Shown one piece after another: positions 1 through 64,000 of a DNA stretch of 64,000 bases. Under the pieces are notes generated by a model. It was not told where the DNA came from. It did not search any database and saw nothing but the letters and a program-made list of their open reading frames with translations. Source of the stretch: Halegenticoccus soli (lineage in GTDB: Archaea; Halobacteriota; Halobacteria; Halobacteriales; Haloferacaceae); contig NZ_PEND01000007.1 in the NCBI RefSeq assembly GCF_002844195.1, positions 124,001 through 188,000 of the forward strand. Reading direction: 5' to 3'. Made by a program: the position numbers and the translations under genes. Positions within the stretch are counted from its first letter, which is position 1, and each line of letters starts with the position of its first letter.

Positions 1-1
1 G

Positions 2-241
2 GACGCGCAGGGGCAGCAGACCTACCAGATCGTCGGCGAGCCCGAGGCGCGCGAGCGCGGCGCGGCGGGGGCGGTCGAGGGCGAGTCGGGGGCCGACGCC
101 GCCGAGGCGGGCGGCGCGGAGATCCCCGACTCGGACGTGCAGATCGTCGCCCAGCGCGCCGGCGCGAGCGAGGACGAGGCCCGCGAGGCGCTCGAAGCGG
201 AGAACGGCGACCTCGCCGCGGCCATCTCTCGGCTGGAGTGA
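2..241 (+). CDS. nac: Archaeal nascent polypeptide-associated complex protein (aNAC), C-terminal part
   Basis: This is the 3' end of a gene that begins before the window; the frame is open from base 2. Archaeal NAC binds nascent chains at the ribosome exit. The visible part has an end-of-domain stretch (QTYQIVGEPE), an acidic Ala/Gly linker, and a C-terminal UBA-like domain (about residues 45-79: DSDVQIVAQRAGASEDEAREAL, ending NGDLAAAISRLE), which is typical of aNAC. The stop TGA overlaps the GTG start of the next gene (GTGA), so the two are probably translated together. Confidence rests on the UBA signature and the usual aNAC-trmI pairing in haloarchaea. Confidence 0.85.
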   Translation, partial: DAQGQQTYQIVGEPEARERGAAGAVEGESGADAAEAGGAEIPDSDVQIVAQRAGASEDEAREALEAENGDLAAAISRLE

Positions 242-957
242 TACTCCTCGTCCGCGGCGACCGGGAGTACCTCCTCGCGCCGGGCGACGAACTCCAGACC
301 GACCTCGGCGTGCTCGAAGTGCCCGAGGACGCGACGCCCGGACAGCGGCTGGAGACGCACCTCGGCGAGGAGTTCGTCGTGCGCGAACCCCGCGGCCCCG
401 ACCTCTTCAACCACTTCGAGCGGACCGGCGCGCCGATGATGCCCCGCGACGTGGGGCTCATCGTCGGCCACACCGGCGCGGCCGCCGGAGATCGCGTCCT
501 CGACGCGGGCACCGGAACGGGCGTCCTGTCCGCGTACCTCGGTCGCCTGGGTGCGTCAGTCGTCACCTACGAGCGGAACCCGGAGTTCGCCGAGGTCGCC
601 CGGCGGAACGTGAAACTCGCCGGCGTCGAAGATCGGGTCGAGGTCCGGACCGGCGATCTCACCGACGAACTCGAAGGCGTCGACGGGTTCGATCTCCTCA
701 CCCTCGACACGGAGGACGCGGCGACCGTCGTCGAGCGCGCCCCGGACCTCCTCGTCTCCGGCGGTTTCGTCGCCGTCTACTCGCCGTTCGTCGAGCAGAC
801 CCGCGCGGCGGTCGAGGCGGCCCGCGGAGTCGGGCTGTCCGGCGTCGAGACGTACGAGACGATCCAGCGCCGCATGGACTTCGGCGAGCGCGGCTCCCGC
901 CCGTCGACGGCGGGCGTCGGCCACACCGGGTATCTGACCTTCGCCAGGAACGAGTAG
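238..957 (+). CDS. trmI: tRNA (adenine-N1)-methyltransferase TrmI
   Basis: A 239-residue class I SAM-dependent methyltransferase of the TrmI/Trm61 family, which makes m1A in tRNA (positions 57/58 in archaea). The N-terminal 75 residues form the small family beta domain (EYLLAPGDELQTDLG), then come the FERTGAPMMPRDVGLI linker and SAM motif I DAGTGTGVLSAYLG near residue 90. The acidic SAM ribose contact is the E of TYERNPEFAEVARRN, and the motif IV region reads LLTLDTEDA. The C-terminal ETIQRRMDF and GHTGYLTFAR segments are family-typical. The GTG start overlaps the aNAC stop. Length matches the family. Confidence 0.93.
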   Translation: MILLVRGDREYLLAPGDELQTDLGVLEVPEDATPGQRLETHLGEEFVVREPRGPDLFNHFERTGAPMMPRDVGLIVGHTGAAAGDRVLDAGTGTGVLSAYLGRLGASVVTYERNPEFAEVARRNVKLAGVEDRVEVRTGDLTDELEGVDGFDLLTLDTEDAATVVERAPDLLVSGGFVAVYSPFVEQTRAAVEAARGVGLSGVETYETIQRRMDFGERGSRPSTAGVGHTGYLTFARNE

Positions 958-1036
958 CTCGGCCGCGCTTCTTCTTTCACCTCGCTTCGACCCGTACGAA
1001 CCTCTATGGTCGTGGCGGACGAACGTTCGGCGACGC

Positions 1037-1258
1037 ATGAGTGCCGAAGACAGGCCGACCGAGGTCGAGGAGACGCGCACGTGGCCCGAACTCGCCATGG
1101 GGCTGTACGAGCGCCTGACCGGTCGCGGGGCGGAGATCACCTACGAGTTCGAGGACATGGAGGTCGACGTCCCGAACAAGACGGGCGACGACGCCGAACA
1201 CGCCCACTGGCGGCTGAACGGGACGCTCCGGATCAGAACCCGCGAGCCCGAGGAGTGA
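1037..1258 (+). CDS. Small acidic haloarchaeal protein of unknown function
   Basis: A 73-residue acidic protein that I do not recognise. It has a helical first half (TWPELAMGLYERLTGR) and a beta-rich second half (ITYEFEDMEVDVP, WRLNGTLRIRT) and no membrane segment or metal motif. The ATG start follows an 80-base gap after trmI. Its TGA overlaps the GTG of the next ORF, so the two look like a co-translated pair. Composition (acidic, GC-rich third positions) supports a real gene. Two longer overlapping frames here are arginine-rich and look like shadows. Confidence 0.7.
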   Translation: MSAEDRPTEVEETRTWPELAMGLYERLTGRGAEITYEFEDMEVDVPNKTGDDAEHAHWRLNGTLRIRTREPEE

Positions 1259-1617
1259 TCCCGGCCGAGGGCGGACGAGGGCTCGCCGTCGACGCCGATC
1301 TCTCGCTGACGATCGACGGCGCGGACGTGCGCGTCAGGGGGTACGGCGACCTGCTCGTCGTCGACGCGCCGTCTCTCCGCGTCGCGCGATCGCTCCTCCG
1401 CGGGATCGCCGCCGCGCCCGCCGGCCCGTCCGCGCTGGATCGGCACCCGAAGTCGGGTTTGACGGTCGACGTCAGGGTCGGCGGCGGAAGCGTCGCGCGG
1501 ATCGAACCCGGCGTCCGCCCCGGCGCCGTCTCCCGGCTCCTCGGCGTCTCGCCCGCGCGGATCTCCCTCGCGGGCGCGGTCCTCGCGCTTCTGCTTTCGG
1601 ACGGGGTCGACGATTAG
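1255..1617 (+). CDS. Hypothetical haloarchaeal protein, coupled to the preceding gene
   Basis: A 120-residue protein read from GTG 1255, which overlaps the previous stop (GTGA). The frame is open further upstream, but that part overlaps the previous gene and is arginine-rich, so I set the start at 1255. The N-terminal half is beta-strand-like (ADLSLTIDGADVRVRGYGDLLVVDAPS). The C-terminus has a hydrophobic run (ISLAGAVLALLLSDGVDD) that could be a buried helix or a weak membrane segment. Function unknown. It converges on the next gene, and the two stop codons overlap by four bases. Confidence 0.65.
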   Translation: MIPAEGGRGLAVDADLSLTIDGADVRVRGYGDLLVVDAPSLRVARSLLRGIAAAPAGPSALDRHPKSGLTVDVRVGGGSVARIEPGVRPGAVSRLLGVSPARISLAGAVLALLLSDGVDD

Positions 1618-2204
1618 CGACCCGCGGTCCCCGTCGCCCGGATCAACCCGAACAGCTCGTCGCGGAACGCCTCCGGACGGAGCAGTTCGCCGAGCGCCGC
1701 CGCCGTCGCGTCGTCGGCCTCGCGAACGGCCGTCGGATGCGCCCCGCCGGCGAACAGAAACTCACCCCCGTCCCGCCAGACCGCGACCTGCGCTTCGACT
1801 GCGAGCGTCGCGTCGCCGGTCTCGCAGACGGCGTCGTACGCGGTGAGCCGCGCCTCGACCCCGTCGACGGGGAACGATCGCGCGCCCGTCCGCCTCACCG
1901 ACGAAAACCCGCGATCGCGGAGCTGTCGGGCGAATCCCTCGGCGGTCCGGGAGGCGACGAGGCGTTCGAGGGCGGCGGTGACGGGGATGGGCGGCGTCAG
2001 CACCAGACGTCCGGCGAGGAAGATCCGCCACGTCCGATCAGCGCCCGTCCGCTCGCGGATCGACGCCCGGAGGTCGGCGTCCTCGTAGACGGCCGCGTGC
2101 GCGGTGACCGCGAAAAACCCCGTCGAAAAGGGCGTCTCGGTCGACTCCTCGATGGGTCGCCAGCCGGCGAGCCGGTCGCCCGGAACCGCCGGCGGCGACG
2201 GCAT
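1614..2204 (-). CDS. Conserved haloarchaeal protein of unknown function
   Basis: A 196-residue soluble protein without a signal peptide or obvious catalytic motif. It starts PSPPAVPGDRLAGWRPIEESTETPF and continues with alternating strands and helices; a central part reads VYEDADLRASIRERTGADRTWRIFLAGRLVLTPP. The start codon lies directly beside the stop of the upstream transcription factor S gene (2205), so it probably sits in the tfs transcript. I cannot name a family. Composition and codon use match the neighbouring core genes, so I accept it as real. Confidence 0.7.
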   Translation of the reverse strand: MPSPPAVPGDRLAGWRPIEESTETPFSTGFFAVTAHAAVYEDADLRASIRERTGADRTWRIFLAGRLVLTPPIPVTAALERLVASRTAEGFARQLRDRGFSSVRRTGARSFPVDGVEARLTAYDAVCETGDATLAVEAQVAVWRDGGEFLFAGGAHPTAVREADDATAAALGELLRPEAFRDELFGLIRATGTAGR

Positions 2205-2522
2205 TCAGTGGTCGTCTTCGCGCCACTTGTGTTCGCACTCGGTGCAGACGAAAAAGCGCGTCTCGGACTCGTCGGCGGAACGGATCTGCTGCATGTACCA
2301 GTACGCCGTGTCGTTACCGCACTCGGGGCAGCGCGCGTCGGTCGTCGGGAGGCCGCTCGACCCGCCGCCGGACTCGATGATCTCGCTTTTCTCCTGGGCC
2401 TGGGTGGTCACCATCTGCGCCTCCTTCGCGGAGTCGCGCGGCTTCTCGAAACCGCACTTGGCGCAGACCCACGCGCCGTCGTCGGCTTTCATCATCGAAC
2501 CGCATTCGTCGCAGAATTCCAT
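2205..2522 (-). CDS. tfs: Transcription factor S (archaeal TFIIS/RPB9-like transcript cleavage factor)
   Basis: This factor rescues backtracked archaeal RNA polymerase by stimulating transcript cleavage. The 105-residue protein has an N-terminal zinc ribbon (CDECGSMM, then CAKCGFEK) and a C-terminal zinc ribbon (CPECGNDTAYWYMQQIRSADE, then CTECEHKW). The RSADE acidic pair is the catalytic Asp-Glu of TFIIS-type domains, so this is a cleavage-competent TFS rather than a pure RPB9. The frame is open to a GTG at 2549, but that lies inside the TATA-like box, so ATG 2522 is the likely start, with almost no leader. Confidence 0.93.
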   Translation of the reverse strand: MEFCDECGSMMKADDGAWVCAKCGFEKPRDSAKEAQMVTTQAQEKSEIIESGGGSSGLPTTDARCPECGNDTAYWYMQQIRSADESETRFFVCTECEHKWREDDH

Positions 2523-2548
2523 GTTAGAGGTTCCAGTCGCCTGGTCCA

Positions 2549-2555
2549 CTTAAAG
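2549..2555 (-). promoter_or_regulatory. TATA-like box of tfs
   Basis: On the minus strand the sequence reads CTTTAAG about 27-33 bases before the tfs ATG, the spacing expected for a haloarchaeal leaderless gene. It argues against the longer GTG start of tfs at 2549. Confidence 0.6.
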
Positions 2556-2586
2556 ACGGGGATTCGAGGCGAACCCGGCGCGCCCG

Positions 2587-2844
2587 TCAGGCGTCGCCGT
2601 CGGACTGCATCGGTTCGCCGACCGCCTCGATCGGCAGCGCGTTGTTCAGTTCGGCTGACAGCTCGTCCGGCCCGTCGAACGTGTCGGTCGGGACGTCGGC
2701 GATGAGTTCCCCCAGGTTCTCCTGTCCGTCCGCGAGGAGGACAGTGACGTCACCGAACGCCGCGGCCGCGTCGTCGCGGGTGGCGGGGTACTCGATCCGC
2801 CCGAACAGCGTTTCGACCCTGCTGAGCTTAACCGTCTCGGACAT
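2587..2844 (-). CDS. Small haloarchaeal protein, probably DUF5789-like
   Basis: An 85-residue acidic protein starting MSETVKLSRVETLFGRIEYP. The segment on acquiring a YP..R.DAAAAFGDVTVLLADGQENLGELI layout resembles the small haloarchaeal DUF5789 family, whose function is unknown. The frame is open to 2940, but the upstream 32 residues are basic (RRGRQRKAKPLHEES) and overlap the next gene, so I use the inner ATG 2844. No metal site or membrane segment is visible. Confidence 0.65.
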   Translation of the reverse strand: MSETVKLSRVETLFGRIEYPATRDDAAAAFGDVTVLLADGQENLGELIADVPTDTFDGPDELSAELNNALPIEAVGEPMQSDGDA

Positions 2845-2936
2845 ACCTAACGATTCCTCATGCAGGGGCTTAGCCTTTCGCTGTCGACCGCGTCGATCGG
2901 CGTTCCGGACGATCTGTCCGACGGTCGGGACGCCCA

Positions 2937-3173
2937 TCACCCGTCGGACGACGGGGTGCGGGAATCTGCGGAGTCGGCGGAATCGTCGGGGCCGGCGGCG
3001 TCGACGGAACCAGCGGAATCGGCGGTGTGGTCCCCGATCGGCTCGACGGAAAAGGAGTTACAGCGCGGACAGACGTGATACTGCACCGGGAATCTCGTGT
3101 CGCACTTCGAGCATACATACTCGTTTGTCGGTTCGGATTCGAACCGCCGGAGCAGGTCGGTTATCGGCCACAT
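2937..3173 (-). CDS. Small zinc-ribbon protein with acidic Ser/Asp-rich tail
   Basis: A 78-residue protein. Residues 18-42 hold a four-cysteine zinc ribbon (YVCSKCDTRFPVQYHVCPRCNS). The last 30 residues are a low-complexity Asp/Ser/Ala tail made of repeated ADSAGS/DDSADSADS. Such proteins are common in haloarchaea and usually have no assigned function; rubredoxin-like electron transfer is unlikely because aromatic core residues are missing. It starts at ATG 3173 downstream of an AT-rich promoter-like stretch (taacgtaatcataacaata). Function unknown. Confidence 0.7.
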   Translation of the reverse strand: MWPITDLLRRFESEPTNEYVCSKCDTRFPVQYHVCPRCNSFSVEPIGDHTADSAGSVDAAGPDDSADSADSRTPSSDG

Positions 3174-3268
3174 GAAGCGACGCTAGCGGCTCCCGGATAT
3201 TGTTATGATTACGTTAAGTCACCCGAATTCTCGGATCGATAGAGCTAACAATCGATTAATAGGAACCG

Positions 3269-4042
3269 CTACTCGAACGTCGGGTCCCGCTTTTCGACGA
3301 ACGCCTTCATGCCCTCTCGCTGATCGTGGGTGCCGAACAGCCCGCTCCAGACCCGGCGCTCGTACGCGAGCCCCGCCGACTGCGACCCCTCGCGAGCCGC
3401 GTTCAGCGCGTCCTTCGCGGCCCGGAGGGCGAACTTGGGCTTGGAAGCGAGGTCCGCGGCGAGGTCCGCGACGTAGTCGTCCAGCTGGTCGTGGGCGACG
3501 ACCTCCCCGACGAGCCCGTATTCGAGCGCGTCGGTCGCGTCGACGCGCTCCCCGAAGAAGATCAGCCGCCGGGCGAGTTCGTCGCCGACGAGCCGCGGCA
3601 GGCGCTGGGTTCCCCCCCACCCCGGGACGATGCCGAGGTCGATCTCGGTCTGCCCGAGCACCGCGCGCTCGCTCGCCACCCGCAGATCGCACGCCAGCGC
3701 GAGTTCGCACCCGCCGCCGAACGCGTAGCCGTTGACGGCCGCGATCGCGGGCGCCGGGAACGTCTCGATGGCGTCGGCGACGCGGTGACCGAGTTCGGCG
3801 TACGCCTGCGCCTCCGGCGTCGTGAGATCCTGCATGTACCCGATGTCCGCGCCGGCGACGAACGCCTTCTCGCCCGCGCCGGTGAGCACGAGCGCCCGCG
3901 CGTCCTCGTCCTCGGCGGTCGAAAGCGCCTCGTCGAGCGCCTCCAGCGTCTCGACGTTGAGGGCGTTGAGCGCGTCCGGTCGGTCGACGGTGAGCGTCGC
4001 CACGTCGTCCTCGATGTCCAGGCGGATGGTGTCCCACGCCAT
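3269..4042 (-). CDS. Enoyl-CoA hydratase/isomerase family protein
   Basis: A 257-residue crotonase-fold enzyme, most likely an enoyl-CoA hydratase in fatty acid or amino acid catabolism. The oxyanion-hole region GAGEKAFVAGADIGYM lies near residue 60. The family pattern AAVNGYAFGGGCELALACDLRVAS has the conserved Gly-Gly-Gly-Cys-Glu, where the Glu is one catalytic acid. The second acid region ALGQTEIDLGIVPGWGGTQRLPRLVG is also intact. It stands alone, upstream of a tandem-repeat-rich spacer. Substrate cannot be told from sequence. Confidence 0.9.
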   Translation of the reverse strand: MAWDTIRLDIEDDVATLTVDRPDALNALNVETLEALDEALSTAEDEDARALVLTGAGEKAFVAGADIGYMQDLTTPEAQAYAELGHRVADAIETFPAPAIAAVNGYAFGGGCELALACDLRVASERAVLGQTEIDLGIVPGWGGTQRLPRLVGDELARRLIFFGERVDATDALEYGLVGEVVAHDQLDDYVADLAADLASKPKFALRAAKDALNAAREGSQSAGLAYERRVWSGLFGTHDQREGMKAFVEKRDPTFE

Positions 4043-4129
4043 GGGTGGCGGTCACGGGCGACGGCCATAACCGTTCCCCCGGCGGCGTCGAGTGCCGGAT
4101 CCGGCCCGTTTCGACGACCGATCCGCTCG

Positions 4130-4217
4130 GGACCGTTCCGTCCGATCGCTTCGCCCGATCGCTCCGTCCGATCGCGGTCGATCGCGGTCACTCCGTTCGA
4201 TCGCGGTCGCTCCGTTC
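4130..4217. repeat. Degenerate short tandem repeats, 19-bp unit
   Basis: The spacer between the hydratase and the DyP-like gene carries tandem copies built on GATCGC. The clearest are two adjacent 19-bp units at 4180-4198 and 4199-4217 (gatcgcggtcactccgttc and its one-base variant), with partial units before them. No coding potential is convincing here. Confidence 0.6.
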
Positions 4218-4265
4218 GAGAACCTTACCGAAACCCCTTTTCTCGCCAAACGGCTAGCGCCACCG

Positions 4266-5543
4266 ATGACCGGCCACTCCCGCGGCATCCCGCGACGCAC
4301 GTTCGTCAAAAGCGCCGTCGCCATCGGCGGCGCGAGCGCCCTCTCGGCCTGCGTCGACCGGTTCGGGCAGCCGGACGTCCCGCGGGGGCCGGACGACCTC
4401 TCGAAGCTTCCGGAGCGACAGCACGCGTGGAACGGCGCGCTTCCGGCCGACGACAGCGGGAACCGGCTCGCGCCCCGGCACAACGTGCTCCTGCTTTTGA
4501 ACTACGCCGGCGACGGGACGCCGACGGGCGGGGAGCGCCGGACGGTCGAGACGGCCCTCCGGGGGCTCGAACGCGCCTACGCGCGGCGGCACGACGGGCT
4601 GCTCTTCACCGTCGGCTACTCGCCGCGCTACTTCGACCGCTTCGACGAACCGCTTCCCGAGAGCGTCGACCTCCCCGAGCCGGAGGCGCTCGCGCCCTTC
4701 GAGAACCCGGCGTTCGATCGACCCGACGCGATCGTCCACCTCGGGAGCGACCACGGACAGGTCGTGCTCGCGGCCGAGGAGGCGCTCCTGGGGGACCGCG
4801 AGGAGCTAAACGGCGTCGAGCTGTCGGCCGACTTCGGCGGCGTCTTCGAGGTCGCAGCCCGGCGGACGGGCTTCGTCGGGGAGGGACTGCCGGCGGACCA
4901 CCAGGACGTGAGCGGCATCCCCGACTCGGAGCCCGTCCCGGAGGACGCGCCGCTGTACATGGGGTTCAAATCCGGATTCGCGAAGAACCAGGCCAGCGAG
5001 GACCGCGTCACGATCCCGGACGGGCCGTTCGCCGGCGGGGCGACGCAGCACGTCTCCGCCATCGCGCTCCACCTCGATCAGTGGTACGAGCAGGACAGCC
5101 GCGAGCAGCGGGTGGCGAAGATGTTCTGTCCGGCGCACGCCGAGGAGGGCCGCGTCGAGGGGACCGGCGAGAACCTCGGCGACGGGACCGGGATCGAAGC
5201 GTGCGCCGACGACACCGAGAGCGACGCCCGGACGAAGGGGATGGTCGGCCACTCCCAGAAGGCCGCCCGCGTCCGCGAGGGCGGCTCGCCCCTCATCCTC
5301 CGGCGCGACTTCGACTCGACCGACGGCGATCAGGCCGGGGTGCACTTCGTCTCGATCCAGCGGCGGATCGGCGACTTCGTCGACACGCGGAAGGCGATGA
5401 ACGGCACCGACCTCTCGGAGGGGTCCGCCGTCGGCCAGCGCACGAACAACGGCATCCTCCAGTACATGACCGTCAACCGGCGGGGGAACTACCTGCTTCC
5501 CCCGCGGAGTCGCCGGGCGCTCCCCGAGCCCCGTCCCCGGTGA
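4266..5543 (+). CDS. Tat-exported DyP-type peroxidase-like protein (EfeB-like, DUF7405 type)
   Basis: A 425-residue protein with a Tat signal at the N-terminus (IPRRTFVKSAVAIGGASALSAC), where AC could be a lipobox. The body resembles dye-decolorising peroxidases/EfeB: an alpha-beta first half (NVLLLLNYAGDGTP), then MVGHSQKAAR, whose His is the likely proximal haem ligand, then LILRRDFDS and GVHFVSIQRRIGDFVDTRKAMNG matching the C-terminal DyP layout. A canonical distal GxxDG motif is not obvious, so haem binding is inferred. EfeB-type proteins take part in iron acquisition, which fits the P19-like gene that follows. The frame is open upstream, but ATG 4266 gives the Tat signal. Three further envelope genes follow on the same strand. 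Confidence 0.78.
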   Translation: MTGHSRGIPRRTFVKSAVAIGGASALSACVDRFGQPDVPRGPDDLSKLPERQHAWNGALPADDSGNRLAPRHNVLLLLNYAGDGTPTGGERRTVETALRGLERAYARRHDGLLFTVGYSPRYFDRFDEPLPESVDLPEPEALAPFENPAFDRPDAIVHLGSDHGQVVLAAEEALLGDREELNGVELSADFGGVFEVAARRTGFVGEGLPADHQDVSGIPDSEPVPEDAPLYMGFKSGFAKNQASEDRVTIPDGPFAGGATQHVSAIALHLDQWYEQDSREQRVAKMFCPAHAEEGRVEGTGENLGDGTGIEACADDTESDARTKGMVGHSQKAARVREGGSPLILRRDFDSTDGDQAGVHFVSIQRRIGDFVDTRKAMNGTDLSEGSAVGQRTNNGILQYMTVNRRGNYLLPPRSRRALPEPRPR

Positions 5544-5627
5544 CCGGGAGAGGCGCTCCGAACGTCGCCCCGAGGGTTCGCCGAGCAAACCAGAACCGAT
5601 AATCGGACGCGGCCGCTTTCCGGAGGC

Positions 5628-6668
5628 ATGGAACGCCGCAACGTTCTCCGAGCGGGCGGATTCACCCTTCTCTCTGCGCTCGCGGGGTGCACCGGGCTGT
5701 TCGAGACGCGGCCGGCGGGACGGGAGCCGCCACTGGTCGAAAACCGCCCCGACGCGGTGTACGTCCCGACGCACTTCGAGGAGATGCAGATGGCCGGGAT
5801 GGGCCACGGCGGGTCGCGCATGGTCGGGCTGACGTACTCGTACCCGCACCGCTTCTGGACAGTCACCGGTCGCGAGACGAAGCGCGTCGACGTCGAGGGA
5901 GACGACGCCGTCCACATGATGCTCTCCGTGTGGGACACGGAGACGAACGAGGTGCTGCCGATCGAGTCGGGGCTGCAGATCGAGATCGAGAAGGACGGCG
6001 AGACGGTCACGCGGCTGTCCCCGTGGCCGATGCTCTCACAGCGGATGGGATTTCACTACGGGGACAACGTCTCGCTGGACGGCGACGGGACGTACGCCGT
6101 CTCCGTCGACCTCGGGTCGATGGGGCTCCGCCGGATGGGATCGTTCGCCGACCGGTTCGAGGGACGGACCACCGTCCGGGTCGAGTTCGACTACAGCGAG
6201 TCGGAGCGGAACGATCTCGGGTACACGATGCTCGACGAGCGGAAGGGGCAGAAGGGGGCCGTCGATCCCATGATGATGGAAGACGTGCCGCTGTCGTTCG
6301 CCCCGAAAAAAGGCGATCTGCCCGGCGAATCCGTCGGCGAGGGGACGAGCGGGGACGCCGTCTTCGTCGCGACCGCCGTCGAGCGCGACGGCGGGCCGTA
6401 CCTCGCCGTCTCGCCGCGGACGCCGCACAACCGGTACGTCCTCCCGATGATGTCGCTCTCGGCGACGGTCGCCCGCGGGAACGAGACCGCCTTCGACGGG
6501 GCGCTGACCGAGGCGATCGATCCGGAACTCGGCTACCACTACGGCGCGGCCGTCGACGGCCTCCGCCCGGACGACGACGTCACGATCACCGTCGACGCGC
6601 CGCCGCAGGTGTCCCGGCACGAGGGGTACGAGACGGCGTTCCTCGACATGCCCGAGGTCACCCTCTGA
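5628..6668 (+). CDS. Lipoprotein with two tandem P19/Tp34-like metal-binding domains
   Basis: A 346-residue protein with an N-terminal Arg-Arg signal and lipobox (VLRAGGFTLLSALAGC), so it is probably anchored outside the membrane. The P19/Tp34 family binds periplasmic iron or copper in iron uptake. The sequence shows two related halves. In half one (about 45-180) SYPHRFW is followed by VHMMLSVWD and MGFHYGDNVSLDGDGTYAVSV. In half two (about 230-335) RTPHNRY is followed by LPMMSLSAT and LGYHYGAAVDGLRPDDDVTITV. Met and His are enriched early (HFEEMQMAGMGHGG). Classical P19 is a single-domain homodimer, so this looks like a fused dimer. It follows the DyP-like gene by 84 bases and probably shares its transcript. 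Confidence 0.75.
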   Translation: MERRNVLRAGGFTLLSALAGCTGLFETRPAGREPPLVENRPDAVYVPTHFEEMQMAGMGHGGSRMVGLTYSYPHRFWTVTGRETKRVDVEGDDAVHMMLSVWDTETNEVLPIESGLQIEIEKDGETVTRLSPWPMLSQRMGFHYGDNVSLDGDGTYAVSVDLGSMGLRRMGSFADRFEGRTTVRVEFDYSESERNDLGYTMLDERKGQKGAVDPMMMEDVPLSFAPKKGDLPGESVGEGTSGDAVFVATAVERDGGPYLAVSPRTPHNRYVLPMMSLSATVARGNETAFDGALTEAIDPELGYHYGAAVDGLRPDDDVTITVDAPPQVSRHEGYETAFLDMPEVTL

Positions 6669-6718
6669 ACGCGCCGCCGATCGAAGGGTTCGAGTCCGTC
6701 CGCTCCCCGCGTACGGAC

Positions 6719-7150
6719 GTGAGCGACGAAACCGAACCCGAACGAGGGCGAGAGACGAGCCCACCGTCGACCCGACCGCGTCGCGTCGGAGGGGCGGCCG
6801 CGCGGCTGCTCGGCGCGGTCGCGGCGGCGCAGGCCGTTCCGCCCGTCGCGGCGCACGCCGGTGCGGCTCACGGAGCCACGCCCCACTGGCTGTTTCTCGT
6901 CCTCCTCGCCGTCGGCGCGGAGATGGTCGTCGCCTGCGCGGTCGCGCTCCGGAGGCGGTGGGTCCCGGCGGCCTACGCCGTCGGCGGGCTGATCGCGGGC
7001 GTCGCGCTCGGCGCGTTCGGCGGCGTCGCCCTGGCGGAGTCGCTCGGCGGTCCGGAGACCGGCCTCGGGGCGACGACCGCGGGGCTCGCGGCGGCGGTCG
7101 TCGCCCTGCTCGCGGGGATCGTCCTCGTTCGACGGTACCGGACGGCGTGA
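6719..7150 (+). CDS. Small membrane protein next to the P19-like gene
   Basis: A 143-residue membrane protein from GTG 6719. After a charged 25-residue N-terminus come about four hydrophobic segments: AARLLGAVAAAQAVPPVAAHA, HWLFLVLLAVGAEMVVACAVAL, AAYAVGGLIAGVALGAFGGVALA, and AGLAAAVVALLAGIVLV. It carries His residues near the outer face (AHAGAAHGATPHW). It lacks the REXXE motifs of FTR1/EfeU, so it is not a classical iron permease. The 50-base spacing after the P19-like gene suggests one operon; a role as its membrane partner is inference. Confidence 0.65.
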   Translation: MSDETEPERGRETSPPSTRPRRVGGAAARLLGAVAAAQAVPPVAAHAGAAHGATPHWLFLVLLAVGAEMVVACAVALRRRWVPAAYAVGGLIAGVALGAFGGVALAESLGGPETGLGATTAGLAAAVVALLAGIVLVRRYRTA

Positions 7151-7244
7151 GCGCACGAAAGCGCCGGAGTCGGAGCCGTTTCGAGGTTCGGTTCCCGTGC
7201 CAGAACCGATAGACCGCTCCGGTCCGTCGGGGCGAGCGGACCAC

Positions 7245-7799
7245 ATGGATCCAGACGCACTCTTCGACGACGCGCGCAGTTCGAACGCGAACCTCTCCCG
7301 CCGGACGCTGCTCAAGTCGGGCGCGGTCGCCGCCGCGGCCGCGGCCGCCCTTCCGACGGTGGGGGGCGTCGCGACCGCCCACTTCCCCGACCGGCTGGAC
7401 ATCGACGTCAGGCCGCGCTGCGATCGGAACGTGATTCCGACGGAGGGACGGGGATACGTCTCCGTCGCGGTGCGCTACACCGAGTACGCCGACGAGAGCG
7501 GCGAGACGGTCGCGTTCGACCCGACCGAGCGCGCGGAGCGGTACCGGTTCGGCGCTCCGGACGCCGTCGCCGACGGGGGCGGAACCCGCCCGGCGTCCCG
7601 CGGTCGCGTGACCGACGTCGATGGCGACGGTAACGACGATCTCGTGCTCCGCTTCCCGGTCGACGGGGCCGGGTTCGACGGCGACGAGACGACGGCGACG
7701 CTGGTCTGGGAGGAGGACGACTCCGGCGAGCACGGGCTCTCCGGGACGGACGAGGTCGACCTCGTCGGCGCGGGAGGGCGGGCGGACGGGCGGCGGTGA
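7245..7799 (+). CDS. Tat-exported protein with a calcium-loop domain
   Basis: A 184-residue secreted protein. The Tat signal is SRRTLLKSGAVAAAAAAALPTVGGVATA (about residues 17-44). The mature part follows a pattern seen in many secreted bacterial and archaeal domains: an opening IDVRPRCDRNVIPTEGRGYVSVAV, then RFG, then an EF-hand-like DVDGDGNDDLVLRFPV loop, and a closing LSGTDEVDLVG. Exact function unknown; the Asp-rich loop probably binds calcium. ATG 7245 is chosen over the frame start at 7197 because it places the Arg-Arg motif correctly. It is the last gene of the forward metal-redox run and converges with the next gene. Confidence 0.7.
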   Translation: MDPDALFDDARSSNANLSRRTLLKSGAVAAAAAAALPTVGGVATAHFPDRLDIDVRPRCDRNVIPTEGRGYVSVAVRYTEYADESGETVAFDPTERAERYRFGAPDAVADGGGTRPASRGRVTDVDGDGNDDLVLRFPVDGAGFDGDETTATLVWEEDDSGEHGLSGTDEVDLVGAGGRADGRR

Positions 7800-7815
7800 G
7801 AACGGAGAGGTCCGG

Positions 7816-9240
7816 TCACGCGACGACCGGTCGGGAGATGATCCACAGCGAGAGGACCGTGTACCCGACCATCAGCGCGACGAGGGGGGCGTGCGCGCGC
7901 CCGGCCGCCCGGAGCGAGTCGTACCGCCGGACGGCCACGGCGTGGGCGGCGACGACCGCGACCACGTGGCCGGCGACAACGAGCGCGACCTGCGAGGCCC
8001 AGAAGGCGGGGAGCGACAGCCAACCGAGAGGGTCGACCGCCGGAGCCTCGATCCCCGGCAGCAGCGTTCCGCCGACGGCGAGGAACTGGCCGAGGTTTCC
8101 GAGCACGTACGGGTAGTTGTGCGCGACCTCGTACGCGGCCGCGATCGGGATCACGGTCGGTGCGAAGGCGCGCGCCGCCCCCCTCCAGGTTCCGCCGCGC
8201 GCGCCGCCGAGCCGTCGCACGACGTCGCTCGTCAGCAGTAAGCTCCCGACGAAGACCGCCAGGCCGATCAGGTAGAGGACGACGCTCGCCGCCGGCCCGA
8301 CGCCGAGCAGGCCCCGCGCGCCGATCGAGAGCGTCTGAAACTCGGGCGTGCTCGTGAACCCGTCGAAGCTGACCGTGTAGACGGCCGAGACGACGAACGC
8401 GACGAGCGCGATCGACGGCGCGGGCTCCGCGCTCCCCCGCCACGGCGGTCGGACCAGCACGTCGTACCCCCCGTCGGCCGTCCGAACCGCCCGGAGCGGC
8501 GCGGCGCGCCCGAGCACCCGATAGAACACCTCGAACGCGTCCGCGCGCTCGAACCACCGCGGGCCGAACGCGACGCCGCCGAGGAGCATCACGAGCGCGT
8601 AGCCGGCGACGAGAAACACGGTCAGCCGCGGGTCGAGCGGGATCGCGGTGAGGTTCTCGAAGACGCCGACGATCGCGACGAACCCGACGAACGCGGGCCA
8701 CTCCCCCAGCCGGGCGGGGTACTCACCCAGGACGGCTATCTCGTCGCCTTCGATCCGTTCGAGGGCCGCGTAGAGCGTCCGCCACGGCGAGAGGACGCGC
8801 CACGGGCTGCCGGCGAGGACCGTGAGCAGGCCGACGCCCCTGAACCACAGCGGCCAGACGAACACCGTCGCCAGGTTCTCCGCCCGCACTTGCTTGCCCG
8901 CCACCCCGTGCGCCAGCGCGGCGACGACGAGCGCGAGGAACCCGACGCGGGCCGCCGTCCGCAGCGCGGCCGCCGCGGTCGGCGAAAGCGAGACGAGCGG
9001 CCGCCGCGGTTCGACCGCCGCCGCGTTCCGTTCGGCGGTCGAACCCCGCTCGGCGGCCGGGTTTCGCTCGGCCGCGCCGAGCCAGACGGCGGTGACCGCG
9101 ACCGTCGCCCCCGCGCCGACGAACAGCAGCGGGAGGGGGATCGGCGCGTCGAAGCGCGATCCGCCGACCTCGTGCGCCCTGGCGATCCGCGCGCTCGCGA
9201 GCAGGAGAACCGCCGCGCAGAGCAGCCGCGTCCGACGCAT
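7816..9240 (-). CDS. Large polytopic membrane protein of unknown function
   Basis: A 474-residue protein with roughly ten to twelve hydrophobic segments. It opens with a signal-like helix (LLCAAVLLLASARIARA) followed by HEVGGSRFDAPIPLPLLFVGAGATVAVTAVW. This opening recalls bacterial integral membrane proteins annotated as fenitrothion hydrolase-like, an assignment I make only from layout. A long hydrophilic loop with WFERADAFEVFYRVLGRAAPLR lies mid-protein. His residues near membrane faces (AHGVAG, EVAHNYPYVLG, AGHVVAVVAAHAVAV) could bind metal or haem. It lies opposite to and convergent with the P19/DyP run. ATG 9240 follows loss of coding character upstream. Confidence 0.65.
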   Translation of the reverse strand: MRRTRLLCAAVLLLASARIARAHEVGGSRFDAPIPLPLLFVGAGATVAVTAVWLGAAERNPAAERGSTAERNAAAVEPRRPLVSLSPTAAAALRTAARVGFLALVVAALAHGVAGKQVRAENLATVFVWPLWFRGVGLLTVLAGSPWRVLSPWRTLYAALERIEGDEIAVLGEYPARLGEWPAFVGFVAIVGVFENLTAIPLDPRLTVFLVAGYALVMLLGGVAFGPRWFERADAFEVFYRVLGRAAPLRAVRTADGGYDVLVRPPWRGSAEPAPSIALVAFVVSAVYTVSFDGFTSTPEFQTLSIGARGLLGVGPAASVVLYLIGLAVFVGSLLLTSDVVRRLGGARGGTWRGAARAFAPTVIPIAAAYEVAHNYPYVLGNLGQFLAVGGTLLPGIEAPAVDPLGWLSLPAFWASQVALVVAGHVVAVVAAHAVAVRRYDSLRAAGRAHAPLVALMVGYTVLSLWIISRPVVA

Positions 9241-9394
9241 GCGGCGTACTCGGCGAGGCGGCGGGAAAGCGTCACTGATTCGCGCCGGGCGGGCGACGGA
9301 ACGGGATGGAGGACGCGGAAGGAGGCGTCGGACGCGGGACGGGCGTCGAACGCGGAACGGGCCGCTTTTCTCCCTCCGCGGCCGAACCGCTCGT

Positions 9395-10645
9395 ATGCGG
9401 CCTCGAACGGCGGCGGCGCTCGTGGGACTCGTCGTCCTCCTCGGCGGGATCGCGCTGGCCGCGACGTACGACGGCGGGTCGTCCGGCGCGCGCCTGACCG
9501 AGCGGTGGGTGAGCGACACGTCGACCGAGACCCTGGGCAACCACCACGCGCCGGCCGCGGGCCGCGTCGAGGGGCGGGGGATGGTCTACGCGCCCGTCAG
9601 CGGACGGAGCGGAACGGCGCAGTGTTCACTCGTCGCGCTCGACGCGTCGAACGGGACGGAGCGGTGGAGCCACCCGATCCCGCCCGAAAACTGCACGATC
9701 CACTCGGTCGCCGATCCGGCGATCGCGGACTACGACGGCGACGGCGCGAAGGAGGTGCTCGCGGCCACGACGGAGCGGTCGGTCGTCGCGCTCCACCCGG
9801 TCACCGGCCGCGAGGAGTTCCGCTACGACCTGGACGCGTACGGGTACACGAAGCCGGTCGTCGCCGACTTCACGGGCGACGGCGCGAAGGAGGTCGTCGT
9901 CGTCGACGTGAGGGGGACCGTCTCCGTCGTCCGCCCGGACGGGACGGCGGTCTGGACGAAGCGCCTCTCGTCGTACGTCTGGGGACAGCCGACCGCGGCC
10001 GACTTCACGGGCGACGGGCGGCCCGAACTGGCGCTCGGTCTCGGCGACGGCGACCTGGTCGTGTTCGGGCGCGACGGATCGGTCCGCTGGCGGCTGACGA
10101 ACCCGTTCGACAGCTCGATCACGTGGCAGACCACCGGGGAGATCGACGGCGATCCGGGGCGCGAGATCGTCGTCGCCACGAGGGACGGCGCCGTGGCGGC
10201 GGTCGACGGGCGGACGGGCGACGTCGAGTGGCGGCGGAACTTCGGCGCGTTCGCCGCCGTCCGCGCCGTCGGGGACGGCGACGGCGACGGCGAGCCGGAG
10301 GTGTACGCCGTCGCCCGCGACGGGAAGCTCCGGAGCCTGGACGCCCGGACCGGGGAGGTCGAGTGGACGACGACCCTCACGACGGGCGACGTCCAGATGA
10401 CGCCCCCGCCGAGCATGGGCGACGTGACCGGCGACGGCTCGCCCGAAGTCGTGGCCGTCACGAACGACGGGATCGTCTCGGTGGTTGATCCGGCGTCGGG
10501 CGAGGTGCTCGACTCGTACAAGCGGGACGTGTCGGTGTACACCCACCCGACGCTCGCCGACGCCGACGGGGACGGCGTCCCCGAGATCTACGTCATCTAC
10601 GGCGACGGCAGCGTCGTCGCGCTGTCGGCCGCCGAAGGTGGGTGA
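9395..10645 (+). CDS. Secreted FG-GAP/PQQ-like beta-propeller protein
   Basis: A 416-residue protein with an N-terminal signal or anchor (AAALVGLVVLLGGIALAATYDGG). The rest is a chain of about seven blades. Each contains a calcium-type loop (ADYDGDGAKEVLAA, ADFTGDGAKEVVVV, ADFTGDGRPELALG, GDGDGDGEPEVYAV, GDVTGDGSPEVVAV, ADADGDGVPEIYVI) and often a PQQ-like strand (RTGEVEWTTTL). Such propellers are cell-surface proteins with calcium-stabilised folds and varied binding roles; catalytic activity is not indicated. It is divergent from the membrane protein gene at 7816-9240, with a 154-base spacer. It ends just before a small tandem repeat. Confidence 0.82.
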   Translation: MRPRTAAALVGLVVLLGGIALAATYDGGSSGARLTERWVSDTSTETLGNHHAPAAGRVEGRGMVYAPVSGRSGTAQCSLVALDASNGTERWSHPIPPENCTIHSVADPAIADYDGDGAKEVLAATTERSVVALHPVTGREEFRYDLDAYGYTKPVVADFTGDGAKEVVVVDVRGTVSVVRPDGTAVWTKRLSSYVWGQPTAADFTGDGRPELALGLGDGDLVVFGRDGSVRWRLTNPFDSSITWQTTGEIDGDPGREIVVATRDGAVAAVDGRTGDVEWRRNFGAFAAVRAVGDGDGDGEPEVYAVARDGKLRSLDARTGEVEWTTTLTTGDVQMTPPPSMGDVTGDGSPEVVAVTNDGIVSVVDPASGEVLDSYKRDVSVYTHPTLADADGDGVPEIYVIYGDGSVVALSAAEGG

Positions 10646-10875
10646 TCTCGTCGCACCGTCGGCGGTCGAGGGTGAGCGATCCCGCCGCACCGTCGGCCGC
10701 GGTGGGGGTTGCGCCGAGCGCACCGTCGGCGGTCGAGGGCGGTTGGGGCGACCGACTCGCGGACCGCCGAAGCGGGTGAGCCGACCGCAGCGCGGGCGGA
10801 CGAGCGAGTCGACCGCCGACCCGGGTTGTGTGCGGTTTCAGAACACCGATATAGGTCGTCCCCAAACGTTCGAAC
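10646..10875. repeat. Intergenic spacer with degenerate direct repeats
   Basis: No gene is convincing here. The 20-mer gcaccgtcggcggtcgaggg occurs twice, at 10653-10672 and 10720-10739, with a degenerate third copy between them (about 10685), giving a repeat period near 33 bases. The end of the spacer (gttcagaacaccgatataggtcg) holds the likely promoter of the next gene. Confidence 0.6.
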
Positions 10876-11382
10876 ATGAGTCTCTCCGACGAGGAGCAGC
10901 AGCGGCTGGCGGACGTCGTCCGGCTCCAGCCGACGAAGAACAAGGAGTTGCAGGAGCGGTGGGGCTTAGAGAGCGGCAGCGAGGTTCACCGATACCTCGA
11001 AGGGCACCTGAAGGAGTACTACTACCGCGACGACAACAGCCTCATCCGGGCGACCGACGAGGCCGCGGCGCTCGTCGGCGTCGAGCCGGGGGTCGAGGGC
11101 GAGGAGGACGACGAGGAGTCCGGCGTCCCGAGCGTGATCCGCGTCCCGGAGCTCGAAGCGCGGGTGTTCCGCGTCGTCGCCGGGCCGGACGATCGGTCCG
11201 AGAGCGTCGTGAGCGTCCTCAACAAGCTCCGCGAGGAGTTCGACGTCGACCCGGAGGCGAAGGAGGTCCGCCGCGCGCTCCAGAGCCTCCGGCGCAAGGG
11301 CGTCGTCGAGGTCGTCTACCGGACCGTCCCGACGTTCCGCCTCGCCGTCGAGCGCGACGAGGTCGACGTGGAGATCGCGTAG
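10876..11382 (+). CDS. Haloarchaeal protein with helix-turn-helix-like halves (DUF5797-like)
   Basis: A 168-residue protein. The N-terminal part (SDEEQQRLADVVRLQPTKNKELQERWGLESGSEVHRYLEGHLKEYYYRDD) reads like a winged-helix unit, followed by an acidic linker (EGEEDDEESG). The C-terminal part (SVVSVLNKLREEFDVDPEAKEVRRALQSLRRKGVVEVVYRTVPTFRLAV) reads like a second helix-turn-helix. I believe this is the haloarchaeal family named DUF5797, but cannot check. A regulatory role is inference. A TATA-like stretch (gatatagg) lies about 27 bases upstream of the ATG. Confidence 0.7.
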   Translation: MSLSDEEQQRLADVVRLQPTKNKELQERWGLESGSEVHRYLEGHLKEYYYRDDNSLIRATDEAAALVGVEPGVEGEEDDEESGVPSVIRVPELEARVFRVVAGPDDRSESVVSVLNKLREEFDVDPEAKEVRRALQSLRRKGVVEVVYRTVPTFRLAVERDEVDVEIA

Positions 11383-11547
11383 TCGGCCTGCATATACAGG
11401 CTCGCCCCTCTTTCCGGTCGGCGTCGATACTCCCCGTGTGAGCCCTCCAGCGAACCGCCACCGAGCAGCGCCGGTGGGGACGTCTCCGGGATCGACGACG
11501 GTTAGCGAGCCGCCTCTCGCCCGCGATACGTCGGGGTTCGGCGTACC

Positions 11548-13008
11548 ATGACCGACCGGCCGAACGTCGTGCTGGTCGTCATGGACACGGCCCGCGCCCG
11601 CGACGTGACCCCCGAGACGGCCCCGACGCTCGCCGACGTAGCGGCGTCCGGCACCGACTACCGGCGAGCGTTCACCAGCGCGCCCTGGACGCTACCGTCG
11701 CACGCCTCGCTCTTCACCGGAACGTACACCGCGGACCACGGCACCCACGGCGGCCACACGCTGCTCGACGACCGGCTGCGGACGCTCGCCGAGTCGTTCC
11801 GGGACGCCGGCTACGCCACGGCCGGCGTCTCGAACAACACCTGGGTGACCGGCGAGTTCGGCCTGGCGCGCGGCTTCGACACGTTCCACCGCACGTGGCA
11901 GCGGATTCAGACGGAGGCCGATCTGGGCGAACTCAGGCACGTGCTGGGCGGCCGCCGGCGGCTGGAGACGTTCGTCTCCCGGCTGTTCGAGGGAAACCCG
12001 ATCGCCAACGCGGTCAACGCCGTCTACGACCGCGTCGGCGGATTCGGGGACGACGACGGCGCGGCCCGGACGGTCGACTGGGTCGGGCGGTGGCTCGACG
12101 GGGTCGAGCCGCCGTTCTTCCTGTTCGCGAACTTCATCGAGCCGCACCTCCCGTACAGTCCGCCGCGGCCGGAGGCCGAGCGGTTTCTCCCCGACGGCTG
12201 GAGCTACGAGGACGCGACGTCGCTGCCGCAGGCCCCGCGGGAGTACGACGCGGGGCTGTTCGACCTCACCGACGAGGAGTTCGAGGCCCTCCGCGGTCTC
12301 TACCGGGCCGAGATCGCCTACCTCGACCGACGAATCGGCGACCTCAGGCGCGCGCTCGTCGAGGCGGGCGAGTGGGACGACACCGTGTTCGTCGTCGTCG
12401 GAGATCACGGCGAGAACGTCGGGGATCACGGCTTCCTCGGCCACCAGTACTGCGCTTACGACTCGCTCCTGCACGTGCCGCTCGTGATCGGCGGCGGCCC
12501 CTTCTACGGCCGCGGCCGGTCCGACGAACTGGTCCAGGTGCTCGACCTCGCACCCACCCTGCTCGACGTCGCCGGCGTCGACGATCCGGTCGCGCGCGAG
12601 CAGTTCCGCGGCCGGTCGCTGCACCCGGCGTCCGACGCGCCGCCGCGGGAGCACGTCTTCGCCGAGTACGTCCGTCCGCAGCCGCCGATCGAGGCGCTCG
12701 AAGAGCGGTTCGGCGACCTCCCGCCCGAACTGTACCGCTACGATCGATCCGTCCGGACGGCCCGGACCGACGAGTACAAGCTCATCACCCGCTCCGACGG
12801 CACCGAGGAGCTGTACCGCGTCGCGGACGATCCGGCGGAGACCCGGGACCTCGCCGCCGCGAGGCCCGAGCGCGCGGCGGAACTCCGGGACGCCGTCCGA
12901 TCCCGGCTGGGACCGCTCGCCGACGTCGAGAACGCGGACGCCGACGGCGACGCCGTCTCGATGAGCGCCGAAACCGAAACCAGGCTCCAGGACCTCGGGT
13001 ACCTCTGA
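11548..13008 (+). CDS. Sulfatase/alkaline phosphatase-superfamily hydrolase with Thr at the nucleophile position
   Basis: A 486-residue enzyme of the sulfatase fold. The N-terminal metal site is NVVLVVMDTARARD. Where sulfatases have C/S-x-P-S-R, this protein has WTLPSHASLFTG, so Thr would be the nucleophile, as in phosphodiesterase or phosphotransferase members. The second metal site is VVVGDHGENVGDHGFLGH near residue 285, and a C-terminal substrate region includes RTDEYKLITRSDGTEELY. It may act on sulfated or phosphorylated envelope glycans; the substrate is unknown. Its stop TGA overlaps the ATG of the next sulfatase gene (TGATG), so the two are coupled. Confidence 0.83.
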   Translation: MTDRPNVVLVVMDTARARDVTPETAPTLADVAASGTDYRRAFTSAPWTLPSHASLFTGTYTADHGTHGGHTLLDDRLRTLAESFRDAGYATAGVSNNTWVTGEFGLARGFDTFHRTWQRIQTEADLGELRHVLGGRRRLETFVSRLFEGNPIANAVNAVYDRVGGFGDDDGAARTVDWVGRWLDGVEPPFFLFANFIEPHLPYSPPRPEAERFLPDGWSYEDATSLPQAPREYDAGLFDLTDEEFEALRGLYRAEIAYLDRRIGDLRRALVEAGEWDDTVFVVVGDHGENVGDHGFLGHQYCAYDSLLHVPLVIGGGPFYGRGRSDELVQVLDLAPTLLDVAGVDDPVAREQFRGRSLHPASDAPPREHVFAEYVRPQPPIEALEERFGDLPPELYRYDRSVRTARTDEYKLITRSDGTEELYRVADDPAETRDLAAARPERAAELRDAVRSRLGPLADVENADADGDAVSMSAETETRLQDLGYL

Positions 13009-14450
13009 TGACCGACGACAGGCCGAACGCCCTCCTGTTGCTCACCGACCAGGAACGGTACGATCTCACGACGCCGGACAGCGGGGTCGAGACGCCGGCG
13101 ATCGACGGCCTCGGCGAGGCCGGGATGCGGTTCGAGCGGGCGTACACCCCCATCAGCATCTGTAGCAGCGCCCGCGCCTCGCTCCTGACCGGGCTGTACC
13201 CCCACAACCACGGCATGATGAACAACTGCCACGAGGCCGACGCGATCCGGCGGAACCTCCCGCCGGGGCTCCCCACGTTCGGCGAGCGCCTCCGGGAGGC
13301 GGGGTACCGCAACACGTACCTCGGGAAGTGGCACGTCGGGCGGGATCAGGGCCCGGACGACTTCGGCTTCGAGTACGCCGGCGGCAGCGACAGGCACCAC
13401 GATCCGCACCTCGCGTCGTCGTTCCGCGACTACCAGCGCAGTCTGGGGATCGACCCCGGCGGGATCGAACTCGAAGACCCGACGTACACGGAGCACGACC
13501 GGGATCCGACGCTCGTCGCCGCGACCACCCCCGCGCCGGTGGAGGCGACTCGCCCGTACTACCTCGCCGAGCGGACGATAGAGCGGCTGGAGGCGTACGC
13601 GGAGGGGGACGAGGACGGGCCGTTCTTCCACCGGACGGATTTCCTCGGGCCGCACCACCCTTACGTCGTCCCCGAGCCGTACGCCTCGATGTACGACCCC
13701 GACGACGTCGATCCGTGGCCGACCTACGCGGAGACGTTCGACGGGAAGCCCCGCGCCCATGAGCAGTACCTCCGCTACCGCGGCGTCGCGGGGTTCGGCT
13801 GGGACGACTGGGCGGCGATCGCCGCGAAGTACTTCGGGTTCGTGACGCTCATCGACGAGCAGATCGGGCGGATCCTGGGGGCGATGGAGGAACTCGGCCT
13901 CGACGGCTCGACGGTGACCGTTCACGCCTCCGACCACGGCGACTTCGTCGGCAACCACCGCCAGTTCAACAAGGGGCCGCTGATGTACGAGGACACCTAC
14001 CGGGTGCCGCTCTTCGTCCGGTGGCCCGACATGACCGAGCCCGGAAGCGTCTGCGACGAGTTCGTGAGCCTCGTCGACCTGATGCCGACGTTCCTCGACG
14101 CCGGCGGCGCGCCGATCCCCGACGGGATCGACGGGCGGAGCCTCCGCCCGCTGCTCGCGGGCGAACCGCCGGACGACTGGCCCGAGGACCTCTTCGCCGA
14201 GTACCACGGCGACGAGTTCGGGTTCTACTCCCAGCGGATGCTCCGGACGCGGCGGTACAAGCTGGTGTACAACGCGCCCGACCGCAACGAGCTGTACGAC
14301 CTGCGCGAGGACCCGAACGAGCTCAACAACCTGATCGACCACCCGGCGTACCGCGGCGTCCGTCGCCGGCTCGAACGCCGGCTCGCCGCGCGGATGCGCG
14401 AGACCGACGACACGATCGCGGAGTGGGCGTCGAAGGCGCTCGGTGCGTGA
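13008..14450 (+). CDS. Sulfatase with Cys-type active site
   Basis: A 480-residue arylsulfatase-type protein. The first metal site is NALLLLTDQERYD. The active-site motif is ISICSSARASLLTGLYPHNHG, a C-x-x-A-R variant of the canonical C-x-P-S-R, so formylglycine formation is possible but the Pro is missing. GKWHVGRDQGPDDFGF and HASDHGDFVGNHRQFNKGPLMYEDTYRVP give the usual substrate and second-metal regions. The C-terminus RTRRYKLVYN...NELYDL.EDPNELNNL is classic for sulfatases. It is translationally coupled to the preceding sulfatase-fold gene, so the two probably act on the same polymer. Confidence 0.88.
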   Translation: MTDDRPNALLLLTDQERYDLTTPDSGVETPAIDGLGEAGMRFERAYTPISICSSARASLLTGLYPHNHGMMNNCHEADAIRRNLPPGLPTFGERLREAGYRNTYLGKWHVGRDQGPDDFGFEYAGGSDRHHDPHLASSFRDYQRSLGIDPGGIELEDPTYTEHDRDPTLVAATTPAPVEATRPYYLAERTIERLEAYAEGDEDGPFFHRTDFLGPHHPYVVPEPYASMYDPDDVDPWPTYAETFDGKPRAHEQYLRYRGVAGFGWDDWAAIAAKYFGFVTLIDEQIGRILGAMEELGLDGSTVTVHASDHGDFVGNHRQFNKGPLMYEDTYRVPLFVRWPDMTEPGSVCDEFVSLVDLMPTFLDAGGAPIPDGIDGRSLRPLLAGEPPDDWPEDLFAEYHGDEFGFYSQRMLRTRRYKLVYNAPDRNELYDLREDPNELNNLIDHPAYRGVRRRLERRLAARMRETDDTIAEWASKALGA

Positions 14451-14453
14451 GCC

Positions 14454-15467
14454 TCAGCGCCGTTCGAACGCGCGCTCCCGCCCCCGCTCTCTGACCCACT
14501 CCCGTCGCCCCTCCAGCAGCCGTCTGATCCCCTTCCCCGGTCCCCCCTCGATCGGCCAGCCCTTCGTCCGCCACCGCGGCGGCTCGGGCTCGAACGCCGA
14601 ACACGACCCCGCGCACTCGGCGGCGCTCTGGTGTTTCCCCTTCGCGGCGCACCAGGGGACGAGCGCCTCCCCGCGGCGGCGGAGTTCGAAGTGCCGGCAG
14701 TCGGGCCGCATCGTCCCGACGAACGACCGCCACCCCCGGCCGTACGCCCGCTCGGCGAGTTCGAGCCGCGTCTCCGCGCGGGCGTCGTCGGTCTCGTCGG
14801 GTTCGAGCCGGCTCGGGTGCCAGACGACCTCCCCGGCGTCCCGCCGGACGCCGTCGGCGAAGTCGAGCGCCAGGATCCCCGCCTCGACCGGCATGTCCTC
14901 CAGGAGCGCCGGTTCGACGCTCGCGCCGGTCGCGGCCGTCGCGACCCACACCTCGTCCGCGAGCGCGCGCGAGACGTCGTGTTCGAGCTGCGCTCCCAGT
15001 GCGCGCGCCGCGCCGGCGTCGAGGTCCGGCTTGTTCTCGACGGCGACGATCCGCCGAACCCAGTCGGGATAGGGGGCGATCCGACGGATTTCGATCCGGT
15101 TGCCGTTCCGCCGCTTCTCGACGACGCCGCGCCCGGCCGCGCGGTGGACGGCGGCGCGGACGTATCGCCAGGGATACCCGGGGTGCGGGAGCGCGTCGCG
15201 GTACCACGCCCACTCTCTCGGGGCGTGCCGGACGACGTGCAGGAGGTCCGAGTCGAGCGTCCGCGGTCCGAACCGCGCCCTCGCTTCGAGCGCCTCCGGG
15301 TCCGCCTCGACGACGACGGTGTCCCACCGCCGCCGCCGCGTCCCGAGCTGGCGGGCGACGATCGGCGCCGACTCGCGCGCGCCGCCGGGGGGCCACGACC
15401 GCTCCGCCCACCGGCACGCCAGGAGTTCGAAGACGAACTCCGAGTCGCCGGGATAGCGTCCGCTCAC
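14454..15467 (-). CDS. DUF5787-like haloarchaeal protein of unknown function
   Basis: A 337-residue protein read from GTG 15467; the frame stays open to 15677, but that region is arginine-rich and lacks family character. It starts SGRYPGDSEFVFELLACRWAERSW. A nuclease-like stretch follows (WDTVVVEADPEALEARARFGPRTLDSDLL), then a winged-helix-like part (VRAAVHRAAGRGVVEKRRNGNRIEIRR), then IVAVENKPDLDAG, which resembles the E-x-K core of restriction-type nucleases. The C-terminus has four Cys (CRHFELRRRGEALVPWCAAKGK, then CAGSCSAF) that could bind zinc or a cluster. Family name recalled, not verified. Convergent with the sulfatase pair. Confidence 0.65.
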   Translation of the reverse strand: MSGRYPGDSEFVFELLACRWAERSWPPGGARESAPIVARQLGTRRRRWDTVVVEADPEALEARARFGPRTLDSDLLHVVRHAPREWAWYRDALPHPGYPWRYVRAAVHRAAGRGVVEKRRNGNRIEIRRIAPYPDWVRRIVAVENKPDLDAGAARALGAQLEHDVSRALADEVWVATAATGASVEPALLEDMPVEAGILALDFADGVRRDAGEVVWHPSRLEPDETDDARAETRLELAERAYGRGWRSFVGTMRPDCRHFELRRRGEALVPWCAAKGKHQSAAECAGSCSAFEPEPPRWRTKGWPIEGGPGKGIRRLLEGRREWVRERGRERAFERR

Positions 15468-15538
15468 GGATCCCTCCGACTCCGATCTCGCGCCGGTCCG
15501 GTCGTCCTCGGAGCGCACGGGAAGAGACGCCGCGTCGC

Positions 15539-16003
15539 TCAGGCGAGGTACTTCCGCCCGCCGTCGACGTCCTCGTTCTTCGCCTCCAGGTCGTTGAGGT
15601 AGGCGTGCGCGCGTTTCAGAATCTCGCGCGGGCCGTCCTGGGTGATGGTGTTGATCGCCTGCTCGTAGTCGCGCCACTGGAGGTCGCGGTGCTCGTTCGA
15701 GAGCTCCGCGCTCGCCTCGAAGGAGCGCGCGATGAACAGGTGAACCGTCTTGTGGATGGTCTTGCCGCCGGCTTCGAACACGTAGTCGTAGTCCTCTCTG
15801 AACCCGTCGACGAGGCGGAATTCGGAGATCCCCGCCTCCTCTTCGACCTCTCTGATCGCCGTCTGCTGGAGCTCCTCGTCCCCTTCGACTCCGCCTTTGG
15901 GGAACTCCCAGTCCCCCGGTCGGCTCTTCAGGAGCAGGTACTCCCGTCGGCCGCGGGTGTCGCGGAAGAGGATGGCTCCGGCGCTGACCGCTTCGACCGT
16001 CAT
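15539..16003 (-). CDS. Nudix hydrolase, Ap4A hydrolase-like
   Basis: A 154-residue Nudix protein. The full Nudix box G-x5-E-x7-R-E-x-x-E-E-x-G is present as GGVEGDEELQQTAIREVEEEAGI (about residues 37-59), preceded by GDWEFPKGG as in diadenosine tetraphosphate hydrolases. FEAGGKTIHKTVHLFIA supports the Ap4A-type subgroup. It would hydrolyse dinucleoside polyphosphates or related signal nucleotides. The start is the ATG at 16003; the frame extends upstream only into non-homologous sequence. It is divergent from the uS10-like gene, with a 142-base AT-containing spacer. Confidence 0.88.
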   Translation of the reverse strand: MTVEAVSAGAILFRDTRGRREYLLLKSRPGDWEFPKGGVEGDEELQQTAIREVEEEAGISEFRLVDGFREDYDYVFEAGGKTIHKTVHLFIARSFEASAELSNEHRDLQWRDYEQAINTITQDGPREILKRAHAYLNDLEAKNEDVDGGRKYLA

Positions 16004-16145
16004 TACCCGATGTAATCGGTCACGAGTTAAGAGAATATCGGAGGCGCGGCTGTCCGACCCTCCTGTGCCCGTCTGCGGGACGTTCCGGCGGGAGGTAGAT
16101 GCGTTTTTACGGCTCGACGCCGCACCTGTTTGTAGAACCCAGCTC

Positions 16146-16478
16146 ATGACGTTCGTAACCAAACTCGCCTTCCAGAGCGGCGACCGGGCCGTCCTGGAGG
16201 ACGTCGTCGGCGACCTGAAACGGATGATAGAACGGAAGGGCGCGGAGTGTAAGGGACCGCACTCCGCGCCGCCGGAGCGCATCCGCGTTCCGCAGTACCG
16301 GCGGCTCGCGCCCGGGGACGAGTTCTCGCCGTGGAACTACACGGTGTACTCGCGCCGGCTCGAAATCCACGGGAACGAGCACATCGCCCGCGAGATCGGC
16401 CACCGCGAGTTCCCCGAGAGCGTCCGCGTGGAGATCGAAGTCGAACAGAAGAAGCCGCTGGGACACCGGCGCGGCTGA
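16146..16478 (+). CDS. uS10-like ribosomal protein paralogue
   Basis: A 110-residue protein with the uS10 fold pattern: an N-terminal strand and long helix (FVTKLAFQSGDRAVLEDVVGDLKRMIERKG), the loop with basic residues (IRVPQYRRLAPGDEFSPWNYTVYSRRLEIHG), and the final helix-strand (HIAREIGHREFPESVRVEIEVEQ). It differs from the canonical archaeal S10 that sits beside the elongation factor 1-alpha gene, so it is a divergent paralogue. Role on the ribosome is unproven. It is divergent from the Nudix gene and stands alone. Confidence 0.75.
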   Translation: MTFVTKLAFQSGDRAVLEDVVGDLKRMIERKGAECKGPHSAPPERIRVPQYRRLAPGDEFSPWNYTVYSRRLEIHGNEHIAREIGHREFPESVRVEIEVEQKKPLGHRRG

Positions 16479-16581
16479 GCGACCGGCCGAGGGTCGAACT
16501 CGGGTCGCGTTCCGGTCGCGGTCGGCGACCGGCGCGTTTTCGGGCGGACCGAGCGCGAGTCGCGCCCGACCCGCGGTCTGC

Positions 16582-16887
16582 TCAGAACGCGCTCTCTCCG
16601 ACCGTTTCGAGGTACTCCGCCTCGCCGACGTGGTCGTTCTCGGCGAAGTCCGTCACGCGGACGCGGACGCGCCTGTCGAGCAGCCCGTCCGGCGCGTCCG
16701 GGACGCGGATCACGGTGTCGCCGACGCGAACCACCGCCGTGCCGTTCTCGTACCCGGTGACGAACACCGAGATCTCCTCGCCGACCTCGAAGGACGGGTG
16801 CGTCGTCCGGAACGACCACCCGGTCAGATACTTGTCGAGCGTCGTTCGGAACGCCCCGCCGCCCAGGTACCTGTCGAGGAAGCTCAT
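16582..16887 (-). CDS. Small protein coupled to NhaC, beta-barrel/TRAM-like C-terminus
   Basis: A 101-residue protein. The first 35 residues hold a short internal repeat (YLGGGAFRTTLDKYL / YLTGWSFRTTHPSF). The remainder is strand-rich, with VGEEISVFVTGYENGTAVVRVGDTVIRVPDAPDGLLDRRVRVRVTDF resembling TRAM/OB-like barrels found in haloarchaeal proteins. Its ATG overlaps the stop of the NhaC gene (ATGA), so it is co-translated with the antiporter. A regulatory or accessory role for the antiporter is only inference. Confidence 0.7.
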   Translation of the reverse strand: MSFLDRYLGGGAFRTTLDKYLTGWSFRTTHPSFEVGEEISVFVTGYENGTAVVRVGDTVIRVPDAPDGLLDRRVRVRVTDFAENDHVGEAEYLETVGESAF

Positions 16888-18440
16888 ACGCGCGCCACCT
16901 CCTTGACCTCGCGGTCGGACGTGTACTCGCGGCCGAAGCCGGTCAGCGCCGCCACGAGGAACACGGTCACCAGCAGCCAGCCGTGGAAGACGAACGGCCA
17001 CACCTCGGCGGGGTTGACGATCATGCTCCGCGTGAACCAGTCGTACTGGTTCGGGAGCCCCTGCATGGCCGCGAAGCCGACGAGCACGCCCCCGGACCAC
17101 GGGAAGATGTACCCGAGCGCGGAGGTGTTCGCGTCGAGGATGTTCGCCCGGCGGTAGCCGTTGATGTTGAACCGCTCGCCGAGGCGCGCGATGTACGGCG
17201 CGATGGCGATCTCGGCGGCGGTGTTGATCGTTATCATCGCGTTGACGATGGCGGTGCCGAGCACCATCGACGTCTCGGCCCGGCGGACGCTGGTGGCGAC
17301 CGAGTCGAGGAGCCAGTCCTGCAGGGCGGCGAACCCGCCGCCGCGGATCATGATCTGCGCGCCGGCGACGATGAGCAGCGTGAGCACGATGAGCGGGAAG
17401 AAGCCCTCGGCGCCCGAGTAGAGGCTCCCGCCGACGCCGACCTCCTCGGTCCCGACGAGTTCGACGAACGGCAGGAACGAGAGCGACTGCGCGACGGCGG
17501 CGTCGCGCGGCGCGTTGAACACGACCATGTCGCTGAACGACGCCAGACCGAACACGACGTTGATCAGGAACGCGACGATGATCCCCCAGGAGATGGCCTC
17601 GACGATGTGCCGACCGGACACCGCGGTCGCGATGACCACGAAGATCGACAGGAGGTGGAGCAGGCCGCCCGGTTCGCTGTTCGCGACGAACACCTCGCGG
17701 AACTGCCCGGCGACGTCGACGCCCGACATGGCGTTGCCGGCGACGACGTACGCCGCGAACGCGATCACGGCCGCGACGATCGCGTACTTGAAGCGCGACG
17801 CGACCACGCCGCCGATGTCCGAATCCTGCGTCACGGCGCTCACGATGGTGGTGTCGCTCACCGGCGCGAGGTTGTCGCCGAACACGGCCCCCGAGAGGAT
17901 CGCCCCGAACAGCAGGACGGGGTTCGCCCCGAGCAGGACGCCCGCCGGGAAGAAGAGGGTCGTGAACGCGACGGTGGTGCCGTAGCCGGTGCCGATACCC
18001 GTCGCGAGCAGCGCGGCGAGGATGAACGTGATCGCCGGAAACAGCGCCGCGCCGATCTCCAGCACGGTGGCCGCCCAGACGAGGCCGCCGACGAACCCGC
18101 CCGTCTGGATCGTGGCGGCGAACATCCCCGCCCACAGCCACGCCACGACGGCCGTCGCCGCGACGCGTCTCGTCATCCCCTCGAAGATCGTGTTCGCGTA
18201 CGCCTTCCACGATCCCTTCGCGAACAGCATTCCGATGATGAGCGCGATCAGCATCCCCGCGACCAGTCCGGTCGTGTCACCGATCCGGAGGAGCCCGCTC
18301 TGTACGATCGCCCACAGGATGAAGAACGCGATCGGGAACGCGCTCATCCACTTTCCGCCGCGGAACTCGATGCGATCGGACCGCTCCGCGGCTTCCGCCT
18401 CTTCGAGTTCTTCGTCGATCGTTTCGTCGTCAGTGGCCAT
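16884..18440 (-). CDS. Na+/H+ antiporter, NhaC family
   Basis: A 518-residue polytopic protein with about twelve membrane helices and an acidic N-terminal tail (DDETIDEELEEAEAAERSD). The family signature is clear: GTGYGTTVAFTTLFFPAGVLLG, AILSGAVFGDNLAPVSDTTIVSAVTQDSDIGG (the DNLAPVSDTT core of the ion site), and a long C-terminal half with helices such as INTAAEIAIAPYIARLGERF. It exchanges cytoplasmic Na+ for H+, important in a salt-loving cell. A strong TATA box lies 34 bases upstream. The gene is followed by a co-translated small protein. Confidence 0.9.
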   Translation of the reverse strand: MATDDETIDEELEEAEAAERSDRIEFRGGKWMSAFPIAFFILWAIVQSGLLRIGDTTGLVAGMLIALIIGMLFAKGSWKAYANTIFEGMTRRVAATAVVAWLWAGMFAATIQTGGFVGGLVWAATVLEIGAALFPAITFILAALLATGIGTGYGTTVAFTTLFFPAGVLLGANPVLLFGAILSGAVFGDNLAPVSDTTIVSAVTQDSDIGGVVASRFKYAIVAAVIAFAAYVVAGNAMSGVDVAGQFREVFVANSEPGGLLHLLSIFVVIATAVSGRHIVEAISWGIIVAFLINVVFGLASFSDMVVFNAPRDAAVAQSLSFLPFVELVGTEEVGVGGSLYSGAEGFFPLIVLTLLIVAGAQIMIRGGGFAALQDWLLDSVATSVRRAETSMVLGTAIVNAMITINTAAEIAIAPYIARLGERFNINGYRRANILDANTSALGYIFPWSGGVLVGFAAMQGLPNQYDWFTRSMIVNPAEVWPFVFHGWLLVTVFLVAALTGFGREYTSDREVKEVARV

Positions 18441-18472
18441 GTCGCATCACGTATTCGCATGATTCTACACAG

Positions 18473-18481
18473 GTATATAAA
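18473..18481 (-). promoter_or_regulatory. TATA box of the NhaC operon
   Basis: The minus strand reads TTTATATACC, ending about 34 bases before the antiporter ATG at 18440, which predicts a leader of about ten bases. It is one of the cleanest TATA boxes in the window. Confidence 0.65.
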
Positions 18482-18601
18482 TGCCTACGTCACCGCGTCT
18501 GACACCGCCGGTCGGACGAACTGCGGTCGGGCGATTCGTCGCGGGCGGTCGTCCTTGGCCTCTTCTCCAGCAATTAAGAGCGCCGGCGCACTGGTAGCCA
18601 C

Positions 18602-19882
18602 ATGGACCAGTCGAAAGACGCGGACGACCTCGTCGCGCTTCGCCGCGACCTCCACCGACATCCCGAGCCCGCCTGGCGCGAGTTTTACACGACGGCGCGC
18701 ATCGTCGACGAACTCGAAACGCGGCCGCTCGACGAACTGTACGTCGGGCCGGAGGTGCTCGCAGACGAGCGCCTCGCCGTCCCCGACGGGGCCGAACTCG
18801 ACGAGTGGTTCGAACGGGCCCGCGCCGAGGGCGCACGCGAGGACATCCTGGACGACCTGAAGGGCGGATACACCGGGGCCGTGGCGACCCTCCGCGAGGG
18901 CGACGGGCCGACCGTCGGCCTCCGGGTCGACATCGACGCGCTCCCCATCCTCGAATCGAAGGGGGGCGACCACGCCCCCGCCGCGGGCGGCTACCGCTCG
19001 GAGCGCGAGGGGTACATGCACGCCTGCGGACACGACGCCCACGCGACCATCGGCGTCGGCGTGATCGACGCGATCGCCGACAGCGACTTCGAGGGCACGC
19101 TGAAGGTGTTCTTCCAGCCGAGCGAGGAACTCGTGGCCGGCGGCAAGCCCATGGCCGAGGGCGGCCACCTCGACGACGTGGACTACCTCCTCGCCGTGCA
19201 CGTCGGCCTCGACCACCCCACCGGCGAGATCGTCGCCGGGATCGACGGCTTCCTCGCGGTGCACCACTTCCGCGCCGAGTTCGCGGGCCACCCGGCCCAC
19301 GCGGGCGCCAAGCCGGAGGAGGGCGACAACGCGGTGCTGGCGATGGCGACCGCGGTGCAGAACCTCTACGGGATCTCCCGGCACTCGGACGGCGCGACGC
19401 GCGTCAACGCCGGACTCGTCGGCGGCGGGACGGCGACGAACATCATCCCCGAGGAGGCGTTCGTCGAGGGGGAGGTCCGGGGCGAGACGACAGAGCTGAT
19501 GGAGTACATGCGCGAACGCGCCGAGCGCGTCGTCGAGAGCGCGGCGGAGATGCACGGCTGCGAGGTGTCGCTCTCGACGGAGGGGCGAGCGCCGAGCGCC
19601 CGCAGCGACCGCGCCCTCGCCGACATCGTCGCTGAGGTCAGCGGCGGCGTCGACGGCGTCGAGTCGATCCTGGACCGGGACGCGCTCGGCGGCAGCGAGG
19701 ACGCGACGTACCTGATGCGTCGGGTGCAGGAAAACGGCGGCAAGGCGGCGTACGTCGGCGTCGGGACCGACCACCCCGGCGGCCACCACACGGGCACGTT
19801 CGACGTCGACGAGTCGTCCATCCCGATCGCCGTCGACGTGCTCTCGGGTGCGATCCGCGAGATCGCCGCGCGGCGGCCGTAG
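18602..19882 (+). CDS. M20-family amidohydrolase, AbgA/p-aminobenzoyl-glutamate hydrolase-like
   Basis: A 426-residue zinc amidohydrolase. It opens with VALRRDLHRHPEPAWREFYT, typical of M20D amidohydrolases. The first metal region is GLRVDIDALPI, then HACGHDAHATIGVGVIDAI, then FQPSEE with the catalytic Glu, and the C-terminal metal ligand region GVGTDHPGGHHTGTFDVDESS. The 90-residue insert before GYTGAVATL and the length match AbgA-like subunits rather than short IAA-amino acid hydrolases. It cleaves an N-acyl or aminoacyl amide; true substrate unknown. A TATA-like box (caattaagag) lies about 27 bases before the ATG. Confidence 0.87.
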   Translation: MDQSKDADDLVALRRDLHRHPEPAWREFYTTARIVDELETRPLDELYVGPEVLADERLAVPDGAELDEWFERARAEGAREDILDDLKGGYTGAVATLREGDGPTVGLRVDIDALPILESKGGDHAPAAGGYRSEREGYMHACGHDAHATIGVGVIDAIADSDFEGTLKVFFQPSEELVAGGKPMAEGGHLDDVDYLLAVHVGLDHPTGEIVAGIDGFLAVHHFRAEFAGHPAHAGAKPEEGDNAVLAMATAVQNLYGISRHSDGATRVNAGLVGGGTATNIIPEEAFVEGEVRGETTELMEYMRERAERVVESAAEMHGCEVSLSTEGRAPSARSDRALADIVAEVSGGVDGVESILDRDALGGSEDATYLMRRVQENGGKAAYVGVGTDHPGGHHTGTFDVDESSIPIAVDVLSGAIREIAARRP

Positions 19883-20096
19883 ATCACATCGACTGTCGAT
19901 CACGGCGGCCGTAATCGCGGGTATCGGAGACCGCGGCGGAACGAGAACCGAGGCGGGCGACCCGGAGGCGTCGAAGCGGCGGTTCGAGACACCGGAAGAG
20001 GACCGCCCGTGAGGGCCGAAGCGGGGAAAGTGAAGAACTCGGAGGGCCGAAGCGGAGCCGACGGGACTCGGCGGGCCGGAGGGGAGACGGATTCGC

Positions 20097-20122
20097 GGCG
20101 CGGCGTCCGCGGACGCCGCGCC
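20097..20122. repeat. 26-bp perfect palindrome between convergent genes
   Basis: Bases 20097-20122 are their own reverse complement (arm GGCGCGGCGTCC with a central GC). The site lies downstream of both the M20 hydrolase and the TFB gene, which converge here. It could form a strong hairpin in either transcript, acting as a bidirectional terminator or RNA stabiliser; no T-run follows on either side. Just before it, the 14-mer gagggccgaagcgg is repeated at 20011 and 20042. Confidence 0.6.
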
Positions 20123-20172
20123 CCCCGGCGAGTTCGATCCGAGAGATCCGTTCGATCGGATCGGCGCGCCGG

Positions 20173-21162
20173 CTATTCCGTCCCCTCCATGAGGGCCAGC
20201 GCCTCGATCTGCTCGTGGTAGCGGTTGCGGATCGTCACCATGGTCACCTGCGCGACATCGCTGACCTCCTTTTGCGTCCGCTTTTCGTTGCAGAGCATCG
20301 AGGCGGTGTAGATCGCGGCCGCGGCGCAGCCGGTGGGGGACTTTCCTGAGAGGAGCCCCTCCTCGGTGGCGATGTCGAGCACTTCGCGCGCCTTCGCCTG
20401 AACCTCCTCGTCGAGTTCGAGCTCCGAGCAGAACCGGGGCAGGAACTGCTTGGGGTCGACTGGGCACAGTTCGAGGCCGAGTTCCTGCGAGACGTACCGG
20501 TACGTCCGGCCGATGTCCCGCTTTTCGATCCGCGAGACCTCGGCGACCTCGTCGAGGCTGCGCGGGATGCCCTCCTGGCGGCACGCCGCGTACAGCGCGC
20601 TGGTCGCCATCCCCTCGATCGAGCGCCCGCGGATCAGATCCTCGTCGAGCGCGCGGCGGTAGATGACGGACGCGACCTCGCGGACCGACCGCGGCACGCC
20701 GAGCGCGCTCGACATCCGTTCGATCTCCGAGAGCGCGAACCGGAGGTTGCGCTCCTTCGCGTTCTGCGTCCGGATGCGCTCCTGCCAGGAGCGGAGCCGG
20801 TGCATCCGCTGGCGCTTCTCCGCCGACAGCAGTTGCCCGCTGGCGTCCCTGTTGCGCCAGTCGATCGTCGTGCTCAGCCCGCGGTCGTGGATCGACTCCG
20901 TCAGCGGGGACCCCACCCGCGACTTCTCGCGGTGTTCGCTGTGGTTGTACGCCCGCCACTCCGGACCGAAGTCGATCCGGCTCTCGTCGACGACCAGCCC
21001 GCACTCCTCGCAGACGAGCTCCTCGCCGTCGGAGCTCTTCGTGCACGGCCCGTCGCACTCGGGGCACCGTCGGACGGCGTCCGACCGAGCGTCCGCGTTC
21101 CGTTCGGTCCGCTCCGCGTTTCGTCCGGGCGTTTCGGCCGTCCTGAGCTGATTTTGAGACAT
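20173..21162 (-). CDS. tfb: Transcription initiation factor IIB (TFB)
   Basis: A 329-residue archaeal TFB, which recruits RNA polymerase to TBP-bound promoters. The N-terminal zinc ribbon is [28 protein letters not shown]. Next comes the B-reader/linker region ([38 protein letters not shown]). Two cyclin folds follow: about 135-220 ([20 protein letters not shown]) and about 225-325 ([22 protein letters not shown]), the second ending in a recognition-helix-like [20 protein letters not shown]. Haloarchaea carry several TFB paralogues; the long polar N-terminal extension (residues 1-30) marks this one. A GGGGAG ribosome-binding site lies before the ATG. Confidence 0.95.
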
Positions 21163-21174
21163 CGTTGATCTCCC

Positions 21175-21288
21175 CTATCCGCTGTGTAGCTGGCGTTCGG
21201 TGATCCGCGGGGGATCGCACTCCGTGCGCGGCGCGACCGGCGTCGAGCGGTCGCCCGCCGCGGCGTCGGTCGTCCGATCGTCAGTCAT
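21175..21288 (-). CDS. Candidate 37-residue ORF upstream of tfb
   Basis: A short ORF (MTDDRTTDAAAGDRSTPVAP, then RTECDPPRITERQLHSG) ends 12 bases before the tfb ATG. Its own ATG is preceded by GAGGGG, a good ribosome-binding site, and the codons are GC-rich at third positions like a real haloarchaeal gene. It could be a small protein or a leader that couples translation into tfb. I know of no homologue, so confidence is modest. The frame is open further up to 21360, but that part lacks acidic composition. Confidence 0.4.
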   Translation of the reverse strand: MTDDRTTDAAAGDRSTPVAPRTECDPPRITERQLHSG

Positions 21289-21422
21289 CCCCTCACAGGC
21301 CGTTCGGCCTACCTGACCACAGCAACGATCGACAAAAAGAGGTTCTGACCGAACTCTCAAAACGGGCGTCTCGGCCGCTCCGTCCGAGAAGTCGAAAAAC
21401 GAGCCCGGCGAGAGGGGCGCGG

Positions 21423-22277
21423 CTACGTCGTCGCTTCGATGCGAGCCACCGTCGGCTCGCCGTCGTCGACGCGCACGTCGCTCGCCAGCCGGTTCAGCAC
21501 CGTCCCGCCGTCGCGCTCCTGCTCGATCAGGCCCGCCTCTTCGAGCCGAGAGAGGTGGTACGAGACCGTGCCGGGCGTCCGGTCGACCTCCGAAGCCACC
21601 TCCGAGACGGTCGCGGGAGCCAGCCGCGCGACCGCGTCGAGCACCGTCGCGGCGGCGTCGTCGTCCAGGGCGGCGGTGAGCTCGACCCGCTCGGCGCCGA
21701 CCGGGAAGAACCGCTGCTTGCCCCGGATCTTCTCGCCGAAGATCAGCCGCTCCCGTTCGAGCACCTTGATGTGGTACCTGACGGTCGAGCGGGGCGTGTC
21801 AGTTCGCTCTGCGATCTCCGAGACGTACGTTCCCGGCGCGCTCGCGATCGTCTCGTACACCCGCTTTCGGACGTCGTTTTCGAGCGGGCTCGACTCGTCG
21901 TGCCGGCTGTAGCCGAGCAGCAGGACGACCCCGGTCGGGTTGAAGTCGTCGAGCCGACCGCGGAGGACGTACTCGAAGGCGTCGGTCGTCGAGGACGACG
22001 GAGCGAGCTGCGTCCCCCCGTCGTTCCGCTCGGCGATCGAACCCGCGACCGTCGCGGATCCGTGCTGTGGACCGCCGGGGACGGTTGCGCTGAATCCGCC
22101 GGGGACGGTCGCGTCGAATCCGCCGGCGTCGATCGCGTCGACGCCGGAGTGACCGGCGTGATCAGCCGCGTGCGGTTCCTCCTGCGCCGCGGCCGCGAAG
22201 GCCGGGGCCGCCGCGCTCGCGAGCACGAGGACGACAGTGACCGAGACGAGCGCCCTCAGGTACGTCGAGCGTTCCAT
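21423..22277 (-). CDS. Signal-peptide-bearing tandem winged-helix regulator
   Basis: A 284-residue protein. Residues 1-30 form a Sec-type signal or anchor (RALVSVTVVLVLASAAAPAFA). A Gly/Thr/Val-rich linker with a duplicated decapeptide (FDATVPGG / FSATVPGG) follows. Two winged-helix domains come next: one at about 135-200 (ENDVRKRVYETIASAPGTYVSEIAERTDTPRSTVRYHIKVLERERLI) and one at about 205-270 (ATVLDAVARLAPATVSEVASEVDRTPGTVSYHLSRLEEAGLIEQERDGGTVL). Both resemble ArsR/MarR-type DNA-binding units. A paralogue of the same layout lies at 43581-44351. How DNA-binding domains sit behind an export signal is unclear. Confidence 0.8.
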   Translation of the reverse strand: MERSTYLRALVSVTVVLVLASAAAPAFAAAAQEEPHAADHAGHSGVDAIDAGGFDATVPGGFSATVPGGPQHGSATVAGSIAERNDGGTQLAPSSSTTDAFEYVLRGRLDDFNPTGVVLLLGYSRHDESSPLENDVRKRVYETIASAPGTYVSEIAERTDTPRSTVRYHIKVLERERLIFGEKIRGKQRFFPVGAERVELTAALDDDAAATVLDAVARLAPATVSEVASEVDRTPGTVSYHLSRLEEAGLIEQERDGGTVLNRLASDVRVDDGEPTVARIEATT

Positions 22278-22614
22278 GGTGTCTGCGTTTGCTGTGACAT
22301 TCTCTCCTCTCTGCCGGTTCGTTCGCTCTCTCTTTTCCGGTGTCGTGACTACCCTTGTGGTCCCAGTGCTTATAGCCTTCTTGGACCGCCGATCGAAATC
22401 GACGGACGCCGAAACGACCTGCGACGGCCGTCGGCTTCGGGGGGCGACTGTCGTCGGTCGACGGACGCCCGACGCGGTCGTCGGACGACGGCGCAACCGG
22501 CGTCAGTAGGCGGAGTCGGGACACGACCGGCGTCGGGCGACGGAACCGGGACGCGACCCCGCGCGGGTCCCCGGATCTGAGCGCCGCCGGCGCGGTCGCG
22601 GGGACGCCCGAGAA
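22278..22614 (-). promoter_or_regulatory. Promoter and leader of the winged-helix gene; rest without a gene
   Basis: A TATA-like box (minus strand GGCTATAAGC, 22368-22377) predicts a start near 22343 and a leader of about 65 bases. The leader contains a short ORF on the minus strand, ATG 22300 to TGA 22256-22258 (14 codons), which overlaps the real start and has a GGAG site upstream. From 22380 to 22614 I see only GC-rich DNA without a supported gene. Confidence 0.5.
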
Positions 22615-23985
22615 TCAGTACTTCGCTTCGGCGCCGGTCGTCTCGTAGATGCTGTCCATGAGCGCGTCGCGTCCCTCCTGCCAGGCGGCGAGCGCACCGG
22701 GCCGCGTCGGATACCGCCGGTAGTGGTCGATGAGCTCCTCCGCGAGCCGCTTCGTCCGGTAGAAGTTCCAGATCACGCCCCAGTAGTCGCGGCTCTGGAC
22801 AGCCGTCCGGAGCTTCAGCTTCCACCCCATGGACGTCTGCCCGGAGTACAGCGCCTCCGCGAGTTTCTCGCCCGGCAGCGAGGCGAGAAGGCCCATCAGG
22901 TCGTCCACGTCGACGGCCGTCGAGAGGACGTTGTACACGTCCAGCCCGGCGTACCGCGCGCCGAAGTGCTCCATCACCCGCTCGTTGTAGCGCCACAGCG
23001 CCGCCTCGCTCGCGTCGCCCTCCTCGACGGCCCGGACCGCCTGCTCGCCGGCGTAGTTGCCCGCGTACGCCGCACCGGCGATCCCGCCACCGGTGGTGGG
23101 GTTGACGTGGCCGGCGGCGTCGCCCGCGGCCAGAAAGCCCGGCGCGACCGCGGAATCGTACGGCCGCCGCGTCGGCAGCGCCGCCCCCAGCTTGTCCGTC
23201 ACCTTCGCCCCCGCGAACTCCGGTCGGTTCCGCAGGTCCTCCTTGAGGTCCTCGACGAGCTTCATCGGCTCCTCGTTCATCTGGAATCCGAGTCCGGCGT
23301 TGATCTCCGTCCCCGTGCGCGGGAAGTACCACAGGTAGCCCGCGGCGCGCTTCGTCGGCTTGAACACGAGCGCGTCCTTCCACGGCACCTCCTCTCTCAC
23401 CTCGACGATCTCGCGGTAGGCGGAGCAGAACTGCGAGTACGAGACGTTCGTGTCGAACGTCGCCCCCGAGAGGTCGGCCTTGTCCTGGAGGATGGAGAGC
23501 GCGCCCGCGCCGTCGATGGTGACCGCGGCGTCGTACTCGACGACCTCGCCCCTGCGCTTGCCGCGGACGCCCGTCACCCGACCGTCGTCGTCCTGCGTCA
23601 CGTCCTGGACCACCGTGTCGTAGTGGAACTCGGCGCCGGCGTCCTTCGCTCCCTCGATGATCCGCCGGCCGTAGTCCCAGCGGTCGATGACCGCGAGCTC
23701 GCCCGGCACGGGGATCTCGAGCACCGTGTCGTGGGAGGGGATCTCGAACCGGCCGTGGTCGACGCCGGTGTTCGTGAACGCGGGCTCGATCTGCGACTTG
23801 GGGATCGCGTCGGGGAACGCGTCCGCGCCCTTCAGGGCGTCGCCGCAGGCGATGTGCCCCGCCTCCTCCTCGGACTTCCGCTCGACGACGACCACGTCGA
23901 GTCCCTCGTTGGCGACGGTCGCCGCCGCGTAACACCCGGCGGTCCCCGCGCCGACCACCGCGACGTCGCACTCGTAACTGGTCAT
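22615..23985 (-). CDS. Geranylgeranyl reductase family FAD-dependent oxidoreductase
   Basis: A 456-residue flavoprotein of the family that saturates geranylgeranyl chains of archaeal membrane lipids (digeranylgeranylglycerophospholipid reductase) or related isoprenoids. The FAD Rossmann motif is DVAVVGAGTAGCYAAATVANEGLDVVVVE at the N-terminus. The second FAD contact, APGFLAAGDAAGHVNPTTGGGIAGAAYAG, lies near residue 285. The substrate-pocket segment WYFPRTGTEINAGLGFQ matches the family's YxWxFPk pattern. Length is normal. It may act on lipids, menaquinone side chains or carotenoid precursors; haloarchaea have several paralogues. Confidence 0.88.
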   Translation of the reverse strand: MTSYECDVAVVGAGTAGCYAAATVANEGLDVVVVERKSEEEAGHIACGDALKGADAFPDAIPKSQIEPAFTNTGVDHGRFEIPSHDTVLEIPVPGELAVIDRWDYGRRIIEGAKDAGAEFHYDTVVQDVTQDDDGRVTGVRGKRRGEVVEYDAAVTIDGAGALSILQDKADLSGATFDTNVSYSQFCSAYREIVEVREEVPWKDALVFKPTKRAAGYLWYFPRTGTEINAGLGFQMNEEPMKLVEDLKEDLRNRPEFAGAKVTDKLGAALPTRRPYDSAVAPGFLAAGDAAGHVNPTTGGGIAGAAYAGNYAGEQAVRAVEEGDASEAALWRYNERVMEHFGARYAGLDVYNVLSTAVDVDDLMGLLASLPGEKLAEALYSGQTSMGWKLKLRTAVQSRDYWGVIWNFYRTKRLAEELIDHYRRYPTRPGALAAWQEGRDALMDSIYETTGAEAKY

Positions 23986-24080
23986 TGGGGAGAGTGCATA
24001 TCCCGGGAGGAAAACTCTTTATCCCCGAATCCGTCCCCCGCGGCGCGACGTAATGCCGAGGGCGACGGTCGCGCCCCCGC

Positions 24081-25142
24081 TCAGTCCTCGCCCGATTCGT
24101 AGTGGTCGCCGGCGGCCTCGGGGATCCGCGTCCGTCCGAACAGCGCCAGGACGACGATGACCGCGACGTACGGGATGGTCCGCACGAGCGACTGCGGGAC
24201 GGCGATGATGGCCGCCGCCTGCAGGCGGATCTGCAGCGCGTCGAGGCCCGCGAAGAGGAACGTCGAGAGCAGCGCCCCGACCGGGTTGTAGTTGCCGAAC
24301 AGGTACGCCACGATGGCGATGAACCCCTTGCCGTTGACCATCGTCGCGCCGTTGCCGATGAACTGCCCGAGGCTCAGAGAGAGCGCGGCGCCGCCGAAGC
24401 CCGCGAGCACGCCGGACAGGAGCACCGCGGCGTAGCGCACGCGCGTGACGTTCACGCCCGCGGTGTCGAGCGCCTTCGGGTTCTCGCCGCTGGCGACGAC
24501 CCACCGGCCGAACGACGTCCGGTTCAGCGCGTACCACGACAGGCCGACCGCGGCGAACATCAGGTAGACCACGGGGTTCGCGTCGAACAGCGCGCCGAAG
24601 AACGGGATCTCCGACAGCACCGGCACCGTGATCGTCCCGAACGATCCCTCCAGGCTCTCCGTGTTCGGCCCGCCGTAGATGGCCTGGGAGGCGAACGGCG
24701 CGAGGCCGAGCGCGATGAGCCAGACGGCGAGGCCGGCGATGATCTGGTCGGCCCGGAACTCGATGCAGACGACGGCGAACAGCCCGGCGAGGAGCGTGCT
24801 CGCGAGGACGCCGACGAGGAGGCCGAGCCAGACGCTCCCGCCCACGTCCGCCGCGTACACCGCGACGAACGCCGAGATGATGAGAAGCCCCTCCAGCCCG
24901 ATGTTGATCACCCCGCTCTTCTCGGCGAAGATGCCGCCGAGCGCCGCGAACGCGATGGGGACGGACAGGCGGAGCGTCGCGGCGAGCGCGCTCTTCGTGA
25001 ACGCCACACGCAGCACCTTGCCGGGCGTCGAGTCGGGCATCGCCACGCCGGCCAGGACGAACAGCGCGACGGCGGCGCCGAGGGCGAGGCCCGCGAGCCG
25101 TCGCGTGGAGAGTCCCGCGCGGGAGGCGACGGCGTTACTCAT
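24081..25142 (-). CDS. ABC transporter permease, BmpA/nucleoside importer type (second permease)
   Basis: A 353-residue permease of the BPD_transp_2 family. About eight to ten helices are visible; IAFAALGGIFAEKSGVINIGLEGLLIISAFVAVYAA is the highly conserved segment of guanosine/nucleoside importers such as NupQ/YufQ. The family EAA-like loop GENPKALDTAGVNVTRVRYAAVLLSG is present. Its ATG (25142) overlaps the end of the upstream permease gene by eight bases (ATGAGTAA). It pairs with the other permease, ATPase and binding protein in one operon. The frame is open to 25184 but ATG 25142 gives the normal N-terminus. Confidence 0.9.
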   Translation of the reverse strand: MSNAVASRAGLSTRRLAGLALGAAVALFVLAGVAMPDSTPGKVLRVAFTKSALAATLRLSVPIAFAALGGIFAEKSGVINIGLEGLLIISAFVAVYAADVGGSVWLGLLVGVLASTLLAGLFAVVCIEFRADQIIAGLAVWLIALGLAPFASQAIYGGPNTESLEGSFGTITVPVLSEIPFFGALFDANPVVYLMFAAVGLSWYALNRTSFGRWVVASGENPKALDTAGVNVTRVRYAAVLLSGVLAGFGGAALSLSLGQFIGNGATMVNGKGFIAIVAYLFGNYNPVGALLSTFLFAGLDALQIRLQAAAIIAVPQSLVRTIPYVAVIVVLALFGRTRIPEAAGDHYESGED

Positions 25143-26469
25143 CGACCTCACCCCCCGCCTCCGCGCCCGCGTCGTCGCCGCCATCGCCGGGGCGACCGCC
25201 GTCGGTCGCGACCGGCCGCTCCGGTTCGATCGCGACCACTCGCCGCCCGAGGAGCCGGAAGAACTCCGGCATGGCGACGAAGAGGATGATGAGGCCCCGG
25301 AGGACGCCGACGAGCTGCGGCGGCGCGCCGGTGTTCACGTCGACGACGATCGAACCGCTCTTCAGCACGCCGAACAGGAACGCCGCGAAGCCGACGCCGA
25401 GCGGGTTGTTCCCGGCCAGGATCGAGACGGTGATGCCGTCGAACCCGTAGGCCGGGATGCCGGTCTGGTAGTTTCCGATGATCATCAGCACGTAGACCGC
25501 GCCGCCCAGGCCGCCGAGCGCCCCGGAGATCGCCATGCTCGACACGACGGTGCGTTCGGCGTCGACGCCGCCGTACTCGGCGGCCTCGGGCTGGATCCCG
25601 CTGGTCCGGATGTCGTACCCGAAGGCCGTGTGTTCGAGCAGGTAGTACACGCCGCCGACGAGCGCGACGCCGAACAGGAGCGCGAGGACGGAGAAGTCGT
25701 CCCGCGGCTCGAAGACGACCGGCGGGAAGATCGCGTACCCCGGCAGCGACACCGTCTCGTTCGCCGCGCTCGCCGGGTCCTTGAACGGCCCCGCGACGAG
25801 GTACAGCGCCACGCCGGTGGCGACGAAGTTGAGCATGATCGTCGTGATCACCTCGTTCGCGTCGGCGTACGCCTTCAGCGCGCCCGGTATCGCTCCGTAC
25901 AGTCCGCCGGACAGCGCGCCGACGAGGAGGCCGAACGGGATGAGCACGAGCGTGCCGACGAGGCCGGCGACGAGCGGCGAGGCGTACAGCGCGGCGAGCG
26001 CCGTCGCGAGCGCCCCGACGACGAGCTGCCCCTGCGTCCCGATGTTGAAGATGCCCGCGCGGAACGCCACGGCGACGGACAGCCCGGTGAACACGAGGAT
26101 CGTCGTCTCGCGGAGCGTGACGGCCATCTGCCCGTTGAGCGGGCTCCAGCCGCGGCGGAACGGCGGGGCGAACTGCCCTTCGAGCGGCCGGAACAGCGGG
26201 TTTATCGGGTTGCCGAGCGCGCCCAGAAAGAGGCTGTCGTACACCGCGAACGGATCGTAGCAGAAGCCGACGCCGAAGTAGACGGCCGCCGCCTCGCCGC
26301 ACGTCGTCATCCGCCCCGCCGCGAGGACGATCACGACGCCGACGGCCATCGAGAGGACGAGCGCGGCAGTGCTTATGAACACGCGCTCGGCCGCCGAGGC
26401 GCGGACCAGCCGTTCGAGGGCCGCCCGACCGCGGCGGCGCGCGCCGCCCGATCGGTCGTCGCCGCTCAT
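25135..26469 (-). CDS. ABC transporter permease, BmpA/nucleoside importer type (first permease)
   Basis: A 444-residue permease of the NupP/YufP type. After a charged N-terminus (residues 1-28) comes a first helix, an exoplasmic loop, then TTILVFTGLSVAVAFRAGIFNIGTQGQLVVGALATAL, the conserved core of this permease class. SGIQPEAAEYGGVDAERTVVSSMAISGALGGLGG is the cytoplasmic coupling region. An acidic Gly/Asp-rich C-terminal tail is typical of haloarchaea. The start ATG overlaps the ATPase stop (ATGA). Confidence 0.9.
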   Translation of the reverse strand: MSGDDRSGGARRRGRAALERLVRASAAERVFISTAALVLSMAVGVVIVLAAGRMTTCGEAAAVYFGVGFCYDPFAVYDSLFLGALGNPINPLFRPLEGQFAPPFRRGWSPLNGQMAVTLRETTILVFTGLSVAVAFRAGIFNIGTQGQLVVGALATALAALYASPLVAGLVGTLVLIPFGLLVGALSGGLYGAIPGALKAYADANEVITTIMLNFVATGVALYLVAGPFKDPASAANETVSLPGYAIFPPVVFEPRDDFSVLALLFGVALVGGVYYLLEHTAFGYDIRTSGIQPEAAEYGGVDAERTVVSSMAISGALGGLGGAVYVLMIIGNYQTGIPAYGFDGITVSILAGNNPLGVGFAAFLFGVLKSGSIVVDVNTGAPPQLVGVLRGLIILFVAMPEFFRLLGRRVVAIEPERPVATDGGRPGDGGDDAGAEAGGEVDE

Positions 26470-28031
26470 CGTCCCCCCTCGTTCGTCGCTCCCGCGGCGA
26501 CCGGGCCCGAGCCGTCCGACGGGTCCTCGCCGGCCATCAGGAGACCGATCTCCTCCTCCGTGGCGGATTCGGGGTCGACGACGTCCATGATCTCGCCGTC
26601 GTGGACGACCGCGAGCCGGTCGGAGAGCCCCCGGACCTCCTCCAGGTTCGACGAGACGAGAAGCACCGCCACCCCGGACGACCGGAGCGCGAGCAGGCGG
26701 TCGTGGATGAACTCCGTCGAGCCGATGTCGACGCCGCGCGTCGGGTGGGTGGCGACGACGAGCGCCGGGTCGCGCTCGAACTCTCGGCCGACGATGAACT
26801 TCTGCTGGTTACCGCCGGAGAAGGAGGCGGCCGCAGCCCGGCGATTCGGCGGGCGGACGTCGTACTCCTCGATGATGGTCTCGGCGTGGTCGCGCGCTGC
26901 GTCCCAGTCGAGGCGGCCGTCGCACGCGAACTCGTCGCTGTGCTGGCTCCCGAGAATGCCGTTCTGCGTGAGGTCGAAGTCCATGACGAGGCCGCGCTCG
27001 TGGCGGTCCTCCGGGACGTACGACATCCGCGCTTCGATCCGCCGGCGGCGCGACCAGTCGGTGACGTCCTCGCCGCGGTAGACGATCCGGCCCGCGGTCG
27101 GATCGCGCAGCCCGGTGACGGCCTCGATGAGCTCCGACTGGCCGTTGCCGTCGACGCCCGCGATCCCGAACACCTCGCCGGCGCGGACGGAGAAGGAGAC
27201 GTCGCTCACCGCCTCGACGCCCCGGTCGTCGTCGACCGAGACGCCGTCGACGGCGAGCACGCGCTCGCCGCGATCGGCCGGCGGTTTCTCGACCGTGCGG
27301 AGCACCTCGCGGCCGACCATCATCTCCGCGAGCTCCTCGCGGGTCACCTCGTCGGCCGGCACGGTGCCGACGTTGCGGCCGTCGCGGAGGACGGTGATCT
27401 CGTCCGCGGCGTGCATCGCCTCGCCGAGCTTGTGGGTGATGAAGATGATCGTCTTGCCCTGCGCGGTGAGCTCCTCGAAGACGGCGAACAGGTCGTCGAC
27501 CTCCTGCGGCGTCAGGACCGCCGTCGGCTCGTCGAGGATCAGCACCTCCGCGCCCCGGTACAGCGCCTTCAGGATCTCGACGCGCTGCTGGACGCCCACG
27601 CCGACCTCCTCGATCCGGGCGTCGGGATCGACGTCGAACCCGTACCGGTCGCGAAGGTCAACGACTTCGCGGCGGGCGCGCTCTTCGTCGACCGTCAGAC
27701 CGAGCCACTTCCGCGGCTCGTTGCCGAGGGTGACGTTCTCGGTCACCGTCATCGGGTCGACGAGCATGAAGTGCTGGTGGATCATGCCGACGCCCGCGTC
27801 GATGGCGTCGCGCGGCGAGTCGAACCGCCGCGGCTCGCCGCCGACGTACACCTGGCCGTCGGTCGGTTCGTACAGCCCGTAGAGCACGTTCATCAGGGTC
27901 GTCTTTCCGGCGCCGTTCTCGCCGAGGAGGGCGTGGACCGTCCCTCGTCGGACGGCCAGGTCGACGTCGTCGTTCGCGACGACGCCAGGGAAGCGTTTCG
28001 TTATTCCGTCGAGGTGGACGGCTGTCGCCAT
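26466..28031 (-). CDS. ABC transporter ATP-binding protein, double cassette (NupO/YufO-like)
   Basis: A 521-residue ATPase with two cassettes, as in the nucleoside and sugar importer class. Cassette one has Walker A LLGENGAGKTTLMN (about residue 35), signature region VGVGVQQRVEILKAL, and Walker B VLILDEPTAVLTPQEV. Cassette two has a degenerate Walker A GIAGVDGNGQSELIEA, a full signature SFSGGNQQKFIVGRE and VVATHPTRGVDIGS in place of the usual Walker B. The degenerate second site is normal for this family. It powers import by the two permeases encoded downstream. Confidence 0.93.
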   Translation of the reverse strand: MATAVHLDGITKRFPGVVANDDVDLAVRRGTVHALLGENGAGKTTLMNVLYGLYEPTDGQVYVGGEPRRFDSPRDAIDAGVGMIHQHFMLVDPMTVTENVTLGNEPRKWLGLTVDEERARREVVDLRDRYGFDVDPDARIEEVGVGVQQRVEILKALYRGAEVLILDEPTAVLTPQEVDDLFAVFEELTAQGKTIIFITHKLGEAMHAADEITVLRDGRNVGTVPADEVTREELAEMMVGREVLRTVEKPPADRGERVLAVDGVSVDDDRGVEAVSDVSFSVRAGEVFGIAGVDGNGQSELIEAVTGLRDPTAGRIVYRGEDVTDWSRRRRIEARMSYVPEDRHERGLVMDFDLTQNGILGSQHSDEFACDGRLDWDAARDHAETIIEEYDVRPPNRRAAAASFSGGNQQKFIVGREFERDPALVVATHPTRGVDIGSTEFIHDRLLALRSSGVAVLLVSSNLEEVRGLSDRLAVVHDGEIMDVVDPESATEEEIGLLMAGEDPSDGSGPVAAGATNEGGR

Positions 28032-28091
28032 TGGTACGTCGCTTTGTGAGTGATGTCTTAAGGTCGTGGTTTCGGCGGTTCGACGCGCCGG

Positions 28092-29219
28092 TCAGACGTT
28101 CGCGGGGTCGGCGGGGACGGAGATCTCGCCGTCGATTATCGCCTGCTGTGACGCCTTGATCTCGGACTTCACGTCCCCGGAGATCTGGCCGCCGAGCTGC
28201 TGCCCGTACACCACCTCGACGCCGTCCTGTTCGAGGCCGAGCGTCGTCACGTTCCCGCCATCGAACTCGCCGTTGACGACGTTCTCGACGGACGTGTACA
28301 CCGCGGTGTCGACGCGCTTGACCATGCTCGCGAGGATGACGTCGGCGTAGTTCGACTTGGTCTTCGACTGGTCCTGGTCGACGCCGATGGCGAACCGGCC
28401 GGCCTCCTGGGCGGCCTCGAAGACGCCGGTCCCCGTGTTCCCAGCGGCGTGGTAGACGATGTCGGCGCCGCTGTTGTACATCGCCAGCGCCGCCTCCTTG
28501 CCGCCCGCCGGGTCGTTGAAGTCGCCGACGTAGGTGCTCTGCACCTCCGCGTCGGCGTTCGCGCGTGCGACGCCCGCGATGAAGCCGGCTTCGAACTTCC
28601 CGATGAGCGACCCCTCGACGCCGCCGACGAAGCCGACGCTCGCCCGATCGGGGTTCGTCGACCCGGACCCCGCGCTGAACTCCCGCGTCGTCAGGAGCCC
28701 GGCGAGCTGGCCGACGAGGAACGAACCCTCCTCCTCGCCGAACACGTAGCTCGCGACGTTCGGTTCCTCGACCACCTCGTCGACGATCATGAAGTTCTGG
28801 TCGGGGTAGTCCGGTGCGTTCTCCGCCAGCGCGCTCTTCTGGAGGAAGCCGATGCAGCAGACGAGGTCGTAGTCGGGGTTCGTCGACTGGGCGAACTGCT
28901 GCTGGAAGCTCTTGAACTGCGAGACCTCGTCGGGCTGGGCGTCGTTGTAGCTGATGTTCAACTCCGATTCCGCCTGCTGTATCCCCTGCTGGGCCTGGTC
29001 GTTGAACGACCCGTCGCCGAGGCCGCCGGTGGCGTACACGACGCCGACGTTCGCGGACACTTCGGCCGAACCGGACGATCCGTCGCCGTCGCCGTCGCCC
29101 GTCCCGTTCCCGTTCTCGGAGTCGTTCGAGCCGCTTCCCTCGGTCGGGCCGCCCGTACAACCGGCGAGCGCGGCGATTCCGGCGATTCCCGATCCCCTGA
29201 TGAACGTACGTCTATCCAT
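28092..29219 (-). CDS. BMP-family substrate-binding lipoprotein
   Basis: A 375-residue extracytoplasmic binding protein of the BmpA/PnrA family, which delivers nucleosides to ABC importers. The N-terminus has a Tat-like RRTFIRG and lipobox IAALAGC, then a Gly/Ser/Asp-rich linker. The binding core begins VGVVYATGGLGDGSFNDQAQQGIQQAE, the family signature with the ligand-contact Asp and Phe. DIVYHAAGNTGTGVFEAAQEAG and IGVDQDQSKT follow as in PnrA. ATG 29219 is preferred over 29231, because it sits closer to the Arg-Arg signal. First gene of the importer operon. Confidence 0.92.
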   Translation of the reverse strand: MDRRTFIRGSGIAGIAALAGCTGGPTEGSGSNDSENGNGTGDGDGDGSSGSAEVSANVGVVYATGGLGDGSFNDQAQQGIQQAESELNISYNDAQPDEVSQFKSFQQQFAQSTNPDYDLVCCIGFLQKSALAENAPDYPDQNFMIVDEVVEEPNVASYVFGEEEGSFLVGQLAGLLTTREFSAGSGSTNPDRASVGFVGGVEGSLIGKFEAGFIAGVARANADAEVQSTYVGDFNDPAGGKEAALAMYNSGADIVYHAAGNTGTGVFEAAQEAGRFAIGVDQDQSKTKSNYADVILASMVKRVDTAVYTSVENVVNGEFDGGNVTTLGLEQDGVEVVYGQQLGGQISGDVKSEIKASQQAIIDGEISVPADPANV

Positions 29220-29258
29220 ACCTACGGACACCTATGGTGCAGAACGCGAACATGTCCG

Positions 29259-29267
29259 CATAAAGGC
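29259..29267 (-). promoter_or_regulatory. TATA-like box of the nucleoside importer operon
   Basis: The minus strand reads CCTTTATGC about 40 bases before the binding-protein ATG, predicting a leader of roughly 15 bases. No clear operator palindrome is visible beside it. Confidence 0.5.
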
Positions 29268-29351
29268 GTCGTTCCGTCTGCGCCGAAACGTCGGCTCGCG
29301 CGGAGTGCGAGGGCGCGGCGAACGGAACGGCGCGACCCGCGGACGACGGTA

Positions 29352-30764
29352 TCAGCGGGTCGAGGCGTTCGCCACGGCCTCGGCGACGGTCTCCGACGCC
29401 CGCTCGACGAGCGCGTCCACGTCCTCGCTCTCGGCGTAGATGCGGACGTACGGTTCGGTTCCGCTGGGCCGCACCAGCACCCACGACCCGTCGGGCAGTT
29501 CGAGGCGGACGCCGTACTCCGTGCTCGCCTCCGCGTCGGGGAACGCCTCGGGGAGCGTCGCCTCCAGCGTCGCCATCACCGCCGGCTTCGCCTCGTCCGG
29601 GCAGTCGACCGAGGTTTTGCGGTAGGGGCGCTCCGTCACGGGCGCGCGCAGGCCGTCGAGGCCGAACTCCGCGACGAGCAGCGCGACGATCGCCGCGCTG
29701 GCGACGCCGTCGATCCAGCCCCCGAACGCCGTGTGGATGTGCTTCCACGGCTCGGCCGCGAAGACGACGTCGCCGCCGTCCGCCTCGGCCCCCGCGATCC
29801 CCTCGTGGAGCGCGCCCAGCCGGACCCGCTCGACGCGACCGCCAGCTTCCCGCACGCGCTCGTCGATGCGCGCGGAGGCGTTCGGCGTCGTCACGACGAC
29901 GGGCTCCTCGGCGTCGCCCGCTCGGACGTAGTGCTCGGCGATGATCGCGACCACCGTGTCCTCGTGGACCACCTCGCCGCCGGCGTCGACGATCACGATG
30001 CGGTCGGCGTCGCCGTCGTGGCCGACGCCGAACGCCACGTCGTCCCCGTCGCGGATGAACTCCCGGAGATCCGAGAGCGACTCCGGCGTCGGCTTGCTCT
30101 CGCGGCCGGGGAAGTGGCCGTCGACGTTGGCGTTGAGCGTGACGACCGCCGCGCCGAGCGCCCGGAGCACCTGCGGGGTGGCGAGGCTCGCCATCCCGTT
30201 GCCGCAGTCGACCGCGATCCGCATTCCGCCGAGGGGGCCCTCGGTCGAGACGGCACCGTCGCCGGCGGCGGACGCACTACCGTCGCCGATCTCCGCCGCG
30301 AACTCGCGGGCGTACTCGACGACTGCGTCGCGGTAGGCCGGCAGCGGGTCGACGTCGCCGCCCCGTCCCCACTCGTCCCAGGCGACGGACTCGGACCCGG
30401 CTGCGACGCGCTCTTCGACCGATCGTTCGAGCGTCCTGTCGTACTCCACGCCGTCGACGAACACCTTGATGCCGTTGTCCTGCGGCGGGTTGTGGCTCGC
30501 GGTGAGCATCACCCCGCGGCGGCCCCGCGAGGCGAACGCCAGCGCGGGCGTCGGCAGCACGCCCGCGCGCCGGACGTCGGCTCCCGCGGATTCGAGCCCG
30601 GCCTCGACGGCGGCGGCGAGCGCCGGGCCGGTGACGCGACCGTCCCGCCCGACGACGAACTCCCTGCCGTCCTCGCCGACCGCCCGCCCGACGGCGAGCG
30701 CGAGCTCCGGCGTCACTCGCTCCGCGACGCTCCCTCGGATCCCGGCTGTCCCGAACAGTTCCAT
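29352..30764 (-). CDS. Phosphohexomutase (phosphoglucosamine/phosphomannomutase family)
   Basis: A 470-residue alpha-D-phosphohexomutase that interconverts 1- and 6-phosphosugars for glycan synthesis. Domain one starts MELFGTAGIRGSVAERVTPE; the active-site Ser is in MLTASHNPPQDNGIKV near residue 90. The metal-binding loop is VGHDGDADRIVIVD near residue 240. The C-terminal phosphate-binding loop is LVRPSGTEPYVRIYAES. Three sugar phosphate domains and the fourth domain give full length. ATG 30764 is chosen over the frame start at 30788 because the family begins just at the phosphate-facing strand. GlmM or ManB specificity cannot be settled. Confidence 0.9.
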   Translation of the reverse strand: MELFGTAGIRGSVAERVTPELALAVGRAVGEDGREFVVGRDGRVTGPALAAAVEAGLESAGADVRRAGVLPTPALAFASRGRRGVMLTASHNPPQDNGIKVFVDGVEYDRTLERSVEERVAAGSESVAWDEWGRGGDVDPLPAYRDAVVEYAREFAAEIGDGSASAAGDGAVSTEGPLGGMRIAVDCGNGMASLATPQVLRALGAAVVTLNANVDGHFPGRESKPTPESLSDLREFIRDGDDVAFGVGHDGDADRIVIVDAGGEVVHEDTVVAIIAEHYVRAGDAEEPVVVTTPNASARIDERVREAGGRVERVRLGALHEGIAGAEADGGDVVFAAEPWKHIHTAFGGWIDGVASAAIVALLVAEFGLDGLRAPVTERPYRKTSVDCPDEAKPAVMATLEATLPEAFPDAEASTEYGVRLELPDGSWVLVRPSGTEPYVRIYAESEDVDALVERASETVAEAVANASTR

Positions 30765-30879
30765 ACCCGAACCTCTCGACCCGGGCACTTAGAGGGGGCC
30801 GGTTCCGCGCGGCGTTCGGACGCGCGGGGCGACGAGCGCCGGGAGCGTCGCGTCACTGGTGGAAGTAATTTCGTGAACT

Positions 30880-31321
30880 CGCTCTCGTCCTGTTGGTCGA
30901 TACCGCGACCACCGCAGTGCTCGATATTCACGTGACGACGACACGAAAACACGATACGCAGATTGCACCACAGGTAGTGAAACGGAACGCAGCCTCCATC
31001 GCGGTGTTGACCGGTGACAAGGGATACGATGATCAGAAGCTCCGGCGTCTCGCCTGGAATCACGATATTCGGCTACTCATCAAGCACCGTGAGTTCACAC
31101 CCCTCCACAAGGCGTGGAATGCTCGACTGGACAGCGACCTCTACCATCGACGGAACATGAACGGGACGGTCAACGCGGCGATCAAACAGAAATTCGGGGC
31201 ATTCGTTCGTTCATGCCTCTGGTGGAAGCGGTTCCGCGAACTCGTTATCAAGTGCGTTGTTTGCAATCTGGAGCGAAGCTTCGCTATTTCACACGAGGGA
31301 GACGAATATCCGCGATTCTGA
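30880..31321 (+). pseudogene. IS5-type transposase remnant, C-terminal part
   Basis: The open frame encodes the C-terminal part of an IS5-family DDE transposase (VDTATTAVLDIHVTTTRKHD, LTGDKGYDDQKLRRLAW, LIKHREFTPLHKAWNARLDSD, RSCLWWKRFRELVIKCVVCNLERSF). The first catalytic Asp region is missing because the 5' half is gone. At the third acid, NGT stands where the related remnant at 33991-34455 has NET, so the catalytic Glu seems lost. No start codon in good context. GC drops clearly from here, marking the left edge of an accessory island. Confidence 0.8.
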
Positions 31322-31373
31322 GAGGAACGGACTGCTGAATGCAGAGGCTGCAACCAGCAAGGAAAAATTCCCA

Positions 31374-32462
31374 CTAGGAAATAGATAGATCCACGGATTC
31401 ACCGAGAAAACGGCTGATATCGGTGATCTCTTCATCGAGTGCATTCTTGTCGAGTTCCTCAAACGGCACCACCTTGACGACCGGTGTTGTCCGTGAGCGA
31501 TCCAACTGCCAGGTCCCGACGACGACACCGTCGCGGACAATTGTCGGTCTGATGATTCCCGCTCCGGGCCACACATCGGTCCAGAGGGATTCCGGAACCG
31601 GACGGTTCACCGTCGCGTACCCGAGCAGGTAGGTATCGTATGCGGGAAGCAGCCGGAGTTCGCCGGTCGGAGCAGGTGGATCAGCCGGCGCGTCAGCAGC
31701 TACTACTGCCTCGGTGTCGTCAACTCTTACGACGATGCTCTCTGCACCCTCCCAGCCAAGGCGAGCGTCTCGCTTCCCGAGACCAGTCCACGCAACGAAG
31801 TCGTCAAGGGTCGCCGGCCCGTAGGCAGCGAGATACCGCTCTGCCAGTCGGACCAGTGCCGTCTCGCGGTCGAATCCCTGGGTCGGAATCTCGATGCCGA
31901 GCACGTCGTATGCCACGGCGCCGTCGAGAGAGGCGACTTCGCGGAGGACACCTCTGAGCGCTGCTCGTCTAATCAGGAAGTTCGGAAGTTGACTCGATGG
32001 GTCGATTTCCACGCCGGCCTCGACGAGCGCGGCCGCTGCGTCGTCACGGGTCATCGGACCGGCATCGGCCAGAGTCTGACCTAACGTCACGACCGCCGCC
32101 TCTACTGCGTCGTTATCCAGACCCGCCTCGGCCAGCCGTTTCGGCTCCGGCCCACGCTCTGCGAAGTAGGGACCGAAGAGCGACAACAACCACGGTACAT
32201 CGTCGGCTGCGACCAAGTGGAGCGTGCCACGTAGCGTCCACGTCCGAACTACGCTCTTGTGCAGTTCTGCCTGGACGGTGGCGGCGTCGAGTCCTTTCGA
32301 ACGCGGCCGTACCGCCAACACGGCTGCGCGGGCGTCCTGCGCCTGCAGTCCACAAACCGACTTCGCAATAGCCACGACTGATTCAGCTCTCCCGTCCAAT
32401 TCATTTACAGCCGCTCGGAGACGCCATGCTTCGGGTTCAGTATAGGTGCGCATGGCGTCCAT
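31374..32462 (-). CDS. AlkZ-like winged-helix protein (HTH_42/YcaQ family), possible DNA glycosylase
   Basis: A 362-residue protein of the PF06224-type winged-helix family, which includes the DNA glycosylases AlkZ and YcaQ that remove alkylated or cross-linked bases. The motif SVCGLQAQDARAAV near residue 35 carries Q-x-Q, the catalytic pair of AlkZ; RTWTLRGTLHLVAADDVPWLL is the conserved second block. GELRLLPAYDTYLLGY, GIIRPTIVRDGVVVGTWQLDR form the C-terminal part. Lower GC than the core genes and its place between transposase remnants indicate lateral gain. Start could be Met1 (32462) or Met4 (32453). Confidence 0.8.
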   Translation of the reverse strand: MDAMRTYTEPEAWRLRAAVNELDGRAESVVAIAKSVCGLQAQDARAAVLAVRPRSKGLDAATVQAELHKSVVRTWTLRGTLHLVAADDVPWLLSLFGPYFAERGPEPKRLAEAGLDNDAVEAAVVTLGQTLADAGPMTRDDAAAALVEAGVEIDPSSQLPNFLIRRAALRGVLREVASLDGAVAYDVLGIEIPTQGFDRETALVRLAERYLAAYGPATLDDFVAWTGLGKRDARLGWEGAESIVVRVDDTEAVVAADAPADPPAPTGELRLLPAYDTYLLGYATVNRPVPESLWTDVWPGAGIIRPTIVRDGVVVGTWQLDRSRTTPVVKVVPFEELDKNALDEEITDISRFLGESVDLSIS

Positions 32463-32682
32463 AGGACGCTGATCGGTATCACCTACTCGGCAATCGTTCT
32501 TCCGAGATTTCGATAGCAGAAGGGGTGAAACCGATCCTCAGGGACAATACGTTACTGAACGACTATATCTGGTGCAGAAGTGCCTCTGTCCAACATGGCC
32601 TCCGGAACCAATCACGAGTTGAGGATTTCAACACGGTCGTTAAGCCTTCTCTCGACATTGACGTATATGAGGAGATAGGCGA

Positions 32683-33837
32683 ATGAACGTTCAATCTTAC
32701 GAGATCAGTGTCTCAAAGGAGGTCATCGACGATCTCCACAACCGACTCGCTAACGCGCGGTGGCCCGACTCCATCGAGACTGACTGGACGTATGGGATGA
32801 ATCCGGAGTATCTGCGCGAGGTCGTCACCTCCTGGCAGGAGGAGTTTGACTGGCGAGCCCAAGAGGCCCGGCTCAATGAGTTCGCCCACTTCCGAGCGCA
32901 GATCGACGGGATTAGGATCCACTTCGTTCATGAGCGCGGGACAGATGAACAGGCGACGCCGTTGCTCTTGCTCCACGGTTGGCCGAGTCCGTTCGTCCAG
33001 ATGCTCGACCTTCTCCCGCTGTTGACCGAGCCCGAAGCCGACGGAGATGCCGCCGCCGGATCGTTCGATGTCGTAGTCCCGTCGCTACTCGGCTACGGAT
33101 TCTCCGACCGACCGACTGAGCCAGGGATGAGTGTCGCAGAGATGGCCGACTACTTCCATCGATTGATGACCGACGAACTCGGCTACGACCGGTATGTGGC
33201 CCGCGGCAGTGACCTCGGTGCGGGGATCATCCAGCAACTCGGACTCAAATCCCCCGAATCCCTCATCGGCATTCATCTCTCCGGGACGAACCCGTACATC
33301 GGCGAGGTGCCAGCGACGCTCTCGGACGCCGAGAAAGAATTCGTCGAACGTGCCAACGAATGGAACCAACAGGAGATGGCCTACGCGAAGCTTCACTCGA
33401 CAAAACCACAGACGATTGCCTACTCACTGAACGATTCACCGCTCGGACTGGCCGCGTGGATTATGGAAAAGTTCTGGACGTGGAGCGATCACGACGACGA
33501 CCTTGACGCCGTCTACGAGCGGGACGATCTGCTGACGAATCTCACGATTTACTGGGCTACCGAGACGATCGGGTCATCGATCAGGCTCTACTACGAGTCG
33601 GCCCGAGACCCCGGTGAGTGGGGACGCCCCGACGTGCCGACGGCAATGTTGATGCCCACGAACGACATGTTCCCGACCCCTCGGGAGTGGGCAGAGCGCA
33701 CGTACGATATCAATCGCTGGACTGAGACCGACCACGGGGGGCATTTTCTCGACTGGGAGGCTCCTGAGACAGTTGCCACTGACCTCCGAGCGTTCTTTGA
33801 TGAGCTTCAGGAGGGACGCGAACAGGCGTCTGCCTAA
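32683..33837 (+). CDS. Epoxide hydrolase, alpha/beta-hydrolase fold with EHN domain
   Basis: A 384-residue microsomal-type epoxide hydrolase, hydrating epoxides to diols. Residues 1-105 form the EHN N-terminal domain (LANARWPDSIETDWTYGMNPEYLREVVTSW). LLLLHGWPSPFVQMLDLLPLL carries the HGWP oxyanion motif. The nucleophile is the Asp of ARGSDLGAGIIQQLG; YWATETIGSSIRLYYES supplies a Tyr of the epoxide pocket; DHGGHFLDWEAPE supplies the catalytic His. All key residues are present, so it should be active. Codon use is visibly less GC-rich than neighbours, and it sits in the IS-bounded island. Its ATG follows gaggagataggcga, a good ribosome-binding site. Confidence 0.9.
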   Translation: MNVQSYEISVSKEVIDDLHNRLANARWPDSIETDWTYGMNPEYLREVVTSWQEEFDWRAQEARLNEFAHFRAQIDGIRIHFVHERGTDEQATPLLLLHGWPSPFVQMLDLLPLLTEPEADGDAAAGSFDVVVPSLLGYGFSDRPTEPGMSVAEMADYFHRLMTDELGYDRYVARGSDLGAGIIQQLGLKSPESLIGIHLSGTNPYIGEVPATLSDAEKEFVERANEWNQQEMAYAKLHSTKPQTIAYSLNDSPLGLAAWIMEKFWTWSDHDDDLDAVYERDDLLTNLTIYWATETIGSSIRLYYESARDPGEWGRPDVPTAMLMPTNDMFPTPREWAERTYDINRWTETDHGGHFLDWEAPETVATDLRAFFDELQEGREQASA

Positions 33838-33990
33838 TTCCCGCCCCCGCCAACGGCTACTCGTTCGAACGAATGAATCAGAATTCAGTAGATAAGAAAC
33901 GACTTACATAATCCAGAGACGTCTCGACTGAATCTGCGCACTGTATGCAGCACGACTGCTGAAACCTATCACCGACAGAGGTTTCAACAA

Positions 33991-34455
33991 GGCCGTTTCG
34001 TTCTGACTACGTTGGCCGTAGAGGTCGACGTCCAGCCGGGCGTTCCACGCCTTATGGAGCGGCGAAAATTCTCGGTGCTTGATGAGCGGACGAACACCAC
34101 CTTCACGGGCTAGCGCCCGAACCTGCTGGTCGTCGTATCCCTTGTCGCCGAGGAGAACCGCTACTTCACCGGTATTCCGCTTGATGAGCGACGGCGCAAT
34201 CTAAGAGTCGTGTTTTTTGGTCGTCGTAACGTGAAGATCGAGGATGGCATTCGCTCTGGTATCCACGAAAAGTGTGGCTTTCAACTTCTGTATCATCAAC
34301 TTCGTTCGCTTTGTGTAGTGTTTTGGGGCATGACTACGGTCAAATCCGGAGGCGTCGATACCGACGACACCGTTAGTCGGGACGAGTGTGACCGAGAGGT
34401 TGAGCAGGACGCCGTCGTCGTGTTGAATGGAAAGCGCGTATCTTGTAACGGAGTG
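33991..34455 (-). pseudogene. IS5-type transposase remnant with in-frame stop
   Basis: On the minus strand this encodes the middle of an IS5-family transposase: GIDASGFDRSHAPKHYTKR with the first catalytic Asp, DLHVTTTKKHD, LLGDKGYDDQQVRALA, LIKHREFSPLHKAWNARLDVD and QRSQNET. A TAG (34201-34203) replaces the CAG seen at the same place in the remnant at 30880-31321. Both ends are missing: no N-terminus before about 34455 and an abrupt end after NETA. It is closely related to, but not identical with, the left remnant, and lies in the opposite orientation. Confidence 0.82.
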
Positions 34456-34526
34456 AGAGTAGTAGAGCTGGCTCTGTTCAGTAAAAATTTAGGAACTTAT
34501 ACAGCGTTTGAATCTGAAGGCGTGGT

Positions 34527-34694
34527 ATGTCAGACCACATAGAACGCCTCCTCTCACTTCTCGTCATATTAGTGGCGCTCGGGATGATTAACCAGACTTG
34601 GGCTCCACCTGGAAGAGCCTGGAATCTAATCGTACTCGCCCTTGGCGGAGGTGCTACTCTCTACTCTGCAGTCCGTTTCATCTCTACGCTCTGA
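34527..34694 (+). CDS. Candidate 55-residue two-helix membrane protein
   Basis: A short ORF from ATG 34527 (MSDHIERLLSLLVILVALGM, ending ATLYSAVRFISTL). It has two hydrophobic helices (LLSLLVILVALGMI and WNLIVLALGGGATLYSAV) linked by a Pro/Gly turn. An AT-rich stretch upstream (aaaaatttaggaacttatacag) could be its promoter. It lies in the accessory island and has no recognised homologue. Membrane-protein-like composition across the whole ORF supports a real gene, but the short length limits confidence. Confidence 0.45.
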   Translation: MSDHIERLLSLLVILVALGMINQTWAPPGRAWNLIVLALGGGATLYSAVRFISTL

Positions 34695-35135
34695 CCTCAC
34701 ATAGTCCAGATTCATCGGAGTCTGCGATTTGAATTGGTGCTGAACACATCCTCTCTAGTCAGCACGCTAGTTCTGTTAGCTGGTAAGAGGTTCAACTGAG
34801 CCACTTTTCTGGCTTCCATCAACGAACAATATATGCCAACTACTATCAACAGTTACACAGTTTGTTATCACACACGATTCAGTCAATGATATGATTAGTA
34901 GATTGAAACCCCGTCTTTGTTGAATCACTCTTGGCGTCTTGCGGCTTCGTATTGCGGACTGGTGCTCCCGTACCAGCCACAGACGGACACCAAATCCAGT
35001 CTATTGAGTATCAGTCGTGAAGGATTTCACCGGAGCCATGAATGTCTACCTAATGTTAGTTTCAATCGAGTGAATATCGGACAAATTGGGTGCAACAGAG
35101 CCGATTTTTTGATCCCTCCGTCCGAAGCGTGGCCC
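34695..35135. other. AT-rich spacer without a supported gene
   Basis: This 440-base stretch is the most AT-rich part of the window. It contains many short stop-broken frames, no start with a good ribosome-binding site, and no tRNA-like fold. The stretch ttgaaaccccgtctttgttgaa near 34900 resembles insertion-sequence end sequences, so the spacer may hold a decayed mobile-element end. GC rises sharply at about 35110, giving the right edge of the island. Confidence 0.5.
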
Positions 35136-35414
35136 ATGACCGACAGGACGCGCGCACACGTGTTCGTCTCCGGCAAGGTACAGGGCGTCTACTACCGCGC
35201 GAACACCCGAGACGCCGCCCGCGAACGGGGGGTCGACGGGTGGGTCCGGAACCTCCCCGACGGCCGGGTCGAGGCCGTCTTCGAGGGGCCGTCCGACGCC
35301 GTCGAGTCGATGGTCGAGTGGTGCCACACGGGGAGTCCCGCCGCCCGCGTCGACGGCGTGGAGGCGGAGTACGGCGACCCCGAGGGCGAGGACGGCTTTC
35401 GGATCCGGCGCTGA
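35136..35414 (+). CDS. acyP: Acylphosphatase
   Basis: A 92-residue enzyme that hydrolyses carboxyl-phosphate bonds of acylphosphates. The signature is complete: AHVFVSGKVQGVYYRANTRDAARERGVDGWVRNLPDGRVEAVFEG, with catalytic Arg of GVYYR and Asn of WVRNLPDGR. Size is normal. ATG 35136 is chosen because the family starts just here; the frame stays open far upstream into AT-rich DNA. It marks the return to core-like high-GC DNA right of the island. Confidence 0.95.
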   Translation: MTDRTRAHVFVSGKVQGVYYRANTRDAARERGVDGWVRNLPDGRVEAVFEGPSDAVESMVEWCHTGSPAARVDGVEAEYGDPEGEDGFRIRR

Positions 35415-35537
35415 ACGGGCCGTCGACGCGTTTCCGGGGCCGGCCGCGCGCGGCGCGACCCCGCGCGGGCCGTCTCCGCCCGGGGCGGGTCGACGCTCGT
35501 GCGGACCCGCGCGGACGCGGGCGTTCCGAGCGCCGGC

Positions 35538-36440
35538 TTACCCGTCCGCGGGGTCGCGCCGCGCGCGGGCGACGAACCGGACGCCGACGGCCATGAGCGC
35601 CCCGCCCAGGGCGAATTCCGGCCCGATCGCCTCGCCGAGCAGCAGCGCGCCGAGGGCCGCGCCGACGACCGGTTGAGCGAAGAAGAAGACGGCGACCGTC
35701 CCCGCGTCGACGTACTCCAGCCCCTTGTACCAGAGGTACCACGCGCCGGCGGTCGAGGCGAGCCCCAGGTAGGCGACCGCGGCCAGCACCGGCGGCGTCG
35801 TCGGCAGCGAGGCGATCGGGCGGCCGAGCGCGGCGAGTTCGACGGCGGCCAGCACCGCGAGCATCGGCACCGCAGCGAGCGTCGAGTACGCCGCCGCCGC
35901 GAGCGCGGAGTACTTGCGGACGAGCGGCGCGCCACAGACGGTGTAGCCGGCCCACGCGGCGCTGGCGGCGACGAGCGCCGCGACGCCGAGCAGGTTCCCG
36001 GCCGCGACGTTCGAGAGGTCGTACTGCCCGGCGAGGACGACGAGCGTCCCGATCGCGGCCAGGGCGACGCCGACCGCCTTCGCCCGGGTGACCCGTTCTC
36101 CCAGCACCGCCGCGCCGAGCAACACGGTGAACACCGGGGTCAGCACGGTCAACAGCGAGCCCTGGCTCGCGTTCGTGAGTTCCGTTCCGACGAACTGGGT
36201 GACGATGGTCGCGGTCACCCACCCGCCGAGGACGGCGAACCCGCGGTAGTCGGCGCGGTCGACGGTGACGCCGCGCGCCCTCACCGCGAGCCACAGCGCG
36301 GCCGCGCCGAGGGCGACCCGGAGGAAGCCGAGCGTGACGGGCGGGACGAGGTCGAACCCCCACTTGCTGACCACGTACATGCCGCCCCACAGCGCCGCGG
36401 CCGCGAGCGGGGCGATCGCGAAGGCGTACCGGCGGAGCAC
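35538..36440 (-). CDS. DMT-superfamily (EamA) transporter
   Basis: A 300-residue transporter with ten hydrophobic helices in two EamA repeats. The first repeat starts APLAAAALWGGMYVVSKWGFDLVPPVTLGFLRVALG and holds the NASQGSLLTVLTPVFTVLLGAAVLGERVTRAKAVGVALAAIGTLVVL block; the second holds STLAAVP, YLGLASTAGAWYLWYKGLEYVDAGTVAVFFFAQPVVGAALGALLLGEAIGPEFALGGALMAVGV. Substrates of this family (amino acids, nucleotide sugars, metabolites) cannot be predicted. It is a single gene convergent with acylphosphatase. Confidence 0.9.
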   Translation of the reverse strand: MLRRYAFAIAPLAAAALWGGMYVVSKWGFDLVPPVTLGFLRVALGAAALWLAVRARGVTVDRADYRGFAVLGGWVTATIVTQFVGTELTNASQGSLLTVLTPVFTVLLGAAVLGERVTRAKAVGVALAAIGTLVVLAGQYDLSNVAAGNLLGVAALVAASAAWAGYTVCGAPLVRKYSALAAAAYSTLAAVPMLAVLAAVELAALGRPIASLPTTPPVLAAVAYLGLASTAGAWYLWYKGLEYVDAGTVAVFFFAQPVVGAALGALLLGEAIGPEFALGGALMAVGVRFVARARRDPADG

Positions 36441-36477
36441 GGCGCGGCGTCCTCAGGCGGCGCGGATGCCGTCGATT

Positions 36478-36547
36478 CGGTCCGTGCCGCCGATCCGCTC
36501 GACGCCGTCGGTCCGCTCGACACCGTCAGTCCGTTCGACCCCGCCGG
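36478..36547. repeat. 18-bp tandem repeats
   Basis: Three adjacent 18-base units at 36494-36511, 36512-36529 and 36530-36547 (tccgctcgacgccgtcgg and variants), with a partial unit before. They lie between the DMT transporter and the small zinc protein and give rise to a meaningless VERTDG repeat in one frame. Confidence 0.65.
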
Positions 36548-36568
36548 ATCGTGGGCGAGTCCGCGAGA

Positions 36569-36718
36569 TCACCCCGATCTCGCCTCCCGCTTCGCGTCGA
36601 ACAACTCGCCGCAGGCTTCGCACCGGTAGCCGATCACGCGCCAGCCGCCGCCCGTCGCGTACCGCGGGGTGATCGAGTCCGAAGACCCGCAGTTCGGGCA
36701 GGTCCGGGGAGGTTCCAT
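36569..36718 (-). CDS. Small CxxC...CxxC zinc protein
   Basis: A 49-residue ORF with four cysteines spaced as a zinc ribbon: CPNCGSSDSITPRYATGGGW followed by RVIGYRCEACGELF. It starts at ATG 36718 and ends at 36569, followed by tandem repeats. Such mini zinc-finger proteins are abundant in haloarchaea and some affect motility or stress, but nothing here shows the role of this one. Composition, motif integrity and length support a true small gene. Confidence 0.7.
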   Translation of the reverse strand: MEPPRTCPNCGSSDSITPRYATGGGWRVIGYRCEACGELFDAKREARSG

Positions 36719-36757
36719 GCCGGCACTCGGTCGCCGACGGGCAAAAAACGGGGCGGA

Positions 36758-37525
36758 TCACCCCCCCAGCAGGGCCTCGACGCCGCCCCGGGTCGTCTGC
36801 ACGAGCACGGCGGCCAGCGCCGTGTCGGCGCTCCAGATCGCCGTCTCCTCGGTCACGCCGGGGATGTCCGACCCGGCCAGCACCGACAGGAGGATGACGT
36901 TGTCGTCGCAGAGCAGCACGCGCCCGGTGAAGTCGGACGGGGGTTCTTCGACCGGCGCGCGGACCGCGGCCGGGCCGTCGGCGAAACGCTCCCTGACCGC
37001 GGCGTCCTCGCTGACGACGAGCACGTCGACGCCCGACGCGGCCCGATCGCACAGCGCCGCCGCGGTCGCCTCCGAGACGAGCGCCGGCGCGGCGGCCGCA
37101 AAGAGGATCCGCCCCGTCGCGCGACCGACGAGTTCGGCGACGCGGTTCGAGATCGGCTCCCGGCCGCGGACCGTCCACACGTCCTCGCGGGTCTCCTCGC
37201 CCGTCTGCTCGCGCTGCACCCGTTCGAGGTAGTCGAACGCGCGCTCCTGTTCGCGCTCCAGCCGCGCCGCGAGCCGCTCGCGCGCGGCGTCCGGGTCCGC
37301 GGGCCGGTACCGCTTCGGCGTCGACTGCTGGATCTCGACGAGGCCGCGCTCCTCCAGTTCCTCGGCCGCGCCGTACACCTGCGACCGGGGGACGCCCGCG
37401 ATCCGGTGGACCTCGCGGGCCGTCCCGGAACCGAGCTTCTGGAGCGCGACGAACACCCGGGCCTCGTAGTTCGACAGCCCCAGCCGTTCGAGCGACTCGA
37501 CCGCGTCGCGCTCGTTCCCGCTCAC
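36758..37525 (-). CDS. TrmB-family transcriptional regulator
   Basis: A 255-residue regulator. Residues 1-85 are the TrmB winged helix (ESLERLGLSNYEARVFVALQKLGSGTAREVHRIAGVPRSQVYGAAEELEERGLVEIQQSTPKRYRP), then a coiled segment (ERLAARLEREQERAFDYLERVQREQ). The C-terminal half (REPISNRVAELVGRATGRILFAAA) resembles the ligand or phospholipase-like sensor of this family. GTG 37525 overlaps the stop of the RND exporter (GTGA), so it is the last gene of that operon and likely autoregulates it. An operator-like palindrome lies upstream of the first gene. Confidence 0.87.
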   Translation of the reverse strand: MSGNERDAVESLERLGLSNYEARVFVALQKLGSGTAREVHRIAGVPRSQVYGAAEELEERGLVEIQQSTPKRYRPADPDAARERLAARLEREQERAFDYLERVQREQTGEETREDVWTVRGREPISNRVAELVGRATGRILFAAAAPALVSEATAAALCDRAASGVDVLVVSEDAAVRERFADGPAAVRAPVEEPPSDFTGRVLLCDDNVILLSVLAGSDIPGVTEETAIWSADTALAAVLVQTTRGGVEALLGG

Positions 37526-40047
37526 GGCGCGTCACCCCCGGCGGATCCGCCCGGTCGATCGATCTGATCGGCCCGATCGGCCCGGCCGTCCATCGGCGCG
37601 TCGGGGTCGTCGTTCGCGAACCGGTCCCAGAGGACCAGCACCGACGGGAGGACCAGGAGCGACACGAGGAAGGAGTAGACGATGCTGAGCGCCGTGAGGA
37701 GGCCGAACTGCCCGAGCACGTCGAGCACCGCGAGCGTGAGCACGCCGATGCCGAACGCGGTCGTCAGCATGCTCCCGGCGAGCGCGCCGCCGGTCCCGCG
37801 GACGGTCCGGTCGAGCGCGGTGAAGAGGTCGTGCCGCCGCCGCTCGTCGACGAACCGGTGGACGACGTGGACGGAGTAGTCGATGCCGAGGCCGATCGTG
37901 AGCGCCAGGATCGTCGCGGTGAAGGCGTTGAAGGAGATGCCGAGCGCCCGCATCGATCCGGCGACGAGCGCGACCGCGACGGCGATGGGGACGGTGTTGG
38001 CGACGCCGAGCGACGGCCGCCCTTCGAGCGCCCAGTAGATGAACACGAGGAAGGCGACGGTGCCCGCGAGGGCGGCCGCGAGGCTCACGATCGCCGACTC
38101 CAGGATGAGGTCGGAGACGGCCTTGAACACCACGATGTCGCCGGTCGCGACGGCGTCGCCGCGGTACCGCTCCGCGAGCAGGCGCGCGTCCGCCGTGACC
38201 TCCTCGTTCGACGCGCCGGCCTTCACCGAGTAGACGATCCGCGCGCTGCGTCGGTCGTCGGCCAGGTATTCGAGCGTCTGTCCGCGCGCCGACGAGTCGA
38301 GGAGGTAGTCGTACACCTGTTCGAGGTTCCGGTCCGGGATGCCGTTGCCGTCGCGGTCGTTCCGATCGACGAGCCGCCTGAACTCGGGGTCGCTCGCGGC
38401 GCGATCCCGGATGACGGTGACGACGCTCTGCTCGTCGGCGTGGCCGCCCTTCCGGACGAACGAGTCGGGCGGGTCGTCGCCCGCGCGGTGGAGCGATTCG
38501 AGCGCGGCGTCCTCCTCCATCGGCCGCTCGTGGTAGATCGTCGCGCTCCCGCCCTGCGTGGTGCCGAACTTCCGTTCGAGGAAGTTCAGCTGCGCGACGA
38601 CGGTGTACTCGTCGGGCTCGAACGGGTCCGGGAGCGCCCGCAGGTACTCGGGCGTCTCCTCCGGCGGGAGGAAGTCCTCCTGCGTGAAGCTCGTGTCGAC
38701 GTCGACGGCGTAGACGCCCGCCCCGGCGCTGACGAGGAGCGCGAGCGCGAGGAACGCCCCCGGAGCGCGCTCCGCGACGAAGACCCCGCCGCGCAGCGCG
38801 ACGCCCAGCCGCGACCCCTCCGCCCCGAGCGGCGTCTGGCTGAACGTCGGGATCGGGTACCGCTCTCGCGCGCGGTCGACCCACACCTTGGCCGCGGGGA
38901 GGAACACCCCGAAGACGAGGAAGGTGAAGACGATGCCGACGGCCGCCACCGCCCCGAAGTCGCGGATCGGAACCAAGTCGCTGACGAGGTTCGAGAGGAA
39001 GCCGATCACGGTCGTCCCGGTGACGATGAAGAAGGCGACGAGGAGCTGATCGGTCGCCCGGCGCATCGCCCCGTCGATACCGCGGCCGTCCGCGCGGTCC
39101 TCGCGGTAGCGGTTGACGGCGTGGATGCCGAAGTCGATCCCCACCGCGAGGAGGAGCGGCGGGACCGCGATCATGATCTGGTTGAACGGCACCCCGGCCA
39201 GTCCGAGGAACCCGAACGTCCAGACCGTGGCCATGAGGAGCGCGAACGACCCCAGGAGGAGATCGACGAGGTCGCGGTAGGCGACGACGAGGAAGAAGAC
39301 GATGAACAGCACCGCCGCCGGCGTGACGATCAGGAGCGAGTCGGAGATGACGTTCCCGAACTCCTGTGAGATGAGCCCGCTGCCGAACACGGTGATGTCG
39401 CCGCCGACGGTGTCGACGACCCGCTGGGCGCGGACCTGGATCGGCGTCAGCGGGCTCTCGCCGCCCTGCCCGCTGCCGCTCGCGAGCCCGGCCGGGATCG
39501 AGTGTTCGACGACGCCGATCGTCGCCGACGCGGACGCGTCGCGCCGGTTGAAGTCGTTGCTCACGAGGCCGGTGAACCCGGGGTTTCCGGCGTTCGCCCG
39601 GACCGCCCGCTCGATCTCGGTCGGCGTCGACCGCTCTATCGCCTCGACCTGCCGGTCGAGCGTCGTCGCGTTCGGATCGATCGTCAGCGCGATCACGCCC
39701 GCCGCGCTCGACGCGGACGAGACGCGCAGGTCCTCCCGCGCTTCGAGGCGCTCCTGGGCCCGGAGCATGCGGAGCAGCTCCGGCTTCGAGAGCACGTCGT
39801 CGCCCCGCTGGATCAGCTGGGTGCTCCCCGCGTCGGGTTCGAACGCGGGGCCGAACTCGCTGTTGATGTTCGAAAGCGCCCGCTCTTCGGGCACGTCCTG
39901 CGCGAACTGTTCGGTCCCCGCTTCGGTCGACACGTTTCCGAGGCCGACCGCGAACACCCCCGTCAGCGCCAGGAAGACGAGGATCACCCTGCCGGGGCTC
40001 TCGACGATGCGGTCGTCGACCCAGTCGATGAGCCGCTGGTGGTCCAT
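37522..40047 (-). CDS. RND/MMPL-family exporter
   Basis: An 841-residue transporter with two MMPL-like halves. Each half has one N-terminal helix (VILVFLALTGVFAVGLGN), a large external domain, then five helices. Half one includes LLLAVGIDFGIHAVNRYREDRADG; half two includes ILALTIGLGIDYSVHVVHRFVDERRR, the conserved D in helix 4. The external domain (about 400-590) has EF-hand-like DRNDRDGNGIPDRNLEQ. Proteins of this class move lipids, hopanoids or drugs. The neighbours are a NEW3-domain protein upstream and TrmB downstream. Substrate unknown. Confidence 0.9.
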   Translation of the reverse strand: MDHQRLIDWVDDRIVESPGRVILVFLALTGVFAVGLGNVSTEAGTEQFAQDVPEERALSNINSEFGPAFEPDAGSTQLIQRGDDVLSKPELLRMLRAQERLEAREDLRVSSASSAAGVIALTIDPNATTLDRQVEAIERSTPTEIERAVRANAGNPGFTGLVSNDFNRRDASASATIGVVEHSIPAGLASGSGQGGESPLTPIQVRAQRVVDTVGGDITVFGSGLISQEFGNVISDSLLIVTPAAVLFIVFFLVVAYRDLVDLLLGSFALLMATVWTFGFLGLAGVPFNQIMIAVPPLLLAVGIDFGIHAVNRYREDRADGRGIDGAMRRATDQLLVAFFIVTGTTVIGFLSNLVSDLVPIRDFGAVAAVGIVFTFLVFGVFLPAAKVWVDRARERYPIPTFSQTPLGAEGSRLGVALRGGVFVAERAPGAFLALALLVSAGAGVYAVDVDTSFTQEDFLPPEETPEYLRALPDPFEPDEYTVVAQLNFLERKFGTTQGGSATIYHERPMEEDAALESLHRAGDDPPDSFVRKGGHADEQSVVTVIRDRAASDPEFRRLVDRNDRDGNGIPDRNLEQVYDYLLDSSARGQTLEYLADDRRSARIVYSVKAGASNEEVTADARLLAERYRGDAVATGDIVVFKAVSDLILESAIVSLAAALAGTVAFLVFIYWALEGRPSLGVANTVPIAVAVALVAGSMRALGISFNAFTATILALTIGLGIDYSVHVVHRFVDERRRHDLFTALDRTVRGTGGALAGSMLTTAFGIGVLTLAVLDVLGQFGLLTALSIVYSFLVSLLVLPSVLVLWDRFANDDPDAPMDGRADRADQIDRPGGSAGGDAP

Positions 40048-40056
40048 CCCGCGCCC

Positions 40057-41574
40057 TCACCGCCGCCCGTAGACGTACCCGACCCCGCCGAGCGCGACGA
40101 GGGCGACGATCCCGACGACGACGGCGAGCGGCAGGCCGCCCGAGTCGTCCGTCGTCACCGCGACCGGCACCTGGTACGTGTCGGAGATGAGCGTCTCGCC
40201 GTCCTCGGTCTGGTACTGGAAGTCGAGCTTCACGGGGTAGACCTTCCCGAGGGCGTCCCCGTCGACGCTCACGCCGAAAACGAGCGTCTCGCTCTCGCCC
40301 GGCCCGAGTTCGGCGACGAACGCCTCGTCGTCGCTCGCGGAAACCGGCGGGTCGACGAACAGCTTCGCCGAGACGTCGCGGAGCGTCTCGTCGCGGTTGT
40401 TCGTCACCGTCAGTTCGAGCTGCCCGTCCTCGCCCGCCGCGAACGTCGCGTTGACGGGCTCGACGACGAACTCGTCCCGCTCGGGCTCCACGTCGGCGCG
40501 CACGTCGATCCCGTCGCTCTCCCGGTTCTCGCCGTCGTCGTCGCGGTACTCGACGCGCAGCGAGAGCTGTCGGGGGCCGGCCTCGGCCGAGTCGGTTACC
40601 TCGGCGTCGAACGAGAAGTTCGCCCGCTCGCCCGGACCGAGGTCGCCGACGGCGTACTCCGGTTCGAGCACCTCGACGTTCGGGTTCGGACTCTCCAGGA
40701 CGACGACCGCGTTCCGCGCCGCGATCTCGCCCGCGTTCGTCACCTGGCCGCTCACCGCGCCCCGCTGGCCGACCCGGAGCGAGCTCTCGACGTTCTCGAC
40801 CGCGAACGTCTGCTCAGGCAGCGGCGTCACGCCGAAGGGCAACGGACGGGACTCCTTCCGGGTTCCGTCCTCGTCGTAAGCGACCGACGCCTGGACGGCG
40901 TAGCTCCGCGGCTCCGCCGATCCGGCGACCGTCGTCTCGTACTCGAACGTGCGGGAGTCGCCGGGGTTCCACTCCTCCACGAACCGGCTGGCGGATTCGC
41001 TCTCGCCGAACCTGATCGCGGGATCGGTCGAGGAGACCGTCACCGAGGCGTCGGTCGCGACTTCGTCGCCGACGTTCGTCATCGTCACGCTCACCGTTCC
41101 GCTCCCGCCGACGGGAGCCGACGCGTCGGTCCCTTCGACGACGAACTCGGCGCGCTCCTCGACGCGGACCGTCGCGTAGATCCGCGTCGTCCGCTCGTCG
41201 TCGTCCTCGTCCACGTACTCGACGTCGATCGGGAGCTCGTACGTGCCCGCCTCGATCGTCGAGGGGACGCTGACGCGCACGGCGAACTCCCGGACCTGTC
41301 CGTCCTCTATCGAGCCGAGTAGCCTCGTGCCGGAGGTGACCGAGACGGGCGCGTCGCCGGACTCGACGGTCGCGCGGACGTCCCGGGCGGTCTCCGCCCG
41401 GTCCGCGGGATCGGCCGCGTCGTTCGTCAGCTGGACGACGAGCTCCGACTCCTGGCCCGGCGTCAGCGTCGGTTCGGGGACGTAGGCTTCGAACCTGGGG
41501 TTCACCGCGCTCGCGGGGGCGGAGGCGACGAGCGATACGAGGATCAGGGCGACGAGCAGCGTCCGTGTTTGCAT
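40057..41574 (-). CDS. NEW3/CARDB-domain exporter-associated surface protein
   Basis: A 505-residue secreted, membrane-anchored protein. The Sec signal is LLVALILVSLVASAPASAV. The body is a chain of Ig-like NEW3/CARDB repeats (about 35-130, 140-235, 260-355, 365-460), each with a pattern such as LTPGQESELVVQLTND or LRVGQRGAVSGQVTNAGE. A C-terminal helix (GGLPLAVVVGIVALVALGGVGYVYGRR) anchors it. It is the first gene of the operon and lies nine bases before the RND exporter, so it is probably the exporter's extracytoplasmic partner. Confidence 0.85.
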   Translation of the reverse strand: MQTRTLLVALILVSLVASAPASAVNPRFEAYVPEPTLTPGQESELVVQLTNDAADPADRAETARDVRATVESGDAPVSVTSGTRLLGSIEDGQVREFAVRVSVPSTIEAGTYELPIDVEYVDEDDDERTTRIYATVRVEERAEFVVEGTDASAPVGGSGTVSVTMTNVGDEVATDASVTVSSTDPAIRFGESESASRFVEEWNPGDSRTFEYETTVAGSAEPRSYAVQASVAYDEDGTRKESRPLPFGVTPLPEQTFAVENVESSLRVGQRGAVSGQVTNAGEIAARNAVVVLESPNPNVEVLEPEYAVGDLGPGERANFSFDAEVTDSAEAGPRQLSLRVEYRDDDGENRESDGIDVRADVEPERDEFVVEPVNATFAAGEDGQLELTVTNNRDETLRDVSAKLFVDPPVSASDDEAFVAELGPGESETLVFGVSVDGDALGKVYPVKLDFQYQTEDGETLISDTYQVPVAVTTDDSGGLPLAVVVGIVALVALGGVGYVYGRR

Positions 41575-41718
41575 GGAATCTCCCGCCGACGGAGGGGTGA
41601 CGCTCGGGCGTCGCGGTCGCCGAGACCGGGTATCGCGATCGCGGCGACCGGGCGTCGCAGTCTCGGGGACCGGACCGTCAGCCGTTGTCTCACCGTCGGA
41701 GGAAGACTACATAAGGTG

Positions 41719-41734
41719 TTGTAAATTTCTACAA
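41719..41734. promoter_or_regulatory. Operator-like inverted repeat of the NEW3-RND-TrmB operon
   Basis: TTGTAAATTTCTACAA has arms TTGTA/TACAA around a six-base core. On the minus strand it lies just upstream of a TATA-like CTTATG, about 145 bases before the NEW3 start. Given the TrmB regulator at the end of the operon, this is a likely TrmB operator; binding is inferred. Confidence 0.5.
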
Positions 41735-41797
41735 ACGAACCTCGCGTTGTTCCGAGCCGACCCGTCCGCCCCTCGCCCCCGGTCGCCGCCCGTCGGC

Positions 41798-42487
41798 TCA
41801 CGTCCGAACGGCGTACCGTTCGGTGAGGTGATCGAGCACGGCGTCGACGAGATCGGGATCGTAGGTCCAGACCCCGCGGAACCGCCCGTCGTCCCGCTCC
41901 TCGGCGAGCAGCGCGCACTTGTCGCTCGGCACCGCCCCGCCGTCGAAGACGACGAACCAGGTGCGCTCGATCTCCGGCGAGCCGTCGAGGTGGAGCGTCA
42001 CCCCCGCGATGTCGGGCGCCTCGGCGTCCGGGACCGCGTACGCGTGAACGTCGAGATCCGTCCGCGCCAGTCGCTCGTACAGCGCGCGCTGGGATCGAAG
42101 CGCCGACACCGTCTGGAATCCGGCGTGGAGCGAGCCGACGCCGGCCCGCCAGGCGCGATCCTCGATCTCCCTCGACGTCGCGGTCATCTGCCGGGTGTCG
42201 TACGACGAGAACGTCGTCCGGTCGAGGTAGCCGAGCAGTTCGCGGAACGCGTCGGACGGCCCCCGCCCGAGGAGCGCCGGCGCGTCGATCGCCGCGAGCG
42301 CGCGGTCGCCCTCGCTCAGGACCGCGAAACTGTCCGGACCGCCGACCGCCGTCCCCCCCTCGACGACCACCTGCTGCGCGTCGAACTGTTCTGCGAGCTC
42401 CGCGACGGCCGAGGGGCGCGGCGGGTTGAACAGGGTCAGCGTCCGCTCGCGGCGTTCGATGGCGTCGATTATCGCGTGCAGGTCCAT
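41798..42487 (-). CDS. DICT-domain sensory protein
   Basis: A 229-residue protein of the DICT sensory family, found in cyanobacterial and haloarchaeal regulators (related to light or stress sensing). It starts MDLHAIIDAIERRERTLTLFNPPRP, with the conserved EGGTAVGGPDSFAVLSEGDRALAAIDAPALL block and DRTTFSSYDTRQMTATSREIEDRAWRAGVGSLHAGFQTVSALRSQRALYERLA core. No DNA-binding domain is present, so it would need a partner. It has a TATA box with a palindrome at its promoter. Confidence 0.8.
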   Translation of the reverse strand: MDLHAIIDAIERRERTLTLFNPPRPSAVAELAEQFDAQQVVVEGGTAVGGPDSFAVLSEGDRALAAIDAPALLGRGPSDAFRELLGYLDRTTFSSYDTRQMTATSREIEDRAWRAGVGSLHAGFQTVSALRSQRALYERLARTDLDVHAYAVPDAEAPDIAGVTLHLDGSPEIERTWFVVFDGGAVPSDKCALLAEERDDGRFRGVWTYDPDLVDAVLDHLTERYAVRT

Positions 42488-42529
42488 GGTACTTTCCGGT
42501 CGAGTTCCATCTCGGTCCGGTTATGACTG

Positions 42530-42557
42530 ATACAAGATATGTATTTCCATTTATACG
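42530..42557 (-). promoter_or_regulatory. Promoter of the DICT gene with overlapping inverted repeat
   Basis: A TATA-like TATAAATG (plus-strand complement at 42550-42557) lies about 65 bases before the DICT ATG. An inverted repeat ATACA-agata-TGTAT (42530-42544) sits just downstream of it, where a repressor could block transcription start. Confidence 0.45.
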
Positions 42558-42850
42558 ATCGACGGGTGCGGACCGCGCCGCGGTCGCACCGGAACGGGCG
42601 GGCTCCGCTCCCGATCGCCGCGGCGGCGCGGCCGCGCTCGGGTTGACAGGCACACGCGACAGGCTGGTTGTGACGCGGCGCGCGCCACCTCGTCGAAGGC
42701 GACAGAGCGATAAAAATCTCGCCCTCGTACCGGATTATATTGTATATATCTCGCATATGGTGTACGATCGTACTGGTTCTCGATCGAACTCGTGACGAAC
42801 GGGGGTCGAGCGTGACCGCCCGGAACAGACGCGGTCGAGCGCGAGTCGTT
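42558..42850. other. Intergenic spacer without a supported gene
   Basis: Between the DICT promoter and the next gene. The middle (42725-42775) is very AT-rich (ggattatattgtatatatctcgcatatgg), which could be a promoter, but no downstream ORF in either direction fits. A 90-residue plus-strand frame here is arginine-rich and overlaps the DICT promoter, so I do not accept it. Confidence 0.5.
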
Positions 42851-43216
42851 TCAAACCTCCGGGGTCCGTCCGTCGCGGTCGTCCTCGGTCGGGAGCGCCT
42901 CGGGACGATCGGCGAGTAACCGCTCAGCGCGCGCCCGCGCCTCGTCGTTCATCGTCGCCGTCCCGAACTCGAACGGCAGCGCGGCATCCTTGAACGCGTA
43001 CTTGCCCCGAGCGTCGATGACCGACCCCTGCAACCCCATCTCGCGTATCCGGTGCGTTCCGCGGAACCGCCTCGTTTCGACGAACACCGCGTCCGCGTCG
43101 ACGCGGACGTCGACGACGGCGTCGTTCTTGAGGACCGTCTTCAGCAGTTCGACCGCACCCTCCCGATCGCCCTCCCCGACGAGGGAGCGAACCCGGTCTT
43201 CGAGCGTCTCTCTCAT
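42851..43216 (-). CDS. Hypothetical haloarchaeal protein
   Basis: A 121-residue soluble protein (DRVRSLVGEGDREGAVELLKTVLKNDAVVDVRVDADAVFVETRRFRGTHRIREMGLQGSVIDARGKYAFKDAALPFEFGTATMNDEARARAERLLADR). It has an alpha-helical first quarter, a beta middle and a helical tail. No recognised motif, signal or membrane segment. I do not recognise the family. Composition fits a real gene. Nothing in the neighbours suggests a role. Confidence 0.6.
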   Translation of the reverse strand: MRETLEDRVRSLVGEGDREGAVELLKTVLKNDAVVDVRVDADAVFVETRRFRGTHRIREMGLQGSVIDARGKYAFKDAALPFEFGTATMNDEARARAERLLADRPEALPTEDDRDGRTPEV

Positions 43217-43580
43217 GCGACCTCGTCCGCCGGCCGCGGTGCGCCGCGGGGCGGTTCGTCGGCGTCCGATCGACGGTGGCGGCTTCCCTCGCCCGCCGCC
43301 CGGTCGCCCCGCGTCGGTTCGATTCGTGCCCGGAGACGTTCCCGACTTCCCCGTCCGGGGCGCGTCGCGTCGCGCCCGCCGCGACGGCTCGTCCCGACCG
43401 CCCGCCGTCGACGCGATCGACGGCGTCCGCGGGCGGCCCGGCGAGCGAGAAACGCTGCGTAATTCGTTCCGCTCACGCCGTCGTACACTCCGGCTTTGCG
43501 GAAAGAGGTTCTGACGGATACGTCGAAACGTCGCCGGAGTCCGGCGATCTCGGATCCTCGGAGGACCCGTCAGCGGTCCG
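43217..43580. other. GC-rich spacer without a supported gene
   Basis: Frames on both strands are arginine-rich shadows with no ribosome-binding sites or conserved motifs. On the minus strand, the end of this stretch (about 43499-43520) lies downstream of the winged-helix gene and includes a T-containing run cctctttcc that could end its transcript. Confidence 0.4.
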
Positions 43581-44351
43581 TCAGTCCCCGCCGTCGAACC
43601 GCTCGGGCGTCGTCTCCAGCCGGACGATCACCGACCGCCCGTCGCGCTCGCGGTCGACGGCGCCGACCGCCTCGAGCCGGGCGAGGTGGTGCGACACCGT
43701 GCTTATCGCCCGGTCGAGTTCGTCGGCGAGAGCGGACGCGGTCGTCGGCTCCAGCCGATCGACCGCGTCGATGATCGCCGCGGTCCGGTCGTCCTCGAAC
43801 GCCGCCAGGAGCTCGAACTCGTCGATCGGGACCGCCGCCGGGTAGAACCGGTGTTGGCCCCAGATGAGCGCCGAGCGGACGAGCCCCGCCTCCTCCAGCA
43901 CCCGAGCGTGATACCGGACCGTCGACTCGTGACTCCCCGTCTCCTCGACGGCGTCGGCCAGCCGGACGCCGGGGCGTCGGTCGATCAGTCCGTACAGCTC
44001 GGCCCTGCGTGCGTTCTCCAGCGCCTCCGTCGCGTCATCCCGCTGGTACCCCGCCGCGAGCAGAACGCCCGGCACGTCGCCACCCGACGCGACCGCGTCG
44101 AGGGCGCGCTCGACGAGGTCGGCGTCGAACGCGCCGTCCTCGTCGATCCGCGGCGGCGGATCGAGCGGGTGCGATTCGTCGCCGAGTGCCGCGTACGCGG
44201 ATCCGCCGCCGTGATTCGGGACGTGGGGCGCGGCGGTCGCCGTCCCGCCCGGTTCGGCTCTCGCCGCGTGAACGACCGGCGCGACAGCCTGTGCCAGCGC
44301 GACGAGGACGAGCGCGGCGAGCGCCGCGCGTCGGAGCGTCGAACGTGTCAT
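43581..44351 (-). CDS. Signal-peptide-bearing tandem winged-helix regulator (second copy)
   Basis: A 256-residue paralogue of the protein at 21423-22277. It has a Sec-type signal (LRRAALAALVLVALAQAVAPVVHAARA), an acidic linker with LVERALDAVASGGDVPGVLLAAGYQRD, and two winged helices: one at about 115-175 (RRAELYGLIDRRPGVRLADAVEETGSHESTVRYHARVLEEAGLV) and one at about 185-245 (AAIIDAVDRLEPTTASALADELDRAISTVSHHLARLEAVGAVDRERDGRSVIVRLE). The HFYPA/RFFPV strand linking the domains is shared by the two copies. As in the paralogue, DNA-binding domains sit behind an export signal. Confidence 0.8.
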   Translation of the reverse strand: MTRSTLRRAALAALVLVALAQAVAPVVHAARAEPGGTATAAPHVPNHGGGSAYAALGDESHPLDPPPRIDEDGAFDADLVERALDAVASGGDVPGVLLAAGYQRDDATEALENARRAELYGLIDRRPGVRLADAVEETGSHESTVRYHARVLEEAGLVRSALIWGQHRFYPAAVPIDEFELLAAFEDDRTAAIIDAVDRLEPTTASALADELDRAISTVSHHLARLEAVGAVDRERDGRSVIVRLETTPERFDGGD

Positions 44352-44656
44352 CGTCTCTGATCGGATTCGGTGGAACCGTTTCGGGTCGCGTCCCGCGCGA
44401 TCCCGGTGCCCGGCGGTGCGATCCGACGGGGGTCCGTCGACCGCACCGGTTCGGAGTTTCGAACGCTGGTTGGGCGTCGTCGCTCAAAAGCCGGACGGCC
44501 ACCTGTGGGCCGAAAGACACGAGCGCGGCGAAACCGAGCGGCGGCGCGCGTCGAAATCGGAGCCGCGCGCCTTCGGACTGGCAACGCTCGCGCCGTCCTC
44601 GCCGACGCGAGCCGGACGGGAGGCTCGCCCGGTGACACGACCGTTACCGGGGACAT

Positions 44657-45322
44657 ATGTGCGTCTCGCGCCTACGCACGCTCGTGCACGAAAGCAACGC
44701 AGAAGAGGGGACCGAAGTGACGGCCGAGCGACCGGACAGCGCGATCCGCGTCACGGGGACCGACCACGTCACCCTCGTCGGCAGCAACGAGGCGGACACC
44801 GTCGAGTTCTACCGCGACGTGCTGGGGATGCGGCTGGTCATGCGGCAGCCGAACCTCGACGACCCGTCCCAGACGCACCTGTTCTTCGACCCCGGCGACG
44901 GCAGAATCGTCACGTTCTTCGTGAGCGACGACAGGGAGTCCCGCGGGGGGCCGCAGCGGACGCCCGTCGGCGCGGTACACCACCTCGCGTTCTCGCTCGA
45001 CCCCGGGGAGTTCGCCGAGACGAGGAATCGGCTCCGCGAGGCCGGCCACCGGTTCTCGGAGTTCGACCGGGGGGCGTTCCACTCGCTGTACACGCGCGAC
45101 CACAACGGGCTCGTCGTCGAACTGGCGGTCGACAAGTACGAGATCCCCGACGATCGGCGGGGCGACGTGCTCGCGCGAGCGCACGAGATCCGGGTCGAAC
45201 GCGGCGACGAGTTCGTCGACGACGAGCACCTCGAAGCCGCGCTGTCCGATCTCGGCCTTCCGGTGACGAAGTACGACCTGCCGGACGCGTCCGTCGGCTC
45301 CGCCAGGGAGTGGAGGGAGTGA
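44657..45322 (+). CDS. VOC-family (glyoxalase/dioxygenase) protein
   Basis: A 221-residue protein of the vicinal-oxygen-chelate fold. TGTDHVTLVGSNEADTVEFYRDVLGMRLVMRQP (first metal His) and VHHLAFSLDPGEFAETRNRLREAGHRFSEFDRGAFHSLYTRDHNGLVVELAVD (second His, third Glu) give two beta-alpha-beta modules and the three metal ligands. It could be a ring-cleaving dioxygenase or isomerase of aromatic metabolites, fitting the flavin reductase next door. The first 20 codons have unusually AT-rich third positions, so GTG 44717 may be the true start. Confidence 0.8.
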   Translation: MCVSRLRTLVHESNAEEGTEVTAERPDSAIRVTGTDHVTLVGSNEADTVEFYRDVLGMRLVMRQPNLDDPSQTHLFFDPGDGRIVTFFVSDDRESRGGPQRTPVGAVHHLAFSLDPGEFAETRNRLREAGHRFSEFDRGAFHSLYTRDHNGLVVELAVDKYEIPDDRRGDVLARAHEIRVERGDEFVDDEHLEAALSDLGLPVTKYDLPDASVGSAREWRE

Positions 45323-45438
45323 CCGCGCGACGCCGGAGGACGTGATCGCATGAACCACGAGGAACTCGGCGTCGACGCGGAGGGGCAACCGGATGAAGCC
45401 GGACGGTGCGATCGTTCGAAGCCGCAGGGGGCGAGCCG

Positions 45439-46020
45439 ATGAAGGGCGAACCGTCGGAGTTCGGCGCGTACCGACTCCTCGCCGGCGCGGTCGTGCCGCG
45501 GCCCATCGCGTGGGTCAGCAGCCGGAGCGGCGACGGCGTGGACAACCTCGCGCCGTACAGCTTCTTCAACGTCGTCGCCGTCGATCCGCCGGTCCTGATG
45601 TTCGCGCCGGTGGGGACGGGCGAGGACCTGAAGGACACGCCGCGGAACGTCCTCGACACGGAGGAGTTCGTCGTCAACGTCGTCACGGCGGACCTCGCGG
45701 AGGCGATGAACGCGACGAGCGCGACGCTCGCCGCTGGCGAGAGCGAGTTCGACCACGCGGGCCTCGAAAAGGCGGACGCCGAACGGGTGGACGCGGCGCG
45801 CGTCGCCGACGCGAGGGTCGCCTTCGAGTGCCGCCTGTACGACGCGATCGAGGTGGGGGGGTCGACGATGATCCTCGGCGAGGTCGTCTACGCCCACGTC
45901 GACGACGACGTCGCGACCGCCGGAGCGCTCGACGTGACGAAGCTCGACGCGGTCGGCCGCCTCTCGGGGAGCTACTACGCGACGACCCGCGATCGGTTCG
46001 CCATGGAGCGGCCGCCCTGA
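45439..46020 (+). CDS. Flavin reductase-like domain protein
   Basis: A 193-residue FMN-binding protein of the flavin reductase-like split-barrel family. Key blocks are LAGAVVPRPIAWVSSRSGDGVDNLAPYSFFNVVAVDPPVLMFAPVG, KDTPRNVLDTEEFVVNVVTADLAEAMNATSATL and TMILGEVVYAHVDDDV. It may reduce flavin for an oxygenase, or act itself as an oxidoreductase. ATG 45439 overlaps (ATGA) the end of a 30-codon ORF at 45351-45443, perhaps a gene remnant. The VOC gene 130 bases upstream suggests a shared aromatic-compound pathway. Confidence 0.85.
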   Translation: MKGEPSEFGAYRLLAGAVVPRPIAWVSSRSGDGVDNLAPYSFFNVVAVDPPVLMFAPVGTGEDLKDTPRNVLDTEEFVVNVVTADLAEAMNATSATLAAGESEFDHAGLEKADAERVDAARVADARVAFECRLYDAIEVGGSTMILGEVVYAHVDDDVATAGALDVTKLDAVGRLSGSYYATTRDRFAMERPP

Positions 46021-46377
46021 GTCGCATTTCCGGAAGGGGCGACCGCCGCGCACGCGGCCGTTCTCGGGGCAAAAGCCGAACGTCGGCGTCCGCCACGTGC
46101 TCCGGGTCGGTCGCGGCACCCACGCCGGCCGTCACGCCGTCGTAGAGGTCGTCCGCCTCGTATCCTCTCGGATGGCCGTTCGGCCGCTCGTCACTCCCTC
46201 TCGCCGTCCACCGTTCTGACACGTCCGCCTATATGAACGACGAGGCGCGTTTGCTCGCTCTGAAATCGCACTCGCCTACTCATCCCCCTCCGCCCCGTAT
46301 CACCGGGTACCGGAACGACTCGGCGTATCGGCGAACTCGAAAACCGAACCCGGCGGAACCGGACACCCCCGCGCACC
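46021..46377. other. Intergenic spacer, possible gene remnant on the minus strand
   Basis: No intact gene. On the minus strand (about 46200 down to 46040) a frame reads DERPNGHPRGYEADDLYDGV, then TAGVGAATDPEHVADADVR, which has haloarchaeal acidic character for about 50 residues and then turns arginine-rich; this may be a decayed gene end. The right end carries the promoter region of the carbamoyltransferase. Confidence 0.35.
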
Positions 46378-48147
46378 ATGACGACGCACGTCCTCGCGTT
46401 CAAACCCGCGATCGGCCTCTACGGACAGCACGACCCGAGCGCAGCCCTCTTCGAGAACGGAGACCTCGTCTTCGGCATCGAGGAAGAGCGGCTCTCCCGA
46501 ACCAAGCACGCCACGAACACGTTCCCGGAACGGGCGATCCGGGCGTGTCTCGACCACCGGCGTCTCGAACTCGGCGATCTCGACCGGATCGTCCTCCCGT
46601 ACGACCCGCGCCTCCGGGCGGAGATCCTCCCCCACTACCTCCGCGACGCCCTCCGCCAACCCGGCGCGCTGTCGAAGCTCTCGGCGCTCGAACGGACCGC
46701 CGTGACGCAGCTTCAGGCGCGGTTCCGACCCGCGAGCGAGATCAAGTCGCGGCTGGCGGAGATCGGGACGCCCGTGCCCCCGATCGAAACCAGACCCCAC
46801 CACGCGTGCCACGCCGCGAGCGCGTTCCACCCCTCCGGGTTCGACGAGGCGATCGTGCTCACCGTCGACGCCAAGGGTGAGTACGACTCCACGGTCGTCT
46901 GGTACGGAGACGGCGACGGTCTCCGGCGGATCCGGACCTACGAGCACCCGAACAGCCTCGGGCTGTTCTTCGCCGCCGTCACCGAGTACCTCGGCTACCG
47001 GATGTTCAACGGCGAGGGGAAGGTGATGGGGCTCGCCCCCTACGGGCGGGAGAATCCGGAGATCGAGCGGACGCTCCGGCGGCTGGTCACGACCGGCGTC
47101 GACTACGACGTGACCGACCTCACGGAGGGGTGGGGGACGGGGCGAGGAGTGAGGCGGCTGGAGCGGGCCCTCGGTCGCCCCCGAAACGACGCCCCCGGCG
47201 AGTTCGACCAGTGGCAGAAGGACCTGGCGTACGTCGCGCAGAAACTGCTGGAGGAGACCGTCGTCGACGTCGCCGAGACGTACGCCGGCCGACTCGGCGT
47301 CGGAAACGTCGCCCTCGCGGGCGGCGTCGCGCTCAACTGCAAGATGAACGCCCGCGTCCGGGAGTCGCCGGTCGTGGACCAGGTGTTCGTCCAGCCGGTC
47401 GCCCACGACGCCGGCCTCGCGCTCGGCGCGGGGTGGCTCGACCGACGGCCCGCGGACGTCCCGGAGATGGAGACGGTCTCCCTCGGTCCCGAGTTCGCGG
47501 TCGAGGAGATCCGGCGGCTGCTGGAGACGAACAAGATCCCGTACGGCGAGCCGGGCGACGTCGCGCGGTACGCGGCCGAGCGGCTCGCCGAGGGGGCGCT
47601 CGTCGGGTGGTTCCAGGGACGACTGGAGATGGGGCCCCGCGCGCTCGGCAACCGGAGCATCCTCGCCGATCCCCGGTCCGTCGACTCGCGCGACCGGGTC
47701 AACCGGTTCGTGAAACACCGCGAGGAGTGGCGACCGTTCGCGCCGTCGATGCTCGAATCGGCGGCCGAGGAGTACCTCGAAGGCGCCGTCCCCTCGCCGT
47801 ACATGATCGACGCCTTCCGCGCGAGAGACGATCGCAAGGACGACGTCGCGGCGGTGCTCCACCCGGCCGACGACACGACCCGGCCGCAGACGGTCCGCGC
47901 CGATCAGAATCCCCGGTACCACCGCCTCATCTCGGAGTTCGAGCGCATCACCGGCGTCCCCGTGGTCCTCAACACGTCCTTCAACGACCACGCCGAACCG
48001 ATCGTCGCGACGCCGACGGAGGCGCTCAAGGACTTCTACGGCATGGGCCTCGACGTGCTCGTGCTGGAGGACCTGGTGATCGAGAAGGCGGCGACGGCGA
48101 GGGAGCCGACGCCGGACGCGAAGAGGGCCGCGCTCCCGGAGAACTGA
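46378..48147 (+). CDS. Carbamoyltransferase, NodU/CmcH/TobZ family
   Basis: A 589-residue O-carbamoyltransferase that transfers carbamoyl from carbamoyl phosphate, via a carbamoyladenylate, to a sugar or other hydroxyl. The N-terminal Kae1-like domain has HDPSAALFENGDLVFGIEEERLSRTKHATNTFPERAI, the metal-binding HHACHAASAFHPSGFDEAIVLTVDAKGEYDST, and VALAGGVALNCKMNARV. The C-terminal YrdC-like part has GWFQGRLEMGPRALGNRSILADPR and VVLNTSFNDHAEPIV. Full length. No biosynthetic cluster surrounds it, so a glycan or surface sugar is the likely target. Start at ATG 46378 directly after an accatg context. Confidence 0.9.
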   Translation: MTTHVLAFKPAIGLYGQHDPSAALFENGDLVFGIEEERLSRTKHATNTFPERAIRACLDHRRLELGDLDRIVLPYDPRLRAEILPHYLRDALRQPGALSKLSALERTAVTQLQARFRPASEIKSRLAEIGTPVPPIETRPHHACHAASAFHPSGFDEAIVLTVDAKGEYDSTVVWYGDGDGLRRIRTYEHPNSLGLFFAAVTEYLGYRMFNGEGKVMGLAPYGRENPEIERTLRRLVTTGVDYDVTDLTEGWGTGRGVRRLERALGRPRNDAPGEFDQWQKDLAYVAQKLLEETVVDVAETYAGRLGVGNVALAGGVALNCKMNARVRESPVVDQVFVQPVAHDAGLALGAGWLDRRPADVPEMETVSLGPEFAVEEIRRLLETNKIPYGEPGDVARYAAERLAEGALVGWFQGRLEMGPRALGNRSILADPRSVDSRDRVNRFVKHREEWRPFAPSMLESAAEEYLEGAVPSPYMIDAFRARDDRKDDVAAVLHPADDTTRPQTVRADQNPRYHRLISEFERITGVPVVLNTSFNDHAEPIVATPTEALKDFYGMGLDVLVLEDLVIEKAATAREPTPDAKRAALPEN

Positions 48148-48305
48148 TCCCCCGCCGCGACGGCGACGTTTCCGCCGGACCGGGACGCGATGGCCGCGCG
48201 ACGGTCGCGGAGTTCGCGCGATTCGCCGTTGGTACCCGACACAGTGATTCTCGTTTTTCCCACGACTACACTTTATTACCGGCCGTCGCCTACCTCCCGG
48301 TGAAG

Positions 48306-49898
48306 ATGACACGCGAACGCTCCACGCGGCGCGGAGTTCTACGCGCGCTCGGCGGCGCTGGGCTGGTCGCGCTCGCCGGGTGTGCAACCCAGTTTTCCGC
48401 CTTCGATCCGACGCGCCCGTCGACGCCTCGACCGACGGTGTCCGGCCCGGCCGACGCGACGGTCGACCTGACGGCTTCGCCCGGGACGGTTCGCCCCGGA
48501 CCGTCTGAGGCCGACGCCTCCCGAACCTGGGTCTACGACGGGACGTTCCCGGGACCCGAACTGCGCGTCGAGGAGGGCGAGATCCTCCGGGTCGACGTGG
48601 CGAACCGGCTTCCGGAGGGGACGACGATCCACTGGCACGGCGTCCCCGTTCCGAACGCGATGGACGGCGTTCCCGGCGTGACGCAGGAGCCCATCGCGGC
48701 CGGTTCGACGTTCGCGTACAAGTTCCGGGCGGAGCCGGCGGGGACGTACTTCTATCACAGCCACGTCGGTCTGCAACTGGACCGGGGGTTGCTCGGCCCG
48801 CTGATCGTCGAGGAGCGGGAGCCGCACGTCGAGTACGACCGCGAGTACACCCTCGTGTTCGACGACTACCTCGTCGGAGACCCGCAACCCGCGTCCGGAT
48901 CGGGCGGGGGAGGGCCGGGTGGCACGGGCGGTATGGGCGGGGCGGACGGCGGTATGCACGGCGGTGCTGGCGGCATGGGCGGCGGGACGGACGGGAGTGG
49001 AACGGGCGGCGGGATGGACGGAAGTGGAATGGGCGGCGGACCGAGCGGCAGCGGAATGGGCGGTACGGACGGCGGAAGTATGATGGGCGACCGCCGTCCG
49101 CCCTACGCCGGGTTACTCGTCAACGGTCGGCTGCCGGCGGACTCGCCGACCCTCCCCGTCTCGGACGGCGAGCGCGTCCGCCTCCGCTTCGTCAACGCCG
49201 CGAGCGCGACGGCGTTCCGCGTCCGGCTCGCCGGTCACCGGCTGAACGTGTCCCACGCCGACGGCCGCCCCGTCGAGCCGGTCGCCGTCGACGAGTTCGT
49301 GTTCGGGTCGGGCGAGCGATACGACGCGGTCGTCGAGGCGGACAACCCGGGCGCGTGGGAGCTCCGGGCGGACGCGGTGTCCGGAACCGAGCGGCCGGCG
49401 CGCGCGGTCCTGCGGTACGACGGGCGCGCCGGCACTCCGGCCGCGCCGCGGTCGGGGGGCCGACAGCTGCGGTACGCGGATCTGCGGGCGATCGAACCGC
49501 TGGAGGGTCTCGACGGGACCCCCGACAGGACGTTCGATCTGACGCTGTCCGGCGCAATGGGAGGAATGGGCGGCATGGGTGGGATGGGCGAAACGGGCGG
49601 GTCGTCGGCCTGGCTGATCGACGGCCAGGCGTACCCCGACGCCGATCCCTTGACCGTCCGGGAGGGCGAGCACGTCCGCGTTCGCGTGGTGAACCACAGT
49701 CCCGTCGTTCACCCCATGCACCTCCACGGGCACTTCTTCCGGGTCGGCGACGCGGTGAAGGACACGGTTCGCGTCCCGAGCCACATGGGCGAGTTGACGT
49801 TCGATTTCGTCGCCGACAACCCGGGCGAGTGGCTCTTTCACTGTCACACGCTGTACCACCTCGAAGCGGGGATGGCGCGGGTCGTCCGGTACGGCTGA
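48306..49898 (+). CDS. Tat-exported multicopper oxidase with Gly/Met-rich insert
   Basis: A 530-residue oxidase. The signal STRRGVLRALGGAGLVALAGC combines Arg-Arg and lipobox. All copper motifs are present: HWHGVP, YHSHVG, HPMHLHGHFF and WLFHCHTLYHLEAGM, giving the type 1 site and the trinuclear centre. Between the first and second cupredoxin domains (about 198-262) lies a low-complexity Gly/Ser/Met stretch full of GMGG, and a second GMGGMGGMG block lies near residue 420. Met-rich inserts in copper oxidases such as CueO bind Cu(I), so this may oxidise Cu(I) or Mn(II). Two stretches of that length are unusual. Confidence 0.9.
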   Translation: MTRERSTRRGVLRALGGAGLVALAGCATQFSAFDPTRPSTPRPTVSGPADATVDLTASPGTVRPGPSEADASRTWVYDGTFPGPELRVEEGEILRVDVANRLPEGTTIHWHGVPVPNAMDGVPGVTQEPIAAGSTFAYKFRAEPAGTYFYHSHVGLQLDRGLLGPLIVEEREPHVEYDREYTLVFDDYLVGDPQPASGSGGGGPGGTGGMGGADGGMHGGAGGMGGGTDGSGTGGGMDGSGMGGGPSGSGMGGTDGGSMMGDRRPPYAGLLVNGRLPADSPTLPVSDGERVRLRFVNAASATAFRVRLAGHRLNVSHADGRPVEPVAVDEFVFGSGERYDAVVEADNPGAWELRADAVSGTERPARAVLRYDGRAGTPAAPRSGGRQLRYADLRAIEPLEGLDGTPDRTFDLTLSGAMGGMGGMGGMGETGGSSAWLIDGQAYPDADPLTVREGEHVRVRVVNHSPVVHPMHLHGHFFRVGDAVKDTVRVPSHMGELTFDFVADNPGEWLFHCHTLYHLEAGMARVVRYG

Positions 49899-50089
49899 GG
49901 CTGGCGACCGGTCGCCGTTCGCGACCGTCCGCGACCGCCCCGCGGTCTGGTCGATCGTCCGGTTCGCCCCGTTGTCGCGCAACTCCGGCCGCGGTCGAAT
50001 CGCCGGTTCGCCGTCGAGTACGCACAGCTTACCGACTCGAAACGAGAGCCATACTAAGCGCGTCCCGGCGCTACCCGGATCCGCACAGA

Positions 50090-50458
50090 ATGTCCAAGGC
50101 GATAGTTCACTTCGCCGTCGGAGCGACGGTCATGACGGTCGTCCTCGCGCCGTTCGGCCGACGCGTCCCGTTCGAGAAGACGCTGATCCTCCTGAGCGGC
50201 TGCTGGGGGCTGGTCCCCGACGCGTACAAGATCGCCCCGGCGCGCGCCGCGTGGACCGAAGCCGTGCACGAGTCGGCGACCGCGAACGCGTTCTGGTTCC
50301 ACCGCGCGCTCGACGTGGTCGATTCGAACGACTCCACCGCGTTCGCGGCGCTGGCGGTCGGGGTGTGGCTCGCCGCGACCGTCGCGGTCGAGTCCGGACG
50401 GTATCTCGTCGCCGCCCGCCGATCGGCGGGCGGCGCACCGGAAACGCGGGCCGAGTGA
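50090..50458 (+). CDS. Small membrane protein of unknown function
   Basis: A 122-residue protein. SKAIVHFAVGATVMTVVLAPF begins with a His at the start of a first helix. TLILLSGCWGLVPDAYKI forms the second helix followed by a short loop with His (VHESATANAFWFHRALD), then FAALAVGVWLAATVAVESGRYL. The pattern (HFAVGA, LVPDAYK, FHRALD) recalls membrane-bound metal-dependent hydrolases of the YdjM/DUF457 type, cut short. Function unknown. It stands alone and converges with the next gene. Confidence 0.65.
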   Translation: MSKAIVHFAVGATVMTVVLAPFGRRVPFEKTLILLSGCWGLVPDAYKIAPARAAWTEAVHESATANAFWFHRALDVVDSNDSTAFAALAVGVWLAATVAVESGRYLVAARRSAGGAPETRAE

Positions 50459-50473
50459 CTCCGGGGCGGCGAG

Positions 50474-51472
50474 CTACGGCCTGTACTCTCGACCGCTCGC
50501 GGTGAACGGCGCCACCGTCGCCGTCCGCTGTGCGATCCAGGCGAGGCGGAGGACGAAGGAAAACAGCACGGCGAGGGGAGCCAGCCCGATCGTGAGCGCG
50601 ACCGCGACGGTCGCGTCGAACGCGGCCGTCGACAGCGAGCCGACGTTCGCCGTGCTGTACAACGCGAGAACGACGACCGAACTGCCGACCGCCGGAACGC
50701 CGACGTACAGGAGAAGACGCGACAGGAACGCCAGTTCCTTCTGGACGTACACCGTCTTGAAGTACTCCCTGGCGACGTCGATCTGCAGGAGCGCTTCGGT
50801 GACGCGGTCCAGCGTCCCGACGGCGTCGGACGGAAGCGAGGCGCCGAACTCGTCTTCGATCAGTTCGATCTCCCGAAGCTGGTCGGCGTGGTTAGTCCGC
50901 AGCGTCGCCGAGACGGCGTTGAAGGCGCTGCTTTCGTCCCGCTCCAGCGTTCGGTTCACCGCGCGCACGTCGGCCGCGATCGACTCGGCGAGGGAGTCGA
51001 CGCGTCCGCGCAACTCCTCGTCGTCCGCCGCTCCGACCGTCTCCCGGAGGGATTCCGACAGCGAGCCGACTTCCTCGTGAAGGAACTGGAGGAAGCGCGA
51101 CGGGGTCGTCGGGGGCACAGATCTCTCCGCGCTATCCCGGACCTCCCGCCGGTAGTCGAGCGTTTCCTGGACGCGTCCCCGCAGGTCGCCGGGTTCCCCC
51201 AGCTCGCGGGACAGGACGAGCTGGTTGATCGACAGGACGACCGTGATCAGGGTGAGATCGCCGGTGAGAAGCGAGCTGAACAGGAAGAACACGGAGCTCG
51301 TCGGTCGGAGCCGCCCCGTGTCCGACAGGCCGACGACGAGCGAAAACGCGAGAAGAAGGGCGAACAGCGCGCCGCCGGCGATCGCCACCCGGCTCCCCTC
51401 GAGGAGAAACCAGCTCGCCGCCCGTTCGACGGCGGTTCGACCGTCCCCCTCACCGTCGGCGTTCGAGTCCAT
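50474..51472 (-). CDS. Haloarchaeal four-helix membrane protein with coiled cytoplasmic domain
   Basis: A 332-residue protein. Two N-terminal helices (VAIAGGALFALLLAFSLVVGL and FFLFSSLLTGDLTLITVVLSINQLVL) are followed by a 140-residue charged helical domain (about 95-235, LHEEVGSLSESLRETVGAADDEELRGRVDSLAESIAADVRAVNRTLE). Two C-terminal helices come next (LLLYVGVPAVGSSVVVLALYS and FDATVAVALTIGLAPLAVLFSFVLRL). The long soluble bundle between helix pairs resembles ion-channel-like or chemosensor layouts, but I know no family. Function unknown. Confidence 0.65.
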   Translation of the reverse strand: MDSNADGEGDGRTAVERAASWFLLEGSRVAIAGGALFALLLAFSLVVGLSDTGRLRPTSSVFFLFSSLLTGDLTLITVVLSINQLVLSRELGEPGDLRGRVQETLDYRREVRDSAERSVPPTTPSRFLQFLHEEVGSLSESLRETVGAADDEELRGRVDSLAESIAADVRAVNRTLERDESSAFNAVSATLRTNHADQLREIELIEDEFGASLPSDAVGTLDRVTEALLQIDVAREYFKTVYVQKELAFLSRLLLYVGVPAVGSSVVVLALYSTANVGSLSTAAFDATVAVALTIGLAPLAVLFSFVLRLAWIAQRTATVAPFTASGREYRP

Positions 51473-51628
51473 CTGAGAGCGAAGTACGCCGAGAACGGGG
51501 TAAAGTGCTTTGGCGGCGAACGCGCGCGGAGGTCCCGTTTCGTCGTGTCCCGACTCGACGCCGGACCCGAAATTCCGACGACAGCCGCTACCCTATAGTA
51601 ATTCCAAAACCGTACAAACACACGAACG

Positions 51629-52777
51629 ATGTTCGAGCAGATCACCGCCGAGCGGCTGAAGGAACTGCAGGACGCGGGCGAGGAGTACGCGCTGATCGAC
51701 ACGCGCCCCGAGGAGAGCTACGAGTCGTGGCACGTCCGCGGCGCGCGGAACTTCCCGTTCGGGCCGACGGAGGCGCTCGACGAGGAGCGGAGAGGGGAGG
51801 TCGACGAGCTGATCGGCGGGCGTCCGGTCGTCACCATCTGCGGCAAGGGCGCCACGTCGACGAACCTCGCCGCCCGGCTGGACGCCGCCGGCTACGAGGA
51901 CGTCTCCGTCGTCAAGGGCGGCATGCGAGACTGGAACGACGTGTACGATCGGGTGCCGATCGACGCAGGAGACGGCGACCTCGTCGTCGTCCAGTTCCAG
52001 CGCCGGGCGAAGGGCTGTCTCGGCTACCTGATCGGGTCGAGGGACGCCGGCGAGGCGATCGTCTTCGATCCGACGCGGCAGACGGACCAGTACGTCGTGA
52101 CGGCCGCGGAGCTGGGGTTGCGGATCTCGCGCGCCGTCGACACGCACGTCCACGCGGATCACCTCTCCGGGGGCCGCGCGCTGGCGGAGCGGCTCGGCGT
52201 TCTGTACCACCTCGGCGCACGCGCCCGCGAGCGAGGCGTCGAGTTCGAGTTCGAACCGATCGAGGACGGGGACGTCCTGGCGCTCGGCGACGCCGAGATA
52301 ACGGCCCTCCACACGCCGGGGCACACGTCCGAACTGACGAGCTACCGGATCGACGACGAGGCCGTCCTCACCGCCGACGCCCTGTTCGTCGACTCGATCG
52401 GCCGCACCGAGCTGGAGTTCGGCGGGGACGAAGCCGAGGCGGGCGCGAGAATGCAGTACGAGTCGCTCCACGACGTGCTCGCGGAACTTCCCGACGGCCT
52501 TTCAGTCCTCCCCGGCCACGTCACCGTCACGAGCGACGGCCGGTACGAGAACGGCTCGCCGGGCGAACCCGTGACCGCGACCCTCGGAGCAGTCGCGGAG
52601 CGACTGGACGCGCTCGGACTCGACGAGGACGAGTTCGTGAAGCGCCTCGTCGAGAGCACGCCCGAGAAGCCGGCGAACTACGAGACGATCATCGACGTCA
52701 ACCGCGGCAGAAGGCGCCTCGAAGGCGTGGAGGACGCCGAGGACCTCGAAACCGGGGCGAACAACTGCGCCGCGTGA
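51629..52777 (+). CDS. Rhodanese-metallo-beta-lactamase fusion, persulfide dioxygenase/sulfur transferase type
   Basis: A 382-residue fusion. Residues 1-105 form a rhodanese domain with its active-site Cys in PVVTICGKGATSTNLAARLDAAGYEDVSVVKGGM. Residues 120-340 form an MBL hydrolase of the ETHE1/glyoxalase II type: CLGYLIGSRDAGEAIVFDPTRQTDQYV, metal motif DTHVHADHLSGGRALAERLG, LHTPGHTSELTSYRI, DALFVDSIGRTEL and SVLPGHVTVT. ETHE1-type enzymes oxidise glutathione or other persulfides, and rhodanese passes sulfane sulfur, so this handles reactive sulfur. It is followed by an HTH regulator. The rhodanese-first order is less common than MBL-first. Confidence 0.88.
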   Translation: MFEQITAERLKELQDAGEEYALIDTRPEESYESWHVRGARNFPFGPTEALDEERRGEVDELIGGRPVVTICGKGATSTNLAARLDAAGYEDVSVVKGGMRDWNDVYDRVPIDAGDGDLVVVQFQRRAKGCLGYLIGSRDAGEAIVFDPTRQTDQYVVTAAELGLRISRAVDTHVHADHLSGGRALAERLGVLYHLGARARERGVEFEFEPIEDGDVLALGDAEITALHTPGHTSELTSYRIDDEAVLTADALFVDSIGRTELEFGGDEAEAGARMQYESLHDVLAELPDGLSVLPGHVTVTSDGRYENGSPGEPVTATLGAVAERLDALGLDEDEFVKRLVESTPEKPANYETIIDVNRGRRRLEGVEDAEDLETGANNCAA

Positions 52778-52916
52778 GCCGCGTTTCCCGCCGGCGAGGC
52801 GGGCGGCGGCGTCCGTCCGGCGGAGTGCGACAGCGGCCCGCCGGCGGCGGATCGGTCGCAGAGTAATGCGACACCTATGCAAGGCCTTATGAGAGGCAGG
52901 CGCCTAGTCACACCGA

Positions 52917-53321
52917 ATGGCCGACTCGATGGTGGAGTACCTTCAGAAGGACATGGAGTGCGAGGGGCTTCTCGAGTGTATTCACGGGCTCAAGGAACTG
53001 GATCGACGGTGCTTCCGAGCGCTGAGCGAGAGCGGCGAGCCGATGACCGTCGACGAGATCGCGGCGGCGGTCGACCGCGAGCGGTCCACGGCGTACCGGG
53101 TCGTCCAGCGGCTGCTGCAGGCCGGATTCATCCAGAAAGAGCAGGTGAACTACGAGCAGGGCGGCTACTACCACGTCTATCGACCGACCGACCCGAACGA
53201 ACTGGCCGACGACATGCAGCGCAAGCTCAACGAGTGGTACGCGAAGATGGGGCAGCTCATCCAGGAGTTCCGCGACAAGTACGACGAGCAGGCGGGACAG
53301 GCCGTCACGGTGGAGAACTGA
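52917..53321 (+). CDS. HTH regulator next to the sulfur-handling gene
   Basis: A 134-residue winged-helix protein (ECEGLLECIHGLKELDRRCFRALSESGEPMTVDEIAAAVDRERSTAYRVVQRLLQAGFIQKEQVNYEQGGYYHVY) with a C-terminal coiled helix (LADDMQRKLNEWYAKMGQLIQEF) for dimerisation. Two Cys (C15 and C21) near the N-terminus could sense thiol or sulfur state, matching the rhodanese-MBL gene upstream. ATG 52917 is chosen; ATG 52929 is possible. A TATA-like gccttatgag lies about 35 bases upstream. Confidence 0.82.
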   Translation: MADSMVEYLQKDMECEGLLECIHGLKELDRRCFRALSESGEPMTVDEIAAAVDRERSTAYRVVQRLLQAGFIQKEQVNYEQGGYYHVYRPTDPNELADDMQRKLNEWYAKMGQLIQEFRDKYDEQAGQAVTVEN

Positions 53322-53482
53322 TCCGCCGACCGCCGCGAGTTCGCGTCAGAAAAGAGAGAAAAGAGCGCCGCGGTGGTCTCCCGCCCTTCGGCAGAGCATA
53401 TTAGGAGATATGTGTGGTATAACGTGTTATAACTTCTTTCGAGAAAGAGTTAATATACGTGTTGTGCTACGCCGTGGCACAG
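53322..53482 (+). promoter_or_regulatory. Regulatory region with two palindromes and a TATA box
   Basis: TATAACGTGTTATA at 53418-53431 is an inverted repeat apart from its central GT. TCTTTCGAGAAAGA at 53435-53448 has six-base arms around GA. A TATA-like TTAATATA at 53450-53457 follows, 26-33 bases before the ATG at 53483, a leaderless spacing. Before 53400 nothing is seen. Confidence 0.55.
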
Positions 53483-53599
53483 ATGAAGCCGACGAAGAAA
53501 ACGATGAAGGACGTGAGCCACACAGCACCGACGGGCGTCTCCGCCTCGAACGTCTGGCGACGCGGACGAGCGCCGAAGGACGAATCGAACGAGAAGTAA
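53483..53599 (+). CDS. Candidate 38-residue basic protein
   Basis: The ORF reads MKPTKKTMKDVSHTAPTGVS, then ASNVWRRGRAPKDESNEK, with an excess of Lys/Arg that is unusual among acidic haloarchaeal proteins. It follows a clean promoter (TATA-like box 26-33 bases upstream) and two operator-like palindromes, so it is probably expressed under control. No family is recognised. Between 53600 and the symporter gene at 53792 I see only its promoter region. Confidence 0.5.
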   Translation: MKPTKKTMKDVSHTAPTGVSASNVWRRGRAPKDESNEK

Positions 53600-53791
53600 G
53601 CGATCGTTCTCGCGGACCCGATACGTCCCGTTCTCACGGAGCGATAGAGAGGAGTCGGCGACTCCGAGAAGCCGCGTTTTTCACGTCGTCTGAGCGATCA
53701 CGCTCCTTAAATCACTGATCGAATCAGATAATCTCTACTTTAGAACCGCGAATCTTTTCTCGGTGTGCGAACCACGTACTCGCCGGTTACT

Positions 53792-55102
53792 ATGACCACC
53801 GCTGTCACGTCCGCCTGGAGGACGTACCGTTCTGTGCCGATCATCTACAGAATCGCCGCGGCGTTCGTCCTCGGATCCGCTCTCGGCCTCGTCGTCGGTC
53901 GGCCCGCGACGGCGCTTCAGCCGCTCGGGGACCTCTTCGTGCGCCTCTTGGGGATGATCATCGTCCCGATCGTCGTCTTCACGCTCCTCCTCGGGGCGCG
54001 CAAGCTGACGCCGTCGACCCTCGGCCGGATCGGCGGGCAGGTCGTGGCGCTGTACCTGATCACCACCGCGGTCGCGATCGTGATCGGTCTCGGAGTTGCG
54101 AACCTCGTCGATCCGGGGATCGGCCTCGAAATCGCCGACGCGGAGGCGCAGTCCGCCGAGGCCCCGAGCCTCGTCGAGGTGGTTCTCGGGATCGTCCCGG
54201 AGAACCCGATCGGCGCGATGGCCGCGGGGGACGTGCTGCCGACGATCTTCTTCACCGTCGTCTTCGGCATCGCCCTCGCGACCCTCGTGGAGGAGTCCGA
54301 AGCGGGGACCGCCGTCCACGACGGCGCCGAGGCGATCTTCGACGTCGCCGAGGCCGGCGCGGAGGCGATGTTCAAGGTCGTCTGGGGCGTGATGGAGTAC
54401 GGCGTCGTGGGCGTGTTCGCGCTCATGGCCGCGACGTTCGGCGAGGCGGGCGCGGAAGCCATCCTCCCGTTCGCGAAGCTCGTCGCCGCGCTCGCGCTCG
54501 CCGTCGGCGTCCACATCGGGCTCACCTACCTGCTCGTCATGCAGCGCGGGCTCATGGGCGAATCTCCCACGGCCTTCCTCGCCGGCGCGAAGGACGCGAT
54601 GATCACCGCGCTCAGCATCCGCTCCAGCAGCGGGACGCTCCCCGTGACGATGAGTGACGCCGAGGGGAACTTCGGCGTCGACGAGGAGGTGTACGGCTTC
54701 TCCCTGCCGCTCGGCGCGACGATCAACATGGACGGCACGGCGATGTACCAGGGCGTCGCGGCCGTCTTCGCGGCGAACCTCGTCGGCGAGACGCTCACGC
54801 TCGGCCAGCAGTTCACAGTCGTGTTGACGGCGCTCCTCGCCAGCGTCGGCACCGCGGGCGTCCCCGGCAGCGGGCTCATCATGCTCACGCTCGTCCTGAC
54901 GCAGCTGGGCCTCCCGCTCGAAGTCGTCGGCATGGTCGCCGGGGTCGACCCGATCCTCGACCGCCTGCGGACGATGAACAACGTGGCGGGCGACCTGGCC
55001 GTGACGACGCTCGTCGCCAAGTGGAACGGGGCCATCGACTACGCCGGGACGGTCTGGAGCGAGTCGGCCGACGTGTCGACGGTCGGTACCGTCGACGACT
55101 GA
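53792..55102 (+). CDS. Dicarboxylate/amino acid:cation symporter (DAACS family)
   Basis: A 436-residue transporter of the GltP/DctA fold, importing acidic amino acids or C4-dicarboxylates with H+ or Na+. Eight helices and two hairpins are expected. Family markers are FVRLLGMIIVPIVVFTLLLGARKL (helix 2/3), IRSSSGTLPVTMSDAEGNFGVDEEVYGFSLPLGATINMDGTAMYQGVAAVFAANL (hairpin 1 with the serine-rich motif and TM7 with NMDGT) and LASVGTAGVPGSGLIMLTLVL (hairpin 2). All are intact. The gene stands between palindromic regulatory DNA and the two DUF892 genes. Confidence 0.93.
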   Translation: MTTAVTSAWRTYRSVPIIYRIAAAFVLGSALGLVVGRPATALQPLGDLFVRLLGMIIVPIVVFTLLLGARKLTPSTLGRIGGQVVALYLITTAVAIVIGLGVANLVDPGIGLEIADAEAQSAEAPSLVEVVLGIVPENPIGAMAAGDVLPTIFFTVVFGIALATLVEESEAGTAVHDGAEAIFDVAEAGAEAMFKVVWGVMEYGVVGVFALMAATFGEAGAEAILPFAKLVAALALAVGVHIGLTYLLVMQRGLMGESPTAFLAGAKDAMITALSIRSSSGTLPVTMSDAEGNFGVDEEVYGFSLPLGATINMDGTAMYQGVAAVFAANLVGETLTLGQQFTVVLTALLASVGTAGVPGSGLIMLTLVLTQLGLPLEVVGMVAGVDPILDRLRTMNNVAGDLAVTTLVAKWNGAIDYAGTVWSESADVSTVGTVDD

Positions 55103-55305
55103 GCCCGACGACGGAAAGGTACCGTACCGGACCTATCCGAACGATCACCTTTAAATCCTCGCCGCCTCGCCTGGCTATCGACCGCGCCGACGGCGTCGAA
55201 CGGTCGTAGATCGAGATCGGCGCCGTGCGACGATACTGCTGACCGCTGGCATTTAACAGAGTTATGCGGCTTCGGACCGTACCATCTACCGGGGGGAGAA
55301 CGACG

Positions 55306-55833
55306 ATGGCAACCGGCGAAGGACGCACGGAAATCGGATCGATGGACGACCTCTTCGAGTACGAGTTAGAGAGCGTGTACTACGTCGAGAACCGGCTGGT
55401 CGGGGCGCTCGACGAGATGGCGGCGGGGGCGGCCAACGACCGGATCGCCCGCGCCTTTGCCGACCACCGCGACGAGACGCGGACCCACGTCGATCGCCTC
55501 GAAACGGTGTTCGAGAAGCTCGACCGGGAGCCGGCCGAACGGGAGGTGCTGGCGATCGACGGGATGATCGAGGACCGCCGCCGGTTCGAGGAGTCCGTCC
55601 GCGACGACGACCTCCGCGACGTGTTCTACCTCGGCGCGGGGGCGAAGGCGGAGCGCTTCGAGATTACCAGCTACCGGACGATGCTGGAACACGCCGACAA
55701 ACTCGACCTCGGCAACGAGGTCCTCAAGCCGCTCGAAGACAACCTCGACGAGGAGGAGGCGGCGCTCGACGACCTCCACGGGATGACCCGCGGCACGGGG
55801 ATCAGAGGACTCATCCGGCGACTGACCGGGTGA
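55306..55833 (+). CDS. DUF892 (YciE/YciF-like) ferritin-fold protein, copy 1
   Basis: A 175-residue helical protein. GSMDDLFEYELESVYYVENRLVGALDEMA opens it, followed by four-helix-bundle segments (IARAFADHRDETRTHVDRLETVFEKL, DVFYLGAGAKAERFEITSYRTMLEHADKL, LEDNLDEEEAALDDLHGMTRG). The Glu and His positions are those of the ferritin-like YciE/YciF family, linked to osmotic and oxidative stress; metal binding is plausible. ATG 55306 is preferred because a TATA-like atttaaca (55251-55258) and a GGGGAG site fit; a start at 55264 would precede the transcript. Confidence 0.85.
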   Translation: MATGEGRTEIGSMDDLFEYELESVYYVENRLVGALDEMAAGAANDRIARAFADHRDETRTHVDRLETVFEKLDREPAEREVLAIDGMIEDRRRFEESVRDDDLRDVFYLGAGAKAERFEITSYRTMLEHADKLDLGNEVLKPLEDNLDEEEAALDDLHGMTRGTGIRGLIRRLTG

Positions 55834-56023
55834 GCCGCGGCCGCGCGGTCGGCCGCGGACCGTATCGACGACCGCGGTCGGTTTTCGGACGGATCCGACG
55901 AATCGGACGAATCGTCCGACTGTAGGAATTCGGTGAAAGATCGCTGGATTCTACTTTACTTCGCGTCTAAAAGTGAACGAACGTTTATTGAAACGCGCGT
56001 TGCCGTCCTAGACGGTGGTAACG

Positions 56024-56530
56024 ATGAACGTCGAGTCACTACACGACATGTTCGTGTACCAGCTGCAGGGGATGTACTACACCGAAAACCAGCTCGTCGA
56101 CATCCTCGACGAGATGGCGACGGAGACGACCGACGAGGACATCAGCCGCGCGTTCGCCGACCACCGCGACGAAACGCGGAACCAGGTCGAACGGCTCGAC
56201 AACGTGTTCGCGGCGCTCAACGAGCAGCCCCAGGAGCAGGAGATGCACGTCGTCGACGGGCTGAACCGGGACCGGATGACGTTCAAGGAGGTCGCGCAGG
56301 GGGACGACCTGCTCAACCTGCACTGCCTCGGCGCGGGGATGAAAAACGAGCGCCTCGAGATCACGGCCTACGAGAACCTCCTCATGCTCGCGAACCAGCT
56401 CGACCTCGGCGACGACGTCACGGATCCGCTGCAGCAGAACGCCGACGAGGAGGAGGACGCGCTGGACAAGCTTCAGGGCCTGTCCGGCGGATCGGGGATG
56501 AAGGCGATGTTCCAGCGGCTCCTCGGCTGA
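56024..56530 (+). CDS. DUF892 (YciE/YciF-like) ferritin-fold protein, copy 2
   Basis: A 168-residue paralogue of copy 1. Matching segments include LHDMFVYQLQGMYYTENQLVDILDEMATE, ISRAFADHRDETRNQVERLDNVFAAL, LHCLGAGMKNERLEITAYENLLMLANQL and LQQNADEEEDALDKLQGLSGG. It is separated from copy 1 by 190 bases and has its own TATA-like element (acgtttattgaa), so the copies may be regulated separately. A GTG start nine bases upstream (56015) is possible. Confidence 0.85.
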   Translation: MNVESLHDMFVYQLQGMYYTENQLVDILDEMATETTDEDISRAFADHRDETRNQVERLDNVFAALNEQPQEQEMHVVDGLNRDRMTFKEVAQGDDLLNLHCLGAGMKNERLEITAYENLLMLANQLDLGDDVTDPLQQNADEEEDALDKLQGLSGGSGMKAMFQRLLG

Positions 56531-56553
56531 CGCTCGACGGATTACGCCCTCGC

Positions 56554-56559
56554 TTTTTT
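56554..56559 (+). terminator. T-run terminator of the DUF892 gene
   Basis: A run of six T lies 24 bases after the stop of DUF892 copy 2, in otherwise GC-rich DNA, the usual archaeal terminator form. Confidence 0.5.
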
Positions 56560-56640
56560 CGGACGGCTCCGCGATCCGAACGTGCCCGGGACCCGAGCCC
56601 GCGTCACGTCTCGGTCCACGCCGAGACGTCGGCCTCCGGT

Positions 56641-58047
56641 TCACGCCGCGACGACGTCGACGACCGTCTCCCCGTCGACGACGAGGTTGTACGCCCCCTC
56701 GTCGTCGTTCCACAGGCAGAGCGCGTTTTCGAACGCGAGCACCGCGCCGTACGGGGCGCGCCGGAGCGCCTCGTTGAGCGCCGACTCCCGCGTCAGCACG
56801 GCGTAGTGCTCGATCGACTCGCTCCCGTCGCCGACCTTGAACACCGGGTTCCCCTCGCCCGCGAGGTTCCGGCTCAATTTGACCGCGAGCAGGTCGATCC
56901 GCTCCGTGACGTGCCGCTCCATCTCGGCCATCGCGGCGTGGCGGCCGGGGTCCGCGCGGACGTCGAACCGGCGCGCTCCGTCCCGCCGGAGGACGACGTA
57001 CGAGTACTGAACGTCGGCGTTGACGAACGTCCCCGGCTCGTCGCCGTCCTCGTCCAGCCGCCGCTGGAAGGACGGAACGTCGAGGTCGGGCTTCACGTCG
57101 AAGGACCAGCCGCGGTCCGACGGGGCGCGGCCGGGCCACAGCCTGAGCGTCGGCGAGTAGACGGTCACGTCCGAGTCCGGCGGCGCGATCGCCCGTTCGA
57201 CCTCGCGGAGGCCCGTGCTCGTGTTCAGGTCGGCCGGGGCGACGGCGACGAGCGAGCCGTCGTCCGCGAGCGCGTCGAGGTACCGGTCGACGACGGCGAC
57301 GGGGTCGTCGAGTTCGCTCAGGACGTTGGCGAAGAGGAGAAGATCGCACTCGTCGGCGATCTCGCCCGGCTCGAACGCCTCCGCCGTCGTCCGGTGGACC
57401 GTCGGGCGGAAGTTCGTCCGCGTCTCGTCGAGCACGCGCTCCAGCACGTCGGCCGCCGCGCTGGGCTCGACCGCGTGGTAGTCGACCAGGAGGTCGTCCG
57501 GCAGGTAGTCGTGCAGGCCGAGCGCCGGACCGCCGGTCCCCGCGCCGACGTCCAGAACGCGCAGCTTCCGCGGGAGCAGGCCGCGCTCGGCGACGTCGTC
57601 GAGGACGTAGCCGACGGCGGCGTAGTAGTCGGGGAGGTGGTAGATCGCGTAGCCGGCCGCGGCGTCCGCGTCGTACTCGACGTCTTTCTGGTGGTAGTAG
57701 TCGGCCTTCAGCCGGCGGATCGCGTCCCGGAGGCGGTTGCCCGACTCCCCGCGGTTCCAGTTTGCGCCGTACCGCTCGACGAGGAGGTCCTCCAGCGCGA
57801 AGGCGTACGCCTCCGGGAACGACTCGGGCCGCCACCCCGGCGGAGTCACCGGCTCGTCGTTCGCGGGGACGAACGTCCCGTCGTCGCGCTCCAGGAGGCC
57901 GAGGTTGAACGCCTCCTCGCGGAGCACCCGGCGGACCAGGCTGGGATGGGGGTTCCCCTCGACGTACTCGCAGATCTCCTCCGGATCGATCGGGCGGACG
58001 CTCCGGAGGTACTTGGCGTTCGAGCGGACCGCGTCGCGGTCGATCAT
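56641..58047 (-). CDS. SAM-dependent methyltransferase, Rsm22-like
   Basis: A 468-residue protein. The N-terminal 150 residues are helical (DPEEICEYVEGNPHPSLVRRVLREEAFNLGLLERDDG, AFALEDLLVERYGANWNRGESGNRLRDAIRRLKADYYH). The SAM domain follows, with motif I LRVLDVGAGTGGPALGLHDYL, VDYHAVEPSAAADVLERV and DLLLFANVLSELDDP. A family like Rsm22/mitochondrial ribosome-assembly methyltransferases has this layout, but the four-cysteine cluster of Rsm22 is absent, so the target is uncertain. Its ATG overlaps the prephenate dehydrogenase stop (ATGA); why the two are coupled is unclear. Confidence 0.78.
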   Translation of the reverse strand: MIDRDAVRSNAKYLRSVRPIDPEEICEYVEGNPHPSLVRRVLREEAFNLGLLERDDGTFVPANDEPVTPPGWRPESFPEAYAFALEDLLVERYGANWNRGESGNRLRDAIRRLKADYYHQKDVEYDADAAAGYAIYHLPDYYAAVGYVLDDVAERGLLPRKLRVLDVGAGTGGPALGLHDYLPDDLLVDYHAVEPSAAADVLERVLDETRTNFRPTVHRTTAEAFEPGEIADECDLLLFANVLSELDDPVAVVDRYLDALADDGSLVAVAPADLNTSTGLREVERAIAPPDSDVTVYSPTLRLWPGRAPSDRGWSFDVKPDLDVPSFQRRLDEDGDEPGTFVNADVQYSYVVLRRDGARRFDVRADPGRHAAMAEMERHVTERIDLLAVKLSRNLAGEGNPVFKVGDGSESIEHYAVLTRESALNEALRRAPYGAVLAFENALCLWNDDEGAYNLVVDGETVVDVVAA

Positions 58048-58811
58048 TCCCCCGGCGTCACCCCCGATTCCGCGTCCCTTCGCCGCCGATCGGCCGCCTC
58101 GGCGTACAGCCGCTCGAACTCCGCCGCGTCGGCCTCGGCGATCCGCTCTGCGGCCTCGGCGATCCGTCCGGCCCCCTCGAACGTCTCCTGGATCTCGGCG
58201 TACACCCGCGGAGTGCCGCCAGTGACCGCCTCGACGAGGCCGTCGAGGCCGGCCGAGATCGGCGTGGCGAACTCCTCGCGCACGTCGCCGGCGGCGATCG
58301 CGTACGCGAGGATCGCGGTGTGCGCTCCGGCCTGGACCGTTTCCATGGCCTCGTCGTGCTCCTCGACGGTCGTTTCGAACACCCGGTTTCCGGCCCGGTC
58401 GATCGCGGCGCGGACCCTGTCGGTGATCGGTCCGGACTCGTCGGCGACCACCGCGACGTTTCCGGGGGCGTTCTCGGGGGCGAAGAGCGGGTGAAAGCTC
58501 GCGCGCTCCCGACCGGCGGCGTGCTCGCGCATCGCGTCGACCGGCGCGGCCATCGCGCCCGAGACGTCGAACACCGCCTCCTCGGCGTTCGGCGCGTACC
58601 GCTCCACGGCGTCGGCGATCGCCGATATCGGCACGGCGAAACAGACCGCCTCGAATCGCTCCTCGGTGTCGACCCCGACGTGGCGGCCGTCGACGGCGTC
58701 GGCCGCCTCGCGCGCCGTCGCCGCGTCCGCGTCCGCGAAGGCGACCTCGGCGTCGAGGGTGTCGGCCACCCAGCGACCCATCGCGCCCGCGCCGACGATG
58801 AGTAGGTTCAT
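58044..58811 (-). CDS. tyrA: Prephenate dehydrogenase
   Basis: A 255-residue NAD(P)-dependent prephenate dehydrogenase of tyrosine biosynthesis. The Rossmann motif is LLIVGAGAMGRWVADTL, followed by VCFAVPISAIADAVERYAPNAEEAVFDVSGAM and the catalytic-type ERASFHPLFAPENAPGNVAVV, whose His is the proton acceptor in the TyrA family. The C-terminal helical region (VEEHDEAMETVQAGAHTAILAYAIA) is typical. It is short, as in archaeal TyrA, with no chorismate mutase domain fused. It lies with aroA and aroC in one segment. Confidence 0.87.
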   Translation of the reverse strand: MNLLIVGAGAMGRWVADTLDAEVAFADADAATAREAADAVDGRHVGVDTEERFEAVCFAVPISAIADAVERYAPNAEEAVFDVSGAMAAPVDAMREHAAGRERASFHPLFAPENAPGNVAVVADESGPITDRVRAAIDRAGNRVFETTVEEHDEAMETVQAGAHTAILAYAIAAGDVREEFATPISAGLDGLVEAVTGGTPRVYAEIQETFEGAGRIAEAAERIAEADAAEFERLYAEAADRRRRDAESGVTPGE

Positions 58812-58870
58812 TGGCCCGTGGTAGCCAGCGGCGTCTCAAAAGGGGTTCGATGCCGACGGTGTCCGTCGAC

Positions 58871-60043
58871 TCAGAGCCCGAGCCCGAACGCGCGGTTGGC
58901 GACGAGCACCGCCAGCCCGAACGCCATGACGCAGACGAGCAGCCCGATCGCGACGAACCACCCGAAGGCGTCAGAGAGGGCCCCGACGACGACGCTCCCG
59001 CTCGCCCCGAGCACCATGTACACCGTCCTGACGAGCCCGAAGCCGGCGCCGCGCTCCTCGGGGGAGAGCAGGTCGATGAACCGCGACTGGATCGGCGCGC
59101 CCCAGCTCATCGCGATCCCGGCGAGACAGACGCCCGCGACGAAGGCGACGAGGCCGGATCCGAACGCGAGGAGCCCGTAGCCGACGACGCCGATCCCCAT
59201 CGTGAGGGTGGCTGCCGCGTCCCGGTCGAACCGATCCGAGAGCCAGCCGGTCAGCGGCTGCGTCGCGCCGTGGACGACGAAGTACAGCGAGAACAGCGCG
59301 CTCGCTATCGCCGCGGAGAGCCCGTGGTACGCCTGGAGAAACGTCGGCAGAAACGAGGCGGTCGCCTGCCAGGTGAACGCGCCGGCGACGGCGAGCGCGC
59401 TCGTGTACGCGATCTCCGGCCGGGAGAGGAGTCCGAAAAGCGGTGCGAGCGCGAACCGCTGCCGCATCGGCTGCTCGGGTCGTTCGGGCGCAGTCGGTCG
59501 GATCCGTGCCGCGAAGGCGAAGAAGACCGGGACCGCGGCGACCGTTCCGAGCAGGAGCGCCGCCCGCCAGTTCGCGCGGACCGCGATCGCGGCCGCGGCG
59601 ACGGGTACGAGCAGTCCCGCGAGGGGACCGCCGGTGACGTGGACGCCGATCGCCCGGCCGACGTTGGGAAACTGCTTCGAGATGAACGTCGTGGCCACGC
59701 TGTAGTGCAGTCCCGCGCCGGTGCCGAGCGCGACGGCGAACGCGAGAAACGCGGGGAACGTGGGCGAGAGCGCGAGCAGCACGCTGGTCACGGCGGTGAG
59801 TCCGACGGCGGCGAGGACGACGCGTCGCTCGCCGAACCGGTCGCCGAGGACGCCGCTCGGAAACTGCATGCACGCGTAGGCGGCCCACATCCCCGCCAGC
59901 GCCGCTCCGACGGCGGCGTTCGAGACGCCGAACTCGGCGGTGATGTCCGGCACGACGGGACTTATTGCCAGCCTGGCGGCCATCGTGGCGAAGAACGCGA
60001 GCGTGCAGAGGCCGAGCACCGTGTGTCGGTACTGCCAGTTCAC
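58871..60043 (-). CDS. Major facilitator superfamily transporter
   Basis: A 390-residue MFS protein with twelve helices. It starts at GTG 60043 (NWQYRHTVLGLCTLAFFATMAARLAISPVVPDI), because the upstream 23 residues of the frame are basic and non-helical. Motif A-like GVLGDRFGERRVVLAAVG follows helix 2, and a mirrored GWLSDRFDRDAAATLTMG follows helix 8. The DHA-like pattern does not identify the substrate. It lies in the aromatic amino acid segment, so aromatic metabolites are possible but unproven. Confidence 0.85.
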   Translation of the reverse strand: MNWQYRHTVLGLCTLAFFATMAARLAISPVVPDITAEFGVSNAAVGAALAGMWAAYACMQFPSGVLGDRFGERRVVLAAVGLTAVTSVLLALSPTFPAFLAFAVALGTGAGLHYSVATTFISKQFPNVGRAIGVHVTGGPLAGLLVPVAAAAIAVRANWRAALLLGTVAAVPVFFAFAARIRPTAPERPEQPMRQRFALAPLFGLLSRPEIAYTSALAVAGAFTWQATASFLPTFLQAYHGLSAAIASALFSLYFVVHGATQPLTGWLSDRFDRDAAATLTMGIGVVGYGLLAFGSGLVAFVAGVCLAGIAMSWGAPIQSRFIDLLSPEERGAGFGLVRTVYMVLGASGSVVVGALSDAFGWFVAIGLLVCVMAFGLAVLVANRAFGLGL

Positions 60044-60160
60044 AGCGACGATCCGCCCGTTCGACGCAAGTCGATTGCGGTTCCGGAGAGCGGCGACGCG
60101 AAAGGCCGGCACTCGCCGATCCTCGAGGTCCGCCGAGATCGCCGCCCGCGGCCGTCGCCG

Positions 60161-61336
60161 TCACTCCACGACCAGTTCGATCGGATACCCGGTGAGGTTC
60201 TCGTAGCCCTCCTCGGTGACGACGACGAGATCCTCGATTCGAACGCCGCCGACGGCGGGATCGTACAGCCCCGGCTCGATCGTCACGACGTGGCCGGGCT
60301 TCAGTTCCTCCCCGTTCGGGCCGACTCGCGGCAGTTCGTGCACGTCGAGACCGATCCCGTGACCCGTGCTATGGATGAAACCCGTTTCCGTCGTCGGATC
60401 GCTCCGGAGCGTCGGCAGGCCGGCACTCTCGTACACGTCGCAGACGGCTTCGTGCACGTCCGCGCCGGTGACGCCGGGTTCGAGCGCGTCGAGCGCGGCC
60501 CGCCGCGCCGCGTCGGTGAGGTCGAACCACTCGCGTATCTCGCCGCTCGGTTCGCCCTTGACGAAGGTCCGCGTCATGTCGGCGTGGTACTTCGTCGCCT
60601 TGCTCCGGGGGAAGATGTCGACGATGATCGCCTCGTTCGCGCGGAGGGGACCGCTACCCCGGTCGTGCGGATCGGCGGCGTCGGCGCCGCACGCGACGAT
60701 AGTCTCGTCGAGCGCACACCCCTCACGGAGCAGCGTCACTTCGATCTCCTCTCTGACCCGTTCGCTCGTCAGCGGTTCGCCCTCGTGCTGCAGGACGCCG
60801 TCTTCGATCGTCGCGTCGCGGACGATCCGTTCGGCCGCTCGCATCGCCTTCTCGTTGGCCTTCTGAGCCGCTCTGACGTGGTCGATCTCCTCGTCCGTTT
60901 TGACCGCCCGGATGTTCGTCAGGAGGTCCTCGGACTCGACGGTCACCGAGACCCCCCGATCGCGGAGACCGTCCGCCGTCCCGAGGGGGAAGCGTCCGGG
61001 CGCGACGACGGATTCGACGTCGTGGTCGGCGAGGAAGGCGGCGACCGTTCGAGCGTGCCCTTCTTGCGGGCCGTGCTCGGCGACGTTCTCTTGCAGATCG
61101 TACTCGGCCGTCCGAGAGACGGCGTCCCCCCGGCTTTCCTTTTTTGCGCGGCCGTACTCGAGGCCGGACACGAGGAGGTGGATCCCGTCCGGCGCGTACA
61201 GCGTGACGAACGGGTCCGGCGCGTCGAATCCTGAGAGGTACAGCTGGTTCGAATCCGAGCCGTCGGCTTCGATCAGGTACCCGTCGAATCCGTGGACGTC
61301 GAGATACTCCGCGAGCGGAGAGAGATCGGGCTCCAT
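60161..61336 (-). CDS. Xaa-Pro peptidase (M24 family)
   Basis: A 391-residue M24 metallopeptidase that cleaves X-Pro bonds. The N-terminal creatinase-like domain (residues 1-150) is followed by the pita-bread fold with metal ligands in [49 protein letters not shown] and [23 protein letters not shown], so Asp, Asp, His, Glu and Glu are all present. ATG 61336 is used; the frame is open further up to 61471, but that part ([16 protein letters not shown]) overlaps the divergent aroA promoter. Confidence 0.9.
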
Positions 61337-61479
61337 GCGGGGAGATGGGTTCCCCCGACGGTAAAGCGGTTCTCCTCCCGGCGAGGGGATAGCTCCCCCG
61401 AGCAGGGTTCTCACGTCCGGACCGTCGACATTTTCACCACCTCCGGTACCCTCATACCGGGGGCCGTACACCCCTCGGC

Positions 61480-62772
61480 ATGGACATCGAGATCTCCCGG
61501 TCGCGCGTTCGCGGAACCGTGCGAGCCCCGCCTTCGAAGAGTTACACGCACCGCGCGATTCTCGCCGCGGGATACAGCGGCGGCGCGGTCGTTCGCGGCG
61601 CGCTCGTGAGCGCGGACACGAAAGCGACGATGCGCGCGGTCGGCGCCTTCGGAGGAAACGTCGACCGCGACGGGCGGACGCTCGACGTCACCGGCTTCAA
61701 CGGGCGACCTGGCGTCCCCGCGAACGTCGTCGACTGCGCGAACAGCGGGACGACGATGCGACTCGTGACCGCGTGCGCCGGACTGGCCGACGGTATCACG
61801 GTTCTCACCGGGGACGGATCGCTCCGATCGCGGCCGCAGGGCCCGTTGCTCGACGCGCTCAACGAGCTGGGCGGACGGGCGGAGAGCACCCGCGGCAACG
61901 GGCAAGCTCCGCTCGTCATCAGAGGACCCATCTCGGGCGGCGAGGTCTCCATCCCAGGGGACGTCTCCTCGCAGTACGTCACCGCGTTACTGATGGCCGG
62001 TGCGGTGACCGACGACGGGATTGACGTCCGGCTCGAAACCGAGCTGAAGTCGGCCCCGTACGTCGACATCACGATCGAAGTACTCGACGTCTTCGGCGTC
62101 GCGGCCGAGTCGACCGCGAACGGGTTCTCCGTCTCCGGTGACCAGCTCTACGAGCCGGCCGACGGCGAGTACCGCGTACCGGGCGACTTCTCATCGATGT
62201 CGTATCTCCTCGCCGCCGGTGCGGTCGCGTCCGAGGACGGACTCGTCGTTGCCGGAGCTCAACCGAGCGCTCAGGGCGACAGCGCGATCGTCGACGTCCT
62301 CGAACGGATGGGGGCGGACATCGACTGGGACCGCGAGAACGGTCAAATCAGCGTCTCACGGTCCGATCTGGTCGGTGTTGAGGTCGACGTCGGGGACACA
62401 CCCGATCTGCTTCCGACGATCGCGACGCTCGGCGCGGTCGCCGACGGTGGCACCCGAATCGTCAACTGCGAACACGTCCGGTACAAGGAGACAGACCGCG
62501 TGAGTGCGATGGCCGAAGAGCTGACGAAGCTCGGCGCGAACGTCACGGAGGAACGGGACACGCTGACGATCCACGGCGGACGGTCGGACCTGAAGGGGGC
62601 GCGGGTCGACGGACGGGGCGACCACCGGATCGTCATGTCGCTCGCCGTCGCGGGCCTCGTCGCCGACGGAACGACCAGGATCAGCGGCGGCGAGCACGTA
62701 GACGTGTCGTTCCCCGAGTTCTTCGACGTGCTCTACGACGTCGGCGCAGACGTACGAAGGCGATCCTCGTAA
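61480..62772 (+). CDS. aroA: 3-phosphoshikimate 1-carboxyvinyltransferase (EPSP synthase)
   Basis: A 430-residue enzyme making EPSP from shikimate-3-phosphate and PEP in the sixth step of the shikimate pathway. The PEP/shikimate site motifs are intact: [65 protein letters not shown] and [19 protein letters not shown]. Both globular domains are complete. Start at ATG 61480, 144 bases from the divergent peptidase gene. aroC follows after a 243-base spacer, so the two may have separate promoters. Confidence 0.96.
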
Positions 62773-63015
62773 CGTCAAACGCCGTCACTGTCGAAAATGG
62801 CGTGCAGACGGCACGGGAGCGCGCTACGCGAAGCGAGGCGCCGTGCGACCGCGGATCGCTTCGCGTCGAACAGTCAGCTCATAGTATTGTTGGACCCGTT
62901 TTGGGTTTTAAATCCTCGTGCCGGTATTGAATCGGTCTCGCGACCGTCGCCGACGAGAGCCGTTCGCTTGCGTCTTCTGCAAACGATAAATGTACGGAAG
63001 TCACACGCAGAGGTA
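62773..63015 (+). promoter_or_regulatory. aroC upstream region with TATA-like boxes
   Basis: No gene. Two candidate TATA boxes are seen: TTTAAAT at 62907-62913, which would give a leader of about 80 bases, and GATAAATG at 62985-62992, which would give an almost leaderless start at ATG 63016. A good GAGG sits just before the ATG. Confidence 0.45.
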
Positions 63016-64000
63016 ATGAACGGAAATCGATTCGGGCGGCTGTTTCAGGTCACTACGTTCGGCGAGAGCCACGGCGAGGCGATGGGCGTCACCGTGAGCG
63101 GCTGTCCCGCGGGACTCGAACTCTCGGAGGAAGACATCCAGCGCGACCTCGATCGTCGTAAGCCCGGCCAGTCGATGATCACGACGAGCCGCGGTGAGCC
63201 GGACGAGGTCTCGATCAAGAGCGGTCTGCAGGACGGATACACCACCGGGACGCCGATCGGGATGGTCATTCAAAACAAGGACGCGCGTTCGAAAAAGTAC
63301 GAACCGTTTGTCACGGCGCCCCGTCCGAGTCACGGCGATTTCACCTACTCCGCGAAGTTCGGCACGCGGAACTGGGGCGGCGGCGGCCGCTCCAGCGCGC
63401 GCGAAACGGTAAACTGGGTCGCGGCGGGCGCGATCGCGAAGAAGATACTCGACCGAGACGGGATCCGAATCAAGGCGCACGTCAACCAGATCGGCGACGT
63501 GGCCGCCCCGGAAGTGACGTTCGAGGAGATGCTCGAACGGGCGGAGGAAAACGAGGTCCGGTGCGCGCATCCGGAGACGGCCGAGAGGATGCGCGATCTC
63601 ATCGACCGGTACCAGAAGGAGGGAGACTCCATCGGCGGCAGCATCTATTTCGAGGCCCGCGGCGTTCCCAGGGGACTCGGTGCACCCCGATTCGACTCCT
63701 TCCCGGCCCGGCTCGGACAAGCGCTCCTATCGGTGCCTGCGGCGACCTCCTTCGAGTACGGCCTCGGTAAGGACGCGCGCGAATGGAGCGGACGCGACCG
63801 AAACGAAGACTGGACGTTCGACGAGAACGGTGATCCGACGCCGGTCGGCAACAAACACGGTGGGTTACAGGGCGGCATCACGACCGGACAACCGATCTAC
63901 GGCGAGGTGACGCTCCACGCGCCGACGTCGATCCCGAAGACGCAGCAGACGGTCGACTGGGAGACCGGCGAGGAGAAGGAGATCCAGGTCGTCGGTCGTC
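63016..64000 (+). CDS. aroC: Chorismate synthase, cut by the window end
   Basis: The first 328 residues of chorismate synthase, which converts EPSP to chorismate using reduced FMN. The three family signatures are partly visible: GESHGEAMGVTVSGCPAGLELSEEDIQRDLDRRKPGQS, RPSHGDFTYSAKFGTRNWGGGGRSSARETVNWVAAGAIA and DENGDPTPVGNKHGGLQGGITTGQPI. The C-terminal GRHDxxxxP-type signature and end lie outside. No frameshift is seen in the visible part. It completes the tyrA-aroA-aroC segment of aromatic amino acid synthesis. Confidence 0.97.
   Translation, partial: MNGNRFGRLFQVTTFGESHGEAMGVTVSGCPAGLELSEEDIQRDLDRRKPGQSMITTSRGEPDEVSIKSGLQDGYTTGTPIGMVIQNKDARSKKYEPFVTAPRPSHGDFTYSAKFGTRNWGGGGRSSARETVNWVAAGAIAKKILDRDGIRIKAHVNQIGDVAAPEVTFEEMLERAEENEVRCAHPETAERMRDLIDRYQKEGDSIGGSIYFEARGVPRGLGAPRFDSFPARLGQALLSVPAATSFEYGLGKDAREWSGRDRNEDWTFDENGDPTPVGNKHGGLQGGITTGQPIYGEVTLHAPTSIPKTQQTVDWETGEEKEIQVVGR

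Follow-up and report, generated by a model that had tools for sequence, protein, structure and literature searches.

Tandem winged-helix proteins behind a predicted export signal in Halegenticoccus soli and other haloarchaea

How should one read a protein whose domains look made for binding DNA and whose N-terminus looks like an export signal? The question is raised by a gene of Halegenticoccus soli that lies in the 64,000-nucleotide stretch of contig NZ_PEND01000007.1 analyzed here (the window). The initial annotation had described two winged-helix domains behind an export signal and had offered two ways out of the difficulty: either the N-terminal helix is an unconventional anchor that leaves the domains inside the cell, or the domains bind something other than DNA.

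The gene, its start and its product

The open reading frame at 21423-22277 on the minus strand, the strand of all features given for this gene, encodes 284 amino acids from an ATG start, and its frame and coordinates were checked and found to be correct. Reading frame, profile matches, structural model and signal all agreed with the layout that had been proposed. We consider the signal and the two intact winged helices to be established from the sequence, with a DNA-binding domain and a predicted hydrophobic segment in one chain. The gene is flanked by a TFB gene (20173-21162) and an FAD-binding oxidoreductase gene (22615-23985), which by its sequence we take to be probably a geranylgeranyl reductase, and the flanks are the same in both Halegenticoccus species. 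For comparison within the genus we used the nearest genome, that of H. tardaugens (NZ_SDIC01000011.1), whose orthologue is 65% identical.

Residues 1-30 (22188-22277) make up a Sec-type signal, MERSTYLRALVSVTVVLVLASAAAPAFAAAAQEEPH, with the positive n-region MERSTYLR, a hydrophobic core and an AXA region, which is the n-h-c pattern with a positive N-tail expected of a Sec-exported protein. The AXA-type residues after the core suggest cleavage. The signal was kept in the H. tardaugens orthologue, and the dN/dS of the signal region between the two genes was 0.60.

If translation in fact began beyond the signal, the product would be an ordinary cytosolic regulator and the layout an artefact of gene calling. 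In keeping with such an error the frame stays open upstream of the gene, and haloarchaeal open frames often run on upstream by chance. However, when we scanned the codons ahead of the winged helices for in-frame ATG, GTG or TTG, we found only codon 1 and codon 18, a GTG within the hydrophobic core; the next was codon 140, within winged helix 1. Because no such codon lies between 18 and 140, a start further down could give a complete cytosolic regulator only from a rarer kind of start codon, and the signal stands. The MERST start is common to both Halegenticoccus species, and of the upstream DNA only the promoter stretch TCCAAGA..CTATAAG is shared, including the TATA-like box CTATAAG at 22369-22375. 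An upstream extension of the open frame was rejected, since conservation with H. tardaugens begins at MERST. An out-of-frame upstream ATG opens a short reading frame, MSQQTQTPWNARRT, at 22300-22256 (minus strand), which overlaps the main start and is preceded by a GAGG-like motif; it was dropped from consideration, being absent in H. tardaugens. In five relatives from one genus (L126, L127, L130, L131 and L133, all of class B as defined below) a TATA-like box lies about 28 nt before the signal ATG, the spacing expected for leaderless starts in haloarchaeal promoters, and the RefSeq start of the Haladaptatus salinisoli relative is the signal methionine.

The signal is followed by a His/Ser/Thr/Gly-rich linker (residues 31-112, 21942-22187) that is disordered in the full-length AlphaFold2 model and fast-evolving, with a dN/dS of 0.73 between the window gene and its H. 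tardaugens orthologue. It contains several His and no Cys. A single conserved linker Cys soon after the signal was seen in relatives of one genus (L031-L034, L037, L041) and in L056. The duplicated TVPGG decapeptide that had been reported here does exist as a repeat, but its unit is an in-frame tandem octapeptide, GF[D/S]ATVPG, present as GFDATVPG and GFSATVPG in two 24-nt units (22098-22121 and 22074-22097; together 22074-22121) that differ by 3 mismatches. The H. tardaugens orthologue lacks the repeat, which falls in the fastest-evolving part of the protein, and we therefore regard it as incidental.

By hydrophobicity and the model, a short hydrophobic patch and hinge, PTGVVLLLGYSRHDESSPLE, occupy residues 113-133 (21879-21941). 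Winged helix 1 follows at residues 134-199 (21681-21878), where the profile HTH_HVO_0163_N matched, with a recognition helix at about 163-175, and the HTH_20/ArsR-like winged helix 2 at residues 200-268 (21474-21680), with a recognition helix at about 235-247. Profiles of winged helix-turn-helix families were matched above their curated cut-offs, among them Pfam PF24266 HTH_HVO_0163_N (51.8 bits against a cut-off of 31) and NCBIfam NF033788 of the ArsR/SmtB family (67.7 bits against 55), and HTH_20 matched two stretches. AlphaFold2 built residues 113-270 as two complete winged helices with a mean pLDDT of 80. A fold search placed each domain near generic winged-helix folds (MarR, ArsR, Fur-type and others) and nothing more specific.

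The recognition-helix core was almost uniform among the class B relatives: S164, T165, Y168, H169, L173, T237, H241 and L242 were conserved in 100% of them, and R167 and S239 in 97%. Between the two Halegenticoccus species dN/dS was 0.25 for winged helix 1 and 0.20 for winged helix 2, indicating purifying selection. Together the conserved recognition helices and the low dN/dS imply that the winged helices are still under DNA-binding constraint. We infer that the domains of the window protein bind DNA and hence must meet the chromosome; with a recognition-helix core that is 97-100% conserved, the suggestion that they bind something else is unlikely.

The paralogue of the same layout that had been noted in the window was found at 43581-44351 on the minus strand, where an open reading frame with profile matches encodes 256 amino acids comprising the signal MTRSTLRRAALAALVLVALAQAVAPVVHA, a linker and two winged helices. 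A gene for a DICT sensory-domain protein lies downstream of it (41798-42487, minus strand). Four other matches in the same genome were soluble HTH proteins, or in one case a protein with C-terminal membrane segments, and none had an N-terminal signal.

Relatives in the order and their membrane orientation

We sought relatives in 392 genomes of the order, of which 103 matched at E<=1e-18, and sorted 114 extracted proteins, the window pair included, by their hydrophobic segments. In class A (n=70) most members have an N-terminal signal; then come a lengthy stretch rich in Thr, Asp and Glu, a second membrane helix (TM2; weak in some members) about 50-90 residues ahead of winged helix 1, and the winged helices. 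Class B (n=36), which includes both window genes, has a signal, a variable linker of 40-110 residues, no second helix, and winged helices; class C (n=8) has no membrane segment. Where relatives are annotated, their names are generic ("helix-turn-helix domain-containing protein", "winged helix-turn-helix transcriptional regulator"). Class A (for example L004, L005, L008 and L071) is a large unnamed haloarchaeal family in its own right and resembles surface-sensing transcription regulators.

Class B is spread over 13 genera in six families. Signal and helices are both kept across these genera although the linkers cannot be aligned, which is the conservation that had been called for as a check. 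This recurrence of a signal joined to tandem winged helices, with the start-codon evidence above, makes a gene-calling artefact very improbable, and we conclude that the layout predicted from these sequences marks a real kind of putative regulator. Classes A and B were almost fully separate in trees, and in a quick tree rooted with soluble outgroups the deepest branches were class B, with weak to modest support on a short alignment. We rejected the idea that class B arose when class A genes decayed recently in Halegenticoccus, given the wide spread of class B and its near-complete separation from class A.

To which side of the membrane do the charges point? Net charge before the signal core exceeded that after it in all 35 class B proteins whose ATG could be assigned, as it did for 64 of 66 class A signals. 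Around TM2 of class A the relation was reversed: in 60 of 70 proteins net charge was lower ahead of the helix than behind it. The segment between the two class A helices held 146 N-glycosylation sequons where 62 were expected (z of about 13). Sequon richness and TM2 charges together support a position of this segment outside and hence of the class A winged helices inside. The same charge rule, with a result opposite to that for TM2, predicts the class B winged helices to be outside, so that charge supports, across class B, the placement first suggested for the window protein. Residues typical of signal-peptidase sites point the same way in the sense that an A.A motif followed the hydrophobic core in 27 of 35 class B proteins, compared with 20 expected from shuffling. 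We found no sequon in the linkers of 19 class B representatives, where 4.9 were expected; this scarcity could reflect avoidance in an exported segment or a plain lack of exposure, and we give it little weight. As far as sequence can tell, the conflict between the predicted placement outside and the conserved DNA-binding residues is real.

Promoters and gene neighbourhoods

Just upstream of a TATA-like box, six class B relatives from Haladaptatus (L040, L069, L073, L074, L075, L080) carry a dyad, TTCR-N12-YGAA, that occurs in background sequence at 0.027 per 200 nt. In one Haladaptatus relative TTCA/TGAA is replaced by TTCG/CGAA on both arms of the dyad, and in another only one arm is changed. 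The dyad could be an operator for autoregulation. It was not found upstream of either window gene, and an operator common to these genes and Haladaptatus was therefore rejected.

Genes for HalOD1, DUF7344 or response-regulator receiver proteins adjoin class B genes in several loci. Some genomes have no HalOD1 gene and others as many as 73, and we take the enrichment of these genes near class B genes, which concerns about three lineages, as no more than suggestive. The Hsp70 co-chaperone gene grpE lies 0.7-2.4 kb downstream of the class B gene, on the same strand, in four genomes from two families, and dnaK follows it in all three of these loci that were read. The linkage was confined to one deep class B subclade, where it occurred in 4 of 6 members (L154, L155, L157 and G334:C1:3258794-3260753); the neighbourhood was not found in Halegenticoccus. 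Class B genes of Halobium and some Haladaptatus have a DUF87/HerA-type ATPase gene no more than a few kb away (L139, L141, L142, L143).

Weighing the readings

The reading that we favor, at a probability of roughly 35%, is that the window protein is a one-component DNA-binding regulator of a haloarchaeal tandem winged-helix family whose activity depends on whether its precursor is exported or inserted into the membrane. This would be a third option beyond the two alternatives of the initial annotation. The precursor would bind its operators in the cytoplasm before the Sec machinery or the membrane captures it, or when it is missed by them; export or insertion would take it off the DNA, and the regulator would thereby report the state of export or of the membrane, with the linker serving as a mere spacer. 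We prefer such export gating because it accommodates both the orientation, which points outside, and the constraint, which points to DNA binding, with the fewest new assumptions. Recognition-helix conservation, low dN/dS in the domains, the retained signal, the Haladaptatus dyad, the regulatory neighbours and the grpE linkage all speak in its favor; the restriction of that linkage to one subclade, the missing dyad at the window genes and the sequon-free linkers speak against it. A strongly hydrophobic signal usually leads to efficient export, and for this reason a functional cytoplasmic pool has to be assumed. A more specific form is an archaeal export-state sensor, in which the Sec signal lets export switch a transcription factor off, so that it acts only when Sec/SRP is saturated or the membrane perturbed. 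This form, which would parallel in its logic ATFS-1 and mitochondrial import (below), is unlikely; the deepest subclade does have the grpE-dnaK chaperone genes as neighbours.

It is also conceivable, if doubtful, that the protein is an exported DNA binder, its signal cleaved or kept as an N-in anchor, with winged helices that act outside on extracellular or incoming DNA as ComEA does. The charge rule, the A.A motif, sequon avoidance in the linker and the nearby DUF87/HerA-type ATPase genes would all fit this. However, class A has the same recognition residues behind an inward-facing TM2, which is hard to square with an external role; the neighbours are mostly signalling rather than uptake genes, and the operator-like palindrome lies at the family's own promoters in Haladaptatus. 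Conserved DNA-binding residues would also fit an uncleaved N-terminus with its short tail outside and the winged helices in the cytoplasm, a membrane-anchored regulator of unusual topology, and regulators with one membrane pass are common (PMC10269533). We nevertheless judge this unlikely, as all 35 class B signals have the charge bias that TM2 of class A, which necessarily faces its domains inward, shows in reverse, and the core is followed by residues of the kind seen at signal-peptidase sites.

A cryptic second pass in class B would restore the inside topology of class A, and the patch before GYSR might supply it: a comparable short patch precedes winged helix 1 in many class B proteins, with marginal span scores in L067, L087 and L088. 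In the window protein, however, the patch is only 8-10 residues long, too short to span a membrane. Class A proteins have such a patch besides TM2, on the cytoplasmic side, and L009 has one although it lacks a signal; the Haladaptatus group and L126-L133 have none. We rejected the patch as a hidden helix on these grounds and regard a cryptic pass of any kind as improbable.

The DNA-binding domain of ComEA, a protein of bacterial competence, is a helix-hairpin-helix. ComEA shows that a DNA-binding domain can sit on the far side of the cytoplasmic membrane (PMC3879209), but the domains of the window protein are winged helices, and competence genes were not seen here. Transmembrane transcription regulators are well known (PMC10269533, PMC6396743); both bacteria and archaea commonly have them, mostly with a single pass (PMC10269533). 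Like the window protein, those of the ToxR/CadC type and ArnR/ArnR1 of Sulfolobus combine a membrane-directing segment and a winged helix-turn-helix in one polypeptide (PMC10269533, PMC6396743). In ArnR/ArnR1 the HTH is in the N-terminal region (PMC13286277), whereas the sole segment of the window protein is its N-terminal Sec-type signal; it has no ectodomain and no second helix, and its charges predict a winged helix-turn-helix outside. Class A relatives share its winged helices, its YSRYDDSDPLE hinge and its N-terminal signal; they differ in the long T/D/E-rich, sequon-rich segment and the second membrane helix. Soluble haloarchaeal tandem proteins (e.g. L010, L012, L016) have related recognition helices, also in tandem, but no signal or membrane segment. 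ArsR/SmtB regulators (NF033788; CzrA, ArsR and CadC folds) match the second winged helix by sequence and fold, while the window protein has two winged helices per chain and an export signal. ATFS-1 of the C. elegans mitochondrial unfolded-protein response (PMC7817664) is alike in logic only, a targeting signal on a transcription factor with failed import as the cue; it is an unrelated eukaryotic protein with a mitochondrial targeting sequence.

In the literature searched, which is not proof of absence, we found no paper describing signal-bearing haloarchaeal winged-helix proteins, and no description of a widespread branch whose export signal is its sole membrane-directing element and appears oriented wrongly for DNA binding. 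If the prediction is right, one of three things follows: archaea have conserved domains for sequence-specific DNA binding on the far side of the cytoplasmic membrane, or a transcription factor is switched by being exported, or the positive-inside rule fails across a whole family. Each of these outcomes would be surprising, and a tractable haloarchaeon would allow each to be tested. The family brings its own control, in that these winged helices occur both behind a second membrane helix and without one, which makes the question an unusually clean one.
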